This document shows positions 1 through 37,337 of a stretch of 37,337 bases of DNA, in pieces. The notes below the pieces were generated by a model. That model ran no database searches and was not told the DNA's origin. It saw nothing but the letters and a program-made list of their open reading frames with translations. Source of the DNA: Flavobacteriales bacterium (GTDB taxonomy: Bacteria > Bacteroidota > Bacteroidia > NS11-12g > UBA955); NCBI GenBank assembly GCA_947496375.1, contig CANMCY010000022.1:1-37337 (forward strand), given 5' to 3'. A program made the position numbers and the translations under genes. Every line of letters begins with the position of its first letter. Within the stretch, counting starts at the first letter, position 1.

Positions 1-1
1 G

Positions 2-754
2 ACGCTTTCTGTAGGATCCTATGTTAATCGCAATAATTGGATAGATTTTTCGGGAAAATACAGGGCTCAAAACTGGTTAAAGGTCGGTGAGATATCAGGA
101 TTTAGTAGCAGAGGGCCCACTCCTGACGGCAGAATGAAACCCGATATCGCGGCACCGGGACAGATGGTGGCATCTGCTGTCCATAACCGGCAGTTTGCCC
201 CCTGGATGGCTGAAAACACCCTCTATCAAAGTCAGTTTAACGGTGAAACCCAATACTGGACCATGTTTAGCGGAACCAGTATGGCGGCACCTCATGCTGC
301 CGGAATTGTTGCATTGATGCTGGAAGCAAATCCTCAACTTAAACTGAACGAAATCAAACAAATTTTACGAACCACCGCAATCAGGGATGACTTGACAGGT
401 GCTGACAGCAACAATAACTTTGGTTATGGCCGCATCAATGCCCTGGATGCTGTAAAAATGGCTTCGGCTATGAATCATGTTCATTTAACAGGTTTAACAG
501 AAACGGAATTTGTACTTTATCCTGCGCCGGCCGGCCATTTCATAAACATTCGGAAAATAACAGGAAGCAACGCCAAGATTCGACTGGAATTGAAAGATCT
601 GCAGGGAAGGAGTGTGATGAAAAAAACACTGTTCCCGGCACAAAATGGATTTTACCAGACAAGCCTGACCGGTTTGAGTCAGGGGGTGTATTTATATGAA
701 ATTAATGAAGGAAATGTGGTGCAGAAGGGGCAAATTATGATTCAGCATCCATAG
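2..754 (+). CDS. Secreted subtilase (S8 family), 5'-truncated, with T9SS type A sorting domain
   Basis: The frame is open from base 2, so the gene begins before the window; about 250 C-terminal residues remain. The first residues read as the late part of a peptidase S8 domain: TVGSY, then SSRGPTPDGRMKPDIAAPG, then the catalytic serine motif GTSMAAPH with the serine codon at 278-280. The catalytic Asp and His lie upstream, outside the window. After the protease domain (to about base 480) comes a roughly 80-residue beta-rich tail starting FVLYPAPAG and containing LKDLQGRSV and GVYLYEI, the pattern of a T9SS type A C-terminal sorting domain. The protein is therefore inferred to cross the outer membrane by T9SS and to act as an extracellular or cell-surface serine endopeptidase. 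Its last 20 bases overlap the 3' end of the convergent gene. Confidence 0.93.
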   Translation, partial: TLSVGSYVNRNNWIDFSGKYRAQNWLKVGEISGFSSRGPTPDGRMKPDIAAPGQMVASAVHNRQFAPWMAENTLYQSQFNGETQYWTMFSGTSMAAPHAAGIVALMLEANPQLKLNEIKQILRTTAIRDDLTGADSNNNFGYGRINALDAVKMASAMNHVHLTGLTETEFVLYPAPAGHFINIRKITGSNAKIRLELKDLQGRSVMKKTLFPAQNGFYQTSLTGLSQGVYLYEINEGNVVQKGQIMIQHP

Positions 755-1688
755 ATCCGGCTATAAAATCCAGGTAAGATTTAATGTGCCGATCCTTTTT
801 TGAAGGATAAATATCCTCAATGGTTACCATAATTCCGGTTTCTTCTACATCGCCAAAATGATGATTGATGGCGGTACCGAAAGTGCGCATGCTGGGACTT
901 AAATTCATGTAAGAATTAAACAGCGGCGGGATATTTTCGCCTAATTCCCTCACATGTTGATTCAATAATCGGTGTCCGTCTTTGTATGAAAGTCCGCTCA
1001 GTTGCTGTAAAAATTCTGTACAATCTGTTTCAGGTACAATGGCATTGGGGATGTTAACCAAGTGCTCTGTATCCGGGAAATAATGATGCATGAAGCCAAG
1101 GATCATGTCGCGGGCATTTCGGTTAAAGTGGGTGTACATGGTTACTTTACCGAAGAAATAGCGAACATTTGGATACAACACCACCAAAGCGCCCAGGCCG
1201 TCCCAAAGATTATCCAGTGAAAAAAGCCCCTTTCTGTTTTCTGCACTGGGCTGATAATGGGGTTGTACAAAGCTTCTTCCAAGTTCTATGGTGTAAGGGA
1301 AATAATCTTTAATTAAGGTTTCGCTAAATTCAAATATTTCTGTAGTGCTGAGATGAAAAGAACCATCATACTTCACGGAATCTGAACAGATCTGAAAACG
1401 ATACCCCCCAACGATTTCTTTATCCGACGGGTTCCATACAATGAGTTGTTTATAGGGCTTTTCTCCTAAATCAAATTCATCAATGTCGGTGGGTTTGCCA
1501 CTGCCGCCACCGGCTTCCCTGAAGCTCCATTCGCGAAGGCGCCCAACCTCCTTCATTAATGCCGGCTTTGTGTTTCCGTCAAAAATGTAGATTTGGTTAC
1601 CAATGTTGTGAGTCTGCCTAATAAAAATGTCCGGAGTCAGTTCTTCCAACAGACTTTCAACGGGCACTTTTTGAATGATGGGCATCAT
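735..1688 (-). CDS. glsB: GNAT-like N-acyltransferase, probable glycine N-acyltransferase (GlsB-like)
   Basis: 317-aa cytoplasmic or membrane-associated protein without signal peptide. It resembles the GNAT/autoinducer-synthase-fold 'hemolysin' acyltransferases (OlsB/GlsB group): an early segment GGYRFQIC, the conserved ELGRSFVQPHYQ around residue 140, then LWDGLGALV and YFFGKVTMY. In Bacteroides thetaiotaomicron GlsB transfers a 3-hydroxyacyl chain from ACP to glycine and GlsA O-acylates the product to give glycine lipid. The gene directly upstream (35 bp) is a GlsA-like acyltransferase, which supports this assignment over an ornithine-lipid role. Two ATG codons stand in tandem; I take the first. 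The 3' end overlaps the convergent subtilase by 20 bp. The amino-acid substrate is inferred from the pair and not visible in the sequence. Confidence 0.78.
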   Translation of the reverse strand: MMPIIQKVPVESLLEELTPDIFIRQTHNIGNQIYIFDGNTKPALMKEVGRLREWSFREAGGGSGKPTDIDEFDLGEKPYKQLIVWNPSDKEIVGGYRFQICSDSVKYDGSFHLSTTEIFEFSETLIKDYFPYTIELGRSFVQPHYQPSAENRKGLFSLDNLWDGLGALVVLYPNVRYFFGKVTMYTHFNRNARDMILGFMHHYFPDTEHLVNIPNAIVPETDCTEFLQQLSGLSYKDGHRLLNQHVRELGENIPPLFNSYMNLSPSMRTFGTAINHHFGDVEETGIMVTIEDIYPSKKDRHIKSYLDFIAGSMDAES

Positions 1689-1723
1689 GTTGTTTGCAAG
1701 TTTAAGAAAGAAACATCAAAAGG

Positions 1724-2578
1724 TTATCCCTTATCGGTAATAAAGGTTTCAAAATCGACTGTATTTTCTCTCAGCGTGTAAACATAGGATCTCAGTAGCT
1801 GAGCCCATTCGTGTTGACTATATCTGTTATCGAATGTGGTCCAGGGGATAGGCCTACCGTACCTCACATGTATTTTTTTATTTTTTTGTTTAAACATTTC
1901 ATCGGGAAGATAAAACATCTCCAGATTGGCTTTTAACCCGATTCGTTTTCGAAAATTGGCTAGGTTGTAAAACCAGTTTGAATTTTTACCGGTCACATGC
2001 ACCGGAATCACAGGTTTTTGATACTTGATAGCCCTGCTGATGAAGGCCTTATTCCAGGTTAAATCCTGAATTACGCCACGGACTTTTCTTGAGCATAAAC
2101 CTGCCGGAAAAATCAGTACCAGCCGGTCTGAGGCATACATTTCTTCAATTTTCTTTAATTGTTCACGACCTTTTGTACCGATCTTGTTTACACCGATAAA
2201 AACATCATTAAATTGGGGTAAATTCAATAAAACGTCATTGACAATGAATGTAATATCCTGGCGGGCTCTGGCCGTTTGGCACAGCAATATCATTCCATCC
2301 ATGCCCCCCAACGGGTGATTGGCAGCCACAATTGCGCCTCCTTCGGTTGGCAAATGTTCATGGCCGTCGCTGTCATGGTGCACCCCGAATGCTTGTAAAA
2401 TATTGCAGGCAAAAGCTATACCGGTTGTTGCAGTCTCGTTTTTAAGAAACCCGTTTATTTCATCCTGGTGCAAAGTTTTTTTAATCCATCGAAAAATAAA
2501 TCCTGGAATGAACTTAGCAAGTCCAGGGTTCTTGCCCCTGAAAATCTTTTCAATATCTATCTGAACAGGCGTGTTCAT
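1724..2578 (-). CDS. glsA: Lysophospholipid acyltransferase-like protein (GlsA-like O-acyltransferase)
   Basis: 284-aa protein of the PlsC/LPLAT superfamily. Block I reads NHPLGGMDG (H88 to D94), so five residues separate His and Asp instead of the four in PlsC; this spacing is usual for the LPLAT subgroup linked to GlsA and OlsA-like enzymes. Block II is FPAGLCSR where PlsC has FPEGTRS. A later block, KPVIPVHVTG, fits the third acyltransferase motif. No cleavable signal peptide is evident, so the protein probably sits on the inner face of the inner membrane. It lies 33 bp downstream of the DUF2279 gene and 35 bp upstream of the glsB-like gene. Likely role: O-acylation of N-acyl glycine to mature glycine lipid. 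General glycerophospholipid acylation is the alternative. Confidence 0.78.
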   Translation of the reverse strand: MNTPVQIDIEKIFRGKNPGLAKFIPGFIFRWIKKTLHQDEINGFLKNETATTGIAFACNILQAFGVHHDSDGHEHLPTEGGAIVAANHPLGGMDGMILLCQTARARQDITFIVNDVLLNLPQFNDVFIGVNKIGTKGREQLKKIEEMYASDRLVLIFPAGLCSRKVRGVIQDLTWNKAFISRAIKYQKPVIPVHVTGKNSNWFYNLANFRKRIGLKANLEMFYLPDEMFKQKNKKIHVRYGRPIPWTTFDNRYSQHEWAQLLRSYVYTLRENTVDFETFITDKG

Positions 2579-2611
2579 CGCTTTGCAATGATAGGCAATT
2601 GTGTCTGGTTA

Positions 2612-3529
2612 TTACCAATACAGGGGATGAAAGGTTGGATTGTTTTTGCCTGTGAACTCAAAAACAGGCATTGGTATTCTTATTTTATCGGTAATATACG
2701 CTAAAGCTCGAACTGCTTTATTGGGATGCTTCTTGAGGTAGCCGAAAGAGATACTGGGGCCAATGTAATATTGTCTGTTTCTTTTTATGTGGCTATAATC
2801 CTGAACCCTGCCATCCGCATCTTTCCAGATATTGTCATCACCACCTAGCATACCATCTGCGCCATAACCCAGGTTTATGCCTAGCCAGCGAGGCCAAAAA
2901 TTCGGACGCTCCTTTATTCGCTCAGGATTGATATCTATCCAATACGTTTGTCCGTTATAATCCTTAAGCATTCTGCTTGGGGTATTGGAGCCCAGCATAT
3001 CAGGTCTTTTTGCGGCAAAGTGAGATGGGCGAAATGAAAATCTAATGGGAATTCGGGCTTTGCCCCAATGCCAGTTTTGAATTCCGGCAAACAGACTGCC
3101 GGCGGCATTGGCAATGATATCGCCAGAGCTTGCACCCCACCCGCTGCTTTTCCCATCGAAATATTCAATAGGCATTTGAAATGCCAAGCTAAAACCGGTA
3201 CCCAGTAAAGCACTTTTCTTTTGGCTATAGCCACTGTAGCGAAAAGCGGCAGAGGCAGCAGTAGCAGAAAAATACGCACCAAAAACATGACCAGCTTTGT
3301 CGATTTGAAGCCAGTTTTTGTTGTCATTTACCCAATGAAAAGAACGCTTCGTTTCCTTGCTGTACCAGGTTTTATAAAGTGTAGCATGGGTTCCAATGGT
3401 GAGGGTAGATAGTCCAATCCATGCACTTCTTTTTCTATTATTTGAATAAATCGTTGTATCCTGAGAATATAAACTATTTATTGAAGTAAATATCAATAAA
3501 AATATAATATACTGATATTTATAAAACAA
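2612..3529 (-). CDS. Exported DUF2279 family protein, TTG start
   Basis: 305-aa protein with an N-terminal signal peptide (hydrophobic IIFLLIFTSIN, likely cleavage near LYSQ) and the DUF2279/YfiM pattern: DKAGHVFGAYF near residue 75, GYSQKKSALLGTGFSLAFQ, then EYFDGKSSGWGASSGDIIANAAGS. The conserved Asp, His and Gly residues recall small envelope proteins of unknown biochemical role. The C-terminal half (RWLGINLGYGADGMLGG and later GPSISFGYLKK) looks beta-barrel-like. The only usable start is TTG at 3529-3527: no ATG occurs before residue 165. It sits two sense codons after the stop of the upstream mutase and in the same frame, so translation is probably coupled by termination-reinitiation. 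The downstream neighbours are glycine-lipid genes. Confidence 0.82.
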   Translation of the reverse strand: MFYKYQYIIFLLIFTSINSLYSQDTTIYSNNRKRSAWIGLSTLTIGTHATLYKTWYSKETKRSFHWVNDNKNWLQIDKAGHVFGAYFSATAASAAFRYSGYSQKKSALLGTGFSLAFQMPIEYFDGKSSGWGASSGDIIANAAGSLFAGIQNWHWGKARIPIRFSFRPSHFAAKRPDMLGSNTPSRMLKDYNGQTYWIDINPERIKERPNFWPRWLGINLGYGADGMLGGDDNIWKDADGRVQDYSHIKRNRQYYIGPSISFGYLKKHPNKAVRALAYITDKIRIPMPVFEFTGKNNPTFHPLYW

Positions 3530-3535
3530 TTTAAT

Positions 3536-4936
3536 TTAGTTTAAAATAGAGTTTTTAACCGCATCCAATATGGAAAATGCAGCTGCAGAATTGACCGATT
3601 CTGCATATACTCGAAGAACCGGTTCAGTACCGCTGGGGCGTATCATCACCCAGCCCGCATCGCCCAGTCGAAATTTAAATCCATCTGTGTCCTCTATGGA
3701 TTGCACAATGTAGCTGCCAAAGGTGGCGTAATCACCCGCTTTACACTGGTTTACGATATTGTCTTTGGTTTCGGTATCCAGGTGTAAGTCATATCGCTCC
3801 ACGGCAAAAGAGCCGATGTTTTTGTAAATATCCGCAATGAGCTCAGAAATACTCTTGCCGGTTTTTGCCATGTATTCCAGCAAAACCAATCCCATCCAGA
3901 TGCCATCTCTTTCGGGTATATGTCCCTTGATGGCAATTCCTCCACTTTCCTCGGCACCAATCAGCACATCCTCTGTCACCATGTACTCACAAATGTATTT
4001 GAATCCTATCTTGGTAGTGATGGTATGCAGCCCTTTCACCTTGCATAATTGCTCAACCTTATCACTCACACTGAAGCTTTTGACTACTTTCCCGGAAAAC
4101 CCTTTATATTCAGTCAAATAATTAATAAGCAGCAATATAAGGTGATGGCTATCCACAAAACGGCCTTTTTCATCAAAGAAACCGATCCTATCTGCATCAC
4201 CATCGGTGGCAAGACCACACAGAAAGCGGTCATTATTTTCTATTAAGCTGCTAATTTCGGGCAAGTTTTTCAGTATGGGTTCAGGCGCCCTGCCATTAAA
4301 TCCGGGATTGTGGGTAGCATGCAGCAGTGTGGCATCGGGAAGCAGTTTTTTTATCACATTTTGTCCGGCTCCAAACATGGCATCATAAACAAGCCCATGC
4401 GAAATAGACTGTAGTGCCTCCATGTCAAAACTGTTTCTCACATGCTCTAGGTAAAGGTCTTCAAGTTCAGCCCGAACTATATAGTCCATTTTTTCATAAT
4501 GACTCAGGGGCAGGGCCGGAGAGATGTCCCTGTCGCTGATCATGCTTTCCACCTCGTCAATTACAGACTGGGTGGCTGGTCCGCCATATCCCGCTTTTAT
4601 TTTAAAACCATTGTAAGTGGGAGGGTTATGGCTGGCAGTAATAATGATACCGGCATCCGCACCGAGTTTTTTGGCACCTAAACTTACCATAGGGGTGCTT
4701 ACGATGCCTTTAGCCAGATGCACTACAATGCCTTGTGAAGCTAAAATACGGGCTGTTTCTTCGGCGAACATTTCACCTCCAAACCTGCAATCATGGCCTA
4801 CAACGCAAGAGGGTTTATCAGACAGCTTCTGAAGCCACTTTGCAGTAGCCATAGCCACTTTTCTCACATTGGCAGTGGTAAAGTTATCTGCGATTATTTC
4901 ACGCCATCCATCGGTTCCAAATTTAATTTTATACAT
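3536..4936 (-). CDS. Alpha-D-phosphohexomutase (phosphoglucomutase/phosphomannomutase family)
   Basis: 466-aa cytoplasmic enzyme with all four hallmark loops of the alpha-D-phosphohexomutase superfamily: catalytic phosphoserine loop TASHNP (S102), Mg-binding loop DGDADR (D245, D247, D249), sugar-specificity loop EESGG (329-333) and phosphate-binding loop RPSGTEP (433-439). It begins with FGTDGWR, typical of the bacterial PGM/PMM-like subgroup. It interconverts hexose 1- and 6-phosphates and so feeds polysaccharide or envelope sugar synthesis. The specificity loop does not let me separate glucose, mannose or glucosamine. The ATG start lies 18 bp after the stop of the upstream exported-protein gene and the stop is 6 bp before the next start, so it is internal to an operon. 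Length is normal for the family. Confidence 0.93.
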   Translation of the reverse strand: MYKIKFGTDGWREIIADNFTTANVRKVAMATAKWLQKLSDKPSCVVGHDCRFGGEMFAEETARILASQGIVVHLAKGIVSTPMVSLGAKKLGADAGIIITASHNPPTYNGFKIKAGYGGPATQSVIDEVESMISDRDISPALPLSHYEKMDYIVRAELEDLYLEHVRNSFDMEALQSISHGLVYDAMFGAGQNVIKKLLPDATLLHATHNPGFNGRAPEPILKNLPEISSLIENNDRFLCGLATDGDADRIGFFDEKGRFVDSHHLILLLINYLTEYKGFSGKVVKSFSVSDKVEQLCKVKGLHTITTKIGFKYICEYMVTEDVLIGAEESGGIAIKGHIPERDGIWMGLVLLEYMAKTGKSISELIADIYKNIGSFAVERYDLHLDTETKDNIVNQCKAGDYATFGSYIVQSIEDTDGFKFRLGDAGWVMIRPSGTEPVLRVYAESVNSAAAFSILDAVKNSILN

Positions 4937-4954
4937 ATAATGGTAGTTTTAGTT

Positions 4955-6058
4955 TTAATAAAATTGTACATATCTGCTCACCTGCGACCAGTTATATACA
5001 TTCAATGCTTTTAAGTATTTATGTGAGTCCCATTCCGGAATCAGGGTACTGTTGATACGCGTCAACACCATGTCGTATGATTTTTCCTGTACTATATCTT
5101 CCATGGTTTTGTAGCGATAAAGTAATCCCCATTGGTCTACATCATCCACAGTTACAGGGTTTAAGGGCTTGTTGTTGATAAAAATGACAATGCTTTTTAC
5201 ATCGTAACGAATGCCCTTATTGGGCAATAATTTCCATTCTTCATGAAAATCAATCCCGGTAACCAAAATATCTGACTTTAAGGTTTTGTAATCATAATAT
5301 TTGTCAGCGCCCAGATTAAATAGTACATCCTTGTTTTCATTCAAAAATTTTTGAATGTTGCTCATAATCATATTTCCCGGATCATCAGGATCTTCAGTGT
5401 GGGCTATAAGTTTATAGTATACCGCTTTGGTTTGGGGTATGATGTAATTTCCCTCGATACTCCGCCCGTTGTAAAATGCTTTATCACGCATGCGAATGGA
5501 AGATTCCGGGTTTTTGGTAAAAGTCTTTCTTCCAAATTGAACTACATTGAAGTTGTAATTTCTGCTGTAAAGGGCATCAGTGAGACTGATGGCTGCCGGT
5601 CCATTCACATTGCATTCCAGCATTAAGGATGAAAGTTTAGCCCAGTTTTCCTTTAGATCTACATAACCATAGCTGACTTTACCTTTGGGTCCATCGTTGA
5701 TAAAGGAAATACCAATAATGGTAAATGATGTTTTATTTCTTCCGCTGCTCCAGAATTCATGAAGAAATACGTTGGCAGTCTTATTGAATCTTGTATCTGA
5801 GGATTGTTCAATAGCCTGCAATGCGGAAGGGGATATTCTTATGGTCTTTTGAGGAGAGTCCCAAAGTTTAATTTCTCCTGCAATGATGAGCTTATAGCAG
5901 TGGTTCTGCAATTCATAAACCATATTAAAACCCATGGAATCACTTTGCCGATTGATGTTTAGATTAACCAAAACTGGTTTGTTGGTGTACGCAAAGGTTT
6001 CGGTTGCAATTAGAACCGCAATAAAGCTCATGCAGCGATATAGCGTGTGCAATGGCAA
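4955..6058 (-). CDS. Exported protein of unknown function
   Basis: I do not recognise this family. The ORF of 367 aa opens with a TTG at 6058; an ATG at 6031 (residue 10) is the other candidate. The TTG version gives a signal peptide with a basic n-region (LYRC), a hydrophobic core (FIAVLIATETFA) and cleavage near FAYT. The mature part is beta-rich, with two similarly laid out halves: YKLIIAGEIKLWDSP with FTIIGISFIND, and later FNLGADKYYDY with ILVTGIDF and VKSIVIFINN. No catalytic motif, membrane span or sorting domain is seen. The layout faintly recalls the GldN/PorN motility-secretion family, but not enough to name it. It lies 10 bp downstream of gcdH and 18 bp upstream of the mutase, so it is co-transcribed with them. 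Confidence 0.8.
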   Translation of the reverse strand: MPLHTLYRCMSFIAVLIATETFAYTNKPVLVNLNINRQSDSMGFNMVYELQNHCYKLIIAGEIKLWDSPQKTIRISPSALQAIEQSSDTRFNKTANVFLHEFWSSGRNKTSFTIIGISFINDGPKGKVSYGYVDLKENWAKLSSLMLECNVNGPAAISLTDALYSRNYNFNVVQFGRKTFTKNPESSIRMRDKAFYNGRSIEGNYIIPQTKAVYYKLIAHTEDPDDPGNMIMSNIQKFLNENKDVLFNLGADKYYDYKTLKSDILVTGIDFHEEWKLLPNKGIRYDVKSIVIFINNKPLNPVTVDDVDQWGLLYRYKTMEDIVQEKSYDMVLTRINSTLIPEWDSHKYLKALNVYNWSQVSRYVQFY

Positions 6059-6068
6059 AACTTTGGTT

Positions 6069-7286
6069 TTAGGTAAAAGCGTTTTCGCCGGTGATTTCGT
6101 GCCCCAGAATCAGCAAATGAATATCGTGTGTGCCTTCATAAGTTACCACGCTTTCCAGATTAGCCATGTGGCGCATGATGGGATATTCGCCGGTAATTCC
6201 CATGCCGCCCAGCATCTGTCGTGCTTCTCTTGCAATATTGAGGGCAATTTCCACATTGTTTCTTTTGGCCATAGAAATCTGTGCAGGGGTTGCCTTTCCG
6301 GCATCCATTAATTGACCCAAACGCCATACCAGTAACTGAGCTTTAGATATTTCAGTTATCATTTCGGCCAGTTTCTTTTGCTGCAGCTGAAAACCTGCTA
6401 TGGGTCTTCCAAACTGTTGTCTCTGCTTGCTGTAGCGGAGTGCGGTATCATAGCAATCCATGGCTGCACCCAATGCGCCCCAGCTTATTCCGTATCTTGC
6501 ACTGTTTAAGCAGGTGAGAGGCCCTTTAAGTCCGGAAACACCCGGCAAAATATTCTCTTTGGGTACTTTTACATCGTTGAAAACCAACTCACCGGTTGCG
6601 CTGGCTCTCAAACTCCATTTGTTGTGCGTTTCAGGGGTTGAGAAACCCTCCATTCCGCGCTCTACGATAATGCCATGTATTTTGCCTTCTTCATTTTTGG
6701 CCCATACCACGGCCATATCGGCAAAGGGAGCATTGGAAATCCACATTTTCGCACCATTTAACACAACATGATCACCGGCATCTCTGTAGTTTGTGGTCAT
6801 TCCGCCAGGATTGCTGCCATGGTCAGGTTCGGTGAGTCCGAAACAACCCATCATTTCTCCGGATGCCAGTTTAGGAAGGTATTTGCGCTTCTGCTCTTCA
6901 CTGCCAAATTTATAAATGGGATACATTACCAGACTTCCCTGAACACTGGCGGTGCTTCTAATGCCACTGTCACATCTTTCCAGTTCCATCATGATTAGGC
7001 CATACGTGGTATAATCCATTCCTCCACATCCATATTCAGATGGCAATTGGGGGCCAAATGCACCCACACCGGCCAGTCCGGAAATGATATGATGTGGAAA
7101 CTCTGCCCGTTGTGCATAGTATTCAATTATGGGTGACAGGTCTTTTTTAACCCAGTCTCGCACCGAATCGCGGATTAGCTTCTGCTCTTCAGTAAGCAAA
7201 TCGTCCACACCCATGAAATCGGGGGCTTTATAGTTGTCTTTTCCTCGGTTGGAGGCGTATAATTCGTCGAGATTTTGTGCCTGCAT
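6069..7286 (-). CDS. gcdH: Glutaryl-CoA dehydrogenase (acyl-CoA dehydrogenase family)
   Basis: FAD-dependent acyl-CoA dehydrogenase, 405 aa from the chosen ATG at 7286. It tracks mitochondrial glutaryl-CoA dehydrogenase closely: GIRSTASVQGSLV (with Arg110), GCFGLTEPDHGSNP, WSLRASATGELVF, LNSARYGISWG, RQQFGRPI, RQMLGGMGI and the catalytic-base loop TYEGTHDIH (E384). It oxidises and decarboxylates glutaryl-CoA to crotonyl-CoA in lysine/tryptophan degradation. The active-site Glu position and the Arg distinguish it from short-chain and isovaleryl enzymes. An in-frame ATG also exists at 7313, but a TAnnTTTG promoter element (7303-7310) lies just after it, so the downstream ATG (protein start MQAQNLDELY) is preferred. 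This is the first gene of the minus-strand tandem running to 735. Confidence 0.93.
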   Translation of the reverse strand: MQAQNLDELYASNRGKDNYKAPDFMGVDDLLTEEQKLIRDSVRDWVKKDLSPIIEYYAQRAEFPHHIISGLAGVGAFGPQLPSEYGCGGMDYTTYGLIMMELERCDSGIRSTASVQGSLVMYPIYKFGSEEQKRKYLPKLASGEMMGCFGLTEPDHGSNPGGMTTNYRDAGDHVVLNGAKMWISNAPFADMAVVWAKNEEGKIHGIIVERGMEGFSTPETHNKWSLRASATGELVFNDVKVPKENILPGVSGLKGPLTCLNSARYGISWGALGAAMDCYDTALRYSKQRQQFGRPIAGFQLQQKKLAEMITEISKAQLLVWRLGQLMDAGKATPAQISMAKRNNVEIALNIAREARQMLGGMGITGEYPIMRHMANLESVVTYEGTHDIHLLILGHEITGENAFT

Positions 7287-7302
7287 TTCGTTTATTTTAT
7301 TG

Positions 7303-7336
7303 CAAAGGTACATTCTTCTGTTTTTTTGTACATCAA
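7303..7336 (-). promoter_or_regulatory. Bacteroidota-type promoter upstream of gcdH
   Basis: On the minus strand, TACCTTTG at 7310-7303 matches the Bacteroidetes -7 consensus TAnnTTTG. A TTG at 7336-7334 lies 23 nt further upstream, an acceptable spacing for the -33 element. Transcription would start near 7297, leaving about 11 nt before the ATG at 7286. This is why the longer gcdH start at 7313 is disfavoured. Confidence 0.6.
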
Positions 7337-7356
7337 TACTTAACTACATTGGCAGC

Positions 7357-7716
7357 ATGTTTGTCGTTTTTTTAGACAGTCAAGAGGTTCATTGCCCCAT
7401 AGGTGTGCATGATTTTGAGCGTAAAGAAGGAGTGAATCTGTATATAAGCGTACAAGTAACACTTAACAGGCATGTGGGCTTGGATGACCTGAATCATACG
7501 GTAGACTATACTTTGCTGGTGGATATTGTGAATGAGCAGGCAGCCATAGAAAGGCAATTGCTGGAATCTCTGGCAATAGATATTCAAGCCGCCATTCTTG
7601 CAAAATCACCTTCGATTATTGAGAAAATCCATATCCGGATTGTTAAGCCCGCTATTCCGCATTTTGGGTATGCTGCCAGTGCCTGCGGCATTGAATACAC
7701 CTTCAGCAATCAATAA
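7357..7716 (+). CDS. folB: Dihydroneopterin aldolase
   Basis: 119-aa cytoplasmic enzyme of folate biosynthesis that converts 7,8-dihydroneopterin to 6-hydroxymethyl-7,8-dihydropterin and glycolaldehyde. The sequence shows the FolB pattern from end to end: CPIGVHDFERKEG near the N-terminus (E21 corresponds to the conserved Glu), VDYTLLVDIV (Y51, catalytic Tyr), RQLLESLA, and IRIVKPAIPH with the catalytic Lys97. Length matches the family (about 120 aa). The open frame extends upstream to 7234, but homology begins only at the ATG at 7357 (MFVVFLDSQEVHCPIG), and the upstream part overlaps the divergent gcdH coding region and promoter. It is transcribed divergently from gcdH and followed 27 bp later by the TonB receptor gene. 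Confidence 0.93.
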   Translation: MFVVFLDSQEVHCPIGVHDFERKEGVNLYISVQVTLNRHVGLDDLNHTVDYTLLVDIVNEQAAIERQLLESLAIDIQAAILAKSPSIIEKIHIRIVKPAIPHFGYAASACGIEYTFSNQ

Positions 7717-7723
7717 AATATAT

Positions 7724-7731
7724 TAACTTTG
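7724..7731 (+). promoter_or_regulatory. Putative -7 promoter element before the TonB receptor
   Basis: TAACTTTG matches TAnnTTTG exactly and lies 12 nt before the ATG at 7744, so the leader would be only a few bases long. No TTG at the right -33 distance was found, so support comes only from the -7 match and its position. Confidence 0.4.
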
Positions 7732-7743
7732 TTTGCTTGTAGT

Positions 7744-10083
7744 ATGAACTTAAGGTGGGTTTTGGCGATGATGTGTTTGTGCTTCTTTCAAACACTCTTT
7801 GGGCAGCAGAATGTGCCCGGTATTTATGGATGGATTGAAGATAAAGAGACCGGAGAACGCATTGAGAATGCCCTGGCCATTGACAGCAGCGATTTGCAGT
7901 ACACCTATTCCAATAGGGATGGATATTACAACATGGGGGTTGGAAGTGGTAAACACGTACTGATTTTTTCCGCTGCAGGTTATCAGGCCATTAGAATGGT
8001 TGAGGATATTTACTCTTCAACTCCCATCAACATCAAGCTTTCTCCGCTGCCTTTAAATCAGGATGATACTACCTGGAATAAATACCATGCAATTTTTGAT
8101 CTAAGAAGTGGCCATACCAGTCCAACCCGAAATCAGACCCTGCAAATGAACTCGTTGTTGAGTATTCCGGATCCTGTAAAATGGATGCAGTTTTTACCGG
8201 GAGTATCCGGGGGTATCGAGGGATTGAGCGGTATGTATGTTAGGGGTGGTAACAGCGACCAAAACCTGATGATGATGGACGGATTACCCATTTATGGCAA
8301 TGGACATATTTTTGGGTTTTTAAGTTCGTACAACCCTGAGATTTTGGGAAGCACTGAGTTTTATCGGGGTGTTGCACCGGCGCGTTACGGGGGCAGGGCC
8401 GGGGCAGTGCTGGATGTGGGCATGTCGGAAGGCAATACCAAGGAATGGAAAGGTTCTTTTAATCAGGATTTACTCTTGTTTAATGCTTCTGCCAATGGTC
8501 CGTTAAATCAAAGTGGAACGGTTACCGGCAGTTTTGGTATCCGGCGCACCTGGCTGGACATGCTCCTGCCCAAAGAGGGTGATATTTATGCTTACTATGT
8601 TTTGCATGACCTTAATGGTAAAGTAACCTGGCGGATTAATGAGAATAATAAACTCAGTTTTTTTGCCTATAACGGCAGAGACAAACTGGCTTCAGCCATA
8701 GATACAGACACCCGTGATTCACTAAACAGACAGATTAAATTTAACCTTAAACTGGGTTTTAGCTGGCAAAACACCCTACTTGGGGTAAACTGGGCCAAGA
8801 AAATCAATAACCGGCATTATGGAAATTTCATGCTTGGCATGACCAGGGCTACTTACAATGTACCTTTTGAAATTGGCGGTAGTATTCAGTCTGACACTTC
8901 CTTTTCCTCGTTTAGAATTAAAACGGAATTATCCAATTCCATTACCAATGTCATTGGGAAGGCCAATCTGGAATACCGGCTCAAAACCAATGCGCATCTG
9001 AGATACGGGGGGGAATGGACATTACATTCATTTAATCCTTCCAGTCAGTACATCGAATTCAGCGGTTCTGGCTCAGCAACCCAGGACACTACTTTCGGGC
9101 TTCTCAACAAAAGCACTTCACCGGAGGTGAGTCTGTACGGCGAGTATGAAAACAATCTGGGCGGTGGCCTCAAAATCAATCTGGGTGGACGAATCTGGTC
9201 GTTCTTTGGTGATGGAAAAACATGGATAAGGCCCGAACCAAGAATACTCATAAGCCAGATTTTACAGGGCCAGAAAGCGTTAAAGCTGGGTTTCAGCATC
9301 GCCAATCAGGGTGTGCACAGACTCAGCAGTGTAAACGCCAATCTGCCCGGCGATATATGGTTCCCGACGGGCGGCAAAATCAGACCACAAAGGACGCTTC
9401 AAATCACGGGCGGGTTTTATCAGCCGTGGAAGCGAGGCCTGGAATTTAGCATGGAGCTTTATCTGAAATCGTTTGAAGGCATTTCAGATTTAACGGGTCA
9501 GGACGAAAATGATTTAGCCCCCAGATACTGGGAACGAATGCTGGCACAGGGTATTGGTCGTGCCTACGGAATTGAGTTTCTTCTGATGAAAAAAATTGGC
9601 CGTTTAAATGGGCTTGTGGGTTACACGATGTCTCGAAGCGACAGAAATATTCCTGATATCAATTTTGGAGAATCTTATCCCTTTAGGTGGGACAGAAGAC
9701 ACAAAGTCTCTTTTCAGGCAGTATACGCTCTCAATAAAACGGTGACAATTCAGTTTGGCGGGGTGGTGATGACAGGCAATGCGGTGACTGTGCCAACGGG
9801 TCAGTACCTTTCTGCAGATGGCATGCTGGTGCTGGATTATACCGCAAAAAACAATTACCGTATGCCATATTACAGCCGATTTGATTTTGGATTTACCAAA
9901 AAGCTGAAGCCCTATTTGAGAAGACCTTACAATTCTTATTATGGCGTTAATGTCTATAACATAGCAGCACGCAACAACCCATTGCTAGTGAGAGTGGATC
10001 AGCCGGCCGGGCAGGCAGTGGAGGCGTTCGGCATCTCATATTTTCCATTTATTCCATCAGGTTTCTACAGGGTAGTATTTTAA
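7744..10083 (+). CDS. TonB-dependent receptor with N-terminal carboxypeptidase-regulatory-like domain
   Basis: Outer-membrane protein, 779 aa from the ATG at 7744 (a TTG 15 bp upstream overlaps the -7 box and is rejected). Signal peptide: MNLRWVLAMMCLCFFQTLFG, cleaved near GQQ. Residues of about 25-100 form a CarboxypepD_reg-like beta sandwich (GWIEDKETGERIENA, then YSNRDGYYNM). The plug follows, with MYVRGGNSDQNLMMMDGLP, the NPEILGSTEFYRG segment and ARYGGRAGAVLDV. The rest is an amphipathic beta-barrel ending in a terminal Phe (GFYRVVF), as expected for BAM substrates. It imports an unknown substrate using TonB energy. The DUF4249 lipoprotein 3 bp downstream is the usual partner in Bacteroidota. 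This is not a SusC-type receptor: it is shorter and has no SusD neighbour. Confidence 0.92.
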   Translation: MNLRWVLAMMCLCFFQTLFGQQNVPGIYGWIEDKETGERIENALAIDSSDLQYTYSNRDGYYNMGVGSGKHVLIFSAAGYQAIRMVEDIYSSTPINIKLSPLPLNQDDTTWNKYHAIFDLRSGHTSPTRNQTLQMNSLLSIPDPVKWMQFLPGVSGGIEGLSGMYVRGGNSDQNLMMMDGLPIYGNGHIFGFLSSYNPEILGSTEFYRGVAPARYGGRAGAVLDVGMSEGNTKEWKGSFNQDLLLFNASANGPLNQSGTVTGSFGIRRTWLDMLLPKEGDIYAYYVLHDLNGKVTWRINENNKLSFFAYNGRDKLASAIDTDTRDSLNRQIKFNLKLGFSWQNTLLGVNWAKKINNRHYGNFMLGMTRATYNVPFEIGGSIQSDTSFSSFRIKTELSNSITNVIGKANLEYRLKTNAHLRYGGEWTLHSFNPSSQYIEFSGSGSATQDTTFGLLNKSTSPEVSLYGEYENNLGGGLKINLGGRIWSFFGDGKTWIRPEPRILISQILQGQKALKLGFSIANQGVHRLSSVNANLPGDIWFPTGGKIRPQRTLQITGGFYQPWKRGLEFSMELYLKSFEGISDLTGQDENDLAPRYWERMLAQGIGRAYGIEFLLMKKIGRLNGLVGYTMSRSDRNIPDINFGESYPFRWDRRHKVSFQAVYALNKTVTIQFGGVVMTGNAVTVPTGQYLSADGMLVLDYTAKNNYRMPYYSRFDFGFTKKLKPYLRRPYNSYYGVNVYNIAARNNPLLVRVDQPAGQAVEAFGISYFPFIPSGFYRVVF

Positions 10084-10086
10084 AAC

Positions 10087-10941
10087 ATGAAAAAATTACT
10101 TTTTTTAATCGGCGTTGCAGTGGGGATTTCGGCCTGCGAAACCAAACTGGATCTAAGTGAAATAAGCGGTCGTAACCGACTGGTTGTGAATGCCTTGATA
10201 AATGATCAGGATAAAATAGAGATACAGGTGAGTAAAACCATTCCGTTGGGCAGTACCGCTGCAGTTGAATTCGTTAATAATGCGGTGGTGACAGTCAGTG
10301 ATGAAAATGGTAATTCAGTGGGTTTTTCCTACAATGTTGGTACCGACAAATATGAAAACTCAGTTTTCAGGGCCAGTGCGGGTAAATATTATAGTGTGAG
10401 CGTAAAAGCGCCTGGTTTTGATGAGGTGTATGCAGACATGGTGATGCCGGGAAAAGCTATTTCCGTGCCTTCCACTTGGAAAGATTCCACCGACCTTGAT
10501 TCTTCCGGTTATCCCACCGGAACCCTAACGGTAAATCTTAATGATAAAAGCGGGGAGGCCAATTATTACAGGGTTTCATTGTTTTATTACGATGATATTA
10601 CCGCCATTTGGAATACCCTGGCACCCATAACCCGTGATGCGGCCATAGAAAATGAAGCTATCGTTAGCGAAGACGGTTCGTGGGTGTTTTCTGACAAAAC
10701 ATTCAATGGTCAGCAAAAAAGCATTTCATTCATAACCCCATTCGGTTATGCTCAGGGAACCCCAAAATACTTGGTTGTTACAGAAAGTCTCAACGAGCCA
10801 TACTTTCAGTATTTCCAGAGCATTGAAAATTATAAAGCCGGTGCCGGGGTTTTTGGTGAAGCTACCCCTGTCTTTTCCAATATCCGCAATGGGGTAGGCA
10901 TTTGGGCAGGAAGCAGCATTTCAAGGGATACCATACGCTGA
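10087..10941 (+). CDS. DUF4249 domain lipoprotein, partner of the TonB receptor
   Basis: 284-aa lipoprotein. The signal peptide ends in lipobox ISAC with the lipidated Cys17, followed by ETKLDL. The mature part matches the DUF4249 layout: an early segment RLVVNALINDQDKIEIQVSK, a beta-sandwich region VTVSDENGNSVGF, then PGKAISVPSTW and a second beta domain TLTVNLNDKSGEANYYRVSL. DUF4249 proteins are regularly encoded next to TonB-dependent receptors lacking SusD, and a surface-exposed substrate-capturing role is inferred. The gene starts 3 bp after the receptor stop, so the two are co-translated. Function is otherwise unknown. Confidence 0.88.
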   Translation: MKKLLFLIGVAVGISACETKLDLSEISGRNRLVVNALINDQDKIEIQVSKTIPLGSTAAVEFVNNAVVTVSDENGNSVGFSYNVGTDKYENSVFRASAGKYYSVSVKAPGFDEVYADMVMPGKAISVPSTWKDSTDLDSSGYPTGTLTVNLNDKSGEANYYRVSLFYYDDITAIWNTLAPITRDAAIENEAIVSEDGSWVFSDKTFNGQQKSISFITPFGYAQGTPKYLVVTESLNEPYFQYFQSIENYKAGAGVFGEATPVFSNIRNGVGIWAGSSISRDTIR

Positions 10942-11009
10942 TTATTTCGTGTTTTTTAATTGTTTTTAGCCCATCTGAGTCAAAATAGCCGAACTTTGCG
11001 ACTCATTTA

Positions 11010-13814
11010 TTGTCCGTGACAAAAGAAACTGCCATATACCTTAAAAATGCCCGCCAACACAATCTTAGAGGGGTAGAAGCCACATTCAGGCACAATAGTT
11101 TTACGGTGGTTACAGGTGTTTCGGGCTCCGGGAAGAGTAGTCTGGTATTTGATACCCTGTTTGCAGAAGGGCAACGACGCTATGTGGAAAGCTTGAGCAG
11201 CTACGCCCGTCAGTTTATGGGCCGTATGAAAAAGCCAGAAGTGGATTATATTCTGGGGTTATGTCCGGCGGTTGCGATTGAACAAAAGGTCAATACCCGC
11301 AATCCACGGAGTACGGTAGCTACCTCCACGGAGATTTACGATTATCTTAAGTTGCTGGTTAGCAGAATCGGGCACACTTTTTCCCCGGTCAGTGGGCTGG
11401 AGGTGAAGCGGGATGATGTGAAAGATGTTGTGGACTATGTGCAACAATTACAGGGAGATACTGCAGTACTGATTGTATCGCCATTAAACGATAAAATATT
11501 ACAAAAAGAAAAACTTGAGCTGCTGCGTCAAAATGGGTTCAGCCGGGTTCTGGTCAATGATCGCATTCTTAAAATTGAAGATTTGCTGGAAACAGGCCAG
11601 GTAGAAAGTGGAGATAACTTCCTGGTGCTGGATAGGTTGACGGTAGATTTGCAGGATGATGAATTTTTAAGTCGTCTCACCGATGCCGTTGAAACGGCCT
11701 TTTGGGAGGGGCAGGGGGAATGCGCCGTTCGTTTGGATTCAGGGCATCTGCAGGTTTTTAATCATCGTTTTGAAAGGGATGGAATTACATTTGAAGTTCC
11801 CAGCAGAGATTTTTTGAGTTTTAACAACCCATACGGCGCATGCCGCAAATGTGAGGGTTTTGGCAGCGTTTTGGGCATAGATGAGGATTTGGTGGTTCCC
11901 GATAAATCGCTGAGTGTATATGAAGGATGCGTGGCGCCTTGGAAGGGTGAAGCCATGGGGGCATGGCGTGAAGATTTTATCCGGTTGGCCCTGTCAGCGG
12001 ACTTTCCCATTCACAAGCCCTACCGGGAATTGAGCAGAGAGCAAAAGAAATTGCTGTGGGACGGTACCAAAACGTTGCCGGGAATTCATGATTTTTTCCG
12101 TTACGTGGAGGAAAAATCCTACAAAATACAATATCGTGTACTTTCAGCCCGTTATCGCGGGAAAACGCAATGTCCGGATTGCATGGGAACACGCCTGCGC
12201 AAAGAAGCAGGTTATGTAAAATTAAGGGCTGTAAATCCGGGTGAGGGGATTCCTGAAAGGATTAACCTGCAGGAAATACTGCTCATGAATGTTGACAGCG
12301 CATTCGAATATTTTACTGCGGTTCAATACGATGAAAATGAGATGATTATCAGCAAGCGAATTTTGGATGAAATTGTCTCAAGACTGTCTTTTTTAAGAAA
12401 TGTAGGGTTGGGTTATCTTAGTCTCAACCGATTAAGTAATACACTCAGCGGGGGAGAAAGTCAGCGTATTAACCTGGCTACCAGTCTGGGAAGCAATCTT
12501 ACCGGCAGTATGTATATTTTGGACGAACCCAGTATTGGTCTTCACAGCAGGGATACCGAACGATTAATCGGGGTGCTGAAGTTGCTTCAGAAGGAGGGCA
12601 ATACGGTCATTGTGGTAGAACATGATGAGGAGGTGATGAAGGCGGCAGATCAGGTGATTGACATGGGGCCGCTGGCGGGAGCGTTGGGCGGCGAGGTTAT
12701 ATTCAGCGGTAATTTTGATGCGTTGGTTACGGATGATAACAGTCTAACCGGTAAATACTTGTCGGGCAGAGAATTGATTGAGGTGCCAAAAAACCGCCGT
12801 AAATGGAAGCATAGCGTCAAAATACTTGGTGCGGAAGCCAATAACCTGAAAGAGGTAGATGTGGAATTTCCGCTTGAGGTTTTTACCGCCATCACGGGGG
12901 TTAGCGGAAGCGGCAAAACCAGTCTGGTAAAACAAATACTGTATCCATCACTCAGTAAGGAAATTGGGCAATATATCAGCACCAAAACCGGCCATCACAG
13001 AGCGCTGGAGGGTGCTAAAAAACTGGTAAAAGCGGTAGAACTGGTAGATCAGAACCCCATAGGTAAAAGCAGCAGAAGCAATCCGGTTACGTATGTGAAA
13101 GCATACGACGAAATACGGGAGCTTTTTGCATCACAACCCCTAAGTAAATTCAAAGGGTTTAAGCCGGCCCATTTCTCCTTCAATGTAGATGGAGGCCGAT
13201 GTGATGGATGCCAGGGTGAAGGTGAGACAGTCATTGAAATGCAGTTTATGGCTGATATCAAGCTGCCCTGTGATGCCTGCGGAGGTAAGCGTTTCAAAAA
13301 CGATGTGCTTGAGGTGGTATACAAAGAAAAAAACATACATGACATTCTTCAGCTGACGGTAGATGAGGCCATATCGTTTTTTGCCGATGATAAAACAATA
13401 AGAGAGCGTTTGAAGCCATTGCAAGATGTGGGTTTGGGCTACATAACCCTGGGGCAGGGAAGCCATACCCTTTCCGGAGGTGAAGCACAACGTGTGAAGC
13501 TTGCCTTTTATCTTAGCAAAGCCAATCCCCACAAGGATGGAGGTACTGTGTTCATCTTTGATGAACCCACAACAGGCCTGCATTTTCATGATATCAAAAA
13601 ACTCATGAATAGCTTTAATGCATTGATTGATAAAGGAAATACCATCCTATGTATTGAACACAATATGGATGTGGTAAAATGCGCTGACTGGGTACTGGAT
13701 CTGGGGCCTGATGCCGGCGAAAACGGGGGAGAACTTCTATTTGCGGGTGTTCCCGAAGATCTGGTTAAAGAGCCAAAAAGTTATACGGGTAAATATCTGA
13801 AATACAAGCTATAG
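11010..13814 (+). CDS. uvrA: UvrABC system protein A (excinuclease ATPase subunit)
   Basis: 934-aa tandem ABC ATPase for damage recognition in nucleotide excision repair. First half: Walker A GVSGSGKSS (36-44), signature LSGGESQR (479-486), Walker B YILDEP. Second half: Walker A GVSGSGKTS (630-638), signature LSGGEAQR (821-828), Walker B FIFDEP. SYARQFMGRMKKP and NPRSTV are typical UvrA. The second-half zinc module is complete (C731, C734, C754, C757). The first-half zinc module keeps only C278 and C281: where the first CxxC pair is expected the sequence reads FNHRFERDG. The linker CPDCMGTRLRKEA (388-400) is kept. The start is TTG at 11010 or GTG at 11016; no ATG fits. Length and all ATPase motifs indicate a functional protein. 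Confidence 0.94.
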   Translation: MSVTKETAIYLKNARQHNLRGVEATFRHNSFTVVTGVSGSGKSSLVFDTLFAEGQRRYVESLSSYARQFMGRMKKPEVDYILGLCPAVAIEQKVNTRNPRSTVATSTEIYDYLKLLVSRIGHTFSPVSGLEVKRDDVKDVVDYVQQLQGDTAVLIVSPLNDKILQKEKLELLRQNGFSRVLVNDRILKIEDLLETGQVESGDNFLVLDRLTVDLQDDEFLSRLTDAVETAFWEGQGECAVRLDSGHLQVFNHRFERDGITFEVPSRDFLSFNNPYGACRKCEGFGSVLGIDEDLVVPDKSLSVYEGCVAPWKGEAMGAWREDFIRLALSADFPIHKPYRELSREQKKLLWDGTKTLPGIHDFFRYVEEKSYKIQYRVLSARYRGKTQCPDCMGTRLRKEAGYVKLRAVNPGEGIPERINLQEILLMNVDSAFEYFTAVQYDENEMIISKRILDEIVSRLSFLRNVGLGYLSLNRLSNTLSGGESQRINLATSLGSNLTGSMYILDEPSIGLHSRDTERLIGVLKLLQKEGNTVIVVEHDEEVMKAADQVIDMGPLAGALGGEVIFSGNFDALVTDDNSLTGKYLSGRELIEVPKNRRKWKHSVKILGAEANNLKEVDVEFPLEVFTAITGVSGSGKTSLVKQILYPSLSKEIGQYISTKTGHHRALEGAKKLVKAVELVDQNPIGKSSRSNPVTYVKAYDEIRELFASQPLSKFKGFKPAHFSFNVDGGRCDGCQGEGETVIEMQFMADIKLPCDACGGKRFKNDVLEVVYKEKNIHDILQLTVDEAISFFADDKTIRERLKPLQDVGLGYITLGQGSHTLSGGEAQRVKLAFYLSKANPHKDGGTVFIFDEPTTGLHFHDIKKLMNSFNALIDKGNTILCIEHNMDVVKCADWVLDLGPDAGENGGELLFAGVPEDLVKEPKSYTGKYLKYKL

Positions 13815-13833
13815 CAAGTATTAACCTGTACTA

Positions 13834-15219
13834 TCAATTTAGGTACACATCCACTACTTTTTCCTTTAAAACAGCCACTTCTCCTGCCGCTGCTTTGCGA
13901 GGCTTGCTCACATATTTTCTTTCCGTATAAATAACAGGTACCATTTTTTGGGTTTTGGCTTTGCTGTTTTTGGCCGCCAGTTCTGCCGCCTTTTGAATAA
14001 CAGACTCGGGAAAGCTGTTGCCTTTTTTCTTAATGATAACATGCGAACCTGCATATCCGCGAGCATGCAGCCATAAATCCTGCTTGGAGGCCATTTTTAG
14101 CATGTTGTCATTGTCTGTTGCACTCTTACCTAGCCACACTTCAAAATTATCAATCATGACAGTTTTGTAGGGCTTACTCTCTGCTTGTTTTGCCGTTTGT
14201 GCGGTATTGGGTTGACGGATGTAGCTATGGCCCGTTGGTTCTGAAATGGCTTTCAGTTCCGCCTCAGCAGCATTAAGCGCCGTGCGTGTACTGTCCAGGT
14301 TCTGAAGCAAATGGGCTTTTTCCAATCCCTCGTTTTTGGCTTTGCGATAAAAACGTTCTGCATTCTCTGCCGCGTCCAAATCAGGATTGAGTTTAATCCG
14401 TATGGGTTTTTGGGTATAAAAATCCTGTAGCAGCGCTGTTCCTACCCCTTTTTTTATTTGGTGGGCATGCGCCAAAACTATATCTCCCAGTTCCTTATAG
14501 CTTCTTCTACCCTCAATTTCAGCCAGCTGTTCTTCCAGTTTAAGGAGTCTGGCGCTATGCACGGCTATCTTTCGGGTCCAATGAGTTTCCCATTGTTTTT
14601 TGGATTCGTCCCTCCGTTTGTTTCTAACGTACTCACCGGCGTAGGCAAACAATCCCTCTGCACCATTTCCCAATGGATTTCTACCCGCTGCCGGCTCTGC
14701 AAATAATTTGGAATTGTCAGAAAAAATGCTTATATTGGGTATGCCGGAACAATTGATGTACCTGGCTTCGGCCAGTAAGTCCGCCACATTCAAATCCCGA
14801 TCAGATTTTAAGGAAAGTCGAAACATTGAAGTGGGATTGGGTGCGCCATCCTCCAACAGCAAAACATTGCCCAGGCGTCCAAATCCTTTGATGAGCAGCC
14901 GTTTGTTCTCTGACAAATTCATCAAAATCAGCCGTTCATTTTCAAAAACCTCCACATCTAACACACTTGCGCCGTGGATGGATTTAAACTGACTGATGGC
15001 TTTTCTTCCTGCTTGTAACGGTTGTGCAGGTTTTATAAAGTAGATATTTCCATCCACAAACTGAATCAGGCATTGAAACACGTTTTTATCCGCCGTTTTG
15101 AATTCCAGTATCAGTGCATCTTTATGGGTACTGAATGCATCGGTCAGTTTTCCTCCACACAGATATTGCTTGAGATAACAACCAATAATCTGATAGGTGA
15201 GGGCTGAAGAGTAATGCAT
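13834..15219 (-). CDS. NFACT family protein, RqcH/Rqc2-like
   Basis: 461-aa cytoplasmic protein. Three parts are visible: a shortened NFACT-N region (1-170), a charged helical/coiled-coil region (about 200-330) and a C-terminal NFACT-R (DUF814) domain (350-461) with VWLGKSATDNDNML and DLWLHARGYAGSHVII, the diagnostic block of the family. RqcH binds stalled 50S subunits carrying peptidyl-tRNA and adds C-terminal alanine tails. The length is below the usual 550-570 aa. The DR pair needed for tailing in Bacillus RqcH appears here as E95-R96 (FENERLI). It is convergent with uvrA, with 19 bp between stops and no hairpin between them. Family assignment is firm; tailing activity is uncertain. Confidence 0.88.
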   Translation of the reverse strand: MHYSSALTYQIIGCYLKQYLCGGKLTDAFSTHKDALILEFKTADKNVFQCLIQFVDGNIYFIKPAQPLQAGRKAISQFKSIHGASVLDVEVFENERLILMNLSENKRLLIKGFGRLGNVLLLEDGAPNPTSMFRLSLKSDRDLNVADLLAEARYINCSGIPNISIFSDNSKLFAEPAAGRNPLGNGAEGLFAYAGEYVRNKRRDESKKQWETHWTRKIAVHSARLLKLEEQLAEIEGRRSYKELGDIVLAHAHQIKKGVGTALLQDFYTQKPIRIKLNPDLDAAENAERFYRKAKNEGLEKAHLLQNLDSTRTALNAAEAELKAISEPTGHSYIRQPNTAQTAKQAESKPYKTVMIDNFEVWLGKSATDNDNMLKMASKQDLWLHARGYAGSHVIIKKKGNSFPESVIQKAAELAAKNSKAKTQKMVPVIYTERKYVSKPRKAAAGEVAVLKEKVVDVYLN

Positions 15220-15311
15220 AAAGTGGCGAAATTACAATGATACAGGTTACAATGGGTTGATGAGGGCTGCGAATTTCCTCACATCAGATTATTACACGCA
15301 GGTAGTAGTGT

Positions 15312-16109
15312 TTATCGCGAAAGTTTCAGGATTTTTATGGCTCCTTTACCCACAATCACAAATACGATACTTCCAATGAGTATGTCAGGGTAGGGAGATT
15401 GCGAAATAAATACCAGTAAGGCAGCCACCATCACCCCTAAATTGACAAAGACATCGCTAGAGGTAAAAATCATGCTTGCCTGAATGTGTACCTCTTTGCT
15501 TTTGCTCTTTTGTAGAAGATATAGGCATAGGGCATTTGCCAATAAAGCAAATACGGATACAACCACCATGATTAGGTAATCGGGAGTTGCCTCAAGGCCC
15601 ACAAAACGGCGGATAACTTCTATAAAACCCAGCATGGCAAGGACTAGCTGAAAATATCCGGCAAACAGGGCTATTGTCTTTTTGCGCACTACACTGCCAC
15701 CCGCTGCCCATAGTGCCATGCCATACACAATGCTGTCGGCAAGCATATCTAAACTGTCGGCCATGAGTCCCATTGAGTTGGAAATAAAGCCCGTAATAAG
15801 CTCTAAGGCAAAGAAAAAAGCATTAATGGCCAGCACCTGCCACAATAGCTTTCTTTCTTGGTGTACATTTTCTGTAGAAACGGAGGCTTTATTTACATCA
15901 ATACTCTCAGATAAGCATGTATCAAGCTTCAGGTCATTGAGTTGGTGATGAATATTTTCGTGGGTTCCAGTGTGATAAACGGTAAGTTTGCGCTGAGGGA
16001 TATCAAAATTCAGAGTCTGAATTTCAGGTAAATCTGTCAACTTCATCCGGATTAGCTGCTCTTCAGAAGGGCAGTCCATTTTGGAAATGATGAAGATGGT
16101 TTTTTTCAA
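15312..16109 (-). CDS. CDF-type cation transporter with N-terminal HMA-like domain
   Basis: 265-aa inner-membrane protein. Residues 1-70 form a ferredoxin-like HMA-type domain with MDCPSEE (11-17) where metal chaperones have MxCxxC, so only one Cys is kept. About six transmembrane segments follow (90-265), with the CDF signature GLMADSLDMLADS in TM2, giving the DxxxD metal site D121/D125. In TM5 the canonical HxxxD reads FTSSD, so D219 is kept but the His is replaced by Phe215. No long C-terminal cytoplasmic domain is present. It probably exports a divalent metal in exchange for protons; the metal is unclear. The start is TTG at 16109: beginning at M11 would remove the first beta strand of the HMA domain. 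It lies 33 bp downstream of the T9SS protein gene, on the same strand. Confidence 0.85.
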   Translation of the reverse strand: MKKTIFIISKMDCPSEEQLIRMKLTDLPEIQTLNFDIPQRKLTVYHTGTHENIHHQLNDLKLDTCLSESIDVNKASVSTENVHQERKLLWQVLAINAFFFALELITGFISNSMGLMADSLDMLADSIVYGMALWAAGGSVVRKKTIALFAGYFQLVLAMLGFIEVIRRFVGLEATPDYLIMVVVSVFALLANALCLYLLQKSKSKEVHIQASMIFTSSDVFVNLGVMVAALLVFISQSPYPDILIGSIVFVIVGKGAIKILKLSR

Positions 16110-16142
16110 TTCCTGCTGACGAAAACCTTTACATTTGAAACA

Positions 16143-19100
16143 TTAGTTCTTTGGCCTCAATAGCAATATGCTGCCTTTATCTTGCCGGTTCGGAGTTTTT
16201 CTGCCCTTAAATTTAATGCGGTAAGCATAAACGCCTTCCGGACAATGGGTTCCCCTGTAAGTTCCATCCCAGAATTGAGATGCATTGTCACTCTTGAAAA
16301 CAATCTGTCCCCAGCGGTTATAAATGAGCATTTCAAATTCGGTTGCACCAATCACCACCGATTCAAGCTTATCATTAAAGCCATCATTGTTGGGCGTGAA
16401 TGCATTGGGTATATAATAGACCACCGTATCGCGGTAGCAATAATCTGCCTCTGCGCTGTCAGTGCATCCTCCTGCATTTTGCACCACAAGTTTCACACGG
16501 TATCGGTTCTTTTCGCCGTTGTAGAAATGCTTAGGGCTCATTCCCGGGTCGAAGGGTTCACTGCTGCCGTCTCCCCAGAACCAGGTGCCGGTTTCTGCGC
16601 CTACGCAATTATTGAAAATTCTTAGGTTGGGATAAATGGGACTCAGGCAGGCAGCACCATTGGGTATGCTGCCAATAAATGCTGCAGTGATGGCTTTGTA
16701 GCCGGGGATTTCAATGGTGGTATCCACAATACAGCCGGTTTTAAGGTTTACGGCAGTTACCCTATATTGATTGCCACTCAAGGCATTCAATGAATCACCG
16801 ATGTAAGCCGGACTTACATCCCAGGTAAAACGATAAGGCCCGGCGTCTTTCATACGGAGCTTAACCCACCCTTTTTGACCGAAGCAAACCGGAGGGGATG
16901 TGGTAGCCATAAAATAGGGCTTAGAATGCCTATAAATAGGCACAGCTGCTGTTGCCGGCTCACTGCACCCATCGGTAACTACTACATTGTAAACGGTGGT
17001 TGTAAGGGGGCTTACAAACGTTCCGTTGCCTGTTTGTCCGTTGCTCCAAGCAAATGAATAAGAAAACTTATCACCACCGGTGGCTGATGCGCGCAACCAT
17101 ACAATTTCACCCGGACAAATGGTATCGATTGGAGGATTCACCCTGACCTTCAGGGTGTCAATCACCGAAACGTTTACGGTAGTGGCAGCCGTGCAGGCGC
17201 CTGACACCAAGGTGTAGGTTAGCGTATGGGAGCCGCTGCCGGCCAAATAGGGGTTGAATTGATTGCCGGAGACACCATTCCCGGAAAAAACTCCTCCCGG
17301 TATATTGGCGATGAGGAGATAGGGGGTGTTTTTGAAACAAAAATCGGTTACCGGATTCACAAACCACAGGGAAGGAGCTGCATCAACCCGTATAAAGAAG
17401 TTAACGGTACAACCCCACTTGTTTCGGAATGTGACAACATGGTTGCCAGCGCCGGCTACTGCAGGGTTAAATGTGCCGAGAATGACATTGGTAATGCCTT
17501 TTCCACTAAAACTTCCTCCCGTTTCTCCAGCGCGGCAATTGAAAGCCGCTGTGTTAATACAAACAGCAGTATCGGTCTGGGCTGTAGGCCGCGGTCTTAC
17601 GAAGGCATTCAGGGTATCATTACATCCATTTTTATGATATACCAGCTTATGATGACCAAAACCGGCCAGGGCTGCAGTAAAGCCATTTACACCTGTAATG
17701 CCCGGTCCTGTCCAATATCCACCGTCAGGGCTTAAACCCAGCAAGGCATTGTTTAGTATGCGTACAGGGTTTTCTATGCAGAAAAACTGGGTGTCTTTTT
17801 TATTGATTTTGGTAGGAATCAAATGTACAAATTTCCGATCTGTACAAACCCCGTTGCGAAGCGTGAGCGTATCGATATAGGTGGCTTTACCCAGGGTAAA
17901 AAAGAAGGAAGGGTCGTAGTTGGGCGAACCGGGAGATACAATTCCTTTGCCTGTCCATGTGTAGTTGGCAGAAGGCCTGAAATTAGCCAGTACTTTCATA
18001 CCATTAGCCGGACAGAAAGTATCATTAGTGCCGGCTTCACTGGGTAGCACGGTCAAACGGGTGGTGTCTTTGCATCCGCCGCCATTCCATATAATTAATT
18101 TTGTTCCGGCACCGCCGGTCTGACTTGGATTGTACCATCCCCAGTAGGAATTGGTTAAACCCACAAACCAGTTAGGATAGATACCTTTGGGTGAAAATGT
18201 AAGAGTATCAGATGTTCTCGACTCGCAGGTGGTATCAAACTTAGGAACCACCATGTTTTCTACACGGATGGTTTTGACACTTTTACATCCTTTCCAGGTA
18301 TAAGTATCCTGATAGATTCCGGGAACATCCGGATTGAAAATTCCGGCAGACGTAATTTTAGGACCACTCCAGGTGCCTCCTAATGGACCATACCACCATA
18401 CGGCCTGAGGTGGTTTTCCCGGGCAGAAGACGTTTTCCAGGTTCCATGGCCCCACGCTGTTTACCATCACGGTATCTGCACAGCTACCTATCTTATACCA
18501 TACTTTGTTTTGACCCCACAATGTTGACGGTTTAAACTCACCGGAAAGTGAATTGACAATGCCGGAACCGTACCAACGTCCACCGGCCGGGGAAGCCCTC
18601 AGGAAAATGTTGGGACCGTAATAACATATTTCCGTATCGCCCATGGCAGCGGGTGGGTCCAAAACCACAATGTTGACGGTATCTGACGAAGGAATAGACG
18701 ATCCATCGGTAACCCTGAGTATGTACTGGGTATTCACGGTAGGACATATTCGATGTGGTCCTGCCCCTGAGAGCACAGGAGTCCATGTATAAACATATTT
18801 GGCGGGGTTTCCACCACTCACAGTAGACCTTAGAAAGGTGCAGCTACCCTTACAAATGGTGTCCGAATCAGCTTTAAGTAATACTTTAAGTGGGCAGTCT
18901 GAAACACTGAAAATTAATTTACTTTGTGTTAAATATACACTATCGCAGAAATCTTTCCAGTATACATTTAATTGAAAGGTGTAGTTGCCGTTCAAAAATA
19001 ATGCCCCCCCTGTATTTACGGTAAAGATTGTGGCCTTGCCTCCCGAGCAGTTATCCGGGGTGACGGATGTTATTCCAACGGCACCAAATGGCCCTGTCAG

Positions 19101-19637
19101 TGAACCCAGTATGGCTTTAATGCTGTCACAGGGAATGCTGCGGTTGCTATTTACCTTAAAAGAAGTAGCGTTACATTTTACGGTTCCATTAAGCGTAAAG
19201 ACCGGGGTAGGCGGCGGGATGATGGTAGTAATAATATCGGCTTCCCAGCCATAGCAGGCAACGCTTTTGTCCGATTTAAAATGAATGGTAATAAAGCTGT
19301 CCTTACTGATAATGGTACCCGGTCCCTTGCTTCCGGTCCATCTGCCTATTAACGGTGCAAATGTGTCTTTACCATCGAAAATACTAAGTACATCATTGTC
19401 TTTTTCTATACAGAACGATTTGAATTTAAGGGTGATGCTCTTAGCTCCCGGGACACTTAATGTGAGTGTGTAATTTTCATTGTGATCATAATCCCCTTTG
19501 GTTTTCCCTTTTTCACTATCCTTAAAAACGCCTTTGCAAACCCTAACCCGCCCGTTTTGCATGAAAACTTCGGTCTGCGCTGCCGAAAATTGCAACGAGC
19601 AAAGCAAAAGCACTATAAAGGTTAGCTTTTTCAGCAT
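16143..19637 (-). CDS. Giant secreted CUB/repeat/PKD protein with T9SS type B sorting domain
   Basis: 1164-aa secreted protein. Signal peptide 1-20 (FIVLLLCSLQFSAA). Residues of about 30-137 form a CUB-like domain (LTLSVPGAKSITLKFKSF, DVLSIFDGKD, FKSDKSVACYGWEA). Six degenerate copies of a ~32-residue unit, consensus GGxWSGxGI...FxPxxAGxGxHxLxY, start near residues 352, 420, 560, 639, 707 and 781. Ig-like and PKD-like regions follow, including FWGDGSSEPFDPG near 1020. The last ~90 residues (from YYIPNAFTPNNDGFND) are the gliding-motility-associated type B sorting domain, with EMLIYNRWGQIVF and GVYAYRIKF. It is exported by T9SS and probably attached to the surface. Its ATG overlaps the stop of the preceding lipoprotein gene (TGATG), so it is the last gene of the DUF1501-like operon. 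Confidence 0.93.
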   Translation of the reverse strand: MLKKLTFIVLLLCSLQFSAAQTEVFMQNGRVRVCKGVFKDSEKGKTKGDYDHNENYTLTLSVPGAKSITLKFKSFCIEKDNDVLSIFDGKDTFAPLIGRWTGSKGPGTIISKDSFITIHFKSDKSVACYGWEADIITTIIPPPTPVFTLNGTVKCNATSFKVNSNRSIPCDSIKAILGSLTGPFGAVGITSVTPDNCSGGKATIFTVNTGGALFLNGNYTFQLNVYWKDFCDSVYLTQSKLIFSVSDCPLKVLLKADSDTICKGSCTFLRSTVSGGNPAKYVYTWTPVLSGAGPHRICPTVNTQYILRVTDGSSIPSSDTVNIVVLDPPAAMGDTEICYYGPNIFLRASPAGGRWYGSGIVNSLSGEFKPSTLWGQNKVWYKIGSCADTVMVNSVGPWNLENVFCPGKPPQAVWWYGPLGGTWSGPKITSAGIFNPDVPGIYQDTYTWKGCKSVKTIRVENMVVPKFDTTCESRTSDTLTFSPKGIYPNWFVGLTNSYWGWYNPSQTGGAGTKLIIWNGGGCKDTTRLTVLPSEAGTNDTFCPANGMKVLANFRPSANYTWTGKGIVSPGSPNYDPSFFFTLGKATYIDTLTLRNGVCTDRKFVHLIPTKINKKDTQFFCIENPVRILNNALLGLSPDGGYWTGPGITGVNGFTAALAGFGHHKLVYHKNGCNDTLNAFVRPRPTAQTDTAVCINTAAFNCRAGETGGSFSGKGITNVILGTFNPAVAGAGNHVVTFRNKWGCTVNFFIRVDAAPSLWFVNPVTDFCFKNTPYLLIANIPGGVFSGNGVSGNQFNPYLAGSGSHTLTYTLVSGACTAATTVNVSVIDTLKVRVNPPIDTICPGEIVWLRASATGGDKFSYSFAWSNGQTGNGTFVSPLTTTVYNVVVTDGCSEPATAAVPIYRHSKPYFMATTSPPVCFGQKGWVKLRMKDAGPYRFTWDVSPAYIGDSLNALSGNQYRVTAVNLKTGCIVDTTIEIPGYKAITAAFIGSIPNGAACLSPIYPNLRIFNNCVGAETGTWFWGDGSSEPFDPGMSPKHFYNGEKNRYRVKLVVQNAGGCTDSAEADYCYRDTVVYYIPNAFTPNNDGFNDKLESVVIGATEFEMLIYNRWGQIVFKSDNASQFWDGTYRGTHCPEGVYAYRIKFKGRKTPNRQDKGSILLLRPKN
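17211..18584 (-). repeat. Six-copy internal protein repeat region
   Basis: Residues 352-809 of the T9SS type B protein carry six spaced copies of a ~32-residue unit. Examples of its opening: GGRWYGSGI, GGTWSGPKI, YTWTGKGI, GGYWTGPGI, GGSFSGKGI and GGVFSGNGV. Each continues with F-x-P and, in most copies, AGxGxH near its end. The copies are divergent at DNA level and separated by Cys-containing linkers, so this is an old protein repeat array and not a recent tandem duplication. Confidence 0.75.
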
Positions 19638-20083
19638 CAGCGTGTTATGATAACTTCCGGTGTTTTGATGGGATTACTCCAGTTGCCCGCCCTGTCCTGA
19701 ATCCGAACAGTGAAAGACGTGGTTTCTATATTGCCTGTGCCTAAAAGAAACACGTTTCTAAGGTTCATCGTCATTTGACCTTTAATGCGAATCTTCTCGC
19801 CTACAGGTGCCATAGGAGGTACGTAGTAATAATCCGGCTTGGCAAGTCGTTCGTCCTGAACTTCCAGACTGTTGATATCGGCATTGTCATTTCCCAGATC
19901 TCCGTCTCCATCCTCATAGGTAAAGGTAATCTTCAATGAATCTACAAACTGTTTAACTTGTGTGGGGGCTATTTTGACCAATGCAATACGCGGAACGGGG
20001 TTTCCGGTAGTGTTAAGTATTTCCTTGCAGCTATTTAACAGAGGAAACAACAACAATGATATACCTGTAATTACAATCCTCAT
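19637..20083 (-). CDS. Small lipoprotein of unknown function
   Basis: 148-aa predicted lipoprotein. The signal peptide ends in lipobox LNSC with Cys19. The mature part is beta-rich: TFTYEDGDGDLGND (about 53-66), a form often seen in Bacteroidota lipoproteins, then a hydrophobic-polar alternating C-terminus including TSFTVRIQDRAGNWSNP, an Ig/fibronectin-like strand pattern. No catalytic motif is visible. Its ATG overlaps the stop of the upstream cytochrome-like gene by 4 bp, and its stop overlaps the start of the T9SS protein. It is therefore translated in fixed order with both, and a structural or docking role next to the giant CUB protein is inferred. I do not recognise a named family. Confidence 0.85.
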   Translation of the reverse strand: MRIVITGISLLLFPLLNSCKEILNTTGNPVPRIALVKIAPTQVKQFVDSLKITFTYEDGDGDLGNDNADINSLEVQDERLAKPDYYYVPPMAPVGEKIRIKGQMTMNLRNVFLLGTGNIETTSFTVRIQDRAGNWSNPIKTPEVIITR

Positions 20084-21033
20084 GGTATTCTCAGGGCAAA
20101 GTATTTTTTCAGAAAGAACATGCTGTTTGTGTTTGGCAACTGATAATCGTTATTGATATTGTCACTGCAGGTAATCCTGAACCAAAGCACATCATAGGAT
20201 TGCATGCCTGCGGTGGAGAAGAGGAAATACCAGGCATAGGGGGTATTGGCAGCATATAATCCGGGTAGATTTTTAACGGCTCCCTTGATTAAGGGTTTTT
20301 CGTTGGATGGATCAAATTTCTCAGGATCTGTAGACCAATTGATGCTCATACCGGTAAGATTCTCCTGATTAAGGGCATCATCTGCCAGTGAAAACCAAAG
20401 TTCCAGATTTTGACCAGGTTGGGCAACCATGGGTTCATATTTACCGCCTCTTCCAATGGGAGTGCCATTTAACAAGGCCTGAACCCCCATAACCTGGGGT
20501 GGAAAATTGACCGGCCCGGGTTTATTGCCTTTGGAATCGGGAGCTCCTTTGTTAATCCACTGTTTCAGGTTATCGAGCAATTTGTCTTTTACAGCCGGAT
20601 AATTACTGCCCGGTTCCAGCGCCAACGGCATAATGCCGGAGTTTCCACCCAAATCCACTGTCATTCGGTAAATCAATATGCTTGCATCTGCATTGCCCGG
20701 CAAAACCCTGGCATTGAAGGTGCCCGCCTGATCATTTTTGATGGGCTTTACATTGACCAGAGAGGCAAACGAACTTTCCACTGTTCTGAAATCGGGCTCA
20801 AACGTTCCATCGTGGCAGCCACTGTTGGCGCAGGTAGGAGCAAAGAGATCTCTATGCAATCCCTGAATGCTGGTGGCATCGGCAGCCGAATCGCGGGATG
20901 TGGTGGTATCGCGGTTTATTTTAATGGGCTTACCAAAGGGATTGCCAATAGATGAACCCTCTTTTTTACATGCGATTCCAAACACGAGCAGGATTGCAAA
21001 TAATGCCGGTATCAATCGGGACTTATTCATCAC
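20080..21033 (-). CDS. Cytochrome-c-like lipoprotein (PSCyt1-like, CX4CH)
   Basis: 317-aa lipoprotein with lipobox GIAC (Cys22). Residues 60-165 resemble planctomycete-type cytochrome c domains: LFAPTCANSGCHDG (C68, C73, H74), then LPGNADASILIYRM, IMPLALEPG (Met135, possible axial ligand) and LKQWINKGAP. The heme-binding site has four residues between the cysteines (CX4CH) instead of the canonical two, so heme attachment is not assured. The C-terminal half (170-317) contains a beta domain, GVQALLNGTPIGRGGKYEP and LELWFSLADD, with no motif I can name. It overlaps both neighbours by 4 bp (ATGA). Likely role: redox or substrate-binding lipoprotein working with the Tat-exported DUF1501-like protein. 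Confidence 0.87.
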   Translation of the reverse strand: MMNKSRLIPALFAILLVFGIACKKEGSSIGNPFGKPIKINRDTTTSRDSAADATSIQGLHRDLFAPTCANSGCHDGTFEPDFRTVESSFASLVNVKPIKNDQAGTFNARVLPGNADASILIYRMTVDLGGNSGIMPLALEPGSNYPAVKDKLLDNLKQWINKGAPDSKGNKPGPVNFPPQVMGVQALLNGTPIGRGGKYEPMVAQPGQNLELWFSLADDALNQENLTGMSINWSTDPEKFDPSNEKPLIKGAVKNLPGLYAANTPYAWYFLFSTAGMQSYDVLWFRITCSDNINNDYQLPNTNSMFFLKKYFALRIP

Positions 21034-22382
21034 ATTCTCAGAAATAAGCTTTTAGACTGTGGATCGAGATATGGACTCGCCTTTACTTCATCGTATACAC
21101 CAAATATATCGGCAATGGTTGGCACAATATCAGTGAGTTTACCCACTTTATTGCCTTCGGAGCCCACCGATATTTTGGGAACATTCTTACCTACCATCAC
21201 CGACCATACCCGCATGGCATTGGCGTCGCTGTGGTCATAGGCATACCAGTCATTTTCATCCAAAATGGGATTGGGATTTAGATTTCTACCGCATTCCGGT
21301 GCAATTATCATGATGGTCTTGCCTGACATTTCAGGGATATTGTTCTGGATGTAATTCCAAAGCCATCCCACGGAGTGATCGGCGCGATGCAAACTGCGTA
21401 AATATCCTGTAAAGTTGCTGTGGCAACCGTCTACCGCACTCATGTTGAGGGTAAGGAACTTGGGCTTGAAATGGCGTAATACCTCGGCGGCATAGCTAAT
21501 CGTGACTGCATCACCATTGTCAGAAACCGGAGGACGGGGGATGAGACCCTGGTCCTGACGCTGAAATACAGCACGGATAAACTCCTTGATTTTGGTCTTT
21601 TCTTCGTCTGTGTTTTTTATGGTCTCCAATTGATTGGGATTCAGGCCAAAACTCTGATCCAAAAAATTCTTCATGAAGTACATGGGGTCCAGGTCCGCAC
21701 GGGAATAAGGTTTACCATTTCCCAGAATTTCTCTGCCCACGCCACCAAAGGTATACGGCGCTGCAAACATATTGCCCCCATACTGCAAGCCGTAATCTTC
21801 ATTTTTACTGCTATTTAGTAAAGGTGTACTGTTGCCAAGGCCGTTGGCTATGAACCAGGTATCCAATGCTGCAAATCCTGCATGTTTTCTCAGGTATTCA
21901 AAAATGGTTGGGTATTTGGGGCGTGTTTTCAAACCCTGTGCAGTTCCGAGACTGCCGGTAATCAGGGTGTTAAGTCCCACATAGTGCCCTGCACTTATTG
22001 CCGACATTTCTTTGAACACCGCTCCGGTATCTTCCATGCTCTGACTAAGTATACGGGGAATGGGCTCGCTCCCTCGGGTTGCTCCGCCACCGGGGTCCGT
22101 ACCATACACAATCTTGCGATCCGGCGCGATGCCTGTAAACAGGTTGGGCATAATATTGCCAGCAGCTCCGGTCACCTCCTGACTGTCATCCAGATATCGT
22201 TGCAACACGCTTTCCTGTTGCCTAACACCACCGGCAAACATAACCATGACCACATATTCCGCCTTGGGTGCGTTGGTGCGCGCAAACATTCTACCCGTGG
22301 GGAGTATATAGGGAGCAGCCACCGTGCCGGCTGTTACCATTCCTGTTTTTTTGAAAAAATCTCTTCTGTTCATGGGTTTCAA
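21030..22382 (-). CDS. Tat-exported DUF1501-like protein (alkaline phosphatase-like fold)
   Basis: 450-aa protein. The N-terminus MKPMNRRDFFKKTG is a twin-arginine signal (R6-R7), followed by a hydrophobic MVTAGTVAAPYILP. The body fits DUF1501-type proteins, which belong to the alkaline phosphatase/sulfatase-like fold: YVVMVMFAGGVRQQ as first strand, FLTLNMSAVDGCHSN in the middle, TIMIIAPECGRNLNPNP, then AYDHSDANAMRVW and VGKLTDIVPTIADIFGV near the C-terminus. No sulfatase-type formylglycine motif CxPxR is visible. In planctomycetes, DUF1501 genes sit beside PSCyt1/DUF1549/DUF1553 genes; here the neighbours are a PSCyt1-like and two DUF1549-like lipoproteins. The periplasmic substrate is unknown. 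It abuts the upstream gene without a gap and overlaps the downstream one by 4 bp. Confidence 0.87.
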   Translation of the reverse strand: MKPMNRRDFFKKTGMVTAGTVAAPYILPTGRMFARTNAPKAEYVVMVMFAGGVRQQESVLQRYLDDSQEVTGAAGNIMPNLFTGIAPDRKIVYGTDPGGGATRGSEPIPRILSQSMEDTGAVFKEMSAISAGHYVGLNTLITGSLGTAQGLKTRPKYPTIFEYLRKHAGFAALDTWFIANGLGNSTPLLNSSKNEDYGLQYGGNMFAAPYTFGGVGREILGNGKPYSRADLDPMYFMKNFLDQSFGLNPNQLETIKNTDEEKTKIKEFIRAVFQRQDQGLIPRPPVSDNGDAVTISYAAEVLRHFKPKFLTLNMSAVDGCHSNFTGYLRSLHRADHSVGWLWNYIQNNIPEMSGKTIMIIAPECGRNLNPNPILDENDWYAYDHSDANAMRVWSVMVGKNVPKISVGSEGNKVGKLTDIVPTIADIFGVYDEVKASPYLDPQSKSLFLRM

Positions 22383-22880
22383 TTAATAGTATTGGTATTC
22401 ATCGCTTACCGAAAAAGCGGTGTAAACCATTTCTACCGATACGTTGGGATTGCTGTTGATGTAGTTGATAAAGAAGGTCTTTTCCCCTTCAGACGGGTAT
22501 CTTAGAAAAAATCGCTTGTAGCACTTTTCGACAAAAGCAGCCACATCAGCCCGCATTTCACTGTCTTTGGGAATCTTTAATGTTGAAGTGTTGAAGTAAT
22601 TACTCAATACCATTTCATTGGCTACATTTCTGTCGCCAATGCTGTAAATCACATTTTGCGTTTTATACAGCTGGTTGGGAGAGATGGGCACCTGATACAG
22701 ATTGGTGTATAGAATAGAGATATACTCCGCATCCGATTTGCGCTTGGTTTTTAAGCTCTTATCTTCATATACAACCTTGTCATTGACACCAAAGGTTACA
22801 TTCTTCTCTTTGGTACAACCCGCTATCAGCAGCATTGTCATAACAAAGGCGGCGGTTATGTTTTTACCTGAATTGTGCAT
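22383..22880 (-). CDS. Lipoprotein with DUF1549/DUF4214-like unit
   Basis: 165-aa lipoprotein: lipobox IAGC with Cys22. An N-terminal unit around 52-70 (YISILYTNLYQVPISPNQ) and a better one at 116-133 (FVEKCYKRFFLRYPSEGE) match the pattern Y-x-x-LL-x-R-x-P-x-x-x-E. The second is followed by a final SVSDEYQYY. This is the same arrangement as in the next gene upstream, so the two are probably paralogues. The pattern is shared with DUF1549 and DUF4214, and I cannot decide between them. It overlaps the upstream gene by 17 bp and its stop abuts the next start. Periplasmic or surface-anchored; function unknown. Confidence 0.83.
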   Translation of the reverse strand: MHNSGKNITAAFVMTMLLIAGCTKEKNVTFGVNDKVVYEDKSLKTKRKSDAEYISILYTNLYQVPISPNQLYKTQNVIYSIGDRNVANEMVLSNYFNTSTLKIPKDSEMRADVAAFVEKCYKRFFLRYPSEGEKTFFINYINSNPNVSVEMVYTAFSVSDEYQYY

Positions 22881-23808
22881 ATTCGTCGGTTTTAATTACG
22901 GCTTTTTGAACTTCCTGTAAGTTATTGCTGCGCATATAGTTTCCCAGCAGGTTGATAACTTCCTGAGTATTGGCGTCTCTCTGGAGAAGGAGGTAATAAA
23001 CCCAGCGTATTTGTGCTTCATAGAACTCGGGTGTATGCGTTAAGACATCGCAGTATTCATTTTTGTTGGCTGCCCATCTTCCAAAAATTTGCCGGGGTAT
23101 GTTTTTGTCTATAATGTCATAGGCAGCCGTAAACTCGTTTTTCAGCGGCTGCCGTTGAAACAAATCATCAAAACTGGCGTTCACATAGTTAAAACTGTTC
23201 ATGTTGATTTGATCGTAAATAGAATTATTGAGCATAGCAGCGCACATATCGCTGTAGGTGGCCGTATTTTTTAATAATTTGTAGCGGCTGTTCAGCACAT
23301 CTCTGTATTGTTTTTGGGCTGCCTTTGCCGAATAGACACCAACAGAGTCGCCATTTAACCTTGATATTGTGATGCTAAACTCTAGAATTCCGATATTCTG
23401 AGCAATATCATCATCGCTGGCCCCTTCAAGAAATCTAGCCTTACTTAAGTCATAAATGCGCTGAATGGCTGCATGCCGGTAGCTGGAATCGCCGGGATGA
23501 TAAACAGTGTCATACAACAACTGATTGATAAGGGTGTCCCTTGAATGTATGCTCAGTTTGTTTCTTTTTAAGAATTCAGTGTGGTAAACCCGCTCTGTGT
23601 CAGTAGGTTCCCGTCCAAGCAAATCGATAAAATATCGATTTACATAGTTTTCTACCTTGATGGTAGGCACAGAACGATAGTCAGGCGGCTGGTTGCCCGT
23701 TATGAGAATGTCTTCTGTCTTCGTACACGAGGATATCAGCAGAAAAACAAAGCTGAAGGGGAGGGTAAACTTCAACACTATCACAATTTTAACCAAAAAA
23801 AATGACAT
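22864..23808 (-). CDS. Lipoprotein with three DUF1549/DUF4214-like units, first gene of the operon
   Basis: 314-aa lipoprotein; lipobox ISSC with Cys28, followed by TKTED. Residues 55-105 (NRYFIDLLGREPTDTE, then a helix ending INQLLYDTVY) resemble the start of DUF1549 from planctomycetes. Two weaker copies occur at 208-225 (YVNASFDDLFQRQPLKNE, later HTPEFYE) and 268-283 (RWVYYLLLQRDANTQE, later KTDEYAQF). The body is helical and charged. The ATG at 23808 gives an unusually long n-region; the in-frame TTG at 23775 (LKFTLPFSFVFLLISSC) would give a more typical lipoprotein signal. This is the promoter-proximal gene of the DUF1501-like operon, divergent from hmgA. Role unknown; inferred scaffold or binding component. 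Confidence 0.84.
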   Translation of the reverse strand: MSFFLVKIVIVLKFTLPFSFVFLLISSCTKTEDILITGNQPPDYRSVPTIKVENYVNRYFIDLLGREPTDTERVYHTEFLKRNKLSIHSRDTLINQLLYDTVYHPGDSSYRHAAIQRIYDLSKARFLEGASDDDIAQNIGILEFSITISRLNGDSVGVYSAKAAQKQYRDVLNSRYKLLKNTATYSDMCAAMLNNSIYDQINMNSFNYVNASFDDLFQRQPLKNEFTAAYDIIDKNIPRQIFGRWAANKNEYCDVLTHTPEFYEAQIRWVYYLLLQRDANTQEVINLLGNYMRSNNLQEVQKAVIKTDEYAQFR

Positions 23809-23831
23809 TTCAAAGTTGAATCGATAAAATT

Positions 23832-23857
23832 AATATTTTATATATTTATAAAATATT
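23832..23857. promoter_or_regulatory. Perfect 10-bp inverted repeat in divergent intergenic region
   Basis: AATATTTTAT, a six-base spacer ATATTT, then ATAAAATATT: a perfect 10/10 inverted repeat about 24 bp upstream of the DUF1501-operon start and 125 bp upstream of hmgA. It could be an operator for one or both divergent genes. The whole 173-bp region is very AT-rich, so a chance palindrome is possible. Confidence 0.35.
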
Positions 23858-23955
23858 GAAATATAATCTATTAAATATGATTATATAAACTATAAATTAA
23901 AGATACGATTCCATAATAAACCGGCCTGAAAAGTGCACACTTTGAGCCAAATCAT

Positions 23956-23963
23956 TATATTTG
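23956..23963 (+). promoter_or_regulatory. Putative -7 promoter element for hmgA
   Basis: TATATTTG matches TAnnTTTG, 18 nt before the hmgA ATG. A TTTG at 23941 is too close to serve as -33, so only the -7 element is supported. Confidence 0.42.
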
Positions 23964-23981
23964 TATAGTTAATCACGCAAA

Positions 23982-25139
23982 ATGGCTTTCTATCATAAAT
24001 CCGGCACCATACCAGACAAAAGACACACACAGTTTCGCAAGCCCAACGGAGACCTGTATTCAGAAGAATTGTTCAGCACTGAGGGTTTCAACAGTATTTA
24101 TTCCCTGATATACCATTGCCACCCCCCTACATTAGTATCCCAAATAGGGGAGCCCTATAGCGTAGAGCCCAAGATTGCGATGGCCAAAAACATGCAACAC
24201 CGCAGCTACCTCACCTGGAAAGTGCCGGCAGAATCAGATTACATCAAAAGTCGTAAAGTGTTGCTTATGAATCATGATATACAAATAGGAGTTGCTGCAC
24301 CATCGCAAAGTATGCACGATTACTTTTTCAAAAACGCCGATGGTGATGAGGTCCTCTTTATTCATGAAGGTGAGGGATACCTGGAAACCATCTACGGACG
24401 CATAGATTTTGAATACGGTGATTACCTGGTGATACCCAGAGGCACCATTTATAAATTGCATTTTAACAGTTCAAACAATCGGGTCTTTTTTGTAGAATCA
24501 CCCAATCCTGTGTATCCTCCCAAGCGCTACCAGAATAGCATGGGACAGTTGCTTGAGCATTCCCCTTACTGCGAACGCGACATTAAATTGCCCCATGGGC
24601 TGCAAACCCATGATGAAAAAGGGGAGTTTAAGGTAATGATAAAAAAACAGGGAAATATTTGGCCATATACCTACGCTACGCATCCATTTGACGCGATTGG
24701 ATGGGATGGCTTTTTGTATCCCTTTGGTTTCAGTATTCACAATTATGAGCCCATAACAGGCAGACTGCACATGCCACCGCCCATCCACCAGACTTTTGAA
24801 GGCAAGGGATACGTTATTTGTAGTTTTGTTCCGCGCCTATATGATTATCATCCCTTGAGCGTTCCTGCACCCTACAATCACAGCAATGTGGACAGTGATG
24901 AAATTCTATATTACGTGGATGGCGACTTTATGAGCCGCAAACATGTGGAGCGTGGTATGATTACCCTTCACCCTAAAGGAATCCCTCATGGCCCGCACCC
25001 CGGAACGGTGGAAAAGAGTCTGGGACAGAAAGAAACCCGTGAACTGGCGGTGATGATAGATCCGTTTTCCCCTTTAATGATCACCGAAGAAGCCCTAAAT
25101 CTGGAAGATCCAACCTACTGGAAAAGCTGGGTTGAATAA
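23982..25139 (+). CDS. hmgA: Homogentisate 1,2-dioxygenase
   Basis: 385-aa cytoplasmic non-heme Fe(II) ring-cleaving dioxygenase of tyrosine/phenylalanine degradation (homogentisate to maleylacetoacetate). Cupin-type sequence with DEVLFIHEGEGYLET (122-136) and GDYLVIPRGTIYKL (146-159). The C-terminal active-site region contains PPIHQTFEGKGYVICSFVPR (266-285), PAPYNHSNVDSDEILYYVDG (295-314, likely ligands H300 and E307 or D306) and PKGIPHGPHPG (331-341, third ligand H336). It is shorter than the human enzyme (445 aa) and resembles the compact bacterial form. The ATG start follows a TAnnTTTG box. The Asp-box protein gene follows 18 bp later, but a functional link with it is not apparent. No other tyrosine-catabolism gene is adjacent. 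Confidence 0.93.
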   Translation: MAFYHKSGTIPDKRHTQFRKPNGDLYSEELFSTEGFNSIYSLIYHCHPPTLVSQIGEPYSVEPKIAMAKNMQHRSYLTWKVPAESDYIKSRKVLLMNHDIQIGVAAPSQSMHDYFFKNADGDEVLFIHEGEGYLETIYGRIDFEYGDYLVIPRGTIYKLHFNSSNNRVFFVESPNPVYPPKRYQNSMGQLLEHSPYCERDIKLPHGLQTHDEKGEFKVMIKKQGNIWPYTYATHPFDAIGWDGFLYPFGFSIHNYEPITGRLHMPPPIHQTFEGKGYVICSFVPRLYDYHPLSVPAPYNHSNVDSDEILYYVDGDFMSRKHVERGMITLHPKGIPHGPHPGTVEKSLGQKETRELAVMIDPFSPLMITEEALNLEDPTYWKSWVE

Positions 25140-25157
25140 AATTGTAACTATCTTTAA

Positions 25158-28100
25158 ATGAAATCTTTAAAAATCTTTTCTTGCTTTATTTTAGGGTGTT
25201 TTAGCACCCTAAATTATGCCCAGGTTAACCCTAAAAATTACAGCAAAAAGGTTAATAAAACCTACAAAAAGCTGACAAAAAAAGCTTCGGCAAACACAGA
25301 TAGTCGCGATGAAAAGAAAACGGCTACCCCAAATCTTTTCTGGGCGCAGGAATACATTGCCACCATGGACCCAATAACGGGCAAACCTGCACCTAAAAAT
25401 GTGATGACTGCCATACAGCAAAGCATGGCTAAAAAAGACCTGGGTCGAAGGGCCATGCCGGGTATGGCTGTTACGCCCTGGGTAGAACGTGGCCCCAACA
25501 ATGTTGGCGGCAGAACCCGTGCGCTGTCCTGGGATCCCACAAGTTCCACCGGGAAAAAAGTGTGGTCGGGTGCTGTCACAGGTGGATTGTGGTATAACAA
25601 TGATATAACAAGCGCCAGCAGCAAATGGACACAGGTGAGCGGTTTGTGGAGCAACCTCACCGTAAGTTGTATGGCCTGGGATCCTGTCAACCCGGGAACC
25701 GGCTATGCAGGCACAGGAGAGGGCTATGGTACTACTAGCAGCACTTCCAGGGGGTTCGGCATCTGGAAAACCACCGATTCAGGTAAAACCTGGAATCAGT
25801 TATCTTCCACCACCGGTTACTTCTACGTGCTTGATATTGAAGTCCGAAATGAAAATGGCACCGGCGTAGTTTATGCCGCAGTGGATGCCGGGACCTACCA
25901 GGGTACTACTTTTAATTTAAATACCTATGGATTGTATCGCAGTGTTAATGGCGGTAGTTCATGGACCAACGTAATCTCAAATGCGCCCAATAGCCAGAAA
26001 TTTGCCGTTGCAGACATAGAAATTGCCGCAGATAATCGCATCTGGATTGGAACCCGCAACAATCCGTATGCAGGAACAGACAGGGGAGCTGGCCGTGTTA
26101 TGTATAGTGATAATGGCACCACGTGGAATACCAGCTATACACACACCAACAAAACGGGCAGGGTGGAAGTGGCCATAGCACCTGGCAAACCCAGAACCGT
26201 GTATGCCATGATTGAACACAATCAGACAGTCGATGCTATTGTTGCTACCTATGACAAGGGAGCCAACTGGACATCGAGAACAGAGCCGGACGACGCTGAC
26301 AATGGAATACCTAACACGGATTTTTCAAGAGGACAGGGCTGGTATGACTTAATACTGGCGGTTGATCCTAATGATTCTATGGTGGTTTATGCCGGAGCCA
26401 TTAATCTGTTTCGCAGCGCAAACGGCGGTGCAAACTGGACCCAGATCAGCAAATGGTCAAATAATGCCAGTATGAACAATCTGAATTGTCCTTATGTACA
26501 TGCAGATCAACACGCATTCGTATTTAAGCCCGGCAGCAGTTCTACCTGTGTTATTGGAAATGACGGTGGTGTTTTTTACAGCAGCAATATTGCATCTGCC
26601 GCAAGCAGCTCTACGGCTATTGCAGAACGCACGCTTGACTACAGCACGGTGCAATACTATTGGGGCGATATGGCACAAACCTCTGGCTCTAATCTAATGA
26701 TTGCCGGAGCCCAGGACAACGGTAGTCACCGATTCACCACCGCCGGCAAAAATGCAGTAGGTGGTCTCACCGGTGGGGATGGAGCGTATTGTTTTATTTC
26801 CCAATCCAACAGCAATAAACAAATAACAAGCTACGTATACAATCAGTATTATTATACCCTTGACAACTGGACTACGCCCTCTGCATTTCAGCTAATATCG
26901 GATGGTACCACAGGCAGGTTTATCAACCCCGCCGAATGGGATGATAACGGAAGTGGTCTGTTTTCGGCCAAAGGAAATGGTACTTTATACAGAAGAACTC
27001 TAACCACGAGTCCGGGAACACTGCAAACCATCACGTTTGGGGGTAGTAATTACGCCAGCGCTATCAAAGCATACAAACTGGGAACAGGGAAAACCAGACT
27101 TTGGGTTGGTAATGAGGCCGGAAAAATCTTTGTGACGGATGATGCATGGGCTACAACGCCCGTGTTTACGGATAAATCAACGGGTATAAATGCAGGTTAT
27201 ATTTCAGACATCAATGCGTTGAGGGGAGGGGATACGTTGGCGATAACCCTTACTAATTATGGCTTGCGAAACATCTATATTTCCCTTGATGGTGGAACTA
27301 CATGGACCCAAAAAGAAGGCAACCTGCCCGATATCCCAGTCTGGAGTATTCTTTTAAACCCCAATAAAACCGGTGAGGCCATTGTAGGAACAGAGGCCGG
27401 TATCTATGGTACTGACAATATTTACGCCACCAGTCCGGTATGGACCGCCTATACTGCGGGTATTGGTTTTGTAAAAATGAGAAATCTCAGGTATCGCGCT
27501 GCAGACAAAATGTTAATGGCAGTTACACATGGCAGGGGAGTCTTTACCAGCGATGCCTGGGCCAAAAACTTACCCTTACCTGCTTTTGGCACCAGTAAGC
27601 GGGATGTATGTACCAACCAATCTGTAACATTTACCGACAGTACCATCAACGATCCCACGGCATGGAGCTGGGCTATCACTCCTTCAAATGCTGTGTACAT
27701 ATCAGGCACAGACAGTACCAAAAAGAATCCTGTGGTTCGGTTTACCAAAGGTGGTGTTTATCAGATTAAATTGACCGCCACAAACGCTATTGGCAGCAAT
27801 TTTATTGTGAAATCAAACTGGGTAACCGTTACAGATACTGTGCCTTTTAGCGCCACTGTAAATATGAGCCGCAACGGATTTTGTAATGGTGATACATTTA
27901 CTTTGTCAGTAAACGTTCCCACTGCCTTACAGGGAACGATTACATCTTATTTATGGACAAGAAACACCACAAATACTGTCACGTCATCGACTTATAAGCT
28001 GGCCCCTAACAAAAACGACAGCTTTAGTGTGTTGCTAAGCAGCAATAAAAAATGCGTTTCGCCAACTTCCATCCGCACAAATGTGGTAAGACCCGTGATT

Positions 28101-28829
28101 TACGATATTGTCAACGCATCGGCTAAAATTTCAGCGGGAATTGGTTGTACAGGAAGGCCTTTGACACTTACGGTGACGGGCACAAACACTGGCAGTAATC
28201 CAAGTTGGAGCTGGTTTAAAAACGGAAGTCCCGAAACAGGTAATATGTCTACCTTGAACATACCAGCGCCTGTGAACGGTGACAAATACTGGGCGACTAT
28301 TAATGTGGCGGGACCTTGTGTGCGGCCGGCCAATGAAATCAAATCAGATACTGCCATTCTTGCACTCAACAACACACCAGCCACACCGCAGGTAAGCCGA
28401 AATTTTGATACCTTATTTGCACAAAATTTGGGCAATGGTACCTATCAGTGGTTCAGGGCAGGTGTTTTAGCCGGTAATGGCATGGTTTTCAGGGCGATGT
28501 CAAATGGCGATTATCGCTGTGTATATACGGAAAACGGATGTGCGAGTGACAGTAGCCAAACATTGGTTTTCAACAGTCTTAGGTTGCAAGATTTTAACAG
28601 TCTACAGGTATTGTTCCCAAATCCTGCGGCTTCTTTTGTTATGTTGCCCGCTGAATCCTCTGTAAGTAGGAGTGCGGCTATTTATGACAGTAAAGGAAGG
28701 CTGGTGAAGATTATAACCCTGACAAATGCTGTCAATTATGCTTTCAGAATAGAAATAAAGGACTTAAAAACTGGCGGTTATTTTATTCAAACACAAAGTG
28801 GTAAGGCATACAGGTTTATTAAAGAATAA
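25158..28829 (+). CDS. Secreted Asp-box (VPS10/sortilin-like) protein with PKD/Ig domains and T9SS type A sorting domain
   Basis: 1223-aa secreted protein. Signal peptide: FSCFILGCFSTLNYA, cleaved near AQV. A lysine-rich stretch follows (about 25-55). Residues of about 105-800 form a beta-propeller-like region with repeated Asp-box motifs: TTDSGKTWNQ, SVNGGSSWTN, SDNGTTWNT, YDKGANWTS, SANGGANWTQ and SLDGGTTWTQ, the pattern of VPS10/sortilin and sialidase-type propellers. Then come a PKD-like domain (VTFTDSTINDPTAWSWAI, later FTKGGVYQIKLTATNAIG) and Ig-like modules. The last ~75 residues (LQVLFPNPAASFVML, later AIYDSKGRLVK) are a T9SS type A sorting domain. No catalytic residues can be assigned, so it may be a binding or adhesive surface protein. 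The next gene starts 3 bp after its stop. Confidence 0.92.
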   Translation: MKSLKIFSCFILGCFSTLNYAQVNPKNYSKKVNKTYKKLTKKASANTDSRDEKKTATPNLFWAQEYIATMDPITGKPAPKNVMTAIQQSMAKKDLGRRAMPGMAVTPWVERGPNNVGGRTRALSWDPTSSTGKKVWSGAVTGGLWYNNDITSASSKWTQVSGLWSNLTVSCMAWDPVNPGTGYAGTGEGYGTTSSTSRGFGIWKTTDSGKTWNQLSSTTGYFYVLDIEVRNENGTGVVYAAVDAGTYQGTTFNLNTYGLYRSVNGGSSWTNVISNAPNSQKFAVADIEIAADNRIWIGTRNNPYAGTDRGAGRVMYSDNGTTWNTSYTHTNKTGRVEVAIAPGKPRTVYAMIEHNQTVDAIVATYDKGANWTSRTEPDDADNGIPNTDFSRGQGWYDLILAVDPNDSMVVYAGAINLFRSANGGANWTQISKWSNNASMNNLNCPYVHADQHAFVFKPGSSSTCVIGNDGGVFYSSNIASAASSSTAIAERTLDYSTVQYYWGDMAQTSGSNLMIAGAQDNGSHRFTTAGKNAVGGLTGGDGAYCFISQSNSNKQITSYVYNQYYYTLDNWTTPSAFQLISDGTTGRFINPAEWDDNGSGLFSAKGNGTLYRRTLTTSPGTLQTITFGGSNYASAIKAYKLGTGKTRLWVGNEAGKIFVTDDAWATTPVFTDKSTGINAGYISDINALRGGDTLAITLTNYGLRNIYISLDGGTTWTQKEGNLPDIPVWSILLNPNKTGEAIVGTEAGIYGTDNIYATSPVWTAYTAGIGFVKMRNLRYRAADKMLMAVTHGRGVFTSDAWAKNLPLPAFGTSKRDVCTNQSVTFTDSTINDPTAWSWAITPSNAVYISGTDSTKKNPVVRFTKGGVYQIKLTATNAIGSNFIVKSNWVTVTDTVPFSATVNMSRNGFCNGDTFTLSVNVPTALQGTITSYLWTRNTTNTVTSSTYKLAPNKNDSFSVLLSSNKKCVSPTSIRTNVVRPVIYDIVNASAKISAGIGCTGRPLTLTVTGTNTGSNPSWSWFKNGSPETGNMSTLNIPAPVNGDKYWATINVAGPCVRPANEIKSDTAILALNNTPATPQVSRNFDTLFAQNLGNGTYQWFRAGVLAGNGMVFRAMSNGDYRCVYTENGCASDSSQTLVFNSLRLQDFNSLQVLFPNPAASFVMLPAESSVSRSAAIYDSKGRLVKIITLTNAVNYAFRIEIKDLKTGGYFIQTQSGKAYRFIKE
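25190..25213 (+). other. Stable hairpin near the 5' end of the Asp-box gene
   Basis: TTTAGGGTG, loop TTTTAG, CACCCTAAA: a perfect 9-bp stem about 32 bp inside the coding region, within the signal-peptide codons. No T-run follows, so it is not a classical terminator. It may affect mRNA stability or translation, or may be chance. Confidence 0.4.
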
Positions 28830-28832
28830 ACA

Positions 28833-29675
28833 TTGCGTTTAAAAATAGGAGGAGTACCCGAACATTTCAACCTGTTGTGGCAAATGCCATATACGCGGGA
28901 AGTTTTTAGAAGCCGCGGCATAACCTATGAATGGCTTGATTTTCCCGGGGGGACAGGCGCTATGTCTGAAGCACTGAGTCATGGGAAAATTGATATTGCC
29001 ATCATGCTTACGGAGGGTGCAATTGCCGGAGTGGTTGGTGGTGAGAGGTTCAGAATCAGATTACCGTTTGTATTGTCACCGCTTATTTGGGGTGTGTTTG
29101 TCAATGCACAAAAAGTGAATGCATTGCCTGATTTTGAAAAAGCCCGATTTGCTGTCAGCAGAATAAACAGTGGCAGCCATCTAATGGCAAGATTTTATGC
29201 CCAAAGGGAAGCCGGATTGACCTTAGGCAACCATCAGTTTGTAATTACCCACAATATTGATGGTGCAAGGAAGGCACTTGAAGAAGGAGCAGCAGATTTT
29301 TTTCTGTGGGAAAAATACATGACTGCAACATGGGTTGAAAAAGGAGAGTTTTGTCAGGTTGGCGAAATTACCGCACCATGGCCGGCATTTGTGTTTGTAA
29401 CCCGTGAACATGAATTTTTAGATTTTTCGGTAATTGGTGATGCGTTGCATGAAGCACTTGATAATTTTTACAGCGGTGATATCATGGATTGGATTGGATC
29501 TTTGTCAGAAAAATTTGATCTCTCAGAAGATCATGCCAGAGAATGGTTGGGAAGAATAAAATATTACGACGGTAGTAGTTATTGGCCGGATAGTATCATG
29601 GCCGCTGCCATGCTGATGCATGAGAATGACATGATAAACCGTGTGCCTAGACTTTCAGAACTATTGGTTACATAA
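28833..29675 (+). CDS. Cytosolic substrate-binding-protein-fold (NMT1/SBP-like) protein
   Basis: 280-aa protein without a signal peptide: the first strand (LKIGGVPEHFN) begins at residue 3. The sequence follows the periplasmic-binding-protein type II layout: a strand, GGTGAMSEALSHGKIDIAIMLTEGA (40-65), the hinge region LSPLIWGVFVNA, RFAVSRINSGSHLMARFYA, then DGARKALEEGAADFFLWEK and APWPAFVFVTREHEF. Such signal-less homologues of ABC substrate-binding/NMT1-THI5 proteins occur in bacteria and yeasts, and their ligand is largely unknown. Start is TTG at 28833, 3 bp after the preceding stop; no ATG fits. No ABC permease or ATPase lies nearby. The gene is followed by a hairpin terminator shared with the convergent gene. 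Confidence 0.82.
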   Translation: MRLKIGGVPEHFNLLWQMPYTREVFRSRGITYEWLDFPGGTGAMSEALSHGKIDIAIMLTEGAIAGVVGGERFRIRLPFVLSPLIWGVFVNAQKVNALPDFEKARFAVSRINSGSHLMARFYAQREAGLTLGNHQFVITHNIDGARKALEEGAADFFLWEKYMTATWVEKGEFCQVGEITAPWPAFVFVTREHEFLDFSVIGDALHEALDNFYSGDIMDWIGSLSEKFDLSEDHAREWLGRIKYYDGSSYWPDSIMAAAMLMHENDMINRVPRLSELLVT

Positions 29676-29705
29676 TTTACATTATGTTAAGTAAAGTTTT
29701 CGGTA

Positions 29706-29729
29706 AATAAGGGGATTGCTCCCCTTATT
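29706..29729. terminator. Bidirectional hairpin terminator
   Basis: A perfect 9-bp stem AATAAGGGG / CCCCTTATT with a 6-nt loop (ATTGCT) lies between the convergent stops at 29675 and 29737. It is flanked by A/T-rich sequence and supplies a terminal TTATT on both strands, so it can serve both genes. Confidence 0.72.
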
Positions 29730-29736
29730 CTGATTA

Positions 29737-30963
29737 TTACTTTATGGATTGAAGATTCTTTATTTGAGCTCCGTAGGCATCTGCGGCGGCCTTATCTCCC
29801 ATTTCAACAGAGCATTGTTTCAATGCTTTGTAAATATTGATTTGGTCTTCTATACCATAAGCGGTGTTTTCGCTGGCTTTTTCAAGATGTGTTCTAGCAC
29901 GACCAAACAACGTAATTAAACTGGCATTGAGTTCTTTCAGTTTTGCTGCATTAGCCCTTGCCATTTGATCATAGTATTTTTTACTTTCATATTTCATCAA
30001 TGCCAGACCATAGTTAAACTGTGCATCATAGTTAAACTCATCCAGCTCAATTGCCTTCTGGTAATCTGAAATGCATGCATCATGTTTGCCGGCTTGTTCG
30101 TTCAAATATGCACGGGTATAATACCACTTTGAATCAGGACTGTTTTCGATTTGCTTATTTACATCATCCATCAGTTTATCCACTTTATTGATGCTCACAA
30201 AGTGGTTTACCAGAACCTGAAACATGCCATTATCTCCGGGGGCTCTTTCCAGGCCAAGGCGAATCATCCTTTCTGCACCGGCAGTATCACCCGATTCGAG
30301 GTATACTTTGCCCATAGATTCAAAAACTACGGTGGAGTTAGAACCTTGATCTATCAATGACTGTAGGATTTCTTTTTTCACTGTAGGATTGGTAGAAACC
30401 ATGGCCAGGTTAGCAAAACGGTCAACCAGGAATTTCCTTTTAATGTTTTGTCTTTCTAGTGAATTGATGGTGGCTGTATCAATTTTCACCATTTCATCAT
30501 ACAGAAAAATGATAATTTTATAATATTCCAGCAAATCATCGTACTTCTTCTCTCCCAGCAGCTCCTCCGATTCATTAAAAGCTACCCCAAAGCTGGTGGC
30601 GCATTCCAGGGCGGCCACGTCTATGTCATCAGGTAGTTTTTTATCAGTGGACTTTATAAACTGCATCATACTATAGCCGGATTTAAAGCCCGATTTAGCT
30701 GAGGAATCTTTCAGCAGTTCATTGCCACGCATGTTGAAAACCCGGCTGTAAACCATGGCGCGGGCCAGCCACATACGATTATTATTGGCTGTTTTGGGGT
30801 CTTTAAACGCCTCGTCAATGTAGTTTTTGCCTTCCAGTACGTCGCCGGCACTGTTACTTTTTTCACCTTCAATGGCGTAAAAAGCACTTTTTACCTTAGA
30901 CATCTGCGCCTGAGCGCCTGCAGCCAGAAGGACTACAGCCATAAATAAGCTCCATTTTTTCAT
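29737..30963 (-). CDS. Exported TPR-repeat protein downstream of gyrA
   Basis: 408-aa protein from the ATG at 30963, which lies one base after the gyrA stop (TAATATG). Longer in-frame starts overlap gyrA and lack the signal peptide at the N-terminus. Signal peptide: MKKWSLFMAVVLLAAGAQAQ. The mature part is alpha-helical with tetratricopeptide-like repeats, clearest at about 215-320 (VFESMGKVYLESGDTAGAER, WYYTRAYLNEQAGKHDAC, YDAQFNYGLALMKY). It is likely periplasmic and scaffolds protein-protein contacts. The 1-bp spacing makes it translationally coupled to gyrA, although no functional relation to gyrase is evident. Its transcript ends at the hairpin at 29706-29729. A similar gyrA-TPR order is, as I recall, common in Bacteroidota. 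Confidence 0.88.
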   Translation of the reverse strand: MKKWSLFMAVVLLAAGAQAQMSKVKSAFYAIEGEKSNSAGDVLEGKNYIDEAFKDPKTANNNRMWLARAMVYSRVFNMRGNELLKDSSAKSGFKSGYSMMQFIKSTDKKLPDDIDVAALECATSFGVAFNESEELLGEKKYDDLLEYYKIIIFLYDEMVKIDTATINSLERQNIKRKFLVDRFANLAMVSTNPTVKKEILQSLIDQGSNSTVVFESMGKVYLESGDTAGAERMIRLGLERAPGDNGMFQVLVNHFVSINKVDKLMDDVNKQIENSPDSKWYYTRAYLNEQAGKHDACISDYQKAIELDEFNYDAQFNYGLALMKYESKKYYDQMARANAAKLKELNASLITLFGRARTHLEKASENTAYGIEDQINIYKALKQCSVEMGDKAAADAYGAQIKNLQSIK

Positions 30964-30964
30964 A

Positions 30965-33505
30965 TTATACATTATCTTGGTTTTCAGGTGTGGGTGTTTC
31001 ACCGGCATCAGTGGCTTCTCCACCTTCGGTCAGTTCCTCTTCATCATCTTCACGAGGAACAGCCGCAATTCCGGCAATGCTGTCTTTTTCTTTAATATTA
31101 ATCAGACGAACACCCTGTGTAGCTCTGCCCATTACCCTCAGTTTATCAGCAGCCATCCTTATCGTCATGCCGCTTTTATTGATGATCATGAGACCGTCTG
31201 CGTCGGTTACGGAGAGTATACCCACCAAATCGCCGGTTTTTTCGGTAACCTGAATGGTTTTTACTCCCTTGCCTCCGCGCCCTGTGATTCTGTAATCGTC
31301 CAGGTCGCTTCGTTTGCCGTATCCTTTTTCGCTAACTACCAGCATGGTGGCCTCCTTATTATCAGGATTAACACAAACCATGCCAATTACTTCATCTTTG
31401 GCTCCTTCAAGTGTTACACCCCTCACCCCTGCTGCGGTTCGTCCCATAGGTCTAACCGTTTTTTCAGAGAAACGAATGGCTTTACCGCTTTTCTTGGCAA
31501 TTAACACTTCGCTGTTACCATCGGTAAGGCATGCCTGCAGCAATTCATCTCCTTCCCTGACCGTGATAGCGTTGATACCATTGGTTCTTGGGCGGCTGTA
31601 GGCTTCCAGGGAAGTCTTTTTAACAGTGCCTTTTTTGGTAACCATAATAATGAAGTTATTATTCAGGTAGTCTTCATCTTTCAGGTTAATTACATTCAGA
31701 TATGCTTTGATTTTATCATCCTGAGGAATCTGAATTAGGTTCTGGATGGGACGACCCTTGGTGGCTTTTTGTCCTTCCGGAATTTCATATACCTTTAACC
31801 AGAAGCACCTTCCCTGCTCTGTAAAGAGCAGCAAATAGTTGTGGGTGCTGGCAACAAACAGGTGCTCTACAAAGTCTTCGTCACGATGGGCCACGCCTCT
31901 TAATCCTTTTCCACCGCGGTTTTGTTCTTTATACTCTTCTAGGCGTGTACGCTTGATATAGCCCATGTGACTGATGGTAACCACCACTTCCTCATTGGGA
32001 ATTAAATCTTCGATGTTGATTTCTTCCGCATTGAATTCTATGCGGGTTCTGCGCTCATCACCGTACTTTTCTTTCACTTCCTGCAATTCGGTTTTGATGA
32101 TACCCATCCGCATTTCTTCGCTTGCCAGTATGCTTTCAAGGTATTCTATCTCCTTCATTACCTCATTGTATTCGTCACGGATTTTGTCGCGCTCCAGGCC
32201 TGTAAGACGCTGTAAGCGCATATCCAGAATGGCCTTGGACTGTATTTCAGATAATCCGAATTTGGACATCAGCCCTTCCCTGGCTTCATCCGGTGTTCTG
32301 CTGCTGCGTATCAGTGCAATTACCTCATCCAGGTGATCGAGGGCGATAAGCAGGCCTTCCAGTATATGAATTCGCTTTCTCGCTTCGGCCAACAGGTAAT
32401 TGGTTCTGCGCAATACAATCTCATGTCTGTGATTCACATAGTGACGAATCATGTCTTTGAGATTGAGCATTTCGGGTTTGCCGTGAACCAGGGCTATGTT
32501 GTTTACGGAGAAACTGGTCTGCAGTGGTGTGTACTTATAAAGCTGATTAAGGATTACATTGGGTATGGCGTCCCTTTTTAAATCAAATACCACCCGCATC
32601 CCTTGTCGTCCGCTTTCATCGCGAACAGCCGATATTCCTTCAATTACTTTTTCGTTGATTAAATCAACGGTTTTTATAATAATCTGCGAAGGCGTAACCT
32701 GGTAGGGTACTTCAGTAACCACAATCATTTCTTTACCGGTAGAACTGGTTTCAAACTCTGCTTTTCCGCGAATTACCACCCTGCCCCTGCCCGATTCAAA
32801 GGCATCCTTCAGTCCTTCTACACCGTAAATAACCCCACCTGTCGGGAAATCAGGGCCTTTCACGTGCTGCATCAGTTCTGCAATTGTGATGTCGTTGTTG
32901 TCTATGTAAGAACAGATACCATCACAAACCTCTGAAAGATTATGCGGAGCCATGTTAGTGGCCATACCCACGGCAATTCCACTGGCACCATTCACCAGCA
33001 GATTGGGGATTTTGGCAGGCATGACTGTGGGCTCCTCCAGACTTTCATCAAAATTGGGCCTGAAATCAACTGTATCTTTATCGATATCGGTCATCATTTC
33101 CTCAGCCAGTTTTCTAAGTCTGGCCTCGGTATATCGCATCGCGGCCGGTGGATCACCGTCTATGGAACCAAAGTTTCCCTGACCATCCACCATGGGATAG
33201 CGCAAACTCCAGTTTTGTGCCATACGTACCATGGTATCATATACGCTGCTGTCTCCGTGAGGGTGATATTTACCCAACACCTCACCTACAATACGGGCAG
33301 ATTTTTTGTAAGGCCTGTTAGAAGCCAGCCCCAGCTCTACCATTCCATATAAAACCCGGCGATGCACCGGTTTTAAACCATCCCGCACGTCAGGCAGTGC
33401 ACGGGAAACAATTACCGACATTGAATAATCAATGTAGGCGGTCTTCATCTCATCCTCGATGTTAATCGGGATGATTTTTTCATTCAATTCTTCGTTATTA
33501 TCCAT
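30965..33505 (-). CDS. gyrA: DNA gyrase subunit A
   Basis: 846-aa type IIA topoisomerase subunit that breaks and rejoins DNA during ATP-driven negative supercoiling, forming A2B2 with GyrB. Breakage-reunion domain: [26 protein letters not shown] (79-95) and the catalytic tyrosine in [10 protein letters not shown] (Y125). The quinolone-determining positions are Ser86 and Asp90, the susceptible type. The C-terminal beta-pinwheel contains the GyrA box QNRGGKG, which separates gyrase from ParC. The end is a strongly acidic tail (DDEEELTEG). The open frame extends to 33568, but the family N-terminus starts at the ATG at 33505 ([10 protein letters not shown]). gyrB is not in the window. The TPR gene follows one base after its stop. 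Confidence 0.96.
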
Positions 33506-33602
33506 TGTTTTGACAACTTGTTGCAAGTTACGTGTTTCAACCCCTTGTTGGGCATGGGTTTTGCCCACATTTTATGGACATTTTTAGTCAGATTTATAAG
33601 TC

Positions 33603-33638
33603 AAAAAAAAGGGCCACACCATCAAAGTGTAGCCCTTT
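33603..33638 (-). terminator. Rho-independent terminator of the M16 peptidase gene
   Basis: On the minus strand, AAAGGGCTACAC, a 7-nt loop, and GTGTGGCCCTTT form a 12-bp stem with one T-G pair, followed by a run of eight T. It lies 20 bp after the M16 peptidase stop and separates that gene from gyrA. Confidence 0.88.
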
Positions 33639-33658
33639 ATTAATCATTTAATCGTTAA

Positions 33659-36577
33659 TTAACGATAATTTTTGTCGTGTTTGGTTCCTTTGGGCGCTTC
33701 CAAAATTTTGTATTTACCCTTGCCGGAAGGATCCAGCATCTGCACCTTACCATATCCCAACTTATCCAGTCTTTCCTTGAGCAATAGCATATCGCCTGCT
33801 ACCAGTATGGTCATTTTATCGGTTTGCAGGTTTTGTTTGGCCAATGCATTTAACTCTTCGCGTGTTAGTTTTTTCAAAACCTCCTGCTGCTGTTCTGCAT
33901 AGTTTTCAGGCAATTTGCGCATGGCCATTTGCATGATATAAGATGCTTTCTGACCATTGGATTCATATTCAAGCGCTTCACTGGCCAATAGTGCATCTTT
34001 TGTGAATTTGAATTCTTCTTCACTGATACCCTCATTCTTGTATTTATTCAATTCATTCACAATCTCCACAATCGCACTGTCGGTGGCATTGGCCTTGATA
34101 CCTGCGGAAATGCCATAATGTCCTTTGATATCATCGTATGAGCCGTTGAAACCACTGCGGATACCATAGGTCCATGCCTTATCTTCCCTGATTTTCAAAT
34201 TCAGCCGGCTATTGAAGTTTCCTCCCAATGCAAAGTTCATTACATTGCTCTTAAACATTTCACCGGTGGCATCGTAAGACAATCCGGGCATGCTGATGAC
34301 CAGATCACTTTGGTCAGCATCCACATACTCAACACCAAAAATCTGAGAAGTTTTGAACTGCGGGAATTCAGTAGGTTTTTGAATGACTACGTTTTTCGTC
34401 TTCCAGTTATTGAGGAATGATAGCTTCTGATATACTTCTTCGGCGGCTAATGGGCCTACCACAACGAGTCTGGTTACATCAGGGGCGAAATACTGCTCAT
34501 AGTATTTTTTGCAGTTTTCCATGGTAACCGCATCATACTCTCCGGCTCCAACATAAGTACCCAGACTGGTTTGTCCATATCTGAGTGCTTTAATGGCGTT
34601 GGACGCACCAGTTCCCCTGTCTTTCAGACTGCTCTTTGCATTTTCACGAATGCGTTTTTTGGCTTTTTTAAATTCCGCTTCGTCCCAGCGTGGCTGAAAC
34701 ATCATTTCCTCCAGTAATGCAAGCGAAGCATCCAATTTGTCTTTTTCACAGCTTAAAAACACTGAATTTGATGTGCTGCCGCTTCCAAACTGAATGCTGG
34801 CTCCCAGCTTTTCCATTTCATTTTCCAGCTCTTTTGCGGTGCGTTTGGCTGTACCCACGTTCAGTGCCGATGCCATCATATCGGCGGTACCGAATGGCAA
34901 ATCTTTACCTTCCAGCAAGCGGCCGCCCTCGAGATTCATGGATATCAACACTTCGGGCGTTTCATTGGTGGTAGAGCCCAATATTTCCAGTCCGTTTTCC
35001 AGTTTCTTGCGGTAAATACCCGGTATTTTCACGGTTTTGGCATCACCCGGAATAGGCCTTTTGCTACGGTCGAAATTGTCTACGGTGGGTTTGTGCACCA
35101 GATTGCTATATTCCGCTTCTGCTACTGCATTCTTTTTGCCCGCATTGGGATTAAAGCTTTCATATACCGGTTTTTTCTCGCCGGCTGCCACCTCAAGGGG
35201 TTCAATTACAACCGTGCTGGAATTTTTACCTTTCAGATATTTTCTGTAAACCTTCATGATATCTTCACGGGTAATATTTCTGTAGCGGTTGGCATCATCT
35301 TCCAGGTTGGCCATTTTCCCTTCAGCATTTTTAAAATCAAGGTACCAGAAGTTTGACAGGTAATTCGCTTTGGTACTTACATCCTCGAGACCACGGCTGT
35401 AATTACTTAAAATATTGGCTTTGGCACGGGTGAGGTCATCATCTGAGAAGTTGTCATATTCAAAAGAATCCAACATCACTTTCAGTTTGTTTTGCAGGAA
35501 TTTAACGTCTTTATCCCAGGGGTAGGCCACCATCAAAAACGAGAACTCACCTGCCAGTTCATGATTGATGGTGCTTAGCGGATTGTTTGTGCAATTGGCC
35601 TGCAAGGCAGTTTCATTTTCCACAAAACGCTTGTACATAGATGAATTTCGGGTTCCACCCATCAGGTAGGCGAGCACATCCAGGGCTGCTTCATCGGGGT
35701 GTCCCACGGCTGCTGCAGGATACGTTGTATACACAAGTGGCAATGATGCGTTGGGATCGGGATACCCTTTCACTTTATTTTCAGTCAACACCACCGGAGG
35801 AACGCGCTTTTTCTTAACCTCTGGGCCACGCTGTATGCTGCCAAAATACTTTTCAGTCCATTTTGCCACATCTGCTGTGTTAACATCGCCAGTCACAATA
35901 ACACAGGCATTGTTAGGGCCATACCAGCGCAGGAAGAAATTTCTCAGATCGCTGCTGTCTGCACGGTTCAGGTCGTCTACATAACCGATGGTGCTCCAGC
36001 TGTAGGGGTGTTCTTCGGGATAAAGGTTCTGGTCCTTAACTTCCATCAGGAAACCGTAAGGAACATTGTAACGCTGGTCTTTTTCGTTTTTTACGGTGCT
36101 GCGCTGAATTTCAAATTTCTTCTGCGTAAAAGCTTCCAAGAACACTCCCATACGGTCTGCTTCCATCCACAGGGCAGTTTCCGTAAAGTTGGAGGGAAAT
36201 GTTTCAATATACACCGTTCTGTCGCGGGTGGTGTTTCCATTTACATCGCCCCCATACTGCCTGATTAATTTAAAATGTTCCTCGTCGGCAATGTTTTTAG
36301 AGCCCTGAAACAGCATGTGCTCAAAAAAGTGTGCAAATCCTGATTTGCCCGGAATTTCGCGGGCTGAACCTACGTGATAGGTTACATTGATGTGGGTAAC
36401 AGGGTCGCTGTGATCTTCACTCACAATGAGTGTAAGTCCATTGGGCAGCTGGTATTTCTCATAAGGAATAACAAGCTTGCCGGGTTGAGCTTCAACTTTT
36501 TCAATCAACTGGACTTGTGCCTGAACACACAAGATACCGCTAAACAACGTAGCGATGGCAAAAAGCGTCTTTTTCAT
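33659..36577 (-). CDS. Exported M16 family zinc peptidase (two-module)
   Basis: 972-aa protein with signal peptide MKKTLFAIATLFSGILCVQA. Two M16 modules: the N-terminal one carries the inverted zinc motif HFFEH (H83, E86, H87) and a downstream Glu in NEKDQR (E165), so it is catalytic. The C-terminal module (from about residue 515: KLENGLEILGSTTNETPEVL, ASALNVGT) lacks HxxEH and is the structural half, as in insulysin/pitrilysin-type enzymes fused in one chain. It degrades peptides in the periplasm or at the outer membrane; the substrate is not predictable. Single-gene unit: a TAnnTTTG box lies 17 bp upstream and a strong terminator follows. Length fits the fused 900-970-aa M16 proteins of Bacteroidota. 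Confidence 0.94.
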   Translation of the reverse strand: MKKTLFAIATLFSGILCVQAQVQLIEKVEAQPGKLVIPYEKYQLPNGLTLIVSEDHSDPVTHINVTYHVGSAREIPGKSGFAHFFEHMLFQGSKNIADEEHFKLIRQYGGDVNGNTTRDRTVYIETFPSNFTETALWMEADRMGVFLEAFTQKKFEIQRSTVKNEKDQRYNVPYGFLMEVKDQNLYPEEHPYSWSTIGYVDDLNRADSSDLRNFFLRWYGPNNACVIVTGDVNTADVAKWTEKYFGSIQRGPEVKKKRVPPVVLTENKVKGYPDPNASLPLVYTTYPAAAVGHPDEAALDVLAYLMGGTRNSSMYKRFVENETALQANCTNNPLSTINHELAGEFSFLMVAYPWDKDVKFLQNKLKVMLDSFEYDNFSDDDLTRAKANILSNYSRGLEDVSTKANYLSNFWYLDFKNAEGKMANLEDDANRYRNITREDIMKVYRKYLKGKNSSTVVIEPLEVAAGEKKPVYESFNPNAGKKNAVAEAEYSNLVHKPTVDNFDRSKRPIPGDAKTVKIPGIYRKKLENGLEILGSTTNETPEVLISMNLEGGRLLEGKDLPFGTADMMASALNVGTAKRTAKELENEMEKLGASIQFGSGSTSNSVFLSCEKDKLDASLALLEEMMFQPRWDEAEFKKAKKRIRENAKSSLKDRGTGASNAIKALRYGQTSLGTYVGAGEYDAVTMENCKKYYEQYFAPDVTRLVVVGPLAAEEVYQKLSFLNNWKTKNVVIQKPTEFPQFKTSQIFGVEYVDADQSDLVISMPGLSYDATGEMFKSNVMNFALGGNFNSRLNLKIREDKAWTYGIRSGFNGSYDDIKGHYGISAGIKANATDSAIVEIVNELNKYKNEGISEEEFKFTKDALLASEALEYESNGQKASYIMQMAMRKLPENYAEQQQEVLKKLTREELNALAKQNLQTDKMTILVAGDMLLLKERLDKLGYGKVQMLDPSGKGKYKILEAPKGTKHDKNYR

Positions 36578-36593
36578 GTTAATGATAAGTTTA

Positions 36594-36601
36594 CAAAGAT
36601 A
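36594..36601 (-). promoter_or_regulatory. Putative -7 promoter element for the M16 peptidase
   Basis: TATCTTTG on the minus strand matches TAnnTTTG, 16 nt before the ATG at 36577. No -33 TTG at proper distance was found. Confidence 0.42.
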
Positions 36602-36709
36602 ATCACCCTGAAAGAAATAATCGTGCCATTTAGACCAAACTTAGTCCATTATTTGATCAAAAGACAGCAATCATGTCCGGCTATTCCCTGTTTTCAATGG
36701 AATTAATAC

Positions 36710-36717
36710 TAAATTTG
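36710..36717 (+). promoter_or_regulatory. Putative -7 promoter element for the 3'-truncated secreted protein
   Basis: TAAATTTG matches TAnnTTTG and lies only 5 nt before the ATG at 36723. Either the message is nearly leaderless or translation begins at the GTG at 36732, which would still give an intact signal peptide (KRLLLIAGLLS). Confidence 0.42.
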
Positions 36718-36722
36718 CATAC

Positions 36723-37337
36723 ATGAATGGGGTGAAAAGGTTGCTGCTGATCGCAGGTTTACTGAGCATGTATTACCCGGCCCATTCTCAGTCTGAAAAA
36801 GGTTTTGCAGGCCGTGAATTCTGGTTTACTTATACGCAGAATTTATATCAGCCCAATGATTTGCTGGTTTATGTTTTACCTGAAACCCCGGATACAGTAA
36901 CCGTTTTCAATCCTCAAACCAATTTTTCCATTGCCCCGGTGGCAGTTAAACCCGGCATTTGGAATCCGGTAATTATTCCGATAAATATGGCATACAGCGT
37001 ATTGGCTTTTGGTCCTCAAGGCACCGGTGTGGTGCTTAAATCCAGAAGGGATGTTCAGGTTTTCGCTGCCAATGTTTTGATGGAAAGTCGGGAGGTTACC
37101 TCTGTTTTACCCGCAGAATATCTTAAAAATGCGCAGGAATACATTGTCAATATGTGGAATGGGCAGCGAGACAAGGAATCACAGGTGGCCATTTTGGCCA
37201 TTGACACCGGCGTTACCAATGTTTTGGTAAATTTATCGGCAGATTTATTTACGGGACAGGGCCAAGGTAGCAGTCTTAACCTAAGTCTTAAATGTGGGCA
37301 GGTATACCTTTTACAGGCCCTTGACACTCAGAACCTC
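36723..37337 (+). CDS. Secreted protein, 3'-truncated, possible IgGFc-binding-like N-terminal domain
   Basis: The frame is open from the ATG at 36723 to the window edge (205 codons, no stop). Signal peptide: KRLLLIAGLLSMYYPAHSQ. The mature N-terminus GFAGREFWFTYTQN, followed by short beta-strand stretches (LLVYVLPETPDTVTVF, GIWNPVIIP, GVVLKSRRDVQVFAAN), resembles the start of Bacteroidota secreted proteins that carry an IgGFc-binding-like domain and a distal T9SS sorting domain. I recognise the pattern only loosely. The rest, including any sorting domain, lies outside the window. It is transcribed divergently from the M16 peptidase gene; a function cannot be assigned. Confidence 0.83.
   Translation, partial: MNGVKRLLLIAGLLSMYYPAHSQSEKGFAGREFWFTYTQNLYQPNDLLVYVLPETPDTVTVFNPQTNFSIAPVAVKPGIWNPVIIPINMAYSVLAFGPQGTGVVLKSRRDVQVFAANVLMESREVTSVLPAEYLKNAQEYIVNMWNGQRDKESQVAILAIDTGVTNVLVNLSADLFTGQGQGSSLNLSLKCGQVYLLQALDTQNL

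Follow-up and report, generated by a model that had tools for sequence, protein, structure and literature searches.

What is a set of genes best known from planctomycetes doing in the envelope of a Flavobacteriales bacterium, packed against the gene for a giant secreted protein? The PSCyt and DUF1501 genes come in dozens of copies in planctomycetes and are without known function. In R. baltica, the PSD1 and PSC2 domains each occur 41 times (PMC2754498), relatives of PSCyt1 and DUF1501 occur in planctomycetes and Verrucomicrobia (PMC5615132), and the published roles of the canonical set are limited to suggestions of redox or carbohydrate chemistry (PMC5615132, PMC2754498). In the open-licence literature on DUF1501, DUF4214 and PSCyt we found no function, nor did we find in open-licence work a published description of the operon considered here. 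That operon is a well-conserved variant of the known, uncharacterised PSCyt/DUF1501 set. Which of its parts have been kept, which have been altered, and what might they do together?

The window (by which we mean the whole stretch of DNA analysed, 37,337 nucleotides) contains six minus-strand open reading frames whose adjoining ends overlap by 17, 0, 4, 4 and 1 bp, and their positions bear out the genes, coordinates and overlaps claimed in a preliminary description of this DNA. In order of transcription we call them D15, D4, TAT, CYT, SL and T9. Four of the products—D15, D4, CYT and SL—are lipoproteins, and in each of these four families the lipobox cysteine is invariant. The operon is single-copy in this small genome, and the Bacteroidota promoter TAnnTTTG does not occur in the 182 bases upstream of D15. 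As to the neighbors, 33 bp behind T9 on the same strand (15312-16109) is a gene for a cation efflux (CDF) protein that begins with an HMA-like domain; this gene may be cotranscribed with the operon, and it was not seen at that place in the relatives inspected. Upstream lies a divergent homogentisate 1,2-dioxygenase-like gene (23982-25139), at whose position four loci (L031, L034, L036 and L037) have a gene similar in size and orientation, and beyond it a gene (25158-28829) whose 1223-aa product combines sortilin/BNR repeats and PKD with a T9SS sorting domain of type A.

Is the order of these genes an accident of one genome? Of 295 class genomes searched for TAT, 109 gave a match, about 40 of them close (52-67% identity) and about 50 at 32-45%. 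From the fetched neighborhoods together with 80 named loci, all 80 from metagenome-assembled genomes, 108 distinct loci remained once duplicates were removed, and in 82 of these all six genes are present in the order D15–D4–TAT–CYT–SL–T9. Across the loci, most adjoining genes overlap or are no more than 30 bp apart, and an order that recurs so often at such spacing is not chance. The neighborhood survey that the preliminary description had proposed, by which its claim was to stand or fall, thus finds the genes together in other genomes. Contig ends interrupt another 14 loci; nine have the first five genes without T9, with several kilobases of sequence on both sides; and three are exceptions (L044 lacks D15 and T9, L050 lacks D15 and D4 upstream, and L074 has no SL call). 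Where the six-gene locus is intact T9 comes last, L044 being the one clear exception. In a tree of TAT, the five-gene loci other than L044 group in a single clade, separate from the six-gene loci and with an SH-aLRT support of 100%, and several genomes (e.g., G001 and G086) carry both forms. The full order is found in at least twelve family codes, mostly of uncultured water bacteria. Pairwise divergences of the six proteins are correlated (rho 0.53-0.79), which speaks for joint inheritance rather than for contact. A phylum-wide sample of 395 genomes, in which the TAT profile was matched in only three at E 1e-20, was drawn differently from the class sample and is only a hint that the operon is not universal.

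The link to planctomycete-type proteins is clearest in CYT (20080..21033, minus strand), a 317-aa lipoprotein with a GTG start in which a PSCyt1-like domain is followed by an Ig-like beta-sandwich (residues about 175-317). Aligned by hhalign with the PSCyt1 region of the canonical proteins of Bacteroidia, the CYT profile reaches a probability of 96% and an E of 1.9e-9 over 128 columns, against a best of 0.19 among ten shuffles, and the match runs on through an MP motif and the helix after it. The heme-type motif is another matter: canonical Bacteroidia PSCyt proteins carry CXXCH, which appears in none of 106 CYT sequences, whereas CX4CH appears in all 106, followed in 104 by the MP (in the window, C68-x4-C73-H74 and M135-P136). 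Heme sites of the CX4CH type are known in cytochrome c3, and cytochrome c assembly genes are found in the window's genome. At E<=1, none of 29 CYT members matched a Pfam cytochrome family, the curated PSCyt1 model (PF07635) included; in the fold searches the Ig-like domain took up the matches, and the cytochrome half was hardly probed. The profile match and the universal CX4CH together point to a PSCyt1-like protein with an altered heme site, so that the PSCyt1-like cytochrome of the preliminary description stands, but with a different heme motif from the one it implied. One CYT member matched NCBIfam BamJ, and a link to the BAM machinery was rejected, for the re-scanned match (L062) covers the signal-peptide region only.

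TAT (21030..22382, minus strand) is a 450-aa exported protein with an RRxF signal; its ORF has a TTG start, and most orthologues begin at the position of its Met4. Its AF2 model (pLDDT 81.7) has the alkaline-phosphatase/sulfatase fold, with 456 Foldseek matches at E<=0.001 and, against PafA (5tj3), a Z of 25.8 with an rmsd of 3.4 over 294 residues. DUF1501 is itself a member of the alkaline phosphatase superfamily. The DUF1501 relation proposed earlier is upheld by profile comparison (hhalign probability 75%, E 2.4e-5, shuffled controls no better than 0.015), although it is remote: the gathering score of DUF1501 (PF07394) was not reached, two of 29 TAT members matching at E<=1 (best 0.0032) and the window's protein not at all. 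Invariant in TAT are D318, H321, E363-x-G-R and D383-H384, and identical in the TAT and DUF1501 sets are E363, G365, R366, D383, H384, D418, T422 and G428, the RRxF being common to both as well. What TAT does not have is an Asp where its first strand ends (FAGGVR), a site of metal binding in the superfamily, and for this reason it may be noncatalytic. By hand, we can set its G-H133-Y-x-G...T/Q-G and the N-H-D-P...T-G of DUF1501 against the C-x-P-S-R...T-G of sulfatases, which places a His (H133 in TAT) at the nucleophile position, that of the sulfatase FGly Cys/Ser, in both TAT and DUF1501; automatic alignment did not align these residues. The export route is plausibly Tat for the family: the signal motif is RRDFFKK, the Tat model scores 14.1 against a cut-off of 22.7 bits, and the second Arg is Lys in some members. 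TatC is present in 57 of 59 family genomes searched, including all six of the same genus, but it was not found in the window's own 99.99%-complete MAG, which may come from a gap in the assembly or from recent loss.

The two genes that begin the operon were described earlier as DUF1549/DUF4214-like lipoproteins, and here the two halves of that label fare differently. D15 (22864..23808, minus strand) is a 314-aa helical lipoprotein with its invariant lipobox Cys at position 28, and its members match DUF4214 (21 of 29 at E<=1, best 4e-7) and PBS_linker, the phycobilisome linker (11 of 29, 1e-8), more strongly than they match PSD1 (five of 29, 0.003) or PSCyt2 (five of 29, 0.017). Its similarity to PSCyt2/DUF1549 (PF07583) is weak—probability 40% and E 3.1e-4 over 46 columns, with shuffles no better than 0.26—and located at the N-terminal LGREP motif (LLGREPTDTE); one relative matches at E 4e-4, below cut-off. 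D4 (22383..22880, minus strand; 165 aa, invariant Cys22) is DUF4214-like only: DUF4214 (PF13946) is matched at E 1.2e-4 with 22.5 bits, under the cut-off of 23.2, and at E<=1 in 21 of 28 members. The two are homologues, with a profile E of 4.2e-7 in which the signal peptide is part of the aligned stretch. (A PDB match of D15 to BamM was set aside, being confined to the signal-peptide region.) SL (19637..20083, minus strand), a lipoprotein of 148 aa, matched no family, Pfam included, and is marked by an invariant D58/G61/G64 (GDGDLG) and a DRAGNWSN motif. Sequence searches gave no PDB relatives for TAT, D4 or SL.

T9 (16143..19637, minus strand; 1164 aa), whose start overlaps the SL stop, is a genuine T9SS cargo of type B. 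Its C-terminus (residues 1076-1158) matches CHU_C (E 2.4e-19, 69.7 against 27 bits) and, above the curated cut-off, TIGR04131 (E 1.7e-14, 53.7 against 35 bits), and we recognized its signal peptide by eye. A CUB domain at 49-133 (E 3.1e-11) and a PKD-like one at 1018-1064, both as first described, flank Cys-bounded Ig-like repeats at about 338-820 with a regular pattern of some 30 near-invariant Cys. The genome encodes SprA (SprA_N E 1.5e-165) and four PorP/SprF proteins elsewhere; none of the latter adjoins T9 in the window, and in five relatives (L035, L041, L051, L053 and L062) one lies directly behind T9. Such adjacency is common, not obligatory, for type-B cargo. PorP-like barrels anchor cargo of this type (PMC9143113). 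For the lipoproteins, the surface-export signal C-x-K-(D/E)2 (PMC5080379) shows weak enrichment relative to a background of 73 lipoproteins, and none of the window's four carries it, so the lipoproteins may lie on the other side of the membrane from T9.

Set beside the planctomycete-type PSCyt1-PSCyt2-PSD1 protein and its DUF1501 partner, as carried by Rhodopirellula, Verrucomicrobia and some Bacteroidia (e.g., L161-L173), the operon has the same components in adjoining genes: a PSCyt1-like domain, a helical part (in the operon only weakly like PSCyt2/PSD1) and an RRxF partner of the alkaline-phosphatase fold. It differs in several ways: its components are distinct lipoproteins, CX4CH takes the place of the canonical heme motif, the cytochrome is followed by an Ig-like domain, most of PSCyt2/PSD1 has given way to two proteins of DUF4214 type, and there are two additions, a small lipoprotein and a T9SS cargo. 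Of 291 genomes of the class, 15 were found to have canonical PSCyt2, and the window's was not among them, which makes the operon independent of its canonical relative's presence. (In four canonical Bacteroidia loci, L161-L163 and L170, there are also other proteins with an RRxF signal, as well as membrane proteins that contain CXXCH.) With the SprB-SprF and PG1035-PorP systems, the operon has in common the type-B C-terminal domain and, in some relatives, the PorP/SprF gene that follows; in the window T9 is without that neighbor, is coupled to a cytochrome/DUF1501-like core, and has a CUB. PafA and choline sulfatase have the fold of TAT, which departs from that superfamily in its first strand and, by the hand alignment, in H133. 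The conserved order first described is sound, the family relations are largely right, the heme motif was imprecise, and the coupling to T9, which holds in the six-gene clade, was too general, since in a sister clade the five-gene core does without T9.

What, then, might six such proteins make? Our tentative proposal, to which we give somewhat less than even confidence, is that this vertically kept operon encodes an outer-membrane-associated complex that binds and processes an extracellular ligand. The four lipoproteins would anchor it at the outer membrane, D15 and D4 as helical linker or scaffold subunits, SL as a small adaptor, and CYT, which has an Ig-like arm, as the carrier of a single covalently attached heme (CX4CH plus Met); TAT, with its unusual active-site residues, would be the putative catalytic or metal-binding subunit. 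T9, once exported by the T9SS, would be tethered on the cell surface through its type-B domain and a PorP/SprF barrel, and there its CUB and Ig-like domains would bind the ligand, which the complex would process while CYT passes electrons. The proposal draws on the tight, conserved order, broken mostly by contig ends, and the correlated divergence; on the PSCyt1 relation with its conserved CX4CH and MP, in a genome with cytochrome c assembly genes, SprA and PorP/SprF; on the fold and invariant Asp, His and Glu of TAT and the likeness of D15 to phycobilisome linkers; and on the PorP/SprF genes behind T9 in relatives, which match the published mode of anchoring (PMC9143113). The analysis itself shows the families, the folds, the lipobox, the conserved gene order and the cargo signal of T9; we infer the assembly into one complex, the heme loading, the electron transfer and the ligand, just as the trans-envelope complex and substrate oxidation of the preliminary description had been inferred. 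Against the proposal stand the five-gene clade, the missing first-strand Asp, the weak surface signals and the lack of an accompanying gene for a dehydrogenase or glycoside hydrolase.

Those same observations can be read otherwise. The five-gene core fits a reading in which the genes are coregulated but separate in function, with a periplasmic redox-type PSCyt/DUF1501 lipoprotein module acting on small sugars and T9 as a surface adhesin; the lack of strict surface signals in the window fits as well, as does the intracellular action on mono- or oligomers that has been proposed for PSCyt genes of Verrucomicrobia (PMC5615132). The SL/T9 overlap and the near-universal retention of T9 in the six-gene clade favor a physical link instead, and we consider such a division of labor fairly unlikely. 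A touch less probable still, to our minds, is that the other five are a dedicated maturation or anchoring set that helps to fold, modify or hold T9, as SprC, SprD and SprF do for SprB, with TAT modifying the cargo or a surface lipid. The terminal position of T9 would suit this, as would the PorP/SprF genes behind it in several relatives and its many cysteines, which would need disulfide or other maturation; yet a well-supported clade has the five genes and no T9, and in only one of its inspected loci (L064) is a type-B cargo gene next door. The T9SS is also not known from planctomycetes or Verrucomicrobia. Relatives of PSCyt1 and DUF1501 are present in both (PMC5615132), which tells against a role tied to T9.

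One might even dispense with the heme. If CX4CH were a disulfide with a structural or metal-binding His, the module would be a nonredox scaffold or binding complex, in keeping with a motif that never reverts to CXXCH, with the silence of the Pfam cytochrome models and with a TAT apparently without the usual catalytic ligands. We find this improbable, given that the PSCyt1 match continues through the MP and the next helix, that cytochrome c3 offers a precedent, and that the genome has the genes for cytochrome c assembly.

Returning to the outer-membrane complex, its boldest form—a redox complex spanning the outer membrane of Bacteroidota, in which a T9SS receptor captures an extracellular polymer that the CX4CH-heme lipoprotein and a His-type sulfatase-fold partner oxidize—is one we regard as unlikely, and if true, it would be a separate-subunit model of PSCyt/DUF1501 chemistry. 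The five-gene clade shows a core independent of T9, and the six-gene operon ties a PSCyt/DUF1501-like set to a T9SS cargo, which gives that set a testable location. As a single-copy, separate-subunit relative of genes that planctomycetes keep by the dozen, the operon allows its parts to be deleted, tagged or purified one at a time.

Follow-up and report, generated by a model that had tools for sequence, protein, structure and literature searches.

Can a protein whose only candidate heme motif separates its two cysteines by four residues, not two, be a working cytochrome c, or has such a domain given up its heme? One gene raises this question in the stretch of DNA that we analysed (hereafter the window), the 37,337 nucleotides of contig CANMCY010000022.1 from the Flavobacteriales bacterium assembly GCA_947496375.1. 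The gene lies on the minus strand (20080..21033) and encodes a CX4CH cytochrome c-like lipoprotein of 317 amino acids if translation begins at GTG, or of 316 if it begins at the ATG at 21030; the ATG (21030-21028), which overlaps the stop codon of the upstream gene as TGATG, seems the likelier start. An earlier note on this DNA had numbered C68, C73, H74 and M135 and quoted the stretches LPGNADASILIYRM and WINKGAP, all of which are correct in the translation, and had singled out C68-A-N-S-G-C73-H74 (20812..20832, minus strand) as the sole heme-motif candidate. Indeed, the 317-residue protein contains no C-x(2-5)-CH other than CANSGCH (residues 68-74).

Two further residues frame the motif. Toward the N terminus is Cys22 (20968..20970, minus strand), which fits the lipobox consensus and is the predicted membrane anchor; 141 of 145 aligned homologues have a cysteine there, and the remaining four a gap or X. 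Toward the C terminus is Met135 (20629..20631, minus strand), the presumed distal heme ligand, which stands in an invariant Met-Pro. We consider it highly probable that the protein is a true c-type cytochrome of the PSCyt1 kind, with a single heme and an unvarying CX4CH motif.

Conservation of the predicted heme site among homologues

A CX4CH motif by itself is worthless as evidence, because patterns of this kind match frequently, and match a rhodanese among other things: the bare CX4CH pattern had 299 matches in the DNA of the genome versus 129 for a reversed control, and a C-A-x-x-G-C-H-like pattern had four versus none, one of the four being the rhodanese. In that gene (L066:4610-5626, minus strand), CANTGCH lies within the C-terminal domain of a rhodanese, so that motif counts would wrongly include a protein that is not a cytochrome. 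We therefore relied on conservation. The query search gave matches in 54 of the 70 genomes of its own family, and the query's profile gave matches in 83 of the 295 genomes of its class, with 93 places at E 1.7e-38 or better. Two of these 93 places, all of which were read, repeat entries of the family set, which itself supplied 54 of its 55 places; together they give 145 distinct homologues, and over the cytochrome domain these share 34 to 100% identity with the query. Left out were L002-L007 (by their length the same contigs as G034-G039), L070 and L073 (repeats of own genome, G047), a 60-residue fragment in G019 (C11, E 1.4e-9) and 15 weaker places (E 2.1e-11 to 4.7e-6). Among these 15, L159 is a C-terminal fragment that lacks the motif region, and the remaining 14 are other proteins, 13 of them with CX4CH and one with CX3CH (L151, CTIGCH); a further frame in L153 also has CX3CH (CATGCH).

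Across the 145 homologues, C68, C73, H74, R123, M135, P136, W159 and G163 were identical without exception. The spacing of the two cysteines was always four, across 28 forms of the motif, and the canonical CXXCH spacing never occurred. Besides these invariant sites, the lipobox cysteine and H60, no Cys, His or Met column was conserved in at least 40% of the homologues. We therefore rejected the idea of a chance motif, C68, C73, H74 and M135 being identical in every member of the set. The earlier note had named homologues without the cysteine pair or Met135 as the observation that would count against its reading, and the alignment contained none. Conservation of this kind is what one would predict for a His/Met heme c protein and not for a relic, and because both cysteines, the histidine and Met135 are kept in the whole set, always as CX4CH, loss of heme is very unlikely.

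Relationship to PSCyt1 domains and predicted structure

Standard models gave no name to the protein. No Pfam model matched the query at E up to 1, the Pfam cytochrome models, PSCyt1 (PF07635) included, matched none of 69 family members at E up to 0.1, and the best NCBIfam model, that of a diheme cytochrome, reached E 0.005 with 16 of 313 bits, far under its cut-off. We aligned the profile of the cytochrome domain (residues 48-178; 20500..20892, minus strand), using hhalign, with 17 PF07635-positive stretches, taken from the 30 best-match stretches that we read in class genomes. The two matched with 98.7% probability (E 1.6e-16); CX4CH fell on the heme motif, lining up with CXXCH, Met135 on the methionine of the PSCyt1 'MPP', and the WI..GA framework aligned. 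The earlier note was right to see a framework like that of PSCyt1, a CX4CH site and a methionine of the axial type, the last of which is present in 145 of 145 homologues.

The query's own genome also encodes a diheme PSCyt1 protein, which matched the domain with 96.6% probability (E 6.7e-10) and in which site 1 is CAKSGCH and site 2 is CIGCH. On the strength of the profile alignments and of this mixed protein, we regard CX4CH and CXXCH as two forms of one domain. What the query family has in common with PSCyt1 is the position of the heme motif, the Met-Pro and the WI..GA framework; it differs in having four residues instead of two between the cysteines, escapes the Pfam model and, unlike PSCyt1, is a lipoprotein bearing a C-terminal beta-sandwich.

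Modelled alone by AlphaFold2 and without heme, residues 48-178 formed a small helical domain (pLDDT 89, pTM 0.86). About residues 175-317 (20083..20511, minus strand) were modelled as an Ig-like beta-sandwich in a model of mean pLDDT 90, and the best fold match of this part had a Z score of 8.7 over 104 residues with an rmsd of 3.0; the Ig-like beta-sandwich is a common arrangement and implies no function. It was because a fold search with the full model informed only on the beta-sandwich that we modelled the cytochrome domain separately. Searching solved structures with that domain model, Foldseek gave no significant match. VIA-align, run against six chains, listed FoxE as its sole entry, with a Z of 6.5 that falls under the program's own caution level (rmsd 3.0, 85 aligned residues). 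FoxE was also the top profile match among solved structures, at a non-significant E of 0.042 and over the Met/WI..GA part only, not the heme motif. A phmmer search of solved structures with the single domain produced just an esterase match, which we judged to be due to chance. FoxE (PDB 5MAB) is a diheme iron oxidase cytochrome with His/Met hemes, the ligation that we presume for the query; passages of one paper on FoxE give it CXXCH motifs and two hemes (PMC10654088), in contrast to the query's single CX4CH, and, unlike for FoxE, nothing found for the query protein points to iron oxidation.

Cysteine spacing of PSCyt1 domains in the class

The earlier note had called CX4CH a rare variant of the heme c motif, which is wrong for this lineage. 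We searched 60 class genomes with PF07635, obtained a match at E 0.01 or better in 38, and read the best match in 30 of the 38; 28 of these 30 matches were over the Pfam cut-off. The spacing was CX4CH in 25 of the 30 best matches read, CXXCH in four and CX3CH in one. Of the other eight genomes, G125 was read, and its only PF07635 match is CXXCH (CIGCH). One further PF07635 match, read in G100, is CATSGCH.

The CX4CH domain also occurs in other kinds of protein. Three such proteins, with CATSGCH or CAISGCH (L141:1023-2390, minus strand; L143:2156-3484, plus strand; L147:1553-2971, plus strand), also match the copper type II monooxygenase C-terminal domain. Four proteins of 558-589 residues have a type IX sorting tail (Por_Secre_tail) and are candidate secreted cytochromes; the motif is CX4CH in three (L144:409-2175 and L145:403-2121, minus strand; L152:1537-3288, plus strand) and CX3CH in the fourth (L151:1675-3348, plus strand). 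Family f52 (L104:2782-3519, plus strand; L106:2903-3715, minus strand; L109:3844-4659, plus strand) has a CX4CH domain in frames of 246-272 residues, and because the frames are of this length and the profile covers the cytochrome part only, the beta-sandwich seems to have been lost or replaced there. Neither the plasmid records nor the viral contigs that we searched contained a relative of the query.

Cytochrome c maturation genes

In the query's own genome, CcmC-, CcmE- and CcmF-like genes lie side by side. An 880-residue protein adjoining CcmE matches PF01578 and CcmF_C and is CcmF-like; a 352-residue protein adjoining CcmE matches PF01578, the name CcmC resting on its size and place. Searches of this genome for ResB and for CcmH (PF03918) found neither. 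The CcmE motif is CPSKY, with cysteine in the first position of the [CH]xxxY pattern, where E. coli has histidine. Taken together, the searches for CcmC, CcmE, CcmF, CcmH and ResB give a set of genes that looks like System I*, for which passages of a paper on these systems describe a cysteine in CcmE and no CcmH (PMC3601427), as in the query's own genome.

CcmE was found in 240 of the 295 class genomes and ResB in 46 (41 over the cut-off), and CcmH (PF03918) over the cut-off in none, the control search being positive in 4 of 14 known genomes; the sole CcmH match at E 0.001 or better in the 295 genomes, in G164 (5.7e-4), was under the cut-off. The CcmE motif was CPSKY in all 41 sequences that we read, from the query's own genome, 20 family-positive genomes and 20 family-negative genomes, the 40 others having been taken from the higher-scoring of the 240 matches. 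When the lists were compared by eye, CcmE was present in 64 of the 73 genomes that hold a full-length family member. Five of the nine without it are 70-83% complete, and two (G081 and G236) still have a CcmF-sized match. In the last two, G125 and G309, ResB and CcsA are fused into one protein of about 1,120 residues, yet CSTPGCH is kept; G100 likewise has ResB and no CcmE, with CATSGCH in a protein other than the query family.

Because only System II was found in G125, G309 and G100, System I* is the usual background but not the sole one. The same three genomes speak against the proposition that CX4CH requires System I*, which we rejected; the PF07635 match of G125 is for its part CXXCH. Of the earlier note's suggestion that heme might be attached by a non-standard route, one half stands, in that the general maturation genes are System I*-like, with no CcmH and a Cys-type CcmE; what the Ccm and ResB searches found points to the general c-type maturation of the genome, not to a lyase dedicated to this protein.

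The lipoprotein gene cluster

The cytochrome gene belongs to a run of six minus-strand genes that abut or overlap from 23808 down to 16143. The first of them (22864..23808) encodes a 314-residue lipoprotein distantly like DUF4214 and PSCyt2/PSD1 (DUF1549/DUF1553); the window's copy has no match to the PSCyt2/PSD1 Pfam models, and among members of its family PSCyt2 and PSD1 match in 5 of 23 each (best E 3.8e-4 and 3.2e-4) and DUF4214 in 18 of 23. Next come a DUF4214-like lipoprotein (22383..22880; E 1.2e-4, 22.5 bits versus a cut-off of 23.2) and, directly upstream of the cytochrome gene and sharing the TGATG overlap with it, a gene for a DUF1501-like or alkaline-phosphatase-superfamily-like protein with a Tat-like N-terminus (21030..22382). 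The last of these is weakly named: the window's copy has no match to the DUF1501 Pfam model (PF07394), its family members match DUF1501 in 3 of 29 (best E 0.0019) and Phosphodiest, Sulfatase and PehA in 4 of 29 each, and the only match among solved structures was to a sulfatase and non-significant (E 0.56). The Tat model reached E 0.049 on the window's copy, under the cut-off, and an NCBIfam Tat match was present in 11 of the 29 members. Downstream of the cytochrome gene, and overlapping it as ATGA, is a gene for a 148-residue lipoprotein (19637..20083), and the cluster ends with a CUB and CHU_C type IX sorting domain protein (16143..19637; Pfam CHU_C 2.4e-19, CUB 3.1e-11).

Neighbours were counted at 126 loci besides the window, without 18 later loci, where they lay on the same strand, on the right side and within the fetched stretch, and the family was split by motif into group A (xSGC-like, 91 loci) and group B (35 loci). 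Among loci with enough flank, the DUF1501-like gene was upstream in 87 of 88 in A and 33 of 35 in B. The DUF4214-like neighbour was present in 32/32 and 31/34, the 314-residue lipoprotein in 29/29 and 24/26, and the 148-residue lipoprotein downstream in 88/89 and 32/34, respectively. The CHU_C protein was downstream in 78 of 81 A loci versus 1 of 29 B loci, and one B locus, L133, has none of the neighbours. The lipoprotein operon thus occurs in the class in two versions, with and without the CUB/CHU_C protein. Several genomes, such as G078, G115, G118 and G253, have two matches. In the near relative G035 (L025:1480-2091, plus strand), the cytochrome frame is shortened to 204 residues and runs at its end into the CHU_C frame, and no 148-residue lipoprotein was found at the locus, the result of a deletion or of an assembly fault.

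DUF1501 is one of the families found next to PSCyt genes, and the query's gene, too, sits among weakly named families. Passages of one study describe the PSCyt2- and PSCyt3-encoding genes of Verrucomicrobia as adjoining families of unknown genes, and PSCyt gene sets as of unknown function with a suggested role with carbohydrates (PMC5615132). We infer that, in Bacteroidota, the lipoprotein operon with its DUF1501-like protein corresponds to the unexplained PSCyt gene sets of planctomycetes.

Alternative explanations

The spacing departs from CXXCH and no Pfam cytochrome model matches the family, as would suit a domain that has lost its heme to become a mere binding module, with the cysteine pair serving as a disulfide or left as a relic. 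We consider this outcome, which the earlier note had offered as one of two, very improbable: C, C, H and M persist in 145 of 145 homologues down to 34% domain identity, whereas a relic would lose its His or Met somewhere, and CX4CH is found as well in proteins that match PSCyt1 above the cut-off. Instead of heme, the site might bind a metal, for instance Zn or Cu, with C68, C73 and H74 as ligands and perhaps H60 or M135 in addition. H60 is indeed well conserved (134 of 145), and the rhodanese CX4CH of the same genome shows that the motif alone proves nothing, but H60 becomes Y, Q or T in the other 11 homologues and the Met-Pro and WI..GA framework matches that of PSCyt1 cytochromes, which makes a metal site improbable.

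The protein might also carry heme on one thioether only, or attached abnormally, if the synthase were unable to bridge four residues. In the classical Ccm system, according to passages of PMC3601427, altered cysteine spacing leads to an additional sulfur and the reaction 'goes wrong', and an in vitro study found CcsBA to be demanding about CXXCH thiols (PMC8112865, the searched text of which had no match for tests of CcsBA with other spacings). Against this, both cysteines are invariant, and heme c on CXXXXCH is known from nature: in MmcA of the archaeon Methanosarcina, mass spectrometry showed heme c attached to CXXXCH as well as CXXXXCH peptides (passages of PMC11024163). Attachment of this abnormal kind is a very unlikely account of the family.

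Discussion

The best reading of the protein is a membrane-anchored His/Met cytochrome c that serves its own operon. From the sequence, its conservation, the gene cluster and the maturation genes we infer heme attachment, ligation and electron transfer. The protein would be exported and lipidated on Cys22, and the general maturation machinery, System I*-like with its CcmC- and CcmF-like proteins, its Cys-type CcmE and no CcmH found, would attach heme to both Cys68 and Cys73 even though two more residues than usual lie between them. His74 would be the proximal ligand and Met135 the distal one, as their conservation suggests, and the C-terminal beta-sandwich may be a docking or spacing domain. 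So anchored, the cytochrome would pass electrons for the proteins encoded in its operon, above all the DUF1501-like one and the three other lipoproteins, the partners to which gene order points. This physiological role is the least certain part of the reading; judged by its sequence, the CX4CH protein very probably works as a cytochrome that carries electrons and is no relic.

Cytochrome c3, a Desulfovibrio protein, and MmcA resemble the query in having CXXXXCH, and the CXXXY CcmE of Desulfovibrio desulfuricans and of M. acetivorans, the host of MmcA, resembles that of the query's own genome; both proteins are multiheme, whereas the query is a lipoprotein with one heme site, for which a methionine is the presumed ligand. 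Passages of two papers record two CXXXXCH motifs in cytochrome c3 (PMC10454114) and a CcmE with CXXXY in M. acetivorans and Desulfovibrio desulfuricans (PMC9084895). We propose, tentatively and with more doubt than confidence, that CX4CH is the normal PSCyt1-domain motif in the class, paired with a CcmH-less, Cys-type-CcmE system as in Desulfovibrio and Methanosarcina. If this is true, System I* would be the machinery that handles wide-spaced cysteines, and the ResB-CcsA of G125 and G309 (CSTPGCH) and of G100 (CATSGCH) would take CX4CH as well, so that the published view of CcsBA as demanding about its motif would have to be broadened. The pattern raises a testable question, namely which of the cytochrome c synthases tolerate a cysteine spacing of four residues.

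In passages of iron-oxidiser surveys, CX3CH and CX4CH are already included among the heme sites (PMC5566968, PMC10734462). Our searches of open-licence PMC papers turned up none that describes CX4CH as the motif usually found in the PSCyt1 domain; passages of PMC11495043 mention PSCyt1 just as a search label, and the searched text of PMC3884852 had no match for cysteine-spacing terms. In the class sample that we read, the supposedly rare motif is the rule for this domain and comes with a fitting maturation system. The function of the planctomycete PSCyt gene sets may be easier to find in the Bacteroidota operon. Programs that count CXXCH alone will overlook many of the PSCyt1-type cytochromes in this class, CX4CH being the motif in 25 of the 30 best matches read, and for this reason the electron-transfer capacity of the class may be under-annotated.
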